Shown piece after piece: positions 1-53,776 of a stretch of DNA of 53,776 bases (the first letter of the stretch is position 1; the number at the start of each line of letters is the position of its first letter). Both the position numbers and the translations under genes were made by a program. This stretch comes from Peptostreptococcus anaerobius VPI 4330 = DSM 2949 (lineage in GTDB: Bacteria; Bacillota; Clostridia; Peptostreptococcales; Peptostreptococcaceae): NCBI RefSeq assembly GCF_000381525.1, contig NZ_KB906614.1, forward strand, positions 1 to 53,776. Direction: 5' to 3'. The notes beneath the pieces were generated by a model. The model did not search any database and was not told where the DNA came from. It saw only the letters and a list, made by a program, of their open reading frames with translations.

Positions 1-302
1 CAGTTCGTTGTTACTAGGTTTTCCCTCTGTGAGACCTCACGGGATAAGTCGTCAGTCTTTCCTCGTCTACCTGCCTAATTTACTTACATAAGTTACGTTT
101 GCCTTTTGGACTTCGTGACTTTGAGCCCACTCATCCTTTATGTAAGCCTTTATATTAGGTTTCTGTACGTCAGGCTACGATTTTGCTATTGCTTCTTCTC
201 GCCATCACCTCACGGTGATAACCTTGCAAGTTGCTATGAGGTTCGTCGGCAACTACGCCTTACGTGGACTTTCACCACAGACTGACGGCATGCCCGTCAT
301 AC
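1..302 (-). mobile_element. Group II intron, 5' part (bacterial class C-like), truncated by window edge
   Basis: Read on the minus strand, the DNA directly after the ferredoxin terminator begins GTATGACGGGCATGCC, then CAGTCTGTGGTGAAAGTCCAC. This resembles the 5' end of bacterial class C group II introns (GTGTGCCCGGCATGG..., CAGTCTATAGGGTGAGAGTCCC in the Bacillus halodurans type). The remaining ~280 bases are GC-richer than neighbouring intergenic DNA, have no convincing reading frame and contain several short self-complementary stretches, as expected of ribozyme domain I. Class C introns are known to insert just behind rho-independent terminators, which is the situation here. The maturase/reverse transcriptase ORF and the 3' end would lie left of base 1. 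The exact 5' splice site (about 302) is inferred. Confidence 0.75.
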
Positions 303-304
303 GC

Positions 305-334
305 AAAAAACACCCTAAGAATAATCTCAGGGTG
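305..334 (-). terminator. Rho-independent terminator of the ferredoxin gene
   Basis: On the minus strand arms CACCCTGAGA and TCTTAGGGTG pair with one mismatch and are followed by six Ts. It lies 19 bases past the ferredoxin stop. The group II intron starts 2 bases after the T run. Confidence 0.85.
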
Positions 335-352
335 CTGAATAATTTTTAATTA

Positions 353-520
353 TTATTCTGGCTGAGGAGCGTCAACTGGACAAACACCAGCACATGAACC
401 ACAGTCTATACAAGCAGATGCATCTATTGAATAGATATCTCCGTCAGATATACAAGATACTGGACATTCAGCAGCACATGCTCCACAAGCGATACAAGAA
501 TCTTTAATTACGTAAGCCAT
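353..520 (-). CDS. 2[4Fe-4S] clostridial-type ferredoxin
   Basis: Small cytoplasmic electron carrier of 55 residues, typical of clostridial bacterioferredoxins that accept electrons from pyruvate:ferredoxin oxidoreductase and feed hydrogenase or other reductases. Two CxxCxxCxxxCP cluster motifs are visible, CIACGACAAECP near the N terminus and CIDCGSCAGVCP near the C terminus, enough for two [4Fe-4S] clusters. The ATG at 520 is chosen because GGAGG lies 8 bases before it; an in-frame ATG 15 bases upstream overlaps that ribosome-binding site. It is monocistronic, with its own promoter (567-595) and terminator (305-334). Which redox partners it serves cannot be read from the sequence. Confidence 0.95.
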   Translation of the reverse strand: MAYVIKDSCIACGACAAECPVSCISDGDIYSIDASACIDCGSCAGVCPVDAPQPE

Positions 521-566
521 TTCTAAATCCTCCATTTTTCGATAAATATATTTTCTTTACAAACTT

Positions 567-595
567 ATTATAACATCAAGAGGGACTTTTTGCAA
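567..595 (-). promoter_or_regulatory. Sigma-A promoter of the ferredoxin gene
   Basis: On the minus strand TTGCAA (595-590), a 17-base spacer and TATAAT (572-567). The predicted start near 560 gives a leader of about 40 bases. Confidence 0.75.
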
Positions 596-849
596 TTGAT
601 TTATTAGTTTTTTTTATTTTATTTTTTATTTTTGTTTTACATTGAAATTTCAGTATTATTTATTTATATATTTAAATATATCCCCCATATCTTCCTTTCA
701 ATTGATAATATATATTAATAAATTCTTTTTATCATTTCATCTTATTAAACCTCCACTTCTCCACCACAAAATTTACTACTTTCTTCTTTTATGTGTTTAT
801 TTTTAAAAATATTCCCACATCTTTATTTGCAATAATTTCCTTGTTTTTG
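596..849. other. AT-rich intergenic stretch between divergent ferredoxin and HU genes
   Basis: About 250 bases of very AT-rich DNA between the two divergent promoters. I see no reading frame with a ribosome-binding site, no clear hairpin and no recognisable operator. Confidence 0.6.
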
Positions 850-878
850 TTGATATTTAAGCCTTCTTGGGGTATAAT
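850..878 (+). promoter_or_regulatory. Sigma-A promoter of hup
   Basis: TTGATA (850-855), 17-base spacer, TATAAT (873-878). Predicted start near 885, about 60 bases before the GTG start codon. Confidence 0.8.
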
Positions 879-946
879 AATCTTGTCAACAAAGTAAATT
901 ATAATTTATGTTGTAAAAAAATATATTATTACAGGAGGTAATTATT

Positions 947-1225
947 GTGAATAAGGCAGAATTAGTTGCTAAGATTGCAGAAAAAAGTAACTTAACAAAG
1001 AAAGAAAGTGAACTTGCATTAAATGCATTTATGGATGTTGTAGAAGAAACTCTAGTAGCAGGAGAAAAAGTTCAGTTAGTAGGTTTTGGTACTTTTGAAA
1101 CTAGAGAAAGAGCTGCTAGATCAGGTAGAAACCCAAGAAAGCCAGACGAAACTATAGAAATACCTGCATCAAAGGCACCAGTATTCAAGGCTGGTAAGGG
1201 TCTTAAGGAATTAGTAAACAAATAA
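947..1225 (+). CDS. hup: HU-family DNA-binding protein
   Basis: Nucleoid-associated histone-like protein that bends DNA as a dimer; 92 residues, the normal family length. The N-terminal helices (MNKAELVAKIAEKSNLTKKE) and the beta-arm segment GRNPRKPDETIEIPAS are the standard HU signature, and the conserved proline of the DNA-intercalating arm is present. The start is GTG, with AGGAGG 8 bases upstream. Strong promoter upstream and a strong terminator downstream make it a single-gene unit. In related genomes hup precedes rqcP, as here. Confidence 0.95.
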   Translation: MNKAELVAKIAEKSNLTKKESELALNAFMDVVEETLVAGEKVQLVGFGTFETRERAARSGRNPRKPDETIEIPASKAPVFKAGKGLKELVNK

Positions 1226-1248
1226 TAGTTGATTCGCATAAAGCAAAA

Positions 1249-1283
1249 ATGGTATTGGTCATAAGATCAGTACTATTTTTTTA
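1249..1283 (+). terminator. Rho-independent terminator of hup
   Basis: Twelve consecutive pairs (three G-T) between ATGGTATTGGTC and GATCAGTACTAT with a 4-base loop, followed by seven Ts. Confidence 0.85.
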
Positions 1284-1350
1284 TTCACATTAATTAACTT
1301 CTTTTTAAAACCTATATATAATAATATTATTTCTACATTCTTCTCTTCTA

Positions 1351-1359
1351 TGATATAAT
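1351..1359 (+). promoter_or_regulatory. Extended -10 promoter of rqcP-rho
   Basis: TGATATAAT is an extended -10 element; the -35 region (TTCTAC) is weak. Predicted start near 1366, shortly before the GGAGATG ribosome-binding site of rqcP. Confidence 0.55.
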
Positions 1360-1393
1360 ATATAGGATATAAGAATATTATGGAGATGTAGAA

Positions 1394-1633
1394 ATGAGAT
1401 TAGATAAATTTTTAAAAGTTTCAAGAATAATAAAAAGAAGAACTGTAGCCAAAGAAGCCTGTGAAAAGGGCTTGGTTCAAATAAACGGTAAGACAGCAAA
1501 GTCTTCATCTGAAGTTAAAATCGGAGACGAACTTACCCTTACTTTTGGCGAAAAGGCAATCAGATGTAGAATTACTGATATAAGAGAGCACGTACTAAAA
1601 GATGACGCAAAAGATTTATATGAGGTGATATAA
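1394..1633 (+). CDS. rqcP: S4-domain RNA-binding protein RqcP (YabO/Hsp15 family)
   Basis: 79-residue protein made of a single S4 RNA-binding fold (MRLDKFLKVSRIIKRRTVAKE...KGLVQINGK). In Bacillus the homologue RqcP (YabO) binds stalled 50S subunits and works with RqcH to add alanine tails to stalled peptides during ribosome quality control. A GGAGATG ribosome-binding site precedes the ATG. Its stop overlaps by one base (TAATG) the start of the following 37-codon ORF, so the two are translationally coupled. The usual clostridial continuation (yabP, yabQ, divIC) is not present. Confidence 0.9.
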   Translation: MRLDKFLKVSRIIKRRTVAKEACEKGLVQINGKTAKSSSEVKIGDELTLTFGEKAIRCRITDIREHVLKDDAKDLYEVI

Positions 1634-1746
1634 TGTCTAAAACAAAGAAAAAAAATGATAAACTACTGTACAAGGTTATTGCTGTTTCTATAGCCTTAAT
1701 GTTTGCTGTATCAAGTGTAGCTTTTACAATCAGCTTGTTTTTATAG
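1633..1746 (+). CDS. Small single-pass membrane protein, 37 residues, unknown function
   Basis: ATG overlaps the rqcP stop (TAATG) and GAGGTGA lies just upstream. The peptide has a lysine-rich head (MSKTKKKNDKLLYK) and one hydrophobic helix (VIAVSIALMFAVSSVAFTISLFL), predicting an N-in single-pass protein. It occupies the position where Bacillus and clostridia carry yabP/yabQ and the septum protein divIC. It is too short for the DivIC coiled coil and I recognise no family, so it could be a shrunken remnant or an independent small protein. The coupling and tight spacing to rho (16 bases) argue that it is translated. Confidence 0.65.
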   Translation: MSKTKKKNDKLLYKVIAVSIALMFAVSSVAFTISLFL

Positions 1747-1762
1747 AAAGGCGGTATAGAAC

Positions 1763-3298
1763 TTGGAATTAAACAAAAAGATTGATGATTTAAAAAAGGA
1801 AAGTCTGATAGAACTTAGGATCATAGCCAAGAACCTAGGCGTTAAATCATCTACTACTTATAAAAAATCGGATTTGATAGAAAAAATAGCTGAAATGTAT
1901 GCCAAGAGAGAAGATATCGTTGAGAAAAATGATACTAGCTCTGATTCTGATCTTGATAAGCAGATGAATAAAACTGTGACTTACAGACAAAACACAGGTG
2001 ATCAGATGGCAGACCAGCAAAACAACCGTCGTAGTGACAACCACTATGATAATAGACAAGATGGTCGTAGTGATAACCGCTATGATAGTAGACAAGATAA
2101 TCGTAGTGATAGCCGTTATGATAGCAGGCACGACAATAGAGACGAGAAAAAACTTTTATACACCACTCCTCCTGAAATGACTGATGAAAATAAGGTGGAG
2201 GGTATCCTAGAAATACTTCCTGATGGTTTTGGATTCCTAAGAGGTAGCAACTACCTATCAACAGAAAATGACATCTATGTATCACCCAATCAGATAAGAA
2301 AGTTATGGTTAAAGACTGGCGACTATATCACAGGTGTTGCTAAGCCTGAGAACCCTAATGAAAAATTCAGAGGAATGATGTTTATTCACCTAGTAAACGG
2401 AGACAATCCTTCAGTTGCAAGAACAAGGACACCTTTTGAACAATTAACACCAATTTATCCAGACAAGAAATTGAGGTTAGAATCTGAAAATAGCGGCCTG
2501 TCATCAAGAATTGTAGACCTATTTTCTCCAATAGGAATGGGTCAGAGGGGGCTAATAGTAGCACCACCTAAGGTTGGTAAGACAATGCTATTAAAAGAAA
2601 TCGCCAACTCAATATCAGAAAACTACCCTGATGTTACTCTTATAATCCTTCTAATAGACGAAAGACCAGAAGAAGTAACAGATATGATGGAGTCCATAGA
2701 TGGCGAAGTAATATACTCTACTTTTGACCAGGCATCTAGTCACCATGTCAAGGTAGCAGAGATGGTACTTGGCAGGGCCCAAAGGCTTGTAGAACATGGC
2801 AAGGATGTCGTAATCCTACTAGACAGTATCACTAGGTTAGCAAGAGCCTACAACCTTACAATCAATCCTACAGGTAGGACACTTTCTGGTGGACTTGATC
2901 CCGGAGCTCTTCATGGTCCAAAGAAATTCTTTGGTGCTGCAAGAAACATTCGTGGAGGTGGTTCACTTACTATATTGGGAACAGCCCTTGTAGACACAGG
3001 ATCTAAAATGGATGATATAATTTTTGAAGAATTCAAGGGAACTGGAAACATGGAGTTGTGTCTAGATAGAAATATGGCTGAAAAGAGAATATTCCCAGCT
3101 ATAGACATCTACAGGTCTAGCACGAGACGTGAGGACCTACTCCTTTCAAAGGAAGAGATGGATTCCTTATACAAACTAAGGAGAAGCCTTGACTCCAAAA
3201 ATTCACAATTAGCAACAGACCAAGTAATAGAGGAAATGAAAAAGACAAAGTCAAATAAAGAGTTCCTTGATATGATAAAACAAATTCACTTTAGGTAG
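1763..3298 (+). CDS. rho: Transcription termination factor Rho
   Basis: Hexameric RNA-dependent ATPase that ends transcription. 511 residues against about 420 for E. coli Rho. Residues 1-45 form the Rho N-terminal helical domain; residues about 60-130 are a low-complexity insert rich in Asn, Asp, Arg, Gln and Ser with three tandem 12-residue repeats; the cold-shock-like RNA-binding domain follows ([16 protein letters not shown]), then the ATPase with Walker A APPKVGKT near residue 266 and the [12 protein letters not shown] segment. Start is TTG with AAAGGCGG 8 bases upstream, possibly limiting expression. Last gene of the rqcP operon, followed by a terminator. Confidence 0.95.
2030..2137 (+). 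repeat. Three tandem 36-bp repeats inside rho
   Basis: Units at 2030-2065, 2066-2101 and 2102-2137 encode [24 protein letters not shown] and [12 protein letters not shown]. The repeat is in frame and the flanking insert has similar composition. Confidence 0.9.
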
Positions 3299-3327
3299 GA
3301 CTTATTTAAATAGGCTAGATAAAAAAT

Positions 3328-3366
3328 AAGAGATTGAAGAATTTAACATTCTACAATCTCTTTTAT
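3328..3366. terminator. Terminator behind rho (probably bidirectional)
   Basis: Arms AGAGATTG and CAATCTCT, then TTTTA on the plus strand; the minus strand also has a T-rich tract behind the stem. It separates rho from the convergent rex gene. Confidence 0.7.
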
Positions 3367-3455
3367 ATTCTCTAAAATTTTAAACATAAGCCCTAGACAC
3401 TGTGGTTAAGATAGAAACTAAGCATCAAAACCTAAAGTCTAATAAAGAATTATCC

Positions 3456-4094
3456 CTATAACTGGTCATCACTTTCCTTCATCAGATATGAAAGAGTAAA
3501 TAGACTCTCTGTAAGGTTTACATTTTCAACTATTACTTCTGATGGAACTTCTAGGTCTATTGGAGCAAAGTTCCAAATACCCCTAACACCAGATGAAACC
3601 AATTTGTCAGCTACTGCCTGAGCCCCGTTCTTAGGTATACACAAGATAGCTATATCTATATCGTTGTTAGATACAAATGACTCTATATTATCTGAATCCA
3701 TTATCTCATAGTCTCTAATCTTTAGCCCTATCATCTTAGGATTGGCATCAAAAACAGCTTCGATATTAAATCCTGCATTCTTAAATCCAGAATAATTTGT
3801 CAAGGCCTGACCTAGGTTACCAGCACCAACCAAAACAGCCCTGTACTTTCTATCAAGACCTAGTATCTTACCAATTTCTCTATGTAGTGCCTCTACATTA
3901 TATCCATAACCCTGCTGACCAAAGCCACCAAAATTGTTAAGGTCTTGTCTAATCTGAGATGCAGTAAAACCAATTATCTCACTTAGTTCTTTTGAAGATA
4001 TCCTCTGAATATCTCTAGATAATAAATCTGCCAAATATCTATAGTATTTCGGCAATCTTCTGATGACTGCCATTGATATGTTTTTATTTCCCAT
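3456..4094 (-). CDS. rex: Redox-sensing transcriptional repressor Rex
   Basis: Senses the NADH/NAD+ ratio and represses fermentation and respiration genes when NAD+ is high. 212 residues, normal length. N-terminal winged helix (SSKELSEIIGFTASQIRQDL) is followed by a Rossmann domain with the VGAGNLGQAL dinucleotide loop. A start at 4094 is supported by AAGGAGG 11 bases upstream. It follows the ABC-F gene after 188 bases, so it may have its own promoter, although gene order matches the Bacillus ydiB-ydiH region where rex also comes last. I found no convincing Rex operator in its own upstream region. Confidence 0.95.
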   Translation of the reverse strand: MGNKNISMAVIRRLPKYYRYLADLLSRDIQRISSKELSEIIGFTASQIRQDLNNFGGFGQQGYGYNVEALHREIGKILGLDRKYRAVLVGAGNLGQALTNYSGFKNAGFNIEAVFDANPKMIGLKIRDYEIMDSDNIESFVSNNDIDIAILCIPKNGAQAVADKLVSSGVRGIWNFAPIDLEVPSEVIVENVNLTESLFTLSYLMKESDDQL

Positions 4095-4282
4095 TCCAAT
4101 TAATCCTCCTTGTGTTTTTAGCTTTATTTTAAAGTAGTAGCATTATAATTATCCAAATAATAAAACAATCTCATAAAATTTTATTAGTAAATACCTATAT
4201 CTATTTATAGTTTTACAATAAAATAACAAAATTGAGATTTATACATACTATTATACATTATTTTAGATAAATTTAAAACATA

Positions 4283-6211
4283 TTATTCTATTATTTCTTC
4301 CCATTTTGTATATAATTTTTCAAGCTCTTTTTCTAGGTCGGATTTCTCTAAATTTACCTCTTTTAGCTTGTCTGGGCTAGAGTATATCTCTTCTTGACAC
4401 AACATCATCTCAAGACCACCTATCTGTTTTTCAACTAGATTGATCCTATCTTCTATATCTTTTACGATTTTTTTGGCCTTGTTGGCTTCCTGTCTTTTTT
4501 CCTTTTCTCTTCTTCTCTCTTCCTTTATCTGAGTCTTTGTTTTACCAGTGTCTTGAGGCTCAACATATAAATTTTCAAGGTCATATTGTTGTTTTTTCTT
4601 GGCCTGATAGTAGTCATAATTTCCAAGATATTCTTCTATTCCATTTTCACCTAAAACTAAAATTTTGTCAATGACTGTGTTAAGAAAATATCTATCATGA
4701 GATATAGTAAATAAAGTGCCTTCATAATCTAATAAAGCTTCTTCCAAGACTTCTTTTGAATCTATATCCAAGTGGTTGGTAGGTTCATCCAGCAATAAAA
4801 AGTTTGATTGAGATAAGATCAACTTTAGTATTGCAACTCTGGCCCTCTCTCCACCACTTAGGGACTTAATCGGTTTAAATACCTCTTCTCCTTCAAACAA
4901 AAATCCTCCAAGCATGTTTCTAACCTCAGTCTGACTTAAATGTGGGTTGGCATCCCATATTTCATCAATTATAGTATTTTTGATGTTTAAGGTTTTTTGC
5001 TCCTGGTGGAAGTATGATGTTTCAACATTTTGTCCTATTTTGACCAAGCCCTGGTCATAGTCCTCCTGGCCTAGAATCATCTTGAATAAGGTAGATTTGC
5101 CCGCACCATTCGGCCCTATCAATGCAACCTTTTCTCCCCTGTATATATCCAGGTTTAGGTCCTTAAATAGGATTCTTTCTCCGTAAGACTTTTTTATATC
5201 CTCAAGGTGAAGGACATCATTACCACTTTGTCTAGTCTGGCTAAATGTAAACCTAGCCTTTTTCTTTATCTCCTGTGGTTTTTCAAGTCTTTCAACCTTG
5301 TCTAGCATCTTTTCCTTGCTTCTTGCCCTTTTTATATGTTTTTCACGTCCGTAAGACTTGAGTCTCTCTATTGATTCTTCCTGCTTCTTTATCTCTCTTT
5401 GCTGGTTTTCATAGTTTTTAAGGTCTATCTCCCTCTGGAGTTTAGCCTGTTTTTGGTATTCAGTATAGTTACCCTTGTAGGCGGTCAACCTCTTGTTTGA
5501 CATTTCAAATATCCTGTTGACAGATTGGTCTAGGAAATACCTGTCATGGGATATAATCATTAGGGTTGCATCATAGGACCTCAAAAATCCTTCCAACCAT
5601 TCTACAGCCTCTGAATCAAGGTGGTTTGTAGGTTCGTCAAGTAGGAGTAGCGACGGCTTAGAAAGCAGTAGTTTACCAAGGAGAACCCTGGTCTTCTCAC
5701 CACCGGATAGGACATTTACTTCCTTGTCCATGTCTTCATCCTTAAAGCCCAAGCCCCTTAGGATTCCAAGCACTTCACTCTTATATCCATAGCCGTTGTT
5801 CTGCTCAAAGACTTCATACTTGTGACCGTATTCGTCCATTAATTTCTTTAATTCCTTGCCAGAGCCAGAATCACCAGACATCTGAGCTATCTTGTGCTCC
5901 AATTCTCTTAACTCTTTCTCAGACTCAATCAGGTCTTCAAATACAGATACAAGTTCTTCATATATGGTCTTTTCTGAGTAGAAATTTGTATTCTGTTCTA
6001 GATACCCCATCCTACAATTCTTGGCTGTATATATATCTCCATTGTCATAGCCATATATTCCAGTTATTATCTTAAATAGTGTCGTCTTACCAGTACCGTT
6101 TATCCCTACTATACCGACCTTGTCACCCTCGTTTACCGAAAAAGATATATCTTCAAGTATAGTATCGACACCAAAGTTTTTTGTAACATTGTTACAAGAC
6201 AGCATTATCAT
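4283..6211 (-). CDS. ABC-F family ATPase (ribosome-associated translation factor, YdiF-like)
   Basis: 642 residues with two ATP-binding cassettes and no membrane segment, the ABC-F layout. Walker A motifs are GINGTGKTT near residue 37 and GPNGAGKST near residue 358; signature motifs are LSGGEKTR and LSGGERAR, and both halves have LLLDEPTNHLD. A charged linker (residues about 250-310) and a coiled-coil tail (last ~100 residues, Lys/Glu rich) fit proteins that bind the ribosomal E site. Start at 6211 has AGGAGG 7 bases upstream and lies 11 bases after tsaD, matching Bacillus ydiF next to gcp. Role in antibiotic protection cannot be judged; a housekeeping function is more likely from context. 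Confidence 0.9.
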   Translation of the reverse strand: MIMLSCNNVTKNFGVDTILEDISFSVNEGDKVGIVGINGTGKTTLFKIITGIYGYDNGDIYTAKNCRMGYLEQNTNFYSEKTIYEELVSVFEDLIESEKELRELEHKIAQMSGDSGSGKELKKLMDEYGHKYEVFEQNNGYGYKSEVLGILRGLGFKDEDMDKEVNVLSGGEKTRVLLGKLLLSKPSLLLLDEPTNHLDSEAVEWLEGFLRSYDATLMIISHDRYFLDQSVNRIFEMSNKRLTAYKGNYTEYQKQAKLQREIDLKNYENQQREIKKQEESIERLKSYGREKHIKRARSKEKMLDKVERLEKPQEIKKKARFTFSQTRQSGNDVLHLEDIKKSYGERILFKDLNLDIYRGEKVALIGPNGAGKSTLFKMILGQEDYDQGLVKIGQNVETSYFHQEQKTLNIKNTIIDEIWDANPHLSQTEVRNMLGGFLFEGEEVFKPIKSLSGGERARVAILKLILSQSNFLLLDEPTNHLDIDSKEVLEEALLDYEGTLFTISHDRYFLNTVIDKILVLGENGIEEYLGNYDYYQAKKKQQYDLENLYVEPQDTGKTKTQIKEERRREKEKRQEANKAKKIVKDIEDRINLVEKQIGGLEMMLCQEEIYSSPDKLKEVNLEKSDLEKELEKLYTKWEEIIE

Positions 6212-6222
6212 TTTATGTCCTC

Positions 6223-7242
6223 CTAACCCTCGTTTATCTTCAGGTTTGGCACAGCATTTAGGTACATATCGTCTCTTCTGCCATTTATATACCTATAATA
6301 ACCTGCACAGCCTATCATCGCTGCATTATCCGTACACAAAACCATCGGTGGGTACTTCAAATCTATACCTTCAAGTTCAGCCCTTGTCTTTAGGGTATCC
6401 CTAAGAGCTGAGTTCGCAGCTACCCCGCCTGATAGGGTAAGCCTTGTATATCCCTTGTCTTTTGTAGCCTTTATAGCCTTATAAGACAATACGTCAACAA
6501 CAGCCGCCTGAAAAGATGCACACACATCCTCTGCTACTATTTCTTTTTCCTTCATCTTCATAGAGTTCAGGTAGTTTAAAACAGATGATTTTAGGCCACT
6601 AAAAGAAAAGTCATAGCCTTCTTCATGAATGCAGGCCCTAGGAAAATCAATGGCATTGGGGTCTCCCTCTTTGGCCAACCTATCGACTATTGGTCCGCCC
6701 GGATAGCCTAGTCCCATAGCACGAGCTATCTTGTCAAATGCTTCTCCTGATGCGTCATCCTTAGTCTTACCAAGTATCTCATAGTCGCCATAGTCCTTGA
6801 CCTCTACAAGATGAGTATGGCCACCTGATACTATCAAGGTCACAAATGGAGGTACTAGGTCCTCATGCTCAATGTAATTGGCTGAAAGATGACCCTCTAT
6901 ATGATTGACCCCTACTAAAGGTATACCAAGACTAAAAGCTAGGCTCTTTGCATATGAAAGCCCCACCAACAAGGCTCCAACAAGACCAGGACCATATGTC
7001 ACAGCTATATGACTTATGTCTGAAAATTTCATTCCTGCCTTTTCAAGAGCCTCCTCGACAACTATATCTATATTTTCTATGTGTTTTCTCGATGCCACTT
7101 CTGGTACGACACCGCCGAATTTCTTATGTATGTCAATCTGCGTAGATATCACATTTGCAAGGACCTGCCTGCCATTTTTAAGTATAGCACAGGCAGTTTC
7201 GTCACAACTAGATTCTATCGCTAGTGTTATTATATCCTTCAT
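6223..7242 (-). CDS. tsaD: tRNA N6-threonylcarbamoyladenosine transferase TsaD
   Basis: Transfers the threonylcarbamoyl group from the adenylate to A37 of ANN-decoding tRNAs, as part of the TsaBDE complex. 339 residues from the chosen ATG. Visible signatures: N-terminal ASKHA start ([14 protein letters not shown]), the metal-binding HIEGH motif near residue 100, VSGGHTHL, and [10 protein letters not shown]. The start at 7242 is preferred over an in-frame ATG 27 bases upstream because GGGAGG sits 7 bases before it and the ATG overlaps the rimI stop (TAATG). Part of the tsaE-tsaB-rimI-tsaD operon. Confidence 0.97.
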
Positions 7243-7688
7243 TAAAATACCTCCCTGAGTTGCTTCCACATTATCAAAGCATCTTCCTTATTGTCATGAT
7301 AGTATTCTTTTCTTATACCGCTTATCAAAAAACCGTATTTTTTGTAAAGATTTTGGGCTACTGTATTGCTAGACCTTACCTCTAGGGTAATAGATGCTAT
7401 ATTATATTCCTTGCATTGCTTATCCAAGGCTTCCATCAGTCCGTTACCTATGCCCCTACCCCTGTAGTCCTTATGAACAGCTACATTGGTTATGTGGGCC
7501 TCATCTATTATATGCCATGTGCCCAAGTATCCCACTATCCTTCCTTGGTCTTCGGCTACTATGTATTTCGCCAGCTTGTTTTTCAATTCATCTCTTAGGG
7601 CATTGTATGACCAAGGCTCGCTAAAGGCAGATACTTCCACCTCATAGACCCCATAAATGTCCGTGTCCTTCATATTCCTATAAATCAT
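7242..7688 (-). CDS. rimI: Ribosomal protein S18-alanine N-acetyltransferase RimI
   Basis: GNAT-family acetyltransferase of 148 residues. The acetyl-CoA binding loop is seen as [16 protein letters not shown], with [21 protein letters not shown] following, the classical RimI C-terminal part. It normally acetylates the N terminus of ribosomal protein S18. It starts inside the tsaB end (11-base overlap), with GAGG in tsaB as ribosome-binding site, and its stop overlaps the tsaD start, so all three are coupled. The same order occurs in Bacillus ydiC-ydiD-ydiE. Confidence 0.92.
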
Positions 7689-8409
7689 TTTTTAATTTCC
7701 TCTGTTTTTCTTCGTACTGGACCTCTGCCTGTGACTTTCTTAAATAAATCGGTGCTAGGTCATAGCAAGTTGAAATATCTTTCTTTTCTTGGTATTTTAT
7801 AGAAGCACAATGGCAAAGACTCGCTGCCCTAGATACATTGGAATTAGGGTTGGCTACCCTTATCCTATCAGATAAGGCTGATAGCAACTTGTCCATATAC
7901 TTGTAGACCCCTTCACCAACTATTGTCACTGTCTTTTTTTTATCTTCTAGTTCTTTTGCGTAGGCAAGTACATCTCTTATATCCTCAACACACATGTCTT
8001 TTATTGTATTTAACTCGCCCCCTACAAACTCGTATGCTCCTGTGTATACCTGGCTTGACTGGGCGTCCAAGATAGGTATTATAGTCGTACTAGAGTCGAT
8101 CATTGAATAGGCTATATTCTCCAAAGAATTGATTCCAACAATCGGGAGGTCCCTAACATGGGCTATAGCCTTCACTGTAGCAACTGCAATTCTTATACCT
8201 GTAAATGAACCAGGCCCCAAGCATACAGCTAAAAGGTCTATATCCTCTATTTTCATATCAGCCAACTTAAGTAGGTCCTCAAGCATTGGCATTAGCTTTT
8301 GTGAATGTGTTCTCTTATCGTTTATTAGGATTTCTCCTAGCAATACTCCATCTCTCCATAAGGCAACGCTCGCTGCCCTTGAAGAAGTATCTAGTCCTAG
8401 TATATTCAT
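7678..8409 (-). CDS. tsaB: tRNA threonylcarbamoyladenosine biosynthesis protein TsaB
   Basis: Inactive ASKHA paralogue that forms the dimer scaffold with TsaD in t6A synthesis. 243 residues. The N terminus MNILGLDTSSRAASVAL and the LLAVCLGPGSFTGIRIAVATVKAIA segment are characteristic. The ATG overlaps the tsaE stop (ATGA), and the 3' end overlaps rimI by 11 bases. Confidence 0.96.
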   Translation of the reverse strand: MNILGLDTSSRAASVALWRDGVLLGEILINDKRTHSQKLMPMLEDLLKLADMKIEDIDLLAVCLGPGSFTGIRIAVATVKAIAHVRDLPIVGINSLENIAYSMIDSSTTIIPILDAQSSQVYTGAYEFVGGELNTIKDMCVEDIRDVLAYAKELEDKKKTVTIVGEGVYKYMDKLLSALSDRIRVANPNSNVSRAASLCHCASIKYQEKKDISTCYDLAPIYLRKSQAEVQYEEKQRKLKNDL

Positions 8410-8864
8410 TGTCCAACAACCTCCCCGACTAGTTTTTCGTATTTTTCTCCATGTGGTATAAACTCAATTGTCCTACCCATACCCTCATAGTTTATGTCTA
8501 TATCAAGTCTTTCCTCTGGTAGGATGTCCTCTATAATAGTAGACCACTCTATGATAGACACCCCATCTGAATTTATGTATTCATCAAATCCTATATCGTA
8601 CATTTCATCACTAGACCCTATCCTATAGACATCAAAGTGGTTTAGCTTTAATCTACCATCTCTATATTCATTAACTATAGTAAAAGTAGGACTTGTTATA
8701 TCTTCATCAATGCCTAGGGCCTTGGCTATTGATTTAGTCATTGCAGTCTTACCTGCACCCAAATCTCCGTTAAGACAGATTATAGCCCCGGAAAACAAGG
8801 CTCTACCTATCTTTTGTCCCATATCATATGTAAAACTTTCATCAGCTAGATAAATTTTTTCCAT
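8406..8864 (-). CDS. tsaE: tRNA threonylcarbamoyladenosine biosynthesis ATPase TsaE
   Basis: P-loop ATPase that regulates the TsaBD complex in t6A formation. 152 residues from the chosen start. Walker A is GDLGAGKTA, followed by TSPTFTIVNEY and the LNHFDVYRI motif typical of the family. The start at 8864 has AGGAGG immediately upstream; an in-frame ATG 27 bases earlier would place that site inside the gene. First gene of the operon, overlapping tsaB by 4 bases. Confidence 0.95.
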   Translation of the reverse strand: MEKIYLADESFTYDMGQKIGRALFSGAIICLNGDLGAGKTAMTKSIAKALGIDEDITSPTFTIVNEYRDGRLKLNHFDVYRIGSSDEMYDIGFDEYINSDGVSIIEWSTIIEDILPEERLDIDINYEGMGRTIEFIPHGEKYEKLVGEVVGQ

Positions 8865-8986
8865 ATTCCCTCCTATTTTATAATAAAACACAAAACCACA
8901 AGTAGCCTAGCAAACTAGATAAGCCTGTATTTTGCGAAGTAATTTCTCTGAACAATTAAGGGTATGTAAACTACCCATATCTTTTT

Positions 8987-8995
8987 ATTATATCA
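8987..8995 (-). promoter_or_regulatory. Extended -10 promoter of the tsa operon
   Basis: On the minus strand TGATATAAT, 116-120 bases before tsaE, with no good -35. The leader can form a GGGTA/TACCC hairpin near 8960-8976 of unknown significance. Confidence 0.5.
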
Positions 8996-9097
8996 CATAG
9001 TCATTTGTTTTTTGTATTATAATAAGCAAAAAGTAGAGTAAAAGCCACCTATAGCCCCCTTTATAGACTCTTATTTATCATTTTTCCTATAAAACCC

Positions 9098-9133
9098 ATA
9101 TTGTAAACTATATTCTTTAAAGGTTTACAATAT
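9098..9133 (+). promoter_or_regulatory. BirA-type biotin operator upstream of bioB
   Basis: TTGTAAAC (9101-9108), 14 bases, GTTTACAA (9123-9130), with the symmetry extending to ATA/TAT outside. This matches the known BirA operator pattern TTGTWAAC-N14/15-GTTWACAA of Firmicutes and E. coli. It overlaps possible -35/-10 elements and lies 53 bases before the bioB start, so holo-BirA would block transcription when biotin is plentiful. Confidence 0.85.
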
Positions 9134-9182
9134 AGGTTGTTTCATGTTATCATATCTTGTATAAGAAAGGTGGTATGTATTT

Positions 9183-10178
9183 ATGGATAGTAAAGAAAAT
9201 CAAATTAATTCACAAGCAATTTCCTTAAAAGATATGATTATAAATGGATATCAGGTAAGTTATAATGACATGGAAGTCCTAAAAAAATGCGAGCTAGACC
9301 TATTATCTGAACTGGCCTGTGAAATCAGGGATAACTTTTCTGATGGTGAGTTTGACCTATGCACAATCATAAATGGTAAAAGTGGGTCCTGCAGCGAAAA
9401 TTGTTCCTTCTGTGCCCAGTCAGCCCACCACAATACCCATGTAGACATCTATGATATATTGGATACAGACCAGATCAGCCAATCAGCAATAAAAAACTAC
9501 CAAGACAAGATTAATAGGTTTTCTATAGTTACTTCAGGTAGAAAATTGAACGACTCTGAGCTCGATAGAATTTGTCAGGCTTTTAAGAAAATCAAGGACC
9601 TCTGTCCAATCAATCTTTGCTCTTCTAATGGTCTCTTGTCCTATGACCAGTTTATAAAGTTAAAAAATGCAGGAGTTTCAAGATACCACAACAACCTAGA
9701 AACATCCAAATCATTTTTCAAAAACATATGCACAAGCCATACATACGAAGACAAGGTAAATGCTATAAAAGCTGCTCAAAGGGCAGGACTAAAAATATGC
9801 AGTGGCGGTATATTTGGACTTGGAGAAAATCTAGACAACAGGATTGAAATGGCCTTTGCCCTAAGAGACCTGGATGTAGATTCAGTACCACTGAACATCT
9901 TAAACCCAATACCAAACACCCCCCTAGAAAATAATAAGCCCCTTTCCTATGAAGAAGTAAGAAGATCTATAGCAATATATAGATTTATCCTTCCTCAAAA
10001 AAGCATCAGGCTTGCAGGAGGTAGGGTCCTACTTAAGGACAAGGGTAGAGCTGCCATAGATTCAGGTATAGATTCTATGATATCAGGTCATATGCTGACA
10101 ACATCAGGAATCAGCCACCTAGAAGACATCAAGATGGTCGAGGAGATGGGTTTTACCATAAAAAGAACATCTATCTAG
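9183..10178 (+). CDS. bioB: Biotin synthase BioB
   Basis: Radical SAM enzyme converting dethiobiotin to biotin by sulphur insertion. 331 residues, normal length. The radical SAM cluster motif is CSENCSFCAQSAHH near residue 74; later biotin-synthase features are the LCSSNGLLS stretch, the YHNNLETS motif, LNILNPIPNTPLE and the IRLAGGR arginine segment. AAAGGTGG lies 7 bases before the ATG. No other biotin gene is adjacent, so the cell probably completes the pathway from genes elsewhere or imports a precursor. Preceded by a BirA-type operator. Confidence 0.96.
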   Translation: MDSKENQINSQAISLKDMIINGYQVSYNDMEVLKKCELDLLSELACEIRDNFSDGEFDLCTIINGKSGSCSENCSFCAQSAHHNTHVDIYDILDTDQISQSAIKNYQDKINRFSIVTSGRKLNDSELDRICQAFKKIKDLCPINLCSSNGLLSYDQFIKLKNAGVSRYHNNLETSKSFFKNICTSHTYEDKVNAIKAAQRAGLKICSGGIFGLGENLDNRIEMAFALRDLDVDSVPLNILNPIPNTPLENNKPLSYEEVRRSIAIYRFILPQKSIRLAGGRVLLKDKGRAAIDSGIDSMISGHMLTTSGISHLEDIKMVEEMGFTIKRTSI

Positions 10179-10226
10179 GACTATGACTATAATAAAATAT
10201 AGCCCTATCACAAAGTAATAAAAAGC

Positions 10227-10274
10227 AAAAAACCGACCTCCCAATTGTCAGCCAAGCTAACTTTTGAGGGTCGG
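10227..10274 (-). terminator. Terminator of ptb (minus), between convergent bioB and ptb
   Basis: Stem CCGACC/GGTCGG (10233-10238 with 10269-10274). On the minus strand it is followed by six Ts and a further T run. It may also slow transcription from bioB. Confidence 0.7.
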
Positions 10275-10307
10275 TAATTTATATGTCTTATTTATAAATA
10301 ATTATAT

Positions 10308-11222
10308 TTATTTGTTTCTAGCTGCCATCATGCAAGATACTGCTATTGAAACCAACTTAGCAGCTTCTCCATCAGACCTTGAGCATACAACGATAGGTAC
10401 CTTGGCACCAACTACAACACCACCAAATGTCCATCCACCTAGGTATTTAGCAGTCTTTAGTAAAACATTCCCTGCCTCTATAGCTGGAACAACTAGTATA
10501 TCAGCTTCACCTGCAACTGGGTCATCAATGCCCTTTACTTCAACGGCATGCTTGTCTACAGCATTGTCCATCTGAAGAGGTCCACTTACTATACATCCAG
10601 ATAATTCACCAGCCTGATTCATCTTCTGTAACTCAACTGCATCTACAGTAGCTGGCATCTTTTCATAGTACTTTTCCTTGGCGCATATCATAGCTACCTT
10701 TGGCATTTCATTACCAAGAGCATGGGCTACCTCTACTGCATTTTCAACTATACCCTTCTTCTGAGCAAGATCTGGAGCTATAAGCATAGCGCCATCAGAA
10801 GTTAGGAAGTACTTTTCGTAGTCTTCCTTGAATAGGATACCAACGTAGCTTAGAGTCTTTCCAGTTCTAAGTTCATTTTCCTTCTTTACAACTGCCTTTA
10901 GAATAACTGATGTATCTATAAGTCCCTTCATGATTAGACCAGCCTTACCCTGTCTTACCATGTCAACTGCCCCCTGAGCACATCCTGCTAGGTCGTCAGC
11001 ATGTACTAATTCCATATCGTCAATCTTTACATTGCCTTCTTTAGCTGATTCCTTGATTATACTTTCGTCACCTACTAGTATTACCTTTACAAATCCTAGG
11101 TCCATTGCATTTCTTAGTGATTCAAGAGTTGCAACATCATATGGCGCAGCTACGGCAACTGTCTGTATTGCATCACCAGCTTTTTCTTTTGCTAAATTAA
11201 TAAAATAATCCTGATTTATCAT
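10308..11222 (-). CDS. ptb: Phosphate butyryltransferase
   Basis: Interconverts butyryl-CoA and butyryl phosphate in butyrate fermentation. 304 residues, in the phosphotransacetylase/Ptb family: AAPYDVATLESLRNAMDLG near the N terminus, KGLIDTSVILKAVV, SDGAMLIAPDL and the C-terminal VVVGAKVPIVVCSRSD. The start at 11222 has GGAGG 7 bases upstream; longer in-frame codons lie in AT-rich leader. A butyrate kinase gene normally follows directly, but here the gene is alone with a terminator. Other acyl groups (branched-chain acyl phosphates) are possible substrates; the sequence does not decide this. Confidence 0.9.
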   Translation of the reverse strand: MINQDYFINLAKEKAGDAIQTVAVAAPYDVATLESLRNAMDLGFVKVILVGDESIIKESAKEGNVKIDDMELVHADDLAGCAQGAVDMVRQGKAGLIMKGLIDTSVILKAVVKKENELRTGKTLSYVGILFKEDYEKYFLTSDGAMLIAPDLAQKKGIVENAVEVAHALGNEMPKVAMICAKEKYYEKMPATVDAVELQKMNQAGELSGCIVSGPLQMDNAVDKHAVEVKGIDDPVAGEADILVVPAIEAGNVLLKTAKYLGGWTFGGVVVGAKVPIVVCSRSDGEAAKLVSIAVSCMMAARNK

Positions 11223-11506
11223 TTTTATTCCTCCATAAAATATTATTATAAAAAATAACAAGCAATAATGTACGACTATATTATTGGTTGCTTAAATTCT
11301 CCAACTAATTCAAATATATTGAGCCCAATTATAAATCGCCTCTTACACTATATTTTACCATATTTTAGGCTCCTAGGAAATGTTTTCCTACATTTTTTTG
11401 AAAATCATCTCTTATTAAACATTTTGTATATATTATTAGGCAATTTGGACTTTACAAGCCCACATAATATATAAAATTATATTTTTCACCTTACTAAGAT
11501 TTTGCA
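11223..11506. other. AT-rich intergenic region upstream of ptb
   Basis: No supported gene. A short dyad (AAGCAA at 11260-11265 with TTGCTT at 11288-11293) lies about 40-70 bases before ptb on its upstream side. I see no sigma-A promoter of good quality and no riboswitch. Confidence 0.5.
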
Positions 11507-11537
11507 TTTTAAAAGGGCCAGCAAAAATAGCTGACCC
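11507..11537 (-). terminator. Terminator of ribU
   Basis: On the minus strand GGGTCAGC, a 7-base loop, GCTGGCCC, then TTTTAAAA. Confidence 0.75.
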
Positions 11538-11574
11538 CGATTATCGTATAAATTATAATTAGTCTCTAGGGTGC

Positions 11575-11629
11575 CTCTAAACCTAGGCTGTTTTAAAAAG
11601 TAACTCTAAACTTAGGCTGTTTTAAAAAA
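11575..11629 (-). repeat. Tandem duplication over the ribU stop codon
   Basis: Two 26-base copies at 11575-11600 and 11604-11629 (period 29) differ at two or three positions. The second copy covers the last codons and stop of ribU (FFKTA-stop). Confidence 0.85.
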
Positions 11630-12223
11630 CTTCTCCAACTTCTTGTATATAGGAAGTGTTAATAAAGAAATTAGGATACCCTTTATTAAATTGAATGGTG
11701 CGATAAACCATAGAACGAAAGACAATAAGTCGTTAACTCTAGGATTAACTGCCTTACCCATTCCTATTATAGCTTCCATACCCATGAACTTTCCATAGAA
11801 AGGCAACATTACAAAGTAGTTCATAACTGACCCTATAAATGTCATCATTATTGTAGCTGCGATAAATCCTATAACTATGCCCTTTATATTCTTCATGTTA
11901 GCATATATTGTAGATGCTGTCACCACAAAGGCTCCTCCAACTACCACATTAGCCAACTCTCCTACTCCGCCAGTAGATGTCGCAGTGATAAAATGTAGGA
12001 AATTCTTAACTCCCTCAACTGCAAATCCAGCGACCGGTCCCATGGCAAAGCCTGCTATAAGGGCTGGTATATCAGATATATCGATCTTCAAAAAACTTGG
12101 AAACAAGCCCGGTATAGGCATCTCCACAAACATTAACACAAATGCTATAGCCGACAATAGGGAAACCTTTACCAGCTTCTTTGTTGATGTTCTCTTACTA
12201 ACTGCACTACTTACTCTTTCCAT
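11612..12223 (-). CDS. ribU: Riboflavin ECF transporter S component RibU
   Basis: Membrane substrate-binding subunit for riboflavin uptake, working with an energy-coupling factor module encoded elsewhere. 203 residues with about six hydrophobic segments. The KLVKVSLLSAIAFVLMFVE helix 1 and FLKIDISDIPALIAGFAMGP match RibU. The start at 12223 has AGGAGG 7 bases upstream; an in-frame ATG at 12253 sits in the terminator T tract and is rejected. Regulated by an FMN riboswitch with terminator, which supports the substrate assignment strongly. Confidence 0.95.
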   Translation of the reverse strand: MERVSSAVSKRTSTKKLVKVSLLSAIAFVLMFVEMPIPGLFPSFLKIDISDIPALIAGFAMGPVAGFAVEGVKNFLHFITATSTGGVGELANVVVGGAFVVTASTIYANMKNIKGIVIGFIAATIMMTFIGSVMNYFVMLPFYGKFMGMEAIIGMGKAVNPRVNDLLSFVLWFIAPFNLIKGILISLLTLPIYKKLEKFFKTA

Positions 12224-12251
12224 TATTTTCCTCCTAATTAGTTCAGGGGTC

Positions 12252-12282
12252 AAAAAAATCCCGAAACCTATGGCCTCGGGAT
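12252..12282 (-). terminator. Riboswitch-controlled terminator before ribU
   Basis: On the minus strand ATCCCGA, 11-base loop, TCGGGAT, then seven Ts. It lies between the FMN aptamer and the ribU ribosome-binding site, so it is the likely expression platform: FMN bound, terminator forms. Confidence 0.9.
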
Positions 12283-12302
12283 TGACTAACTAAATTAGTA
12301 AT

Positions 12303-12412
12303 TTCTTCTCTCATCCAGACTTTACTGTCGGCTTTGGAATCTCACCAAATCATACCACTAGTGGCTCGCGGGCTATACCGCCGGTAGGGAATCTCACCCA
12401 CCCCCGAAGATT
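12303..12412 (-). promoter_or_regulatory. FMN riboswitch (RFN element)
   Basis: On the minus strand the conserved RFN blocks appear in order: ATCTTCGGGGGTGGGTGAG, TCCCTACCGGCGGTATAGCC, CGCGAGCC, GATTTGGTGAGATTCC, AAAGCCGACAGT and AAAGTCTGGATGAGAGAAGA. The closing helix pairs TCTTC with GAAGA. FMN binding should reduce expression of ribU. Confidence 0.97.
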
Positions 12413-12432
12413 TATATTTGTTTTACAACTCT

Positions 12433-12461
12433 ATTATAGTAATTTTATCAAATATTGTCAA
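12433..12461 (-). promoter_or_regulatory. Sigma-A promoter of the FMN riboswitch-ribU transcript
   Basis: On the minus strand TTGACA (12461-12456), 17-base spacer, TATAAT (12438-12433): a perfect consensus. Start near 12426, just upstream of the aptamer. Confidence 0.9.
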
Positions 12462-12509
12462 TGTTTTATGAAAATATGACAGTGTCAAGTTTTTATGGAC
12501 TTTTTTATT

Positions 12510-12531
12510 AGGTTGATTGTATAATCAACCT
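12510..12531. terminator. Hairpin downstream of the yfhO-like gene
   Basis: Perfect 9-bp stem AGGTTGATT/AATCAACCT with a 4-base loop. The T-rich tract follows on the plus strand, so for the minus-strand yfhO-like gene it is not a classic terminator; it may still end that transcript or mark RNA 3' ends. Confidence 0.5.
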
Positions 12532-12563
12532 CTATTTTTTATTTCAAAAACTCCATACTTATT

Positions 12564-15197
12564 TTACACTATCGAAAATATTTTTCTTTTTGTAAATTCG
12601 AACCCTATCAAAAATATTAAGGCTAGTAGGCTAATCACATAAGCCAAGCTTTGACCGGGTCTATGATAGTCTATGGATACAAAATTGTTGCCACTAGGTA
12701 GCTTTACAGCCATAAATCCTATATTCGCCCTGTATACTTTAGCACTTGTCCCATTGACTTTTATATCAAATCCCTTACTGTATGGTATTGATATAAATAA
12801 TAACCTATCCTTGTCACAGTTAATTTGTCCTGTAATTTTATCACCCTTTATATTGAGGTCAACAAGGTGTTCTCTTGAGGGCTGAGTAAAATCATCCTTG
12901 ATTTTACCCGTATCGACAAGTATATAGTCTATATTTTTCGAGTCAATATTGCAATCTGCAAGAAGTCTATAGGATAAATTATAGTCTCCCTTTTTCAAGT
13001 GTCCAAGATTTACAGTCAATCCCTTTTCTCCGGTATACCATTTCGATGACTTGTCCGTTATAAATGTAGTGTTTACTTTTTGGATGCTGTCTTGACCTAA
13101 ACTGCTGACAAGGCTTGTAAACCTATTATTTTTACAAAATATACTCGGGTTCTTGATTATAGCATACAACTCACCCTCATTAGGAATATTTATCCTAGTG
13201 CCTATATTTAGGCTTTGGTCTTGTTCCCTTTCAAGCCTGTAGGGTCCATTCTCAACTTTTACTATATTTCTCTTATCCAAGTAGTCATTTACTTTTACCA
13301 ATCTCTTTATGCCGTCTATTTTTTCTTCCAACAAACACGCACCTAGAAGAAAGGACTGCCTTTCGATTGGGTTCATTGTGTCTAGTTCATCCTTACATAC
13401 ATACTTGTCATAGGTAAACCCGAATGGTATATAGTTATGATTCTGGTATACTCCACTGATGTCCGTATTATTAAATTCAAGGGGTACGTTGTCCGTTCCA
13501 TAATGATATTTTACTGATAGTAGGCCATCTACTAAAGACCTTGAATCCATACCAGTAACACTATTTATTGGTGATGCCTTAGAATTTTCATAATAACGGT
13601 TGAAGCTAGAGTAGTTATAATTTTGTATGCTATAATAACCAGAAACAGATGGATAAGAGAATATATCTGAAAAATTAGCATCCCGGTTGGCACCTGTCTC
13701 AACTCTTTTCATACCACTTGAAGTGATATTTGACAGCATTTTTATATTATAGTTATTGTCTATCCTGTCAACGTATTCTTTTTCTATGAGATGTTTGCCG
13801 CTTGAGATATAGTCTGTATATATGACCACGTTGGTTGTCATAAGCAGAAAAGCTACAGATATCATAGCTATATTTCTATACTTAAATTTTTTCAACCATG
13901 ATAGAACTATAAAAATACCCGCTCCTACTAGAGGGCCTATACTGCCCCTTATCCCTAATTGGTCACTGCCTACGCTTTTGTACACTATAAAAATATAGGC
14001 CAATATAAATACCATAGCACCAAGCCTTTTTTTATCTGACATCTTTAATATATTATCGTATTGGTCAACAAAAATATATGCAAGTAGTAGGTCTATAGCA
14101 AATACCCACCTATATGTTGGATAAGAAAATCCATTCATCATAGATTGAAGCTTGGGGCAAACTACAAACAAGCCAGCTATTACTAATAGGCTTATAATTT
14201 TCTTTTTTTTGCTTGCAATGGCGCTATATATTCCAAGTATTACAAGACCACTAATGCCTAGGTAAGCATCACTCTCAAGGTCTGGAACTGAGGATATATG
14301 CAATAGAAAATCTCTGACTTGCTCAAGACCTATAAATAGGTTTATAGACTCTTTTTTACCTATGAACCTATAGCTATCTACATAGCCCAATATAAGTGGA
14401 ACTATGACATATGCTGATAAGAGTAATCCTAATAAAAAACCTCCAATACCTCTTTTAAAGGCTCTCATAGTTTCCTTACTACCCAAGTCCTTTTTTACAA
14501 AGACTAGAGAAGTAACTGCATATATAAATCCAACCACAAGAATCATATAGGCAAAATAAAAATTGATGACTATAGTAGAAAATACACTTATCACAAAGGC
14601 AAGTGTCTTTCCATCCCTAATCAATATATCTATGGAGGCTATCAGTAGTGGTAAGAGTATCATAGGGTTAATAAAGTAGGGATGCATAAATCCCACAGTT
14701 AAACAATAACCACAAAATACATATATATAGGCCCCCACTAGAGATACTGCCTTATTTTTCTTAAACCTGTTGGTCATAATTATAAAGCCAATGCCAGCCA
14801 GATACATCCTGAAAAACAGGAGAAAGGCATATAGTTTCTGGTGGTTATAAATCTTTCTAAGACCTGTAAACACACTTATAGGATCATTTAATCCATAATA
14901 ATGGTAAGTGGTAAGTATATCCTGGCCCAAGGCTAGCTTATAATTTATCTCACTAAAGACAGATGTCTTAAGGTGGATTATATCATAAAAGAAGTTCGCC
15001 AAATACTGCTGGCTAGCATAGTGCTGTACAAGAGCATCCCCATTATATATTGCCGTCAACCCATTTTGATCCAAACTATTTTTTATTATCCATGCCAATA
15101 TTAAAAAACCTACTGTATATACTAAAAATTGAACTGCATATTCTTTGTAGATAGTCTTTATATTATTGACAATATTGCTAGTGATTTTATCTAACAT
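12564..15197 (-). CDS. YfhO-family polytopic membrane protein (probable GT-C glycosyltransferase)
   Basis: 877 residues. About a dozen hydrophobic segments occupy residues 1-460; a long extracytoplasmic part follows (to about 845) and one helix closes the C terminus. This is the layout of the YfhO family. In Bacillus and Listeria, YfhO partners take GlcNAc from undecaprenyl phosphate on the outer face and attach it to lipoteichoic acid. Here the gene starts 5 bases behind a CsbB-type GT2 enzyme, the same pairing. A GGAG site lies in the end of that gene. Acceptor polymer and sugar are unknown in this organism. Confidence 0.8.
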   Translation of the reverse strand: MLDKITSNIVNNIKTIYKEYAVQFLVYTVGFLILAWIIKNSLDQNGLTAIYNGDALVQHYASQQYLANFFYDIIHLKTSVFSEINYKLALGQDILTTYHYYGLNDPISVFTGLRKIYNHQKLYAFLLFFRMYLAGIGFIIMTNRFKKNKAVSLVGAYIYVFCGYCLTVGFMHPYFINPMILLPLLIASIDILIRDGKTLAFVISVFSTIVINFYFAYMILVVGFIYAVTSLVFVKKDLGSKETMRAFKRGIGGFLLGLLLSAYVIVPLILGYVDSYRFIGKKESINLFIGLEQVRDFLLHISSVPDLESDAYLGISGLVILGIYSAIASKKKKIISLLVIAGLFVVCPKLQSMMNGFSYPTYRWVFAIDLLLAYIFVDQYDNILKMSDKKRLGAMVFILAYIFIVYKSVGSDQLGIRGSIGPLVGAGIFIVLSWLKKFKYRNIAMISVAFLLMTTNVVIYTDYISSGKHLIEKEYVDRIDNNYNIKMLSNITSSGMKRVETGANRDANFSDIFSYPSVSGYYSIQNYNYSSFNRYYENSKASPINSVTGMDSRSLVDGLLSVKYHYGTDNVPLEFNNTDISGVYQNHNYIPFGFTYDKYVCKDELDTMNPIERQSFLLGACLLEEKIDGIKRLVKVNDYLDKRNIVKVENGPYRLEREQDQSLNIGTRINIPNEGELYAIIKNPSIFCKNNRFTSLVSSLGQDSIQKVNTTFITDKSSKWYTGEKGLTVNLGHLKKGDYNLSYRLLADCNIDSKNIDYILVDTGKIKDDFTQPSREHLVDLNIKGDKITGQINCDKDRLLFISIPYSKGFDIKVNGTSAKVYRANIGFMAVKLPSGNNFVSIDYHRPGQSLAYVISLLALIFLIGFEFTKRKIFSIV

Positions 15198-15202
15198 AAG
15201 AT

Positions 15203-16132
15203 CTACTCCGACTTTTCTTTTTCGATATATATAGGTCTATTCTTGACTTCTAAGTATGTCCTTGAAATGTACTGCCCCAGTATACCTATAGTCAGTAGCT
15301 GTATGCCTCCAAGCAAAAATATCGAGCATATTATAGTCGGGAAACCTTCTACAACTTCTCCAAATATAAGTGTCTTGAATACAAATATAAGCAATATTAA
15401 AAATGCCACCAAAAATGATATAATACCTAGAAAACTAGATATCATAAGTGGAGTCGTAGAAAATGCGACTATTCCTTCTATGGAATACTTAAATAAGGAC
15501 TTGATACTCCACTTGCTGGTCCCAAGTTCCCTATCGACATTTTCATATTCTATCTCTGTACACTTATAACCTACCCAGCTAAAAATCCCCTTTGTAAACC
15601 TATTGATTTCACTCAGCATCAAGACAGAATCTACAAACTGCCTAGTCATCATCCTGTAATCAGTGGCATTTTTCTTTATCTCCGTGTCAGACATTGCATT
15701 TATAATCCTGTAAAAGCAAGTCGAAAAGAAGCTCCTACAAATAGCCTCTCCACGCCTGTCCTTCCTAATTGCTCCAACACTGTCATATCCGTCTTCTATT
15801 ATTTTATAGGCCATCTCATGCATTATCTTTGGTGGATGCTGCAAGTCTGCGTCCATCAGTACAACAAGGTCTCCCTTACTTGCCCTAAGACCTGCATATA
15901 TACCTGCTTCCTTACCAAAATTTCTTGAAAATGATATAAACCTTACATTTTTGTCCTTAGTCCTGAGAGCTTTGATAATACTTAGGGTACTATCTCTTGA
16001 TCCGTCGTCTATAAATATTAACTCGTATTCATCAAAAATATTATTAGCGTCTATCTCCTTACGTAAAACAGAGTATAGGTGCATCAATGTATCTTCTTCA
16101 TTAAAACATGGTACTACAATTGACAATAACAA
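15203..16132 (-). CDS. Family 2 glycosyltransferase, polyprenyl-phosphate sugar synthase (CsbB/GtrB-like)
   Basis: 309 residues. GT-A catalytic domain with VPCFNEEDTL, FIDDGSRDST, the metal-binding LMDADLQHPP (DxD-like) and an EINRFTKGIFSWVG stretch, followed by two C-terminal membrane helices (about 225-295). Such enzymes load a sugar onto undecaprenyl phosphate on the inner face of the membrane. It forms a two-gene unit with the YfhO-like gene. The start is TTG, 10 bases behind AGGAGG; later in-frame codons are less well placed. Confidence 0.85.
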   Translation of the reverse strand: MLLSIVVPCFNEEDTLMHLYSVLRKEIDANNIFDEYELIFIDDGSRDSTLSIIKALRTKDKNVRFISFSRNFGKEAGIYAGLRASKGDLVVLMDADLQHPPKIMHEMAYKIIEDGYDSVGAIRKDRRGEAICRSFFSTCFYRIINAMSDTEIKKNATDYRMMTRQFVDSVLMLSEINRFTKGIFSWVGYKCTEIEYENVDRELGTSKWSIKSLFKYSIEGIVAFSTTPLMISSFLGIISFLVAFLILLIFVFKTLIFGEVVEGFPTIICSIFLLGGIQLLTIGILGQYISRTYLEVKNRPIYIEKEKSE

Positions 16133-16293
16133 TTATTTCTCCCCTCCTTTTGAAATTTTTATCAATACATTAAATTACTTTAAATCAATTTTAACACATT
16201 CATGCAACTTTGAATACCAAATTTATATTGCAATTTTGGGAAAATTTCAAATATAGAGTCATTAGCTTTATGTATAAATCCAATTAAAATAAT

Positions 16294-18444
16294 CTACTGC
16301 TTTACATTCTTCATTGAAAGAGACACCTTGCCCCTCTCCTTATCTATTCCTATGACCTTGACCTTGACAATATCTCCAACTGTCAGAAGGTCTGAAGGGT
16401 TCTTGACCCTCTTGTTTGATATCTGAGATATATGTACTAGTCCATCATTTTTAATGCCTATATCGACAAAGGCACCAAAGTCGACTACATTTCTCACTGT
16501 TCCTGTTAGTTCCATATCTTCCTCAAGGTCTTCAAGGCTCATGACATCCTTCCTAAGTACTGGCTTCACGCCTGAATCCCTGATATCCCTACCCGGTTTT
16601 TTTATTTCTTCTATAATGTCTTTTAGAGTAGCTTCTCCAAGTCCTGAATCTTGACACAGTTTTACTAGGCCATAAGACTTAAGTCTCTTGTCTATATCTC
16701 CTAGCCCATTTGAGCTTATATCATCCAGGCTATATCCCAAAAGATCTAGTATATTCATACAGGCCTTATATGACTCTGGATGAACACCTGTATTATCTAG
16801 TGGATTCTTGGCATTAGTTATTCTGATAAAGCCCGCAGCCTGTTTAAATGCCGCTGGTCCCAATCTCTTTACCTTCTTTAGGTCCTCTCTATTCTCAAAT
16901 TCACCATTTTCATCCCTATAGGCTACTATATTCTTGGCTATGGATTTAGAAATACCAGATACGTGTTCAAGAAGTGAATATGAGGCTGAGTTTAGGTCTA
17001 CACCTATCTTGTTTACAGAGTCCTCAACTACCCCATCAAGGACCTCATTCAACCTTTTTTCGTTGACATCATGCTGGTACTGGCCTACACCTATACTCTT
17101 TGGGTCTATCTTGACCAACTCTGCCATAGGATCTTGCAACCTTCTAGCTATTGATATAGCACCTCTTATAGATACGTTTATATCCGGATGCTCTTCATTT
17201 GCTAGCTCTGATGCTGAATAAACTGAGGCACCCGCTTCATTTACTATGACATATGAGACTGGCCTATTTATTTCTTTTAACATATCTGATACAAACATCT
17301 CAGACTCCCTAGATGCAGTTCCATTACCTATAGATATTATATCTACCTTGTGTTTATCTATCATTTTTTTCAATGTTTTTTTGGCTTCTTCAACCTTGTT
17401 ATGTGGCTTTGTTGGATAAATTGTAGTATAGTCTACCAACTTTCCATTTTTGTCCACAACAGCTATCTTGCAGCCAGTCCTGTAGGCAGGGTCAAAGCCC
17501 ATAACAGACACATCCTTTATAGGTGGCTGAAGCAGTAGGCCATTTAGGTTTTTACCAAATACCTGGATTGCCCTTTCTTGGCCAATGTCAGTCAGGTGGT
17601 TTCTAATCTCCCTTTCAATAGATGGGAATATTAGCCTCTTGTAGGCATCTTGGGCTATTTCAAGGATTATACCGTCATTTCCCTCATTTTGAAGAGACAG
17701 ATAGGCTGACTTTACCCTCTCTATCATATTTTCGTCATCTAAAGACACCTTTACAGACAAGAACCCTTCTTTCTCCCCCCTGTTTATAGCCAATATCCTG
17801 TGGGGAAGTACATCTCTTACAGGCTCACTATAGTCATAATATATCCTGTATACAGAGTCCTCCTCTCCCTTTGCCTTTGATATTAGAAGTCCTCTTTTAA
17901 GGGCTTCTTCCCTGATCATTTTTCTTATCTGGGCATCATCACTCATAATTTCTGCTATTATATCCTTGGCTCCGGCTATGGCAGTGTCTATATCTTCCAC
18001 ATCTTTTTCCTTATTTACAAAGGCCTGTGCCTCTTTTTCTAGGTTTATGTTTTTTGACAAGAGTATCATATTGGCTAGGTTTTCTAAACCCCTTTCCCTA
18101 GCTACAGTCGCCCTAGTCCTCTTTTTCTGCTTGTATGGAGCATATATATCCTCTGCTTCTTGAAGGGTCATGGCTTTTTCAAGAGATTTTTCTATATCCT
18201 CTGTTAATTTGCCCTGTTCTTCAATCAATCTTTTTATATCTTCTTTTCTAGCATCCAGGTTTCTAAGATATTCCAGCCTGTGGTTTAAGTCACGCAGTTG
18301 GATATCTGTCATCTCTCCTGTTACATCTTTTCTATACCTAGCTATAAATGGTATTGTATTTCCTTGGTCTATCAGGTCAATAGCACTGACTACCTGATTT
18401 TTTCTTAGGCCTAGTTCTGAGACTAGGATATCTACTATATTCAT
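16294..18444 (-). CDS. tex: Tex family RNA-binding transcription accessory protein
   Basis: 716 residues, usual length. N-terminal helical Tex domain ([21 protein letters not shown]), YqgF-like RNase H fold near residues 325-430 ([18 protein letters not shown]), helix-hairpin-helix region ([34 protein letters not shown]) and a C-terminal S1 RNA-binding domain ([21 protein letters not shown]). Tex affects transcription elongation, stress tolerance and toxin expression in several bacteria; its precise role here is unknown. It follows prfB after 16 bases and is probably co-transcribed. Confidence 0.95.
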
Positions 18445-18460
18445 ATTACATCCCTATCTT

Positions 18461-19577
18461 CTATAAGTTTTGTTTCTTGAGGTATTCAAACATAAAATCG
18501 TCTAAGCTACCGTCCATAACGGCGTCTACATTTGTATTTTCCTTGTTGGTCCTATGGTCCTTGACCAACTTGTAGGGTTGAAATACATATGACCTTATCT
18601 GGCTACCCCAAGATATCTGTGTATATTTGCCTTGTAGGTCCTCTATTTTTTCTTTGTTTTCTTCTTCCTTTATCTGAATCAACTTGGATATTAGCATCTT
18701 CATAGCCACATCCTTGTTAATCCTCTGGCTCCTCTCATTTTGGCACTGAACTACTATTCCTGTTGGCAAGTGGGTAATCCTGACAGCTGAGTCAGTCGTG
18801 TTTACGTGCTGACCTCCAGCCCCTGATGACCTGTAGGTATCTATCTTCAGGTCATTTGGATTTATATTTATATCTGAATCATCTTCTATCTCAGGTAGTA
18901 CGTCAACTGAAGCAAATGATGTGTGCCTCTTGCCCGAAGAATCAAATGGAGATATTCTAACCAGGCGGTGGACTCCCTTTTCAGACTTTAAGTATCCATA
19001 GGCGTTTACACCACTGACCATAAGACTGGCTGTCTTTATGCCTGCCTCTGGGTCCGATATTATATCCAAGAGCTTGACTTTTAGACCTCTGCCCTCAGAC
19101 CACCTAATATACATCCTCAACAACATCTGGGCCCAATCCTGAGCATCAAGCCCTCCTGTGCCTGAATTTATAGACAAGATGGCATTGTTGGAGTCATATT
19201 CTCCACTGAACAATAGCTCCATTGTCGTATTCACTATCTTTTCATTTACATCGCTGATATAGGCCACCAACTGGTCCTCTATCGTCTTGTCCTCCTCTGA
19301 ATCACTAGTCTCTTCTGCCATCTCTATTAATACGGATATATCTTCTAACTGGCCGACCAAAGAATCATAGTCCTCTATCTTAGACGTGAGTTGCTTGTTT
19401 TCCTGTAGTATCCTATTGGCATGGTCGCTATCCTCCCAAAAGCCCTGGTCTTCCATACTGGCATTTATATCTGCTTGTCTAGTCTTTAGGCTATCCAAGT
19501 CAAAGAGAAACACCTAACTCTCTTACTTTTGAAGTCAATTCTTCATATTCTGACTTATAATCCTGTAAATTAATCAT
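18461..19577 (-). CDS. prfB: Peptide chain release factor 2, with programmed +1 frameshift
   Basis: Recognises UAA and UGA stop codons and triggers peptide release. The first 25 codons (from ATG 19577, MINLQDYKSEYEELTSKVRE...) end at CTT TGA; translation must slip +1 at CTT to continue as DLDSLKTRQADINA and the remaining ~345 residues. SPF anticodon-like tripeptide (RISPFDSSGKRHTS) and catalytic GGQ (SSGAGGQHVNTTDSAV) are present. ATG 19577 is chosen because AGGAGG is 7 bases away; ATG 19583 is too close. A GTG-started ORF beginning at 19513 would miss the N-terminal domain. It follows secA, behind a terminator. Confidence 0.95.
19500..19510 (-). promoter_or_regulatory. prfB: RF2 autoregulatory frameshift site
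   Basis: On the minus strand the mRNA reads TCT CTT TGA C. The slippery CTT is 19505-19503 and the in-frame TGA is 19502-19500, the canonical RF2 arrangement. Low RF2 stalls at TGA and favours the +1 slip. The Shine-Dalgarno-like stimulator is weaker (AGGTG) than the E. coli AGGGGG. Confidence 0.95.
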
Positions 19578-19634
19578 CAGCATACCTCCTCGTATCTTTT
19601 ACAATTATTATCGGCACTTACCAATAATATGATA

Positions 19635-19670
19635 AATTAAAAATATGCCACCTAATAATAGGCGGCATAT
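19635..19670 (-). terminator. Terminator of secA
   Basis: On the minus strand ATATGCCGCC, 8-base loop, GGTGGCATAT (one G-T or mismatch), then TTTTAATTT. Lies between secA and prfB, so prfB may be read only by readthrough or a separate promoter. Confidence 0.75.
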
Positions 19671-19685
19671 TTTTATATATCTTAC

Positions 19686-22370
19686 TTATCTTCCGCAACA
19701 GTTCTTATATTTCTTACCTGAACCGCATGGGCAAGGATCATTTCTTCCAACGCGTGGTTTGTCATTTACCTGTGTTATTGGAGCGTGTTCTTTTCCTTCT
19801 GTATCAGGTGATTCTAAATTATCAACATCTACTACAGCCTTTCTCTCAACAGGAACTTCGACCTGTATATTGAATAGGTAGGCAACAGTATCCTCTCTGA
19901 TAAGCTTGTTCATGTCGTCAAACATCTCGAAACCTTCCATCTTGTAGGCTATTACTGGGTCTATCTGACCTATAGCCCTAAGACCTATACCCTGACGTAA
20001 CTGGTCCATAGCATCTATGTGGTCAATCCAATGGTTGTCAACAGACTGAAGAAGTATGATTCTTTCAACTTCTCTCATCCTCTCAGAACCTATGAACTCT
20101 TCTTTTTCATTGTATATGGCCATCATCTTGTCATATGTAGCCTCTATAGCATCCTGTGGTAGAAGTCCTGAGTAGTCTATATCGTCAATCTGTCCACCTG
20201 GAACAAACTTGTGGTATAGGTGGCCCTTAAAACTCTCTACATCCAATGTTCCCTTTTCATCTGTATAAAGGTTGGCTGCATCTGCAATTACATCCTTCAT
20301 CATATCTTGAATCTGGTCTTGTAGGTTTTCTCCTGATAAAACTCTCTTTCTCTCTGTGTAGATTATTTCTCTTTGCTTGTTCATTACATCATCGTATTCA
20401 AGAACGTGCTTTCTAATACCGAAGTTCTTTCCTTCAACCTTCTTCTGAGCATTTTCTATAGACTTTGTAAGCATCCTATGTTCTATTGGAGTCTCGTCAT
20501 CCATGCCTAGTTTACCTAGTAGTCCCTGGACTTTTTCACTACCAAACAACCTCATAAGATCGTCATCAAGCCCTATATAGAATCTTGATGCACCTGGGTC
20601 ACCCTGACGACCAGCACGACCTCTTAACTGGTTATCTATACGTCTAGACTCATGTCTTTCTGTACCTATGATACAAAGACCACCAGCCTTGATTACTTCT
20701 TCCTGTTCCTTGTCTGTTATCTTCTTGAAGTCTTCATATAGCTTCTTGTAAGTGCTTCTAGCTGCATCGTACTCTTCATTTTCTTCTACACCGGCAATTT
20801 CATTGGCATTGTTAACCCTGTTGATCATCTCGTCAGTGAAGTTTAGCCTCTTCATTTCTCTTAGGGCCATAAATGCTGGAGACCCACCTAGTAGAATGTC
20901 TGTACCTCTACCTGCCATATTTGTAGCTATAGTCACTGCTCCTAGTCTACCTGCCTGGGCTATTATCTCAGCCTCTTTTTCATGGTACTTGGCATTTAGG
21001 ACTTCATGAGCTATACCTCTTTCAGTAAGGATCTCAGAAAGTAATTCTGATTTTTCTATTGATACAGTACCAACTAGAACTGGCTGGTTCTTGGCATGTC
21101 TTTCTTCTATATCCCTAGCCACAGCATGGAACTTGGCCATCTGGTTGGCATATACTGAATCTGCTAGGTCCTCTCTTATTGTAGGCTTGTTTGTAGGAAC
21201 CTGGAATACGTCCATCTTGTAGATTGACTTGAATTCTTCCTCTTCAGTCTTAGCTGTACCAGTCATTCCTGATAGCTTGCTGTACATTCTAAAGTAGTTC
21301 TGGAATGTTATAGTAGCAAGAGTCTTAGACTCCCTCTGGATTGTAAGACCTTCCTTGGCTTCTATAGCCTGATGTAGTCCATCTGAATACCTTCTACCAA
21401 ACATCAGACGTCCTGTAAATTCGTCAACTATGATGATTTCGTCATCCTTAGCAACATAGTCAACGTCCTTTTTCATTATTACATGGGCCTTTAGGGCCTG
21501 ATTTATATGGTGATAAAGTTCAGTATGCTCTAAAGTTGTTATATTTTCAACGTTGAAGTATACTTCAGCCTTCTTTATACCAGACTCTGTAAGCGATACT
21601 GCCTTGTCCTTTTCTTCCTTTTCATAGTCGTCTTCATCCAAAGTCATGATAAATACATTGGCATCTGAGTATAGGTGAGTAGACTTGTCCCCAGGTCCTG
21701 ATATGATAAGAGGAGTTCTAGCTTCATCGACTAGGATTGAATCGACCTCATCGACTATAGCATAGTTAAGTCCTCTTTGAACCATCTGTTCTTCATGGAT
21801 TACCATATTGTCCTTTAGGTAGTCAAATCCGTACTCATTGTTTGTACCATATGTGATATCACATTCATACTGTTTCTTCCTAACCTGTGGGTTCTGGCCA
21901 TGAACTATTACACCTACACTTAAGCCCAAAAATTCATATACTTTGGCCATCTGATCACGGTCACGCTTTGCTAGGTAATCATTGACTGTAACCACGTGAA
22001 CACCCTTTCCTTCAAGAGCATTTAAATACACTGGACAAGTTGCAACAAGCGTCTTACCTTCACCAGTCTTCATCTCTGCTATACGACCCTGATGTAGGAC
22101 CATACCACCTATCAACTGAACCCTGAAGTGTCTCATTCCAAGTATTCTAGTAGAAGCCTCTCTTACAACAGCGAATGCATCTACAAGTATATCATCAAGA
22201 GTTTCTCCATTTGCTAGTCTTTCTTTAAAAATAGTAGTCATGCCCTGAAGTTCTTCGTCTGTCATAGCCTTATACTTGTCTCCAACAGCGTCTATCTTAT
22301 CGACTATCTTGTTAAATTCTTTTAAATCTTTTCTATCGGCCATGTTAAATAGCCCGTCTAAAAAGCCCAT
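19686..22370 (-). CDS. secA: Preprotein translocase ATPase SecA
   Basis: Motor ATPase of the Sec secretion system. 894 residues, in the typical range. Walker [20 protein letters not shown] near residue 102, [20 protein letters not shown], the GTDILLGG region and [20 protein letters not shown] are present. The C terminus carries the zinc-binding [13 protein letters not shown] motif that contacts SecB or ribosomes in other bacteria; the same motif begins the SEC-C gene at 52170. AGGAG lies 8 bases before the ATG. raiA/hpf usually lies just upstream in Firmicutes but is absent; a noncoding RNA is there instead. Confidence 0.98.
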
Positions 22371-22572
22371 ATTTTAATCTCCTTTTATTTATTTTTCTTT
22401 ATTAACATCTTAATTTATCTATAAAATTCAGTTAACACAATAAAATTGCACATATATTATCTATTTTAACACAAATATATTTTTTTGAATATACCTAATA
22501 CTTGATATAACAATAAAATTTCTCACTAATTACTAGTATAACATACAATGCTAATGAAAATATTAACTGTAG

Positions 22573-22604
22573 AAATAAAAAAGCCCCCAAAAAAATTTGG
22601 AGAC
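22573..22604 (-). terminator. Terminator of the noncoding RNA at 22575-22815
   Basis: On the minus strand GTCTCCAAA pairs with TTTGGGGGC (9 bp, two G-T), 4-base loop, followed by TTTTTTATTT. Confidence 0.85.
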
Positions 22605-22815
22605 CTTATTTTTATTTGGCTGACCTGATCTTTGACCCCACACTCGCCTGCTGGAACTTTCGCTTCGGGGTTACCTCACTACTAGCCCTCTCGATTTTGT
22701 ATCGGCAGGTCTTACTTCTAAGCCGCGCCATGCTCACTCTTCCATTTTTAGAAGTAGCTTACGTGGATCCCTTTGCCCGCGACTGGCTTGGACTTGCAAC
22801 CACAGACCCAAATAC
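22575..22815 (-). ncRNA. Structured noncoding RNA upstream of secA (candidate raiA-motif RNA)
   Basis: About 240 bases, clearly GC-richer than neighbouring intergenic DNA, with a near-perfect promoter (22822-22850) and a strong terminator, and without a convincing reading frame. Self-complementary blocks are visible: TACTTCTAA (22713-22721) with TTAGAAGTA (22748-22756), TGACCCC with GGGGTTA, a CGAT/ATCG hairpin, and GACCTG with CAGGTC. In clostridia the intergenic region upstream of raiA/hpf-secA-prfB carries the raiA-motif RNA, an abundant structured RNA of unknown function. Position, size and structure richness fit that family, but I could not run a covariance model. 6S RNA is an alternative. 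The region is certainly RNA-like; the family name is inference. Confidence 0.7.
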
Positions 22816-22821
22816 TTTTAT

Positions 22822-22850
22822 ATCATATATTTATTTTCAGCAAATGTCAA
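22822..22850 (-). promoter_or_regulatory. Sigma-A promoter of the noncoding RNA
   Basis: On the minus strand TTGACA (22850-22845), 17-base spacer, TATGAT (22827-22822). Start predicted near 22815. It begins 15 bases after the stop of the CWB2 gene. Confidence 0.85.
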
Positions 22851-22864
22851 TATATTTTGCAAAC

Positions 22865-24709
22865 TTACTGGTTGTACCTAAGTGCATTTGGAAGGAACCT
22901 ACAACCCCAAGCACCTATAACGCCTGTTGTCTCTATTGCTAGACCATTTGGACCAGCTGAGTGGATTATCATCGGTCTACCACCGTTCCTACCTAGATAG
23001 ATCATGGCGTGGTTGTATATATTTGAACCGCTGCTGCAATACAACAAGTCTCCACCGAACAGATTGTTCCAATTGCGTGGAACGTACTTAAATCCATACT
23101 GGTTGGCCATCTGGTATTGAAGCCTTACCATTATATATCCTCTCTCTGAGTTCAAATTCCTTATGATTTCAGGTCCTGGAATCAATACGCCAAACTCCTT
23201 ATAGGCTGCATAAGGTAGCCCACAGCAGTATACACCCTGACCATTTTTTAGGTTTGTTCCTATCCACCTATATGGCAGGTAGTCATACTTAGCAGCAAAG
23301 TTGGCAACCTTCTGAGACTTAAATCTCTGGGCTGAATCAGACCTATTTATCCATTCATTATCTATCTTTATTTCGTTGTTTGTAGGCGCCGACCATCTCA
23401 CATACTTGGCAGGTCTACCAGTCCTCTTAGCCCCTGTTCTTACAGCTCCATTATCAGCAAACCAGTAACAATGTGGTCCTGTTGTAAATACTCCGTTCCT
23501 ATACATTTCATATGATTCAGGAGAGAAATATCTATTGGCACCGTCTATGTAATTCCATCCCCTAACCAATCCATTTGGCATTGTTGAATAGTATTTTTTA
23601 CCAAACATAGAAATCCAACCATTTCTTATAGAACCATCACCTGCTAGGACATACTTTTTATTTCCTATCTTAACCATACCCTCAGTTTTTGAATTGTACT
23701 TTAGGTACTCACTAGTGGAATTGTTCTTAATGAAATTCTTTCCGCCTTCATTAACTATTGTATACTTTCCTAGAGATGCTATATCTCTGGCCGGATCCTC
23801 TGGTTCTACACCTTCAAGAGCAAGCTTTACTCTTTCATCTGATACAGCACCTTGACCACCTACTACAAATATTTCATCTGCATAAGAAGCCATATCCATT
23901 ATTCTAGGATCCTTATGACGAGGGGCTAACACAACATCCGCTTCCCTAGCATTTGCAATGTTGACAGAGCTCAGTGCATCAGCAAAATTATCCCCACTTA
24001 CCAAGACCATATTAGCAGCATCAGTCATTTGGGCAATTTTAGCAGAAGTATCATATCTATCTTTACCAGATATTCTTATACCCTCATTTATTGACACACT
24101 GTTTTCGCCACCGAATACATAATCAACACTAGCCTCTATATCACTTGAAATTTTGGTATCATCAGCTTCAACCAAGGCTAGACCTATCTCTTTTTCTTTT
24201 ATAAATCTTGAAGCACTTAGGGCATCTGGATACATCCTACCATTGGCAACGCCTACATGATCATAACCAGCTTCTTTAAGGGTACTGATATTTGTCAAAT
24301 ACCTATTGCTTCCATAAAGCCTCTTAACTTCAACACCAGTCGGTTCAAGTCTCGATACAAAACTCTCTGGTATGGAGTTTTGACCACCTATTATGTAGAC
24401 TTTTTTAAAGCCTCCATTAGATACATAGGATGACATATCTTCACTACCTCTAACTAAGACCAACTTGGCATCAAACCTGTTACAGATATTAACTGAACTT
24501 AGGGCATCTGCAAATTCATTACCACTGGCGAATACAAGTATTTCAGATTCCATATAATCTGCTGACTCCATAGATGTCCTGTATCTTTCTGGACCTGATA
24601 CCCTTCTCGGTTGGTATTCTGCATAAGAAGGGCCAACTGTAGAAAGACCCATTAAAATGGACAAACCTATAGCTGACAATAGACTTACTTTTGTTTTTTT
24701 CTTAATCAT
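22865..24709 (-). CDS. Secreted cell-wall protein: CWB2 repeats, glucan-binding-like repeats and NlpC/P60-like peptidase
   Basis: 614 residues. A signal peptide (MIKKKTKVSLLSAIGLSILMG, cut after SYA) precedes three cell-wall-binding type 2 modules (about 33-330), which in Clostridioides difficile anchor S-layer and Cwp proteins to the PSII polymer. Then come WY/G-rich choline- or glucan-binding-like repeats (about 345-440) and a C-terminal NlpC/P60 fold. Its expected catalytic DCSGF motif reads YCCGL (near 492); candidate histidines are in NHAMIYLG and IIHSAG. It probably cleaves or binds peptidoglycan peptides at the surface. Promoter at 24798-24826; AGGAGG before the ATG. Single-gene unit. 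Confidence 0.85.
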   Translation of the reverse strand: MIKKKTKVSLLSAIGLSILMGLSTVGPSYAEYQPRRVSGPERYRTSMESADYMESEILVFASGNEFADALSSVNICNRFDAKLVLVRGSEDMSSYVSNGGFKKVYIIGGQNSIPESFVSRLEPTGVEVKRLYGSNRYLTNISTLKEAGYDHVGVANGRMYPDALSASRFIKEKEIGLALVEADDTKISSDIEASVDYVFGGENSVSINEGIRISGKDRYDTSAKIAQMTDAANMVLVSGDNFADALSSVNIANAREADVVLAPRHKDPRIMDMASYADEIFVVGGQGAVSDERVKLALEGVEPEDPARDIASLGKYTIVNEGGKNFIKNNSTSEYLKYNSKTEGMVKIGNKKYVLAGDGSIRNGWISMFGKKYYSTMPNGLVRGWNYIDGANRYFSPESYEMYRNGVFTTGPHCYWFADNGAVRTGAKRTGRPAKYVRWSAPTNNEIKIDNEWINRSDSAQRFKSQKVANFAAKYDYLPYRWIGTNLKNGQGVYCCGLPYAAYKEFGVLIPGPEIIRNLNSERGYIMVRLQYQMANQYGFKYVPRNWNNLFGGDLLYCSSGSNIYNHAMIYLGRNGGRPMIIHSAGPNGLAIETTGVIGAWGCRFLPNALRYNQ

Positions 24710-24797
24710 AATTCCTCCTAAAATAAAGTATTTTACAAATATAAGTTCGGCTCAAATTTAACAATTGATAATGTTATATTTATAGTTTCATACTATC

Positions 24798-24826
24798 ATA
24801 TTATCACGCAAACTTTTTCACATCAA
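24798..24826 (-). promoter_or_regulatory. Probable sigma-A promoter of the CWB2 gene
   Basis: On the minus strand TTGATG (24826-24821), 17-base spacer, TAATAT (24803-24798); leader about 80 bases. Confidence 0.55.
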
Positions 24827-24893
24827 TAGAAATATACGATTTTTCTTAATTCCTTATTTTAATTAGTAAATATCTCGAAAAAATATTATATAC

Positions 24894-24944
24894 TTAATTT
24901 TTATCCATTAAAATTTAATTTTCATCCGTTAAGACTTAATTTTA
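24894..24944. repeat. 21-bp direct repeat, 2.4 copies
   Basis: Copies at 24894-24914 and 24915-24935 (TTAATTTT.ATCC.TTAA..) and a partial copy at 24936-24944. It lies about 70-120 bases upstream of the CWB2 promoter and just behind the prepilin peptidase gene. The rest of the 24710-25012 gap is AT-rich and shows nothing else. Confidence 0.65.
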
Positions 24945-25012
24945 CAGCTCAATTCACTTTATACTAACTAATTATATCCTCTATAAATCACACCCAGTTA
25001 AATATCTTCATT

Positions 25013-25645
25013 TCAGAGTATAAATGCCATACATATAAAGGGACCTAGACCAACTCTTTCTTCAAGCTCACCGTATATAAAATAATTAATCACCAAATAG
25101 CTAGCTGCTAGCATATAGGAAAGGAAAAATACCACTGTAGTCGCATAATAACCCATATGCAGAGTAATAATAAAATATAGGTAGGGATCAGCTCCACCCA
25201 TAGCCCCTTTTATTTTGCTTAAACTAAGGGTCAGTGCGAATATTATAAGACTTGAGATAAGATTTTCAGGGCAAGATCCCAAAACAAGATTAATCCATTC
25301 TCTACCATAGTATAAAACATAGTCTGTACCATACTTTATAAAATACTCAATAAGGTTTACTGTCCCAAAAGATATCCCCACTACAAGCTGGACTATCAAC
25401 AAAAAACATAAGTCTATATCATATATGTACCTCCACCTAGAGTCCACCCATGATATTAAAAAAATTGGACCCAATAAATAAGCCTTGTAGGAGTTGCTCG
25501 GATTTTGCAAGTAGATATAGGTAAGTACTAGTATTTGCATAAAAAAAATCCCTATAAGTATCTTAAAATCAAAATCTATACCTTGGTCCTCATATACCTG
25601 CCCAAGCCTAAATATAGTGTATATACTAGAAAATATCGCTACCAT
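25013..25645 (-). CDS. Type IV prepilin peptidase-like membrane protease (A24 family), divergent
   Basis: 210 residues with six to seven hydrophobic segments. Two aspartates in the expected places identify the family: SWVDSRWRYIYD (canonical WIDLRTKIIPD) and GAMGGADPYLYF (canonical GMGGGDVKL). The N-terminal cysteine-rich methyltransferase domain of full-length PilD is missing, so only cleavage is expected. It starts within the last codons of the PilT-like gene (7-base overlap). Pilin, PilB and PilC genes are not nearby. Which prepilins it cleaves is unknown. Confidence 0.75.
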   Translation of the reverse strand: MVAIFSSIYTIFRLGQVYEDQGIDFDFKILIGIFFMQILVLTYIYLQNPSNSYKAYLLGPIFLISWVDSRWRYIYDIDLCFLLIVQLVVGISFGTVNLIEYFIKYGTDYVLYYGREWINLVLGSCPENLISSLIIFALTLSLSKIKGAMGGADPYLYFIITLHMGYYATTVVFFLSYMLAASYLVINYFIYGELEERVGLGPFICMAFIL

Positions 25646-26706
25646 ATCCCTATACTTCCTCCCCCAACCTTTCTCCTGCAGTAATTAATATCCAAGCAGT
25701 TATTGATAAGATCACTTGAAGATATCTCACCATTTTTATAGAGACCTATCAAATCATCATCCATCATATTCATTTCTTTTGACTTACCTGTAGACATATA
25801 GTTGGGTATCTGGTTGGTCTTGCCCTCCCTGATCATATTGGCAACAGACTTGTCTACAAACAATATATCAAAACAAGGCTTTCTCCCCTTGATTGTCTGT
25901 ACTAGGTTTTGGGATATTACAGCCTTCAAGACTAGGGCTAGGTTGCTTGCCACCTTGTCTCTTTCAGAAATACTAAACATATCCATTATCCTATCTATGC
26001 TCTGTGATGCGCCCATAGTATGTATTGTAGCTATGCACAAATGTCCCGTCTCAGACGCTCTAAGGGCTATCTTGAGGGTTTCTTCATCCCTTATTTCCCC
26101 TATTACAATCACATCAGGGTCCTGTCTAAGAGAGTTAACCAAGCCCCTATTAAATGACTGGGTATCTATCCCAACCTCTCTTTGACTTATTAGGGATTTT
26201 TTAGATTCAAACTCATACTCTATTGGGTCTTCTATGGTTATGATATGCTTTTGGTAGTTGATATTTATCTCCTCAACTATAGCTGCCATGCTGGTTGACT
26301 TTCCAGAACCTGTTGGTCCTGATATTATAACTAGTCCGGATTTCATTGCAGCAACTTTCTTAAAACAATTAGGTAATTCCATATCCTTTATAGTCTTTAC
26401 ATCCGCTACAATCTTTCTCATTACCAGACCTAACTTTCCCCTTGTAACAAACATATTGCACCTGTACCTCATAGGTGCAAGTTCCAAGGAAAAATCCACC
26501 TCATTTTCAGTTAGATTCTGTATGTATAACTCAAACCTCTGCCAACCTATCAGGTCCCTAAAGTCATCCCTATTTAATTTATAGTCATACCGCTTCAATC
26601 TACCCACTTCCCTGTAGTAAATGTCCGTCCCCTCTCTCAGGTGAAAGTCTGAAATATCCCTTTCTTGTAAGGCTTCCATGATTTTAATGACACACTTATC
26701 TTCCAT
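25639..26706 (-). CDS. pilT: PilT-like type IV pilus retraction ATPase
   Basis: 355 residues. PilT features: Walker A GPTGSGKST near residue 130, the Asp box ITIEDPIEYE, Walker B QDPDVIVIGEIRDEET, the His box ATIHTMGASQSIDRI, and an N-terminal ISDFHLREGTDIYYR segment equal to the SDLHL motif of PilT. It hydrolyses ATP to retract or drive a pilus and so needs PilB, PilC and pilins encoded elsewhere. A GGGGTGG sequence precedes the ATG. It is translationally coupled to the prepilin peptidase-like gene. Confidence 0.88.
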   Translation of the reverse strand: MEDKCVIKIMEALQERDISDFHLREGTDIYYREVGRLKRYDYKLNRDDFRDLIGWQRFELYIQNLTENEVDFSLELAPMRYRCNMFVTRGKLGLVMRKIVADVKTIKDMELPNCFKKVAAMKSGLVIISGPTGSGKSTSMAAIVEEININYQKHIITIEDPIEYEFESKKSLISQREVGIDTQSFNRGLVNSLRQDPDVIVIGEIRDEETLKIALRASETGHLCIATIHTMGASQSIDRIMDMFSISERDKVASNLALVLKAVISQNLVQTIKGRKPCFDILFVDKSVANMIREGKTNQIPNYMSTGKSKEMNMMDDDLIGLYKNGEISSSDLINNCLDINYCRRKVGGGSIGIW

Positions 26707-26774
26707 ACCGTACCACCCCTCAACAAATACTTGCCATAAACTTTAATTGCCACGTTAGTTCATAGACATGATAT

Positions 26775-26817
26775 ATAAAAAATCAACCCCCTGTAACATA
26801 ATTTCACGCACAGGAGG
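26775..26817 (-). terminator. Terminator behind the ABC gene cluster
   Basis: On the minus strand CCTCCTGT, 15-base loop, ACAGGGGG, then TTGATTTTTT. Ends the transcript of the FtsX-type ABC genes and the exporter remnant. Confidence 0.7.
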
Positions 26818-26850
26818 TAATAAATTCCATTGAATATTTAATTTTAAAAA

Positions 26851-27018
26851 CTATTCGCTATAATATAAATTTCTATATTCGCCAGAGTTGACTAATAAAT
26901 CTTCATGTCTTCCCTCTACAACAACTCTACCATTATTCAACAAACTTCTCTCACCTATCTTTGTGTCCATACAATCCTTTAAGAAAAATCTTTTTAGGTT
27001 TCTATTTTTTTCTTTCAT
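26851..27018 (-). pseudogene. C-terminal remnant of an ABC exporter (or a 55-residue ORF)
   Basis: An open frame of 55 codons starts inside the end of the ABC ATPase gene. Its second half, NNGRVVVEGRHEDLLVNSGEY plus RNLYYSE, is the standard C terminus of ABC exporter ATPases (G-x-I-VE-x-GtHeeLl...G-Y-x-L). No Walker A, signature or membrane part is present, so it is most likely a leftover of a deleted exporter that stood behind the 27002 gene. It could be transcribed with that operon. Confidence 0.7.
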
Positions 27019-27682
27019 CCTTAATTATTTTCCCATCACTTATAGTTATAATCCTATCTGCTTGGTCTGCTATATTTTCATCATGTGTTATCATCACTAA
27101 GGTTTGATTTAGCTCGCTCACAGTGTTTGTCAATAAATCCATAACCTCTGTTGTTGTTTTACTGTCCAGATTCCCTGTTGGCTCATCTGCAAAAATTATC
27201 GATGGCTTGTTGGACAAGGCTCGTGCTATTGCAACTCTTTGTTGCTGTCCTCCAGACAATTCATTAGGGAATTTTTTGAGTTGGTCTTCTAGTCCGACCT
27301 TTTTTACTACACTCATAATATACTCTTTATCTTCTTTTTTGCCATCAAGTTGAACGGGCAATACAATATTATCGTATACATTTAATACTGGTATGAGGTT
27401 GAAACTTTGAAATATAAATCCAAACTCCTGCCTTCTGATTTTTGATAGTTCATCATCACTTAAACTGTATATGTCTCTATTATCAAATTTCACCTTGCCA
27501 TGGGTTGGCCTGTCCAGTCCAGCTAGGCAGTGCAGTAGGGTACTTTTACCAGATCCACTAGTTCCCACTATTGCGGTGAATTTACCATTTTCTACGTCTA
27601 AGGATATACCATCAACTGCCTTCACTGTAGTCTCACTTTTACCATAATATTTTTTTATATCAATAAGTTCTAAATGCTTCAT
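27002..27682 (-). CDS. ABC transporter ATP-binding protein (MacB/LolD type)
   Basis: 227 residues. Walker A GTSGSGKST, Q-loop FQSFNLIPVLNVYDNI, signature LSGGQQQRVAIARAL, Walker B IIFADEPTGNLDSKT and the switch MITHDE are intact. This type powers FtsX-fold permeases in peptide sensing, bacitracin-type resistance or lipoprotein export, and it lies 25 bases behind such a permease. The start at 27682 has GGAGAGG upstream; an in-frame ATG at 27715 overlaps the permease end but lacks a site. Confidence 0.92.
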   Translation of the reverse strand: MKHLELIDIKKYYGKSETTVKAVDGISLDVENGKFTAIVGTSGSGKSTLLHCLAGLDRPTHGKVKFDNRDIYSLSDDELSKIRRQEFGFIFQSFNLIPVLNVYDNIVLPVQLDGKKEDKEYIMSVVKKVGLEDQLKKFPNELSGGQQQRVAIARALSNKPSIIFADEPTGNLDSKTTTEVMDLLTNTVSELNQTLVMITHDENIADQADRIITISDGKIIKDERKK

Positions 27683-27707
27683 ACATACACCTCTCCAAAA
27701 ATTTACA

Positions 27708-30248
27708 CTAATCATTTTTAGAATTTATTACAACATTCGTTGAAATAAGTTTTCTGCTTGAGTATCTTTGTATTACAAAGAATACTATGAAAACTGATAT
27801 TAAAAACAATAATATTGTCGTCATTGGTAATACAAATTTTATATGTGTTACTCCCTTATAATACATGTCTAGATCATGTGTTTTTTTGTAGTAACCATAT
27901 ATTCTAAATACACCTAGTGCTACTGCAATTAATGAACTACTAACTACAAATACCATATTTTCTAAAAGTAAAATTTTACTAACCAACTTCTTATTTGCAC
28001 CTAACATTCTTAATATACCGAAATCTTTTTCTTTTTTTGCTATTATTATCCTAATTGTGAATGTCAGCGAGAATAATAACAGAATTATGTAAAATGCTAG
28101 TCTAAGTTTTATTTTAGCAAAGTAGGTTTTATCTCTTAGTTCTTTTTGTTTTATCCTATTCATCTCTCTATCTTTAATATCATACTTTGATGAAAATATG
28201 TCATTTACAATTTTTCTCTCTTTATCCGATTTTACATTAAATCTAACAGCACTTACATCATTTACATTTGTTATTTCTTTCAGCTTATTCAAATCAAAAA
28301 CGAATTCTACATTTGTTTTATCTATTGCACTTGTCTGCTCTACAAAAGCCTTAGTATTCTTTATATCCAAAATTTTAACAGGAATGGTTTTGTACTTTTG
28401 AATCCCTTCTGAAATATACGGTATTTTCAAGGAAATATTCTCACCCTGTTTAATATTTTTAATAAACTCTTGATACTTATTTGTGCCATTATCATAATAC
28501 AAATTATTATACAGTACATAGGCTACTTCATTGGACTTTATTTTTTTAATATCATCCATGCCCATAATTCCCATTTTTTCAAGTTCTTTTTCTCTAGTAG
28601 AGTCTATTCCTGTTATTGTGCAGTCAAACTCATACTCACCTTTCTTTTGTGATATAGCATTGTTAGAAAGATAAGATTCATTCACCAGCCCCACATCACA
28701 AACTAAATAACCATATATATTTAAATTTTGCGTAAGACCACTATAATTGTCAACTTGCTTTATATCATCCATACTTATTCCATTATTGACAGAGAAACCA
28801 TCTTTTTTCACTAAAAAATTCCTTCCCAAATATTCCGACTCATAAATGTCATATTCACTCCACTCCGTCGACATAATTTTTTCCACTCCCACAACACTTA
28901 TTATGCTACTTCCAATAATCACTATGATTATTATAGGTAATATATAGTTTGAGAAATTATTAATAAATCCTATTATGGATATCTTACTAGCGAAATCTTT
29001 AACTTTTATTTTAACGAGATTTGTATTCTTAGAACCTCTCCTTCCCTCATTTATTAATTCTAAAGCCTGAGTTTTTTTATAGCTTATAATTAAACTGACT
29101 AGATTAATTATAATCGGTGTAAAAACTACAAGTAGTACTAATAATATGTCATTTTCATTAAAATATACCTTGTATGTATCAAGCGCTACATCGATAGCTG
29201 AATCTGTAACATTAGTCCCACCTATCAATTTATATGTTGTTACATAACTAATGCACAAGCCGACTATCGTACTGATTAATCCTAAAATTAAATTTTCAAA
29301 TATAAGTGCAATACATACATCTTTAGAACTCGCCCCTAATGTTTTTAATAGACCTAAGTTTCTCAGCCTAGTATCATTTAATAGTCTAAACAAACTCGCA
29401 ATAAATAAAATTGAAACGAAAATTAAAATATAATCGTCTCTACTCCTTGTTACTCCAATTATTGATTCATTTAATCTAGAAATCTCGAAATTCTGGACAA
29501 CCTTCTGAGGATTTTCAGCTACATCAACCCCCAACTTTACACAATTGCCATACAGGTTATCTAGACCACTCTTGAGCTTTATCAACACCGTATAATTCAC
29601 ACTATTTTCTGGATATTTATCTGTATTATATAGCCAAAACATTGGCTGTTCCTCAACTCTATTTTTAGTCTTTATTTTAGACAATACTCTTGTATATTCA
29701 GGATTTTTTTCAATAATTCCAACCACTCTGTACTTCTTTTTGGCTGAATATAACTCATTACTGTCATTTACCTTATAGGGTAAATTGTTTAATCCTCCAA
29801 TATACTCTCCTAATTTTGTATCCTTTTCTTGTTTAATATATGTTTTATCTATTACTATCTCGTTATTTTTATTAGGATATCGACCACTTTTTAGAACATA
29901 GTTATTTTCACCTATTGCTTTTTCACTAAATCCCATTAATTTATATTCTATGCCCGAATTTTCGCTTATAAAAAAACCAAATTTCTCATATTTAATGGAT
30001 TCTGTGACATTTTCATTTTTTGCAATTAAGTCGGCTTCTTTACTGGTGGCATCATATGATGCCGCCGGATATTTTGGATAAACGTTTTCAACAACTTTCT
30101 TATAGTTTATAGACTGGCTCTTTGCCGTTACAAATGGTACAAATACGGTAAATACAGAAACAATTATTGTCAAGAATACCAAAGAATAGATTAACCAATT
30201 CTTCTTTATGAAATTGTATGTCACTTTAACATAAGCATTTTTTATCAT
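27708..30248 (-). CDS. FtsX-domain ABC transporter permease
   Basis: 846 residues with an N-terminal helix, a large extracytoplasmic region (about 45-265), three helices (about 270-390), another helix near 430, a second extracytoplasmic region and three C-terminal helices: the double FtsX layout of MacB/BceB-like permeases. DTRLRNLGLLKTLGASSKDV and KKEKDFGILRMLGANKKLVS are the two conserved cytoplasmic loops. GGAGG lies 6 bases before the ATG. With the following ATPase it forms a mechanotransmission or efflux-type transporter; no two-component system lies nearby, so substrate is unknown. Confidence 0.85.
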   Translation of the reverse strand: MIKNAYVKVTYNFIKKNWLIYSLVFLTIIVSVFTVFVPFVTAKSQSINYKKVVENVYPKYPAASYDATSKEADLIAKNENVTESIKYEKFGFFISENSGIEYKLMGFSEKAIGENNYVLKSGRYPNKNNEIVIDKTYIKQEKDTKLGEYIGGLNNLPYKVNDSNELYSAKKKYRVVGIIEKNPEYTRVLSKIKTKNRVEEQPMFWLYNTDKYPENSVNYTVLIKLKSGLDNLYGNCVKLGVDVAENPQKVVQNFEISRLNESIIGVTRSRDDYILIFVSILFIASLFRLLNDTRLRNLGLLKTLGASSKDVCIALIFENLILGLISTIVGLCISYVTTYKLIGGTNVTDSAIDVALDTYKVYFNENDILLVLLVVFTPIIINLVSLIISYKKTQALELINEGRRGSKNTNLVKIKVKDFASKISIIGFINNFSNYILPIIIIVIIGSSIISVVGVEKIMSTEWSEYDIYESEYLGRNFLVKKDGFSVNNGISMDDIKQVDNYSGLTQNLNIYGYLVCDVGLVNESYLSNNAISQKKGEYEFDCTITGIDSTREKELEKMGIMGMDDIKKIKSNEVAYVLYNNLYYDNGTNKYQEFIKNIKQGENISLKIPYISEGIQKYKTIPVKILDIKNTKAFVEQTSAIDKTNVEFVFDLNKLKEITNVNDVSAVRFNVKSDKERKIVNDIFSSKYDIKDREMNRIKQKELRDKTYFAKIKLRLAFYIILLLFSLTFTIRIIIAKKEKDFGILRMLGANKKLVSKILLLENMVFVVSSSLIAVALGVFRIYGYYKKTHDLDMYYKGVTHIKFVLPMTTILLFLISVFIVFFVIQRYSSRKLISTNVVINSKND

Positions 30249-30402
30249 ATTTATCCTCCATTCTATTTTTGATAATTAGTTCTATTAGAGAGTTCACTCT
30301 TGTCACCTGGTGTAAAAATACTCCCTCCAAATGGATTTTTGTGTTAAAATTTTTATTTATTTCATCAACAAAAGCATCTACATTATGTTTTACTTTTAAC
30401 AT
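30226..30402 (-). CDS. Small ORF (58 residues) leading the ABC operon
   Basis: ATG with GAGGGG 6 bases upstream, 55 bases behind a good promoter (30464-30492). The frame runs 23 bases into the permease gene. The product starts MLKVKHNVDAFVDEINKNFN and contains LEGVFLHQVTRVNSLIELII; it is soluble or amphipathic, with no signal peptide, and I recognise no family. It could be a regulator fragment, a peptide substrate or an accessory protein of the transporter. Confidence 0.5.
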   Translation of the reverse strand: MLKVKHNVDAFVDEINKNFNTKIHLEGVFLHQVTRVNSLIELIIKNRMEDKYDKKCLC

Positions 30403-30463
30403 ATTATCCCCTCAAAAATAGCACGTCATATTTAATGCGAATATTATAAATATTCTTTATTTC

Positions 30464-30492
30464 ATTCTACAAAAAATTATACACTAACTCAA
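30464..30492 (-). promoter_or_regulatory. Probable sigma-A promoter of the ABC operon
   Basis: On the minus strand TTGAGT (30492-30487), 17-base spacer, TAGAAT (30469-30464). Confidence 0.55.
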
Positions 30493-30591
30493 TATATATC
30501 ATATTTTTAGTCTATTTAATAATATTTTTAATTAAGATATATTTCATTAAAATACAAGGTAAACTTAGACAATATATCGGGTTTATAACAC

Positions 30592-30670
30592 CATAAGTAT
30601 TTTTATTACTTATGACGCTAAATTATATAATACAAGAATAGCCATTCATGAAAAACGGATGGCTATTCTT
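30592..30670. terminator. Two successive hairpins downstream of the 30759 gene
   Basis: Hairpin one: AAGAATAGCCAT (30634-30645) with ATGGCTATTCTT (30659-30670), 12 bp. Hairpin two: CATAAGTA (30592-30599) with TACTTATG (30607-30614). The better T tract of hairpin one is on the plus strand, but both follow the minus-strand gene at 30759 and probably end its transcript. The rest of 30403-30758 is AT-rich and empty apart from the promoter. Confidence 0.55.
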
Positions 30671-30758
30671 TATTTTCCTGCTACATAAAATATTAAATTG
30701 ACCTTGTTATATAAGCCTCTATTATATTGTCACTAATATTTTAATACCTATATTATTT

Positions 30759-31307
30759 TTATGATTTTAATGACAATATTATTCCTAGGCATATTGATAG
30801 CAAGGCTGCAAATACAATCCTAAACTCACCTGGCAACAAAAAAGTAATAGTGTGGGCAGGTAGCCAGAATGTAGGTATAGTACCTATAAGTACGTTCTTG
30901 GCATAGGCAAAGTAATCTATATTATTACACACCCTCTTTAGGCTGATCTTTTCTCCCTTGTGCTTGTATCTAAGGTCTAGATATGTATCTGTATGCTTGT
31001 GTAATACCATAAATACAGGACCAAAGCTAGTATTCATGACAAGTGATGTCAAGAATGCAAACATCAATGTAGACTTCATAATTGGACTATTGCTAGCCTC
31101 AAGCTTAATATGCATAGCTGATGCAAAAACTCCCATCATAAAGGCAATCCATACTCCTAGAATACCCCATATAAACATCCTCCACCCTATTGAGTGTGGT
31201 ATAGTTAACTTCTTATTTTTAATACTTGCAGCTATTATTTCACCAAGAGTTGCTAGTATGGCAAACTTGATAAATGATAGCACATAATGATTTGTTAATA
31301 TCGACAT
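30759..31307 (-). CDS. Conserved multi-spanning membrane protein, possibly Mpv17-like
   Basis: 182 residues with four to five hydrophobic segments. The order of a WRMFIWGILGVWIAFMMG helix, TSFGPVFMVLHKHTD and a C-terminal FWLPAHTITFLLPGEFRI stretch resembles Mpv17/PMP22-type proteins, but this is a weak match by eye. GGAGG lies 7 bases before the ATG. Single-gene unit between two hairpin regions; function unknown. Confidence 0.7.
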   Translation of the reverse strand: MSILTNHYVLSFIKFAILATLGEIIAASIKNKKLTIPHSIGWRMFIWGILGVWIAFMMGVFASAMHIKLEASNSPIMKSTLMFAFLTSLVMNTSFGPVFMVLHKHTDTYLDLRYKHKGEKISLKRVCNNIDYFAYAKNVLIGTIPTFWLPAHTITFLLPGEFRIVFAALLSICLGIILSLKS

Positions 31308-31373
31308 AATTCCTCCTTTTTGAAAACGTTATCAATGCCTATACATTATAACATGATAGCCTATCTTTTACAA

Positions 31374-31401
31374 TAAAAAAGCCCATTGACTGGGCTTTTT
31401 T
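31374..31401. terminator. Bidirectional terminator of prs
   Basis: AAAAAAGCCCA/TGGGCTTTTTT perfect stem with a 4-5 base loop, poly-A on one side and poly-T on the other. Confidence 0.85.
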
Positions 31402-31485
31402 ATCGTTGATTATGATTTTGATTTTGATTTTTTGAAAGTATAGACCTATATCTGTGGACCATACCTCAATTTTAATTATATTCTA

Positions 31486-32442
31486 TTAGAATAACTTACT
31501 TACTGAATCACAAGTGTATATTCTATTTATAGCATCTGCAAATACATCAGCTACTGACATAACTGATATTTTTTCTATCTTCTTTTCTTCTGGAAGTTCG
31601 ATTGTATCTAGTACTATTAGTTCCTTTATACAAGATCCTTCTATTCTCTCTATAGCTGGACCTGAAAGTACTGCATGAGTACAGCAAGCATACACATCCT
31701 TAGCACCAAACTTCTTTAAAGCTTCAGCTGCATTTACTATTGTTCCTGCTGTATCTATCATATCGTCAAGTAATATAACATTCTTATCTTTTACTTCACC
31801 TATGATGTTCATTACTTCACTAACATTTGGCTTAGGTCTTCTCTTGTCTATTATTGCAATAGGCACTTCCTTGCTGATATTATTAGCGAACTTTCTAGAT
31901 CTTGTAACACTACCAAGGTCTGGAGATACTACTACTAGATCTTCTATGTCTAATTTCTTAGCAAAGTAATCTGCAAGTATCTTTCCACCTAGTAGATGGT
32001 CAACTGGAATATCGAAGTATCCCTGGATCTGTCCTGCGTGCAGGTCCATTGTAAGAACCCTATCTGCACCAGCTGATGTGATTAGATTGGCAACCAACTT
32101 GGCTGTAATTGGATCTCTAGCCTTTGCCTTTCTATCCTGTCTAGCATATCCATAGTATGGAATAACTGCCGCAACTGTACCAACAGAAGCTCTCTTAAGC
32201 GCATCTATTAGAATTAATAATTCCATTAAATTGTTGTTAACTGGGCTGTTTGTAGACTGGATAACAAATACATCACAACCTCTGATTGTCTCATTGATTG
32301 TAACAGATATTTCACCATCACTAAAACTACTAACCTGACAGTCAACTAATTCTACTCCTAAACATTTAGCTATCTTTTCAGCTAACTCTTTAGATGCGTT
32401 ACCAGCTATAAGCTTCATCTTATGGCTATTGTAACAACTCAT
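31486..32442 (-). CDS. prs: Ribose-phosphate pyrophosphokinase
   Basis: Makes PRPP from ribose 5-phosphate and ATP for nucleotide, histidine and tryptophan synthesis. About 318 residues. [20 protein letters not shown], the metal-binding [28 protein letters not shown] and the PRPP loop [14 protein letters not shown] are present. The ATG at 32442 follows AGGAGG by 10 bases; a TTG three codons upstream is too close to it. It follows glmU as in Bacillus. Confidence 0.97.
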
Positions 32443-32585
32443 AATACACAAACCTCCTAAAAGTAATCTCTTAAAACTCCTAATTTTCTAATAGTATAAC
32501 ATATTTTAAAAATATGCCCTATTTCTTTATATAATTAACACACTATCTATAATTATAACATATTTTTTACATTTATTCACGTTTT

Positions 32586-33962
32586 TTAGTCAAGTCCTTG
32601 GTCTTTTCTTCTCTTTTTTTCAACCCAACCTGGCTTTAAAACCTGACGAGCCCTAGCTATGGCAAGATTACCCTCTGGTATATCGTCTGTTATAGTAGAT
32701 CCAGTAGCAATAAATGTGTCTTCTTCAACTGTTACAGGAGCTACTAGGTTAGAATTTGAACCTACAAAGGCCCTGTCCTTTACAATAGATTTGAACTTGT
32801 TCTTGCCGTCGTAATTAACAAATACAACACCACAACCTACATTTACGTCACAACCTACTTCAGCATCCCCTATATATGATAGGTGAGATGCCTTAGACCC
32901 ATCACCAAACTTGGCATTCTTGACTTCGACAAAGTCTCCTATCTTACAGTGGTTTCCTATATTTGCCTTTGGTCTTAGGTAGGCAAATGGTCCTACTGTA
33001 GTGTTTGTTCCTACACTTGCATCTATTACTTCAGACTTCTTTACGCTTGTAAAGTCTCCAATTATAGAATTTTCTATGCTTGTATGAGGACCTATCTTGC
33101 ATGATAGACCTATCTTTGTACCCTTAGTCAACATACATCCAGGTAGGATGATAGTATCCTGACCTATCTCTACATCTGAATCTATATATGTAGAATCTGT
33201 ATCTATTATAGTGACACCATTAGTCATGTGTCTATCGTTTATCCTTCTTCTCATGATTCTTTCTGCGTCTGAAAGCTGGTTTCTAGAGTTTATACCCATC
33301 AATTCTTCTATAGTTGCTCCAAGAAAGGCTCCTGCCTTTAGGCCCTTACGTCTGATTATCTCTATCGTATCTGGAAGGTAATATTCGTGCTGGGCATTGT
33401 TGTTGCCAACTAGGTATAGGGCATCCTTTAGGTCAGCTCCATTAAAACAGTATATACCTGAGTTTATCTCTTTGATGGCACGAGTTGCCTCATCAGCATC
33501 CTTCTGTTCAACTATTTTTACAAGGTCCCCATTTTCATCTCTGACTATTCTTCCATAGCCTGTTGGGTCTTCAATCTGGGCTGTTAAAACTGTTACTGAA
33601 CAGCCATTTTTATCATGGTAGTCAAAGAAATTGACTAGGGTTTCTGGACTTATAAGTGGCGTGTCTCCGCATAATACAACTATTGTATCAGTGTCTCCTA
33701 TATAGTCCTGGGCCATCAAGACTGCATGGGCTGTACCTAGCTGTTCTTTCTGATATACAGTCTGTACATTTGATTTTAAGGCAGCCTCTACCTCATCAGA
33801 ACCATGTCCAAGAACCACTATAGTTTCATTTACACCTGCACTTGTAGATGCATCTATTACGTGGTTTACCATTTCCTTACCGCATACCTTATGTACAACC
33901 TTTGGATGTACTGATTTCATTCTAGTCCCCTTGCCTGCTGCAAGTATCACTGACTTCTTCAT
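32586..33962 (-). CDS. glmU: Bifunctional N-acetylglucosamine-1-phosphate uridyltransferase / glucosamine-1-phosphate acetyltransferase
   Basis: Last two steps to UDP-GlcNAc, precursor of peptidoglycan and cell-wall polymers. 458 residues. The N-terminal uridyltransferase has LAAGKGTRMKS and the VLCGDTPLI motif; the C-terminal half is a left-handed beta-helix of hexapeptide repeats (IGDFTSVKKSEVIDASVGTNT...) with NYDGKNKF and KASHLSYIGDAEVG. GGAGG precedes the ATG. Upstream lies the C39-like gene (46-base gap); downstream prs. Confidence 0.97.
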   Translation of the reverse strand: MKKSVILAAGKGTRMKSVHPKVVHKVCGKEMVNHVIDASTSAGVNETIVVLGHGSDEVEAALKSNVQTVYQKEQLGTAHAVLMAQDYIGDTDTIVVLCGDTPLISPETLVNFFDYHDKNGCSVTVLTAQIEDPTGYGRIVRDENGDLVKIVEQKDADEATRAIKEINSGIYCFNGADLKDALYLVGNNNAQHEYYLPDTIEIIRRKGLKAGAFLGATIEELMGINSRNQLSDAERIMRRRINDRHMTNGVTIIDTDSTYIDSDVEIGQDTIILPGCMLTKGTKIGLSCKIGPHTSIENSIIGDFTSVKKSEVIDASVGTNTTVGPFAYLRPKANIGNHCKIGDFVEVKNAKFGDGSKASHLSYIGDAEVGCDVNVGCGVVFVNYDGKNKFKSIVKDRAFVGSNSNLVAPVTVEEDTFIATGSTITDDIPEGNLAIARARQVLKPGWVEKKRRKDQGLD

Positions 33963-34008
33963 TATATTTCCTCCAAATTATAAAGATTTATATCTTGTTA
34001 ATTTTATC

Positions 34009-34665
34009 TTACTTTACAACTATAGCCCTCTGCCCCATCTGGTAGTAAATCTTGGCAAACTCAATGAAATTCACCGTCTTTTTACCATGTATAGGATCAG
34101 CTATATATACCATACCCTTGCCCAAACCATGAACTACTACGCAGTGGAGATTTTTGTAAAAACTTACCCTTTCTCCCCTCTCATCTGTGTAAGAATTGAC
34201 GCTATACTCAGGTGACTTGCCATCAGTTGTATACCATACAGCTACTGGTTTTTTGGATATAGCAACACTATGTAAAAGTGACAGTATATTCATGCCTGTC
34301 TTGTCTAGAGCATAGTTTCTAGCTCCTATGCTTTCAAAGTAGCTATTTGCACACTCTACAATAGGTCTTGCATATGCATAATACCCCCTGGAATTGGACC
34401 TTGGATTACCTATATAGGCCAGGTCAGGGTTGGCATTTGTTAGTCCACTCTTCTTCAAAAAATTGTCACTCAATTGCTCAGGCCTTACATTTATACCCTC
34501 GTGGCTGATCAGCATAGAAAGTGATGTCACTTCACAACCATTTGGCAAGTTAGGATACTGGCTTTTTAGGTCAATTTCCATAACCCTTGTAGGACCTAGA
34601 TAAAATCCTAGTGCTATTACAAGCGCCAAGAGCGACAACTTAATTATCCTAATTACATTTTTCAT
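34009..34665 (-). CDS. C39-like cysteine peptidase family protein, membrane-anchored
   Basis: 218 residues. An N-terminal hydrophobic helix (about 8-24) places the rest outside the membrane. The papain-like triad of the peptidase C39-like family is visible: NGCEVTSLSML (Cys near residue 44), LHCVVVHGLG (His) and IADPIHGKKTV (Asp). These domains cleave double-glycine-like or unknown surface peptides and may be inactive in some cases. The ATG overlaps the stop of the 34662 gene (ATGA), so the two are coupled. Confidence 0.8.
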   Translation of the reverse strand: MKNVIRIIKLSLLALVIALGFYLGPTRVMEIDLKSQYPNLPNGCEVTSLSMLISHEGINVRPEQLSDNFLKKSGLTNANPDLAYIGNPRSNSRGYYAYARPIVECANSYFESIGARNYALDKTGMNILSLLHSVAISKKPVAVWYTTDGKSPEYSVNSYTDERGERVSFYKNLHCVVVHGLGKGMVYIADPIHGKKTVNFIEFAKIYYQMGQRAIVVK

Positions 34666-35510
34666 TTCTTAAAAACCTCATCATGTAGGTAACTATACAA
34701 GTCTTGGTAAACCTCGTAGTAGGCCGTATTATCGCCACAGTCCACCTTTATAAAGTCTTTTCCCATAGTCTGTATGCTTATCTTTATATTGGATTTTTCC
34801 ATTTTTATAGTATAGTTATCCTTGCTATTCTTAAATTCTTTTTCTGGCTGAATCTTGCCCACCTCTCTCTTGTAAAGGATCTTGTGAACCACATCATCCT
34901 TTCTCCACGGCCAAATTCTTTTTTCATCATTGCCATGTAGGACCGTCATCTTACCTATGCCACTGTTATCAGTTATAAAATCTAGGGAAGTATAGATCAT
35001 CCTCCTATACATAGACTGAAACTCTTTTTTGCTTATTACAGGTATCTTATAAAATTCTGTCTTCTTGCCATCACTTATCTTAAAATAGTTAAAGTCTGTT
35101 TCAAATTTTATTCCTGTATCTGTTCTACCATAATTTTTAGGCGAAAAATCTCCATCTATAGACCTTATTTTGACAAATACCTCCATAGACCTCTTGAATT
35201 TATCAAGAGTGTCTCCAGATATTTTTATATTCTCTACCTCTTCATCAGAAATGTATACTTTTTTTCTCTGACTCAGCCTAACTACCAGACTTTTCTTTTC
35301 TTCCTCTTTTTTCCTCTGTTCTAACATCTGCTGGACAGAATTTTTTTCATCTCCAGTATCAACCTTTAATACATCATTGACTTGTGCTTGATCATTATTG
35401 TATTCTGTCAATTTAAAAACTACGAGATATATCACAAAACAAGCCAATACTACTAATACAGTAAAGAATATCTTATTATGTGTTATTTTTTTCCAAATAC
35501 GTCTTAACAT
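34662..35510 (-). CDS. Membrane-anchored extracytoplasmic protein, unknown function
   Basis: 282 residues. One N-terminal helix (about 14-34, FFTVLVVLACFVIYLVVF) after a basic head, then a charged coiled-coil-like stretch (about 55-85, QQMLEQRKKEEEKKS) and a mixed alpha/beta soluble part. I recognise no family. It overlaps rsmA by 7 bases at its start and the C39-like gene by 4 at its end, and AAGGAG lies before the ATG. The coupling to a surface protease suggests substrate, partner or regulator, which is inference only. Confidence 0.8.
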   Translation of the reverse strand: MLRRIWKKITHNKIFFTVLVVLACFVIYLVVFKLTEYNNDQAQVNDVLKVDTGDEKNSVQQMLEQRKKEEEKKSLVVRLSQRKKVYISDEEVENIKISGDTLDKFKRSMEVFVKIRSIDGDFSPKNYGRTDTGIKFETDFNYFKISDGKKTEFYKIPVISKKEFQSMYRRMIYTSLDFITDNSGIGKMTVLHGNDEKRIWPWRKDDVVHKILYKREVGKIQPEKEFKNSKDNYTIKMEKSNIKISIQTMGKDFIKVDCGDNTAYYEVYQDLYSYLHDEVFKK

Positions 35511-36385
35511 TTTTGCAGCTCCTTTATCCTAGAGTGCATACAGTCTGAAAGTCTTGCAAATTCTTCCAAGCTAAGTGTTTCTCCACGCCTTTTTTCATCT
35601 ATACCAGCCACTGACAAGACAGCTGAGATATCTGTTTTGTCAAGAATACCCATGCTTGTAAGTGAGTTTAAAAGGGTCTTTCTTCTCTGACCAAAAGAAG
35701 CCTTGACTATCTTAAAGAACAAGTCTTCATCTTCAACCTTGTACTTTCTTTCTGGCCTTACCCTTAGTGCTATAACTATAGAGTCAACATTTGGTTGTGG
35801 TACAAATAAGTGTCTTGGAACCTTGGCAACAATCTCAGTATCGCAGTAGAACTGGACTGCCACAGATAAGGCACCAAAGTCCTTCTTTCCAGGATTTGCA
35901 TTCATTCTCTCAGCAACTTCCTTTTGAACCATTACCACTATATCGGTTACATTTATATCCTCTTCCAAAAACCTCATAATTATAGGAGTTGTTATATAAT
36001 ATGGCAGGTTGGCAACCAACTTAACTGGACCACCGTCCAAGTTTTTATCTATAAGGTCCTTTATGTCCGCCTTCATTATATCTTCATTCACAATAGTAAC
36101 ATTATCAAAATCAGATAGGGTATCTCCAAGGATTGGTATTAATTTTTTGTCTATCTCTACTACCATTACCTTTTCTGACCTTGAAGCTAGTTCTCTTGTA
36201 AGTGTACCTATTCCGGGACCGACCTCTATGACCTTATCTCCCTGACCAGCTAGGGACCCATCTACTATTTTGTCTATTATATTGTCATCTATCAAAAAAT
36301 TCTGTCCAAGTGATTTGGTGAATTTAAAATCATGCTTCTTTACTATTTCCATCGTCGCCTTGTGCGATGAAAGTCTCTTATCCAT
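35504..36385 (-). CDS. rsmA: 16S rRNA (adenine1518/1519-N6) dimethyltransferase
   Basis: Methylates two adjacent adenines in the 3' hairpin of 16S rRNA (KsgA). 293 residues. The SAM-binding loop EVGPGIGTLTREL, the catalytic NLPYYITTPI motif and the C-terminal ASFGQRRKTLLNSL segment are present. It follows rnmV, the standard Firmicutes order. Confidence 0.97.
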   Translation of the reverse strand: MDKRLSSHKATMEIVKKHDFKFTKSLGQNFLIDDNIIDKIVDGSLAGQGDKVIEVGPGIGTLTRELASRSEKVMVVEIDKKLIPILGDTLSDFDNVTIVNEDIMKADIKDLIDKNLDGGPVKLVANLPYYITTPIIMRFLEEDINVTDIVVMVQKEVAERMNANPGKKDFGALSVAVQFYCDTEIVAKVPRHLFVPQPNVDSIVIALRVRPERKYKVEDEDLFFKIVKASFGQRRKTLLNSLTSMGILDKTDISAVLSVAGIDEKRRGETLSLEEFARLSDCMHSRIKELQKC

Positions 36386-36424
36386 TCTATACCTCTGCTT
36401 TCACTCTACCTATAATTAATATAT

Positions 36425-36955
36425 TTAAATGTTCCTTAGGGCTTCGTCAAATTCTTTCCTAGTAACCCCGTAATTATTCAACCTATTTAAAAACTGCTTG
36501 GAGTTGCCGTATCCTATACCCAGTATACGTCCTAGCTTGTCCCTCTTATCCGAAGAATTATCCCCTGCCAAAAGACCGTATTTCATCATATCAGCCTGAG
36601 AAAATATCTTTTCATTAGAAGGATTCTCCGTCCTCACCTTTTCAAGGGCAGCCCTTATATCCTCTGGACAGGCATTTTCTATACCTATATCGCCGTCTTT
36701 GGTAGCCTGGTCTCTAGGTAAAAAGGCATGCTTGCAACCATCAACCTCACTTGCTATCTTTTTTCTTATCTTCTCACCAGCAAAATCAGGATCAGTAAAT
36801 ATTATTACCCCCCTCTTTTCCTTGGCTGTTTTTATTCTTTCCATAACTCCCTTAGGAAATCCAAAACCTCCTGTAGCAATCAGTTCACAATCAAAGGCCC
36901 TCTTTACAGCCCTTATATCGTCTCTGCCTTCTACAACTATTACCTCTTTTATCAT
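36425..36955 (-). CDS. rnmV: Ribonuclease M5
   Basis: Toprim-domain nuclease that matures the 5S rRNA 5' and 3' ends. 176 residues. The Toprim glutamate is in VVEGRDDIRAVKRAF and the DxD motif in IFTDPDFAGEKIRKK. GGGAG lies 11 bases before the ATG. First gene before rsmA with a 39-base gap. Confidence 0.95.
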   Translation of the reverse strand: MIKEVIVVEGRDDIRAVKRAFDCELIATGGFGFPKGVMERIKTAKEKRGVIIFTDPDFAGEKIRKKIASEVDGCKHAFLPRDQATKDGDIGIENACPEDIRAALEKVRTENPSNEKIFSQADMMKYGLLAGDNSSDKRDKLGRILGIGYGNSKQFLNRLNNYGVTRKEFDEALRNI

Positions 36956-37103
36956 CTATATTAACTCCCATCCTAAACGAATACATTTTTATAAAATTAA
37001 AAAATAACTTCTCAACTAAAAAATTACGCTATTTTTATTATACTACAAATCTAGCTAGTCTCATAGTTCAAATAACATCTTAAATAGACTATAGATAAAA
37101 AAT

Positions 37104-37138
37104 GATAAATATAAGACCCCAGGAAAATTCCTAGGGTC
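37104..37138 (-). terminator. Terminator of htrA
   Basis: On the minus strand GACCCTAGGA, 4-base loop, TCCTGGGGTC (one G-T), then a T-rich stretch. It lies 24 bases behind the stop. Confidence 0.7.
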
Positions 37139-37161
37139 CTATATTTATATATAAACTATTT

Positions 37162-38307
37162 TTAGAAAGCTGCTTCAAGTTTGACCTTCTTACCATTTCT
37201 GTAGACCGTTATAGAATCCTTAGCTCCAGATGAGTAAGAATACAATTTTTTACTTACGTCTCCCAATGTTTTGATGTCACTATCACCTATCTTGATGATT
37301 ATATCTCCTGGTTTAACTCCTGCCTTGCCAGCTATAGAGTCCTTCTTAACTGACCTTATGGCTATACCATTTTCTACACCCAAGTCTTTTCCTGTATAAG
37401 ATGTATATGTGGATACGTCTATACCGGATATACCTAAAATAGGTTTTGTAAGGTTGCCTTCTTCCACAACCCTATTAACCACGGACTTGACTATATTTAT
37501 AGGTATTGAGAATCCTAGGTTGTCTGCATTGGCCTTGGCTGTATTTACACCTATTACCTGGCCTTCTTGGTTAAATAGAGGACCACCACTATTACCTGGG
37601 TTTATACTTGCATCTGTCTGTATCAGACCAGACATATTGTTAGATGCTGTATTTACATTCCTATTTAGACCACTTATTATACCCTGGGTAACTGATGTCA
37701 TAAGGTCTGTTCCCAGCGGATTACCTATTGCTATGGCTATGTCACCTACGCTAATCTTGTCGCTATCACCCAATTCAAGAGGCGCTAGGTTAGACTTTGA
37801 TACCTTAACTATAGCAAGGTCTAGATTGGTATCATACCATATAACCTCGCCCTTTGTAGACTTGCCATCAGAGAATAATACACTCACCTTATTGGCCTTG
37901 CCATCAGATACAACGTGTGAGTTAGTAAGTATATAACCCCTCTTATCAACCACAAATCCTGTACCTGTTCCCTTCTGAACACGTCTATCAGGTCCACCTT
38001 CATCGTCAAAATCTCCAAAAAGGCCACCTAATCCGTCTCCAAGAGAAAGTCCAGAAGATTGAACTGTCTCAGATACTATTCCGACAACAGAAGGAGATGC
38101 CTTTTGGGCTACTGCCTGATATACATTTTGACTCTTGGCAGATGCACTATCTATCACTTTGTTAGATGTCTGCCCTGTATTGCCAGTAGGTTGGCTATCG
38201 CTAACTAGCGCCCCCCTGTTCTGAAGCATATTCATCGTAAACACACTACCACCTACAGAAGACACCAGTGCCACTACCAAAACTAAAACAAAAGTTCTAA
38301 ATTTCAT
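37162..38307 (-). CDS. htrA: HtrA/DegP-type serine protease
   Basis: Membrane-anchored quality-control protease. About 381 residues. An N-terminal helix (about 5-25) is followed by a low-complexity linker, the trypsin-like domain with the triad in LTNSHVVSDG (His), NLDLAIVKV (Asp) and NPGNSGGPL (Ser), and one PDZ domain (about 290-378). ATG 38307 is preferred; AAAGGA lies 9 bases away, whereas ATG 38316 touches it. Single-gene unit with its own terminator. Confidence 0.95.
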   Translation of the reverse strand: MKFRTFVLVLVVALVSSVGGSVFTMNMLQNRGALVSDSQPTGNTGQTSNKVIDSASAKSQNVYQAVAQKASPSVVGIVSETVQSSGLSLGDGLGGLFGDFDDEGGPDRRVQKGTGTGFVVDKRGYILTNSHVVSDGKANKVSVLFSDGKSTKGEVIWYDTNLDLAIVKVSKSNLAPLELGDSDKISVGDIAIAIGNPLGTDLMTSVTQGIISGLNRNVNTASNNMSGLIQTDASINPGNSGGPLFNQEGQVIGVNTAKANADNLGFSIPINIVKSVVNRVVEEGNLTKPILGISGIDVSTYTSYTGKDLGVENGIAIRSVKKDSIAGKAGVKPGDIIIKIGDSDIKTLGDVSKKLYSYSSGAKDSITVYRNGKKVKLEAAF

Positions 38308-38416
38308 ATTCGTCATTCCTTTCCATATCTTTTAGCCTATTATATGATTAAGCACTTAATATAAACTTAAATCAAATAAGAATTGTATATAAGATATCAA
38401 ATTAATGACGACTATA

Positions 38417-39748
38417 TTAAACTAGTCTTTTTTTCTTAAATACCATACCTGCATAAATAAAACATATAAATTCTGCAACTATAAAGGAATACCAAACGCC
38501 TTCCATGCCCATCAGCCTAGTCAAGATCCACATACTAGGAACCAAGAGCAATAATTGCCTCATCAAATTTATAATTATACTATAAGATACCCTTGCTGTC
38601 GCCTGCATATATGAAGCTATAATGGTTGATAGGCCGTTAAATACATAAGATAAGGCCATTATCCTAAGTGCACCTACTCCAAAATCCATCATGGCCTCAG
38701 ATGCCATAAATATCCTAAGAACCAACCTTGGAAATACTATAAGCAAGATTCCACCGAGTCCCATCATAAGGCCTGCTATAATACTCGCATACCTTGCTGA
38801 ATCATTAAGCCTCTTATAATTCTTAGCCCCAAAATTGTAACTCATAATAGGTATAGTACCCTGGATCAGACCATTGACAGTCATAACTATCAACTGTTGG
38901 ACCTTGAAATATGCCCCAAAAAATGCAACTGCAGTAGTTGAATATACAATCAAAAAGGCATTGGCAATAGACACCATTATAGCCCCAAGGACATTCATAA
39001 TAAACGATGGCAGTCCAAATATGAATATATCCTTGAATATCGACATATCTAGCCTTAACCCCTTAACCTTTATCTTGACCTTTTGCCTTGTAAATATCAA
39101 AACATAGAAGGCCAATGCCATAGATAGGCTGTAGCCCAATACAGTAGATACCGCCGCACCACCTATTCCCATCTCAGGAAAGGGGCCATAGCCAAATATC
39201 AATATGGGGTCTAGGACAAAATTTAAGACTACACCCGCTATCTGAAATAGCATTGGGGCCAACATATTGCCAGTAGCCTGAATAATCTTTTGTATGGCAA
39301 TATGGACCATATTGGGTACCTGCATAAGCGTACATATCATCATATAAGTTATGGACAGGTCATATACATTTTCACTTAGGCCAAATGACATAAAATATGG
39401 CTTTAATATAAGATAAACTAGGGTCATAATTATAAGCCCCATAATCGTTGAAAGAATAATCCCGTGACTTACTATTGAGTTTGCCTTATCAAAGTCTTTT
39501 TGTCCCAATTTTTTGGCTATAAGTATATTTATCCCCACGCCTATACCTATCGAAGACGCCAACATAAATGTTGTAAGTGGAAATGACAGGGATACTGCTG
39601 TCAAGGCATCTTCAGATATCCATGAAACAAATATACAATCTACAAAGTTGTATGTATATTGAAGAAACATGGAAAATAAAGGTGGTAGAGACATGGATAT
39701 TATTAATTTTAACATTGGCGTGGTTTCCATTTTATTTTGTTCAACCAT
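38417..39748 (-). CDS. MATE family efflux transporter
   Basis: 443 residues and about twelve hydrophobic segments, typical of multidrug and toxic compound extrusion pumps that use Na+ or H+ gradients. The N-terminal MLKLIISMSLPPLFSMFLQY segment followed by FVDCIFVSWIS (the family's D-x-x-F-V region) and the internal repeat fit MATE/DinF. GGGGGT lies 8 bases before the ATG. Substrate is unknown. Confidence 0.88.
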   Translation of the reverse strand: MVEQNKMETTPMLKLIISMSLPPLFSMFLQYTYNFVDCIFVSWISEDALTAVSLSFPLTTFMLASSIGIGVGINILIAKKLGQKDFDKANSIVSHGIILSTIMGLIIMTLVYLILKPYFMSFGLSENVYDLSITYMMICTLMQVPNMVHIAIQKIIQATGNMLAPMLFQIAGVVLNFVLDPILIFGYGPFPEMGIGGAAVSTVLGYSLSMALAFYVLIFTRQKVKIKVKGLRLDMSIFKDIFIFGLPSFIMNVLGAIMVSIANAFLIVYSTTAVAFFGAYFKVQQLIVMTVNGLIQGTIPIMSYNFGAKNYKRLNDSARYASIIAGLMMGLGGILLIVFPRLVLRIFMASEAMMDFGVGALRIMALSYVFNGLSTIIASYMQATARVSYSIIINLMRQLLLLVPSMWILTRLMGMEGVWYSFIVAEFICFIYAGMVFKKKRLV

Positions 39749-39784
39749 TTTTTTACCCCCAACTCCCCTTTATTTATAAGACAA

Positions 39785-39808
39785 TAGGATGGGAACACTC
39801 CCATCCTA
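39785..39808. terminator. Perfect 10-bp hairpin behind preA
   Basis: Arms TAGGATGGGA and TCCCATCCTA with a 4-base loop. It lies 68 bases behind the preA stop; no long T tract follows on either strand, so termination may be weak or Rho-assisted. Confidence 0.55.
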
Positions 39809-39875
39809 CTATATTATAGGTCGAGGCAACCTATTATTTATTAATTGTGTCTACAAAGGATTAGAAGAATCTCCC

Positions 39876-41129
39876 CTATAGATAATTGTGTTTCATTTCT
39901 ATGTCGTGTACCTCTCTACCTTCCTTGAACTTAATCTCTCCAGGAAGTATACAGTCAAGCACTGGACATACATTTAGGCATAGGTGGCAACCAACACAGT
40001 TGTCATTTATAACTGGCTTTCTAGTTTCGCCATCCCAATCTATAGCCTGGTGGGCAGCATCGTAGCATGATACATAGCATCTACCACAACCTACACACTT
40101 GTCTTCATCTATCTTTGGTATAATCTTGAAATCTCTGTCTAGTTCTTCAGCTGGAACTATATTAGGAAGGGCCATACCTACTAGGTCCTCAATCTTGTCA
40201 ATTCCTCTTTCATCCATGAAGTGAGATAGACCAGAGATCATATCTTCTACAATTCTATAACCATACTGCATTACTGAAGTAGTAACCTGAAGATTGCTAG
40301 CTCCACATAGCAAGAATTCTAATGCATCTGACCATGTTTCTATACCACCCATACCAGTAATTGGCACGTCCTTTAGTTCTTCATGCTGTTTCATCTGAGT
40401 TATAAATCTTAGGGCTATCGGCTTTACAGCTGCTCCTGAATAACCAGATATAGAAGACTTAGCGTTTACAACTGGCATAGCAGTCATATTCTCAACGTCT
40501 ATATTAGTGATGGCCTTTATTGTATTTATAGCAGCTATACCCTTGGCTCCACCCTTCATTGCAGCCATGGCTGGTATTTCCATATTACCTATGTTTGGAG
40601 TCATCTTAGCTATTACAGGTAGGTGTGTTGATTCAACAACCGCCCTAGTATACTTCTCAACTAACTCTGGATTCTGACCAACATCTGAACCCATAGCATG
40701 GCTAGTCATCTGTGGACATGAGAAGTTACATTCGATCAAGTCTGCACCAGCTTCTGTAACTTTCTTTGCAAGTATACTCCACTCTTCTTCTGTAGATCCC
40801 ATTATAGATACTGCAAGTACCTTAGTTGGGAAATCCTTCTTTAGTCTGCTTATATATTCTAGGTTTTTTTCTAGAGGCTTGTCTGATATCTGTTCCATGT
40901 TCTTAAAACCAGTCCAAACAGCACCTTCTTTTCTAGTTATATCGAATCTAGGTGAACATTCATCAGGTATAAATATACCTATTGTCTTGTAATATACTCC
41001 TGCCCATCCAGCTTCGAAAGCCTTCTTTATCATATCGTAGTTACTACATACTGGAGATGAAGATAAGAAAAATGGATTCTCACACTTAACTCCTAAAAAG
41101 TCTATTGAAAGGTCTTTAACTAATGCCAT
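39876..41129 (-). CDS. preA: NAD-dependent dihydropyrimidine dehydrogenase, catalytic subunit PreA
   Basis: 417 residues. An FMN-binding TIM barrel of the dihydroorotate-dehydrogenase type ([59 protein letters not shown]) is followed by a C-terminal ferredoxin domain with [11 protein letters not shown] and [12 protein letters not shown]. With PreT it reduces uracil or thymine to the dihydro forms, or runs the reverse. It starts 1 base behind preT. No other subunits are needed. Part of the pyrimidine degradation region with hydA and the beta-ureidopropionase-type gene. Confidence 0.93.
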
Positions 41130-41130
41130 C

Positions 41131-42363
41131 TTATTTGTCCCCCTTTATTCCTAGGTAATTCAAAATCTCATCTGCAGAAACTTTACCATCTGCAACAGCC
41201 TGTACTACAGTCATACCGCCGTTTACTATATCTCCATTCATAAAGGCACCCTTTGGAAGATCTATCTCTCTATAATCGTCACTGGCCTTTTGTCCTATAG
41301 CAAATATTACTGTATCAGCCTTCATGCTCAGTTCTGAAACATTGTCCCATGACTTAAATAACATCTTTTCAACCTGCCCGTCAGCATTCTTTTCAATCTT
41401 TTCTGGAGCAAATCTAGTATGTATTGGTACACCCATTGACTGAACATATTTTATTTCTTCGTGGTAGGCTGGTGCTTCTTCTATAGTTCTTCTGTATACT
41501 ATAGCTACATTCTTTGCGCCTAACTGCTTAGAAGTAGATGCACAGTCCATGGCAACATCGCCACCGCCTATTACAAGGATATCATCGCCAAGCTTGATAT
41601 TTCCATCGTTTTCTCTAGCGTATTTCAAGAATTCCTGAGCTGAGTACACTCCCTTAGCATCCCTGCCTTCTATATCAGGAATTGATCCCTTCCAAAGGCC
41701 AACACCAACGAATACAGCATCATATTCTTTTAGTAGTCCTTCAACTCCGTCCTTACCATCTATTCTTGTATTGAACTTAAACTCAACACCTAATTTCCTA
41801 ACCTGGTCTATGTCGTGTTCTATAACATCCTGAGGTAGTCTTGATGGAGTGATTCCATATGTCAACACACCGCCTGCCTTTTCATACTGTTCAATGATTG
41901 TTACATCAAGGCCTGCCTGAGCAAGTTTTGCAGCACATGCTAGGGATGCTGGACCTGAGCCTATACAAGCTACTTTCTTGCCAACCTTAGTCTCAGGAGC
42001 CCTTAGTGTCTGCATATTGAATAATTTTTCTTGCTCAATAGCAAACTTCTGTAGCTTACCAATCTTAATTGGCTCGTCTATTCCACACCTTGCACACTCT
42101 TTCTCACAAAGGTTTCCGTATGGACAGACAAGGGCACAAGTTCCACCAAGTATATTATTTTCTCTGATAGTTTCAGCTGCACCCTTAAAGTTTCTCATTC
42201 TTATAGATCTTATAAACTTTCCTGGGTTAGTTCCAGCTGGACATCCCTTGCTACATGGAGCATCTTCACACAACAGACATCTAGTAGCTTCTTCCATAGC
42301 TGTTCTGATATTAAAGTCTTTTTCTGCCGGTTCACCGTACATTATTTTTTTTACATAACTCAT
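41131..42363 (-). CDS. preT: NAD-dependent dihydropyrimidine dehydrogenase, FAD subunit PreT
   Basis: 410 residues. The N terminus carries the [4Fe-4S]-cluster cysteines ([29 protein letters not shown]) of glutamate-synthase-small-subunit-like proteins; then the FAD loop [13 protein letters not shown] and NAD loop [12 protein letters not shown]. It passes electrons from NAD(P)H to PreA. It follows the DUF1097 gene after 184 bases that include a terminator-like hairpin, so part of its mRNA may come from readthrough. Confidence 0.92.
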
Positions 42364-42489
42364 TGCATAGTCCCCCTGTTTAGATTTTGTATAGGATAAT
42401 TATCTTTATAATTGATATCTTCTTGACAACGCAAGGTATAGGTCCACATATTAGATAAGACCCAGCCCGGTTTTTCTTTTTTCAAAACG

Positions 42490-42525
42490 AAAAAAGGCAA
42501 GAATATCTTTTAATAATCCTGCCTT
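42490..42525 (-). terminator. Terminator-like hairpin between the DUF1097 gene and preT
   Basis: On the minus strand AAGGCAGGATTAT pairs with ATATTCTTGCCTT (one mismatch, one G-T), followed by six Ts. It would lower preTA expression relative to the DUF1097 gene. Confidence 0.7.
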
Positions 42526-42547
42526 AATAATCAAGTCTGTATAATTC

Positions 42548-43051
42548 CTAGTTAGACTGCTCTTCTTCTTTACCGAAAAGCTTAAATAAAAGACCCGCTC
42601 CCTTGTCACATGATACAGCCAAGACTATACCACAAAGAAGAGATGCAAGGTGAGGTATAATTCCAGGTCCCATTATGTCGCCACCTGATGATAGGTATGC
42701 GAAAGTTGAGAAACATCCCAAGAAAGCCCCCGGTATAAACCATAACTCTTTTAATTTCGACTGGTAACACATAGTTCCTGAGATGATGGCTGTCATTAAA
42801 ATAGCTACTCCTCCTACTGTAGGAAACTTGCTAGATATTAGGACTGCAACAAATGCAGATGCCACTCCAGACATAAGAGCAAAGAAAGCTGTCTTCATAC
42901 CCTCAAAACCATGTTTACCCGATGCAAAGTAAGCTGTGCAACCAGCAAAACCTATCCAAGTAATCAGTTTCAAAGAAGTGAATGAAGCTATCAAAGCCCA
43001 GATACCACAACATATTCCCGTCGATAACGACAATGCAACTAAAAAACTCAT
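42548..43051 (-). CDS. DUF1097 family membrane protein, possible transporter of the pyrimidine pathway
   Basis: 167 residues with about five to six hydrophobic segments, matching by eye the DUF1097 (YcdZ) family of unknown function: GICCGIWALIASF, AYFASGKHGFEGMKTAFFALMSGV and the LAVSCDKGAGLLFKLFG end. GGAGG lies before the ATG. It is the first gene behind a sigma-54 promoter at 43265-43281 and precedes preTA. YcdZ-type proteins in E. coli are also uncharacterised. Small size and glycine-rich helices allow a channel or exporter; a role for uracil, beta-alanine or ammonia is inference. Confidence 0.8.
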   Translation of the reverse strand: MSFLVALSLSTGICCGIWALIASFTSLKLITWIGFAGCTAYFASGKHGFEGMKTAFFALMSGVASAFVAVLISSKFPTVGGVAILMTAIISGTMCYQSKLKELWFIPGAFLGCFSTFAYLSSGGDIMGPGIIPHLASLLCGIVLAVSCDKGAGLLFKLFGKEEEQSN

Positions 43052-43264
43052 TAAAACACCTCCAAATTAATATAAGAATAACAATCAAATTCCTATCAAT
43101 AATCTATAATATATCATCTTTTCGATGTTTTAACTATACTTAAATTGCATTAATTGTATTTTTTATAAATTGTAACAGTCTTTAATAGTTTAAGGCAGAT
43201 ATTAAGTTTTATTCAATCAAATAATACGTAATCAAGATATTTATCATTCGTATGCTAAGTATAA

Positions 43265-43281
43265 AGCAAATCGTATGCCAA
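43265..43281 (-). promoter_or_regulatory. Sigma-54 (-24/-12) promoter of the DUF1097-preTA genes
   Basis: On the minus strand TTGGCATACGATTTGCT. GG and GC are separated by exactly 10 bases, and TGGCA and TTGC match the consensus TGGCAC-N5-TTGC at all but one position. The predicted start near 43254 lies about 200 bases before the DUF1097 gene. The adjacent gene encodes a sigma-54 activator, which supports the call. Confidence 0.8.
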
Positions 43282-43299
43282 CTTTTTAACTAATTTCGA

Positions 43300-43332
43300 T
43301 ATCTATTGATAATACAAGATTCTCAATAGATA
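43300..43332. promoter_or_regulatory. 10-bp dyad upstream of the sigma-54 promoter, candidate activator site
   Basis: TATCTATTGA (43300-43309) and TCAATAGATA (43323-43332), perfect inverted repeat, 13 bases apart. It is about 45-80 bases upstream of the predicted start, in the range used by bacterial enhancer-binding proteins. No second copy was found near hydA. Confidence 0.55.
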
Positions 43333-43461
43333 AATATTTTTTTGTTGATATTTACAATAAATTTCAACCCCTGGCTAATAGGGGGAATTGGTGATTTTTA
43401 AGTCCATTTGGAATTGATAAGCCTATTTTTAAGTTATTTTTGACTTACTATGATTTTTTTC

Positions 43462-43490
43462 TTGAAAAAAATTAAAAAATACTGTAAAAT
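43462..43490 (+). promoter_or_regulatory. Sigma-A promoter of the sigma-54 activator gene
   Basis: TTGAAA (43462-43467), 17-base spacer, TAAAAT (43485-43490); leader about 70 bases with AGAGGAG before the ATG. The rest of 43052-43565 is AT-rich with no gene. Confidence 0.55.
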
Positions 43491-43565
43491 ATAATTCATA
43501 ATTAACTTATTTTCTTCAAAATAAATTTATTATCCACACTTTTTATAATTCGAGAGGAGTTTTCC

Positions 43566-45146
43566 ATGTTAAAAAGCAAGAATAAACTGTTTAATTCACC
43601 ACTAATTTTGACAGACAAAAAGAACAAAATAATCGACTATAACATCCAGGCTAAAGACAATTTCCCAGGGGTTATATCTGCAGGAAGAGTTGATATATCT
43701 AGTTTTGATAAGTTTGACCTACTTTGTACAAACCTAAATGAGACCAGGGTTTACACAAAGAGCGATTATTTTTCAATTGATAATATATTTCTATATGCAA
43801 TTGATAATTTTTGTGAGGAAATCATTATTATAGATAGTGCCGGCATAGTCATTTATTGCAATCCTCAATTCGAAACTAATCATGGAATAAAACCTAGTGA
43901 TATAATCGGCAAGGATATCCACTATATTACAGACAAAAACATAGTAGACCACCTTATGTTCGACAAGGTCATATCACAAAAAAAGACTATAAGCTTCAAA
44001 CAAAAGACAAAAAACGGAAGAATATTCCTGAACACCTCTTCTCCAATATTTGATGATAAAAGAAATATAATATATGTAATAGAAAACTGTAAGGATATAA
44101 CTGAAACTGAAATCCTAAACAATACACTTAACCACGCTCAACATCAGCTAAAAAAAACAAACGACACCAAGGATGAAGATAATGTTGTAAAAAATACCTT
44201 CCAGTATTTCAAGAGCCCTACAGTAAGAGACCTACTGATTAAGACCCTTAGGTTCTCGGAAAAAGACGTCAACGTACTTATAACAGGGGCATCAGGTACA
44301 GGCAAGACCTCATTGGCAAGATTTATACATGAGAATAGTCCTAGAAAAAATATGACTTTTGTGTCCATAAACTGTACTACCCTTCCAGAAAATCTAATAG
44401 AATCGGAGTTATTCGGCTACAAAAAGGGATCCTTTACAGGTGCCCTTCACTCAGGCAAAAAGGGTTTAGTTGAGCAAGCCCAAGGCGGGACTCTATTTTT
44501 AGACGAAATAGGAGAACTACCTATGAACGTCCAGGCCAAACTTCTTGAGCTAGTCCAAGAGAAGAAATATCTTCCTATAGGTGCTCGAGACAAAAAAGAC
44601 GCAGATATAAGAATAATCACTGCCACAAACAGAAAGCTCCAAGACCTAGTTGAAAAGGGAGAGTTTAGGGAAGACCTCTACTACAGACTAAATGTAGTGC
44701 AGCTTCATATGCCCCCTCTTAATGAAAGAAAAGAAGACCTAGAGGTTTTCATCAACCACTTTGTCAACTTTTTCAATAACAAATACGGTACCAATATCAA
44801 GTTCTCACCAAAGGTCTACACCGCTTTTAGCAAGTATTCATGGCCTGGAAATATAAGGGAACTTGAATACTTGATCGAGTACCTGATAATCAATGCTCAA
44901 AAAAACATCGTCAATACAGAAGATCTACCAACAAATATAACAAACGTTGAAAATAAAACAGAGGAAGTGAGTTCTTTTTACTTCGATACGGACGAAAAAA
45001 ATGATTTAAAACTCCTACTCGAAGAGGCTGAGTCGGGTATTATAAAGTCCTTCTATACTAAATATCCCTCTTCATATAAGCTAGCAGAAGTTCTTTCAAT
45101 TTCTCAGAGCAAGGCCCATAGACTGATCAACAAGTATTGTAAGTAG
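43566..45146 (+). CDS. Sigma-54-dependent transcriptional activator with PAS domain
   Basis: 526 residues. Region 75-185 is a PAS domain (EEIIIIDSAGIVIYCNPQF); residues about 215-445 are the AAA+ domain with Walker A GASGTGKT near 241, GSFTGA (sigma-54 contact) near 287, Walker B GGTLFLDEIGELP and RLNVVQLHMPPL; the last 50 residues form a Fis-type helix-turn-helix (KLAEVLSISQSKAHRLINKY). Such proteins bind upstream and open the promoter after ATP hydrolysis. No phosphoreceiver domain, so the signal is likely a small molecule or redox state sensed by the PAS part. It lies between preTA and hydA, divergent from the DUF1097 gene; uracil or a derived metabolite is the plausible signal. Confidence 0.92.
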   Translation: MLKSKNKLFNSPLILTDKKNKIIDYNIQAKDNFPGVISAGRVDISSFDKFDLLCTNLNETRVYTKSDYFSIDNIFLYAIDNFCEEIIIIDSAGIVIYCNPQFETNHGIKPSDIIGKDIHYITDKNIVDHLMFDKVISQKKTISFKQKTKNGRIFLNTSSPIFDDKRNIIYVIENCKDITETEILNNTLNHAQHQLKKTNDTKDEDNVVKNTFQYFKSPTVRDLLIKTLRFSEKDVNVLITGASGTGKTSLARFIHENSPRKNMTFVSINCTTLPENLIESELFGYKKGSFTGALHSGKKGLVEQAQGGTLFLDEIGELPMNVQAKLLELVQEKKYLPIGARDKKDADIRIITATNRKLQDLVEKGEFREDLYYRLNVVQLHMPPLNERKEDLEVFINHFVNFFNNKYGTNIKFSPKVYTAFSKYSWPGNIRELEYLIEYLIINAQKNIVNTEDLPTNITNVENKTEEVSSFYFDTDEKNDLKLLLEEAESGIIKSFYTKYPSSYKLAEVLSISQSKAHRLINKYCK

Positions 45147-45252
45147 TCACTTAACTAGGCAAACCAAGGACTCTTGTTTTGTTTTAGACCTGTAAAAATT
45201 GTATTTTATCACACACATAAGAAACTTCATAAATATAATAAATATACTATAA

Positions 45253-45307
45253 GACAGGCTAACTTGAAAAAACAAGCTCATAAAGAAATGTTTTTTCATA
45301 GCCTGTC
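45253..45307. repeat. Long two-part hairpin between the activator and hydA
   Basis: GACAGGCTA pairs with TAGCCTGTC (outer 9 bp) and TGAAAAAAC with GTTTTTTCA (inner 9 bp), a 3-base bulge on one side, 16-base loop. No T tract follows, so it is not a clean terminator. It may end the activator transcript or affect stability. The rest of 45147-45596 has only the promoter and leader of hydA. Confidence 0.75.
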
Positions 45308-45387
45308 ACCTATTTATTTAACTGATCTTCAAGTACTTTGTGGATTTCTATACAGTTTCAATATATCAAATTTTCTAAAAATTACTA

Positions 45388-45416
45388 TTGACCTTTTAAT
45401 TCTTTGGTGATATCAT
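45388..45416 (+). promoter_or_regulatory. Sigma-A-type promoter of hydA
   Basis: TTGACC (45388-45393), 17-base spacer, TATCAT (45411-45416). Leader about 170 bases. I found no -24/-12 sequence on the plus strand in the gap before hydA. Confidence 0.6.
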
Positions 45417-45596
45417 AGTTACATAATAATCAATCAAATTCAATAAAATCTTAGATTTTAATTCTTTAATTAATAATCTATAGCGTGTCAAGCTTTATTC
45501 GTATGTAAATCAAACTATATTACAAGAAAACAGCCAAATTCAAAAAACTAATAGCCAAAATTTAAACAAATAATATAAGAAAAGGGGGACTTTTGT

Positions 45597-46976
45597 ATGT
45601 CTACTTATGATTTAGTAATTAAAAACGGTAAAATTGTTACAAGCGGCGATTCTTATGTTGCTGATATCGGTGTTAAGGACGGTAAGGTTATTGAAATTGC
45701 TACTTGTATAGACGGTGAAAACGTTTATGACGCAAAGGGCAAGTATCTAATACCAGGTGGTATAGATGTTCATACACATCTTGATATGCCATTCTGTGGT
45801 ACATTCTCAAGCGATGACTTCTTAACTGGTACTAAGGCAGCAGCAATAGGTGGTACAACTACAGTTGTTGACTATGCTATCCAGCCAGGTGGAAAGACTC
45901 TTAAGGATGCTATAGATATATGGAAAGAAAAGGCTGAAGGAAAGGCTGTTATAGATTATGGTTTCCATCTTGCAGTTACAAATCTTGATGACCAGGCGAG
46001 AAAAGACCTTCCAGAACTTTTAAAGAATGGATTCTCTTCTTTCAAGGTATTTATGGTTTACGATGGCATGAGACTAAGTGACAAGGAGCTTCTTGAAATA
46101 CTTCAGATAGCTAAGGATAATGATGGTCTTGTATGTGTACACGCTGAAAACTATGACTCTATCAACTACAATATAGCAAAATTACTAGCTGATGGTAAGA
46201 CTGATCCAGTGTACCATGCTATTTCAAGACCTCAAAAATGTGAGGCAGAAGCTACAAACAGGGCTGTCAAACTTGCAGAAATGGTAGATGCTCCTATCTA
46301 TATCGTTCATGTAAGTAACAGGGAAGCTGCAGATGTTATAGCAAGATCTAGACAGGAAGGTTTCAAGACTATGGGAGAAACTTGTACTCAGTACCTACTT
46401 CTTTCAATAGACAATTATTTAGAACCAGATTTTGCAGGATCTAAGTATGTAATGAGCCCTCCACTTAGAGAAGGATTCAATAATGAACTTCTTTGGGATT
46501 CACTTAAGTTTAGCAAGCTACAGACTATAGCAACTGACCACTGTCCATTCTTTATGGAGCAGAAAAAGATGGGATTAAATGACTTTACTAAGATTCCAAA
46601 TGGTGCTCCTGGCATAGAAGCAAGACTTGCCCTAATCTACCACAACGGTGTTAATGAAGGTCGTCTACCAATAGAAAAATTTGTTGAATTGACTTCTACT
46701 AACCCAGCTAAGATATTTGGTATGTATCCTAAGAAGGGTACTATAGCAGTAGGATCTGATGCAGATATAGTAGTATTCGATCCAGAAAAGGAAGTAACTC
46801 TATCAGTTGACAACCTACACGAAAATGTAGACTACACTCCATTTGAAGGCTTCTCTGTAAAGGGATATCCAGTAGCTACATTCTCTAGAGGTGACCTTGT
46901 TGCAGAAAACGGAGAATATGTAGGGTCAGAAGCAAGAGGACAGTTGATCAAGAGAGGAAAGCCACAGTTAGTATAA
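45597..46976 (+). CDS. hydA: Dihydropyrimidinase (hydantoinase family)
   Basis: Opens dihydrouracil or dihydrothymine to N-carbamoyl-beta-alanine. 459 residues, typical size. Metal ligands are in GGIDVHTHLDMPF near residue 55-68, the carbamylated lysine in SSFKVFMVYDGM near 150, and further His/Asp in CVHAEN, IYIVHVSN and ATDHCPF. AAAGGGGGA lies 7 bases before the ATG. Hydantoinase activity is an alternative, but the adjacent PreTA and ureidopropionase-type gene favour pyrimidine breakdown. Confidence 0.92.
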   Translation: MSTYDLVIKNGKIVTSGDSYVADIGVKDGKVIEIATCIDGENVYDAKGKYLIPGGIDVHTHLDMPFCGTFSSDDFLTGTKAAAIGGTTTVVDYAIQPGGKTLKDAIDIWKEKAEGKAVIDYGFHLAVTNLDDQARKDLPELLKNGFSSFKVFMVYDGMRLSDKELLEILQIAKDNDGLVCVHAENYDSINYNIAKLLADGKTDPVYHAISRPQKCEAEATNRAVKLAEMVDAPIYIVHVSNREAADVIARSRQEGFKTMGETCTQYLLLSIDNYLEPDFAGSKYVMSPPLREGFNNELLWDSLKFSKLQTIATDHCPFFMEQKKMGLNDFTKIPNGAPGIEARLALIYHNGVNEGRLPIEKFVELTSTNPAKIFGMYPKKGTIAVGSDADIVVFDPEKEVTLSVDNLHENVDYTPFEGFSVKGYPVATFSRGDLVAENGEYVGSEARGQLIKRGKPQLV

Positions 46977-47079
46977 TTTAAGAATATAAATTAATAAGAT
47001 TAGATTAATAGAATAGATTGCTAGTATTGTTTATCAATATTAGAATATATGTGATTACAAGAAAGGGGTACTAAGAACT

Positions 47080-48357
47080 ATGTATAAATGTGATTTAGGA
47101 AGAATGTCTGAGAAGATACATACTTTTTCAAAATTTGGAGATGCTGGACACGGTGGTATAACTAGATACTCACTAAGCCCTGAAGCTATCCAGGCAAGAG
47201 ATTATTTCAAGGAAAGAATGGAAAAAATAGGTGCAATCGTAACTACTGACGACGTTGCAAATATGTACGCTACTCTACCAGGTTCTGAACCAGGTCTAAA
47301 GAAAATAGTTACAGGATCTCATTGTGACTCTGTTAAAAACGGTGGTAACTACGATGGTATCCTAGGTGTAATGGGTGCTATGGAAGTTCTTGAAACAATC
47401 GTAGCAAATAAGATTCCACATAGACACGACATAGTTGCTATGATTTGGACTAATGAAGAAGGTTCTTTATATCCACCAGCTATGATGTCTTCTGGTATAG
47501 TATGTAATGACTACCTACCTGAAGACCTAAGAGGAAACTTCAAATTTGAAAATATGATGAAGTCTAAGAGCGTTGAAGATGGTGTTACTACTTTCGGTGA
47601 AAAGTTAGCTAACTTCAAATACAAGGGAGACAAGAAAAACAGATTAAATCCTGAAGAATATATGTGTGATTTTGAACTACATATAGAACAGGGTCCTATC
47701 CTTGAAGATGAAGGAAAGACTGTTGGTATAGTTGACTGTGTACTTGGTATGTTCAACTACAGAATCAGTTTTACAGGCCAGGCAGCCCACGCTGGTACAT
47801 TCCCAATGGACAAGAGAAGAGATGGTCTATTCGCTGCTTCTCAAGCTCTTTGCTACCTACATGAAGAAATCGACAAGCTAAATAGACCTGAACTTGTATA
47901 TACTACAGGTGAAATTGTTTGTCATCCATGTGTACATACAGTAATACCAGACTATGTTGAATTCTCTCTAGATGTAAGACATGAAGATCCAAAGGTTCTT
48001 GAAGCAGTTCGTAAGATAGTACTTGGCCTAGCTGACAAAAAGTGGGCTGGATGTACTTGCGAAGTTAAGTTAGCTTGGGAAAGAGACACAGTATATTGGA
48101 ATAAGCAGTTGGTAGACTTCGTTCAGGAATCAGCTGACGAACTAGAAATACCAAATATGCCAATACACTCTGGAGCAGGTCATGATGCACAGTTCGTTGC
48201 ATATATGATACCTACAACTATGATATTCGTAGTAACTAAGGATGGTCTATCTCATTGCGAACCAGAATTTGCTTCAGATGAACAGTGTACAGAAGGTGCT
48301 TCAGTGCTTCTAAACGCTATTCTAAAGGCAGACAAGCTAGACGATATAGCTAAATAA
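47080..48357 (+). CDS. Zn-dependent amidohydrolase, probable beta-ureidopropionase (N-carbamoyl amino acid amidohydrolase family)
   Basis: 425 residues, M20-peptidase-like fold. Metal-binding motifs: GSHCDSVKNGGNYDGILG, WTNEEGSLYPPAMMSSG, ELHIEQGPILE, AAHAGTFPMDKRRDG and HSGAGHDAQF. It hydrolyses N-carbamoyl-beta-alanine to beta-alanine, CO2 and ammonia in context; the family also contains L-carbamoylases (HyuC/AmaB) and allantoate amidohydrolase. It lies 103 bases behind hydA and is probably in the same transcript. No purine or allantoin genes are nearby, so pyrimidine use is preferred. Confidence 0.85.
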   Translation: MYKCDLGRMSEKIHTFSKFGDAGHGGITRYSLSPEAIQARDYFKERMEKIGAIVTTDDVANMYATLPGSEPGLKKIVTGSHCDSVKNGGNYDGILGVMGAMEVLETIVANKIPHRHDIVAMIWTNEEGSLYPPAMMSSGIVCNDYLPEDLRGNFKFENMMKSKSVEDGVTTFGEKLANFKYKGDKKNRLNPEEYMCDFELHIEQGPILEDEGKTVGIVDCVLGMFNYRISFTGQAAHAGTFPMDKRRDGLFAASQALCYLHEEIDKLNRPELVYTTGEIVCHPCVHTVIPDYVEFSLDVRHEDPKVLEAVRKIVLGLADKKWAGCTCEVKLAWERDTVYWNKQLVDFVQESADELEIPNMPIHSGAGHDAQFVAYMIPTTMIFVVTKDGLSHCEPEFASDEQCTEGASVLLNAILKADKLDDIAK

Positions 48358-48497
48358 AGACCTTTGATCCCTGCATGGTCAAAGTAAAATATAAGTAATA
48401 AGACCTTAATTAAAAATCAAAAAATAAAAACCTAATATAATAACAAAATAGTAGTAAGTAAAACGCTAATTACAAAACCAAAAATAAGCCAAAAAAT

Positions 48498-48545
48498 AGT
48501 TGGCATCCACGCCTCCCGTTGAGTTCTGGATGCCAACTTTATTTT
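48498..48545. terminator. Bidirectional terminator between hyuC-like gene and pgi
   Basis: AGTTGGCATCCA (48498-48509) pairs perfectly with TGGATGCCAACT (48527-48538), 12 bp; T-rich tracts follow on both strands. Confidence 0.88.
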
Positions 48546-48577
48546 ATTGACTACAAATTTTTTATTCTATTTTATAT

Positions 48578-49924
48578 TTATAATCTAGCTTCTAGCTCTT
48601 TCTTCTTTTCTTCAAATCCTGGCTTTCCTAATAGGGCAAACATATTTGTCTTGTAGTCTTCAACACCTGGCTGGTTGAATGGATTTACACCCATCATACA
48701 ACCACTGATTCCACAAGCTATTTCGAAGAAGTATACCATCTGTCCAAAAGTATATTCGTCTAGTTTCTTTATGTTAATTATAAGGTTTGGAACATCTCCA
48801 TCTGTATGAGCAAGTAGAGTACCCTCAAATGCCTTGTGGTTTACAAAGTCAACTGTTTGACCTGCAAGATAGTTAAGACCATCTAAATCTTTTTCATCAG
48901 ACTTTACAGCAAGGTTTCTTCTTGGTTCTTCAACGTTTAGAACTGTTTCAAACAAGAATCTTCTACCATCCTGGATATACTGACCCATTGAGTGTAGGTC
49001 TGTAGAGAAGTTTACTGATGCTGGGAATATACCCCTCTGGTCCTTTCCTTCACTTTCTCCAAATAACTGCTTCCACCACTCTGAGAAGTACTGTAACTGA
49101 GGTTCATAGTTTACAAGTAACTCTGTATCCTTACCCTTTCTTGAAAGAATTGTTCTAGCTGCTGCATACTGGTAGGCATCGTTGCTCATTAAATTTTCAT
49201 TTGAGTATTCAACCTTGGCATCTGCCGCACCCTTCATCATTGCATCTATGTCAAATCCTGCTGCTGCAATAGGTAATAGACCAACTGGTGTAAGTACTGA
49301 ATATCTTCCACCTACATCATCAGGTATAATGAAAGTTTCATATCCTTCTTCATCTGCCATATTTCTAAGGGCTCCTCTAGCCTTATCAGTAGTAGCGTAT
49401 ATTCTACTTGCTGCTCCTTCTTTACCATATCTCTTTTCTAGGTCTTCCTTAAATACCCTAAATGCAAGAGCTGGCTCAGTTGTAGTTCCTGACTTAGAGA
49501 TTACATTTACTGAGTAGTCCTTGTCTGCTACTAGGTCTAATAGGTCTAGTAGGTATGATGAACTTATAGAGTTACCAGCGAAGTATATCTGTGGAGCCTT
49601 TCTTTCTTCTCTTGATAGGTCATTCTTGAATGCAGATCCCAGCATATCAAGGGCTGCCTTAGCTCCTAGGTATGATCCACCTATACCGATAACGATTAGA
49701 ACATCTGATTCAGACTTTATCTTTTCAGCTGCCTTCTTGATTCTTGCAAATTCTTCCTTGTCATAGTCTTGAGGAAGATCCATCCAACCTAAAAAGTCAG
49801 ATCCTGGACAAGTCTTTCCATGCAACATCTTGTGGGCTGCTGCTATAAAAGGTTCCATTGCCTCTACTTCTCTCTTCTCTAAAAACTTTCCTGCCTTACC
49901 ATAATCAAATCTTAAGTTACTCAT
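48578..49924 (-). CDS. pgi: Glucose-6-phosphate isomerase
   Basis: Interconverts glucose 6-phosphate and fructose 6-phosphate. 448 residues, the short Firmicutes type. [54 protein letters not shown] and [13 protein letters not shown] are family signatures. AAGAAGGT precedes the ATG. Single gene. Confidence 0.97.
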
Positions 49925-50132
49925 TGTTACCTTCTTTCTTTCATTTATATGAAATATTTATTACCAAAATCTACACACCAAGAATATGATATGCTCTTTA
50001 CAATCACTTAATACACAATATATCTTATTAATAGTTTGGTATCTTGTCAAGATGTATTGATGATTTTTACACATTTTCTTTATATTTATATATATGCCTC
50101 TTCAACCTTGACTTTAACATATTTTTTAGTTA

Positions 50133-51731
50133 CTAAACAATTTTTGTATATTCTTCTATAATTTTTTCTGCACACTTGATACCATCAACTGCCGCTGTAA
50201 CTATACCTCCTGCGTATCCAGCACCTTCTCCGCATGGGTATAATTTTTTTATAGATAGGGATTCTAGAGTATCTACATCTCTTTTTAGCCTAACTGGTGC
50301 AGAAGACCTCGTCTCTATTCCTGTCAATACTGCATCATTCATAGCGAATCCATGTAATTTTCTATCCATACTCCTAATCCCCTCTTTCATAGACTCAACT
50401 ACAAAAGGTGGTAGGCATCTTGATAGGTCTGTCATAGTAACACCAGGACTATAAGACGGACAAACCGAACCTATACTAGTCGATGGCTCTCCCCTTAAAA
50501 AGTCTCCTACTAGTTGGCAAGGTGCCTTGTAGTTTGAACCGCCTAACTGATAGGCCAATCTCTCATATCTCTGCTGGAACCATATCCCTGCAAGTGGGTG
50601 GTCGGACTCGTAGTCACTAGTGTTTATACTGACCAAAAGACCGCTGTTGGCATTTGCCTTATCTCTTGCATGTTCACTCATGCCATTAGTGACCAACTCA
50701 CCCTCTGTTGAAGCAGATGCTATTACACTGCCGCCTGGACACATACAGAAAGTGTATACACTCCTACCATTTGATGTTTGGGCAGTCAACCTATAGTCTG
50801 CTGGTCCTAGCTTTTCATGACCGGCAAATTTACCATACTGGGCATGGTTTATCATATCCTGAGGATGTTCAATTCTTGCACCTATGGCAAATGGCTTTTG
50901 CTCAACGTGCATACCTCTTTTATAGACCATTTCATAGGTATCCCTTGCACTATGGCCTATGGCAAGTATCAGGTGTTCAACGTCAATCCACTCAGAACCG
51001 TTGATTTCTATAGATTTTATATTACCCGCTTCTACTTTCATATCAGTAAGCTGGGCATCAAACCTAACCTCTCCACCAAGCTTTATTATCTCATTTCTGA
51101 TATTCTTGACTACATTTTTAAGTATGTCTGTTCCAACATGAGGCTTGTGAGAATATAAAATCTCCTCTGGTGCACCATGCTTTACAAATTCCTCAAGGAC
51201 CCTGGTAGACCTTATATCCTTGAGTCTTGTAGTCAGCTTACCATCTGAAAAGGTACCTGCTCCACCCTCTCCAAACTGGACATTTGACTTGGGTTTGAAG
51301 TCTCCACCTGACCAAAAATTCTCTATATCCCTTGTTCTCTGATCTACATCCATACCCCTTTCAAACATAAGAGGTTTGTAACCTCTCTGGGCTAGGATAA
51401 GACTTGCAAAAAGTCCAGCTGGTCCAGAACCTACGACTACAGGTCTGTGTTTGAGTGACTTATCCCCCATTTTGACATCAATATACCTGTTTGTATCTAT
51501 ATGTGTAGTATCTTTGGGCTTGAACTTTAGGATTTTATCCTCATTTTTAACAAGTATATCAACAGTATATACCAATAGGATCTTGTCCTTTTTTCTAGCA
51601 TCCACAGATTCCTTGTATATGCTGTATTCCAATATATCACTGTTTTTTATCTTCAGCTTTTTTAGTAGCTTTTCTCTGACCAAATCAATTTTATCATCTA
51701 TATCTATCTTGATATTAGATACTCTTAGCAT
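50133..51731 (-). CDS. FAD-dependent dehydrogenase (COG2509-type flavoprotein)
   Basis: 532 residues. An N-terminal ~90-residue alpha/beta domain (RVSNIKIDIDDKIDLVREKL) precedes the FAD loop VVVGSGPAGLFASLILAQRGY and the FGEGGAGTFSDGKLTTR motif; FCMCPGGSVIASASTEGELVTNGMS and CGEGAGYAGGIVTAAVDGIKCA are further conserved parts. The exact substrate is unknown in the family. AGGAGG lies 5 bases before the ATG; a terminator lies upstream. Confidence 0.85.
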   Translation of the reverse strand: MLRVSNIKIDIDDKIDLVREKLLKKLKIKNSDILEYSIYKESVDARKKDKILLVYTVDILVKNEDKILKFKPKDTTHIDTNRYIDVKMGDKSLKHRPVVVGSGPAGLFASLILAQRGYKPLMFERGMDVDQRTRDIENFWSGGDFKPKSNVQFGEGGAGTFSDGKLTTRLKDIRSTRVLEEFVKHGAPEEILYSHKPHVGTDILKNVVKNIRNEIIKLGGEVRFDAQLTDMKVEAGNIKSIEINGSEWIDVEHLILAIGHSARDTYEMVYKRGMHVEQKPFAIGARIEHPQDMINHAQYGKFAGHEKLGPADYRLTAQTSNGRSVYTFCMCPGGSVIASASTEGELVTNGMSEHARDKANANSGLLVSINTSDYESDHPLAGIWFQQRYERLAYQLGGSNYKAPCQLVGDFLRGEPSTSIGSVCPSYSPGVTMTDLSRCLPPFVVESMKEGIRSMDRKLHGFAMNDAVLTGIETRSSAPVRLKRDVDTLESLSIKKLYPCGEGAGYAGGIVTAAVDGIKCAEKIIEEYTKIV

Positions 51732-51744
51732 CCTTACCTCCTAT

Positions 51745-51777
51745 AAAAAAGGACTACCGGGCTTTACCCAGTAGTCC
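51745..51777 (-). terminator. Terminator between the 51785 gene and the FAD dehydrogenase
   Basis: On the minus strand GGACTACTGGG, 5-base loop, CCCGGTAGTCC, then six Ts. Confidence 0.88.
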
Positions 51778-51784
51778 ACACTAT

Positions 51785-52159
51785 TTATTCTTTAGAAATC
51801 AAGCCCCTTATAAGCTTCATATTGTTGAAAATCTTCTCTAGGAAGTCCTCAGCAACTTCGTCATCAAGCAATTTAATTTCTAGATTCTCGTCCTTATCTA
51901 TACCCTTATCTTTGCAGTATTCCATGGCCAAATCCATAATATCTCTTTTTGAAGTTTCATCTAACCTATAGTCCTTATAGTCAACAATCACATATTGCTT
52001 TGTTGTCTGTAGGTCATCCTTATTGTAGCCTATCTCTATATGGTAGATTACAGCATATAGGTTCTCTATAGCCTCTTCTCCCTTATATACAGGAACTGCA
52101 GGATTAGATCTAATAAAATTTGTAGCAACAGGTATTGTCTTACCAATTTTTAAAGTCAT
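51785..52159 (-). CDS. Small conserved protein of unknown function
   Basis: 124 residues from the ATG at 52159, which follows AAGGAG by 7 bases; an in-frame ATG at 52177 overlaps the upstream gene. The product is soluble, acidic in the C-terminal half (AEDFLEKIF) and has no recognisable motif. It is 10 bases behind the SEC-C gene, probably co-transcribed, and ends before a strong terminator. Confidence 0.8.
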   Translation of the reverse strand: MTLKIGKTIPVATNFIRSNPAVPVYKGEEAIENLYAVIYHIEIGYNKDDLQTTKQYVIVDYKDYRLDETSKRDIMDLAMEYCKDKGIDKDENLEIKLLDDEVAEDFLEKIFNNMKLIRGLISKE

Positions 52160-52169
52160 ATTTTTCTCC

Positions 52170-53279
52170 TTAATCACTAAATACAGCGGATATTTCCTTA
52201 TTTCTCTTAGCTAGGGTACTTGTACTTACTCCGTATTCCTTAGCTATGGCAGACTGTGTTGCAGCTATGTCGTTTTGCTTCTTGTAATAGTATTCAAGGC
52301 CTGCTGCCCATCCATTCTCAGAGCCACCGATATTAATCTTGTCAGCTATATCTATCCAAAGTCTCATTATACCCTTGTATATTTCTTCGTCTTTTATTTT
52401 TTCCTTGAATATATGATCAAGGTTTAAGGTATCTTCATTCTGACCTTCTCTAACTACCTTGGATGATTCTAGTGTAGCTACCTTATCCTCTTGGTCTTCT
52501 ATAGATTCTATGGTCTCTTCTAGCTCATTGTCCTTGTAGTCGCTAATCTGTAATAACTGTAGCATATACTTGTAGAAGAATAGTGAATTCATGGCTACAA
52601 AGTACTCTAAGTTGCCTATCTTATCCTTATTTTCTTCAAATGCCTTCATTATAGCATCGTATATCATGTTCTTAGTTTCTTCTTGGATTCTTATAGTCAG
52701 GTCTATTAATACATATATATCACCTATTCTTACAGGTCTTCCTAGTATATAGTCCCCTATAGCAAAGTTACCAAGTATCTTAGAATCAAGAGTCTTGTAC
52801 TTGTGACCAGTGAACATATCCTTTATCACTACTTCTATATCATCTATTTTATCTATAGTGAATAGACTTGGATATGAATTTACACAAGAATATACTATAT
52901 TCTTTTCATCCTGATTAAACCTAAAGTGGTTCACAGTGTATATTGCTGGTGTAGTATCTCTATCAATCATATAGTCATAAGAGAAATATGATGCAAAAAA
53001 TCTATTAGATGCTATATTGCTAGTCAACATATCTCCAAAAAGATTGTTTCTTGATTCCTCTTCCATCTTAGCAAAATTTTCATCTTTATCTATCAATTCT
53101 TCTAAGTGGTGCCCCAACTTAACTATTGTAGCTGTATAATTTCTGTCTATCTTGTCTTTTCTATCCAGAAGGGCTTTTTTATTAAGTTCATCAACCCTAC
53201 CTGATTTGTCTTTTTCCATACAACAATTCTTATATTTTTTCCCACTTCCACAGTGACATAGATCATTTCTTTTTAACAT
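52170..53279 (-). CDS. SEC-C zinc-motif protein with C-terminal helix-turn-helix-like segment
   Basis: 369 residues. It begins with a SEC-C motif, [13 protein letters not shown], the same zinc knuckle that ends SecA (19686-22370). The middle part is a long helical region without recognised domain. The C terminus, TQSAIAKEYGVSTSTLAKRNKEI, resembles a helix-turn-helix. Function unknown; SEC-C proteins are often linked to ribosome, secretion or stress contexts. Two hairpins lie in its leader. Confidence 0.8.
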   Translation of the reverse strand: MLKRNDLCHCGSGKKYKNCCMEKDKSGRVDELNKKALLDRKDKIDRNYTATIVKLGHHLEELIDKDENFAKMEEESRNNLFGDMLTSNIASNRFFASYFSYDYMIDRDTTPAIYTVNHFRFNQDEKNIVYSCVNSYPSLFTIDKIDDIEVVIKDMFTGHKYKTLDSKILGNFAIGDYILGRPVRIGDIYVLIDLTIRIQEETKNMIYDAIMKAFEENKDKIGNLEYFVAMNSLFFYKYMLQLLQISDYKDNELEETIESIEDQEDKVATLESSKVVREGQNEDTLNLDHIFKEKIKDEEIYKGIMRLWIDIADKINIGGSENGWAAGLEYYYKKQNDIAATQSAIAKEYGVSTSTLAKRNKEISAVFSD

Positions 53280-53321
53280 TTGTAACTGCTCCCTAATCTT
53301 TTATTTATATTCACTCTTAAA

Positions 53322-53394
53322 ACCTCTCATTTAAGAGGTATACAGCGCACACAAAAAAGCACATCTTACTTGTGCATTACAATTAATTATATCA
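53322..53394 (-). promoter_or_regulatory. Leader of the SEC-C gene: extended -10 and two hairpins
   Basis: On the minus strand TGATATAAT (-10 at 53391-53386) is followed by a hairpin GCACA/TGTGC (53359-53375) with six Ts, and a second hairpin ACCTCT/AGAGGT (53322-53339) before the start. It may be an attenuator, or the first hairpin may terminate other transcription. The rest of 53395-53524 is AT-rich and empty. Confidence 0.5.
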
Positions 53395-53524
53395 CACAAT
53401 GGACAAAAAATACATAAATATTTACTTCTTGTTTCTCTTACTTTTCTTAGTTGTCAATACATATGTTACACTTACGAGAAAGTTTTTCAAAATACTTGCT
53501 ATTTTATCGAAAATTATAAATGGA

Positions 53525-53560
53525 TAAGTCAAGGAGTAAAGCTTTGCGTACCTTGACTTA
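53525..53560. repeat. 10-bp inverted repeat next to the transposase end
   Basis: TAAGTCAAGG (53525-53534) and CCTTGACTTA (53551-53560), 16-base loop. It directly follows the transposase stop and may be a terminator or sit near the insertion sequence end. Confidence 0.7.
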
Positions 53561-53567
53561 GTTCATT

Positions 53568-53776
53568 TTAATTTTCACAATAGCAGGCTGTATTTTTGAA
53601 ATACTCTTCTACAACTTCATTTGGACTTTTAAATTTTAAACTTGTTTTTGCCGTACTATTATATCTTCTTTCATGCTTTGCCACCTGATTTATCAGATCT
53701 TTTTCGCTAGTAAATACTTTTCGATTATATAAAATCTTACCATCTTCCCTGTGACTTCTTTCTACTTTTCCATTTT
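53568..53776 (-). CDS. Transposase C terminus (DDE integrase core, IS481/IS3-like), cut by window edge
   Basis: An open frame runs off the right edge; 68 residues before the stop at 53568. It starts NGKVERSHREDGKILYNRKV and contains KHERRYNSTAKTSLKFKSP, the end of an rve integrase core with the catalytic Glu in the GKVERSHR motif. The family (IS481 or IS3) cannot be decided from the tail. The element continues to the right of the window. Confidence 0.8.
   Translation of the reverse strand, partial: NGKVERSHREDGKILYNRKVFTSEKDLINQVAKHERRYNSTAKTSLKFKSPNEVVEEYFKNTACYCEN

Follow-up and report, generated by a model that had tools for sequence, protein, structure and literature searches.

The stretch upstream of secA in Peptostreptococcus anaerobius VPI 4330 is, with a probability that we put at about 0.9, an independent gene for a raiA-motif (ModT) noncoding RNA that is kept under selection. 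The window (the whole stretch of 53,776 bp analyzed here) was compared with 4227 Rfam families by cmscan, and the raiA family RF03072 was found at 22816–22611 on the minus strand with 178.9 bits and E 1.5e-45. The gathering cut-off of this family is 101.3 bits, and the match spans positions 1–209 of the 209 model positions. At gathering thresholds the whole window gave three matches, namely raiA, a piece of a group II intron and an FMN riboswitch. RF03072 stands alone at the place of the RNA, and the identities of 6S or SRP RNA, for which no match was found there among the 4227 families, were ruled out. It is also the single RF03072 match in the window genome (2.1 Mb, 68 contigs).

The first-pass annotation, made from the letters alone, had described a structured RNA at 22575–22815 and had proposed raiA-motif membership from position and size. 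The elements that it described are present and its coordinates are right; the strand, on which it was silent, is minus. The proposed membership is borne out by the bit score, obtained in the Rfam covariance scan that the annotation itself had suggested, and by the covariation on 31 RNAs described below. The GC-richness that it had noticed is real: the GC content is 50.5% at 22611–22816, against 36.2% in the window and 17.6% in the adjoining gap to secA, and not one of 1072 windows (206 nt, step 50) is as GC-rich as the RNA. The raiA-motif family and its trans action are already in print, and the RNA of the window adds one more member. The features of the locus, in the order of transcription, are as follows.

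22865–24709, minus strand: gene of a CWB2-NlpC/P60 protein, upstream of the RNA (Pfam, neighbor clusters)
22822–22850, minus strand: putative SigA-type promoter TTGACA-17-TATGAT (from sequence; 17-nt spacer in 9/9 genus genomes)
22611–22816, minus strand: raiA-motif (ModT) noncoding RNA, full RF03072 model (cmscan and covariation)
22580–22607, minus strand: intrinsic terminator, 12-pair stem with a T-rich tail beyond it (terminator scan, genus comparison)
19686–22370, minus strand: secA, directly downstream of the RNA (Pfam; neither hpf/raiA nor a remnant of it visible in the gap)
18461–19513, minus strand: prfB, downstream of secA (Pfam PCRF and RF-1)

SecA of the window and SecA of Peptostreptococcus russellii share 85% identity.

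Matches to RF03072 were revealed in 32 of 41 genomes (the window genome and 40 relatives), including all nine of the genus, and in 65 of the 71 genomes of a family set, 64 of them above the cut-off. Under strict filters, six of the 71 gave no match (one of the six is 88% complete), so the RNA may be dispensable in some family members. A rescan of one secA locus in each of the nine relatives that had given no RF03072 hit again found no raiA match; several of these stretches were without hpf. Two loci, L212 (G039) and L213 (G028), belong to genomes of the same order and carry FliS, hpf and secA in the usual order, with no RF03072 match on the stretch; here the RNA was lost or was never there, while hpf stayed. 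A plasmid search gave no match.

In total 32 RNAs were compared: that of the window, eight from other members of the genus and 23 others. The RNA of G033 lies at a contig end and was left out, so that the alignment used (A2) has 31 rows, and 58 pairs (the Rfam pairs plus two added P3 pairs) were tested on it. Standard pairs occupied 84.9% of the cells, compared with 77.8% in shuffles and 28.8–48.0% with slid partners, the last control being biased towards success because the structure was taken from the window's own model match. Changes on both sides of a pair occurred in 26 of the 58 pairs versus 18.3 in shuffles, in line with the covarying stems that the first-pass annotation had advised looking for in relatives. 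The number of further standard pair types did not exceed that in shuffles (61 vs 57.5; 77 of 500 shuffles were as high).

Pseudoknot 1, which joins the P3 loop with the P5–P6 loop and was placed at model positions 33–39 following PMC11751092, comprises seven pairs, all of them standard in 31 sequences (100%) and three of them compensated; it is thus fully paired in all A2 RNAs, as in the raiA RNA of Clostridium acetobutylicum. The structure of raiA RNA is the subject of PMC12286853 and of the cryo-EM work PMC11751092. The weakest helices on A2 were P4/P5 (helix 6; 50.1%), the P8 tip (54.1%) and inner P1 (75.3%). The low P5 score under covariance-model pairing comes partly from MAFFT, which does not align this variable hairpin by structure; folded one sequence at a time, P5 forms a short stem in most rows. 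In several members of the genus this hairpin is weak or differently paired, unlike that of C. acetobutylicum, and in four of nine (G000, G001, G003, G005) it leaves a base on the 5' side unpaired. A bulged base in P5 was considered as a genus trait and dropped, since it was seen in only 4/9 and unpaired bases occur outside the genus too. A further difference from the C. acetobutylicum RNA is the loss of the P8 tip in two species of the genus: the RNAs of G002 (L113) and G007 (L118) lack about 9–10 bases there and keep the flanking core, which makes them useful for structure-function work.

The minimum free energy of the RNA was no better than that of shuffled sequences (z 0.02; 103 of 200 shuffles had an equal or better energy); fold energy is therefore useless as evidence here and alone would not have revealed the RNA. 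The long-range complementary blocks mentioned in the first-pass annotation can be seen, for example the 9-nt complement UUAGAAGUA, but this one shrinks to 8 nt in one sister and to 4–6 nt in the other 27 loci listed and is thus not a helix conserved among relatives.

The gene order of the locus differs from that in other genera. Outside the genus, 23 genomes bear the RNA. G033, with the RNA at one contig end and hpf at the end of a different contig, does not allow a judgment; each of the other 22 has hpf on the strand of the RNA, downstream of it and within 10.5 kb. This count covers the first set of 41 genomes, as distinct from the further genomes of the 71-genome family set. The distance is within 2.3 kb in 17 of them and 3.9, 7.4, 8.1, 9.2 and 10.5 kb in the other five (G016, G024, G026, G029, G032), where the same-strand order is kept in 5/5. 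Such full linkage could reflect the RNA and hpf working together in other genera. In Peptostreptococcus the linkage was found in none of nine genomes: secA comes next, without hpf. The first-pass annotation was right in noticing that no raiA gene stands between the RNA and secA, and this holds in all nine genus genomes compared. A hidden hpf remnant was also sought in the gap of the nine genomes by tblastn with two Hpf queries; nothing better than E 0.65 was obtained, and no remnant was seen.

The gene itself is present elsewhere. Each of the nine genus genomes contains a single Hpf away from the RNA, and the window genome, which is therefore not raiA/Hpf-less, has its one copy next to phoH on a different contig. 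G005, assembled as a single contig, has 535 kb between hpf and the RNA. The gene is located just before phoH in 8/9 genomes (in G003 the contig ends first); no raiA RNA was matched beside the phoH-side hpf on the one such locus scanned, L002.

Two histories can account for this arrangement. Either the RNA-linked paralog was lost, or hpf left its place behind the RNA for the phoH locus and no older second copy was kept. The single Hpf of each genus genome agrees with a move. In the tree of 50 Hpf rows, the genus forms one clade (100/100) inside a group of non-linked second copies with 14 rows (92/97), and 11 family copies, nine adjoining the RNA and two at 8.1 and 10.5 kb from it, form a separate group (99/94); neither group takes in the RNA-linked copies of G013 and G022, two further members of the family. 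Grouping the genus with RNA-linked copies was not rejected at the 5% level by the AU test on all 50 rows (p 0.0617). When four long rows were removed, a choice made once the first tree was known, the grouping of the genus with the three second copies that remained had a support of 100/96, and the AU p value was 0.027. Besides, G024 and G017 have members of the second-copy group about 1.9 kb upstream of phoH, a gene that the hpf of the genus directly precedes. We consider a move unlikely; the Hpf trees point to loss of the RNA-linked paralog as the probable course of events. A raiA-motif RNA not followed by raiA is known from C. difficile (PMC11706538; PMC11477304). We found no report of a genus-wide break of the linkage in listings and abstracts of the open-licence PMC literature, including the excerpts of PMC11706538 used here, in which Peptostreptococcus is not named; it may already be in print. 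The loss of linkage in one genus is no proof that the RNA is independent of hpf elsewhere.

The upstream neighbor differs as well. ComF is located directly upstream of the RNA in 21 of 32 loci, including 8/9 of the genus, and the exception is the window species, with its CWB2-NlpC gene where all eight sisters have a RecD2–ComF pair. Contig C18 carries the RecD2 and ComF genes of this species, and a second gene for a CWB2-like protein comes after ComF there. With CWB2 upstream and hpf absent, the RNA of the window is without both of its usual neighbors. Adjacency to comFC upstream and raiA downstream is thus missing here and is not a defining feature of the family; a survey quoted in PMC11706538 gives 74% for comFC upstream and 66% for raiA downstream. 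In the relative G024, ComF is directly upstream of the RNA, the promoter spacer is also 17 nt, and hpf, 8.1 kb downstream, is followed by secA and prfB on one strand; in the window, by contrast, this hpf is absent and ComF lies on another contig.

The CWB2-like gene that follows ComF on C18 of the window genome (L218, 5589–8111, minus strand) is large and occupies the place where the sisters carry the RNA; the break between ComF and the RNA has a CWB2 gene on either side, on contigs C10 and C18. A rearrangement by homologous CWB2 genes was considered and found no support: the compared regions share no blastn match, and the proteins are 29% identical over 272 residues. Upstream of the CWB2-NlpC gene, at 25013–26706 of the minus strand, there is a type II/IV secretion ATPase beside a weak prepilin-peptidase match that is below the Pfam cut-off.

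By its sequence the RNA has a promoter of its own and forms a predicted independent transcription unit. The TTGACA-17-TATGAT promoter reported in the first-pass annotation was confirmed just outside the coordinates it had given, with TTGACA at 22850 and TATGAT ending at 22822; it agrees with the consensus in 11 of 12 letters. The number of promoter-like sites in the region is close to that expected by chance (three found vs 2.1 expected), but this one recurs: all nine genus genomes have a promoter with a 17-nt spacer and 10–11 of 12 letters before the RNA, and the 23 other RNAs score 9–11 of 12. The strong terminator also mentioned there corresponds to the 12-pair stem at 22607–22580 and its T tail. 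One terminator-like site was found in the region vs 0.2 expected, and the hairpin-plus-T scan revealed a terminator behind the RNA in 8/9 genus genomes, with none in G008. Transcription is predicted to start near 22815 and the transcript to be about 235–245 nt long, close to the long ModT isoform of three clostridial species (about 240–260 nt; PMC11706538). The suggestion of a stand-alone gene fits this promoter and terminator, with no gene before the latter. The window locus resembles that of C. difficile ModT (PMC11706538) in its RNA family, its SigA-type promoter, a next gene other than raiA and an intrinsic terminator close behind the motif.

These data bear on a cis-acting role, in which the RNA would be a riboswitch or leader controlling the gene behind it, here secA. 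Rfam types RF03072 as 'Cis-reg; riboswitch', and the RNA does lie upstream of secA on the same strand. However, the predicted transcript stops at the terminator, behind the complete motif and about 210 nt short of secA, and the first downstream frame varies among 31 loci: SecA in five, Hpf in 14, the S component of an ECF transporter in opposite orientation in four and other frames in eight, at least two of which are short spurious frames before Hpf. In C. difficile, moreover, the RNA is complemented in trans (PMC11706538). With this terminator and a varying gene downstream, we saw no expression platform acting on the adjacent gene; the riboswitch identity is rejected by the covariance scan and the terminator, and a cis-acting leader is very improbable.

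Still less probable is that the RNA is a relic drifting without function in Peptostreptococcus since its linked hpf was lost. It is true that the window species lacks both the ComF and the Hpf neighbor and that G002 and G007 have lost the P8 tip. Against this, mean identity within the genus is 88.6% for the RNA, compared with 79.0% for secA DNA and 58.9% for the 60 nt upstream; the 200 nt downstream of the RNA show 48.1% (shuffled 41.1%). Of 100 columns invariant in 22 RNAs from outside the genus, the window keeps 99 and the genus members 94–100, and the promoter is retained in 9/9 genus genomes. The probability that the stretch encodes a protein, by a plus-strand frame that begins with TTG at 22616 and runs through, is practically nil: this one antisense frame is free of stops in 6/9 genus genomes, but it has 1, 1 and 2 stops in the other three, the RNA lengths of 203–209 differ by non-multiples of three and the changes follow base pairs, so we rejected the coding reading.

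Effects of raiA RNA on c-di-GMP and sporulation have been seen in C. acetobutylicum. Soares et al. (2024) reportedly constructed the knock-out of the raiA RNA in this species and are also said to have made the main synteny survey of the RNA; loss of the RNA in C. acetobutylicum goes with defects in sporulation and aggregation. In C. difficile, ModT is an abundant, stable, SigA-transcribed and trans-acting RNA, and mutants without it enter the stationary phase late and have more c-di-GMP, an increase linked to their sporulation defect (PMC11706538). Profile searches for GGDEF, EAL and Spo0A gave no match in the nine Peptostreptococcus genomes, which are mostly drafts and are 99–100% complete. 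Among 14 named genomes, the same searches gave control matches for GGDEF in eight, Spo0A in one and EAL in six; the relative G024, unlike Peptostreptococcus, has 47 GGDEF matches and Spo0A.

In the family set of 71 genomes, the RNA was present in 19 of 20 genomes without GGDEF and in 46 of 51 with it, and no association was detected (Fisher p 0.67, a guide only, since the genomes are related). The 19 GGDEF-less genomes bearing the RNA belong to four genera (g1, g9, g10, g14); two of them, G052 and G058, are 84–85% complete, and G086 is 7% contaminated. Spo0A is missing in 12/71 genomes, including all nine of g1. The occurrence of raiA RNA in non-spore-formers is already in print (PMC11706538; PMC11477304). 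For the comparison of the RNA with c-di-GMP enzymes we found no report in listings and abstracts of the open-licence PMC literature, though one may already be in print. As judged from these genome sequences, the persistence of the RNA follows neither c-di-GMP nor Spo0A nor a linked hpf.

A conserved core role that needs c-di-GMP, sporulation or a neighboring hpf is therefore unlikely. As the genus has no detected GGDEF, EAL or Spo0A, the core activity would most likely lie upstream of, or apart from, the effects on c-di-GMP and sporulation. We think it rather probable that the Peptostreptococcus RNA works without c-di-GMP synthesis, Spo0A and linked Hpf, that its universal job is more basic, for example that of a ribonucleoprotein whose target is tRNA, rRNA or translation, and that the c-di-GMP and sporulation effects are downstream consequences. 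The published phenotypes concern c-di-GMP and sporulation, which the genus seems to lack, so that function by homology is not guaranteed; Peptostreptococcus may also have repurposed the RNA.

The following role can be proposed. In the window species the RNA is probably expressed: a housekeeping (SigA-type) promoter of its own would drive minus-strand transcription, which would end at the intrinsic terminator before secA. The product would adopt the compact raiA fold, including pseudoknot 1. As judged by homology, it would be an abundant, stable, structured RNA that accumulates in exponential growth, takes part in the switch to the stationary phase and, by analogy with C. difficile, may act in trans; it would not serve as a riboswitch for a neighboring gene, and a raiA/hpf neighbor would not be needed. 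We would guess that it has a housekeeping role as a ribonucleoprotein and acts on translation or on stable-RNA metabolism, in line with the raised tRNA and 5S levels in the C. difficile mutant (PMC11706538).

The raiA/ModT RNA occurs in more than 2,500 species (PMC11706538) and has cryo-EM structures, and published work accounts for part of its effect by c-di-GMP and sporulation. In Peptostreptococcus the RNA is strongly constrained, with no c-di-GMP enzymes or Spo0A detected and no linked hpf; this narrows the search for its molecular activity to functions that such lineages still share, and a genome of about 2.1 Mb is available in which to test them.

The two other Rfam matches of the window are also on the minus strand. 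The FMN riboswitch RF00050 is located at 12299–12415 (111.7 bits), and the group II intron domain match RF02001 at 49–219 (120 bits), near the contig end.
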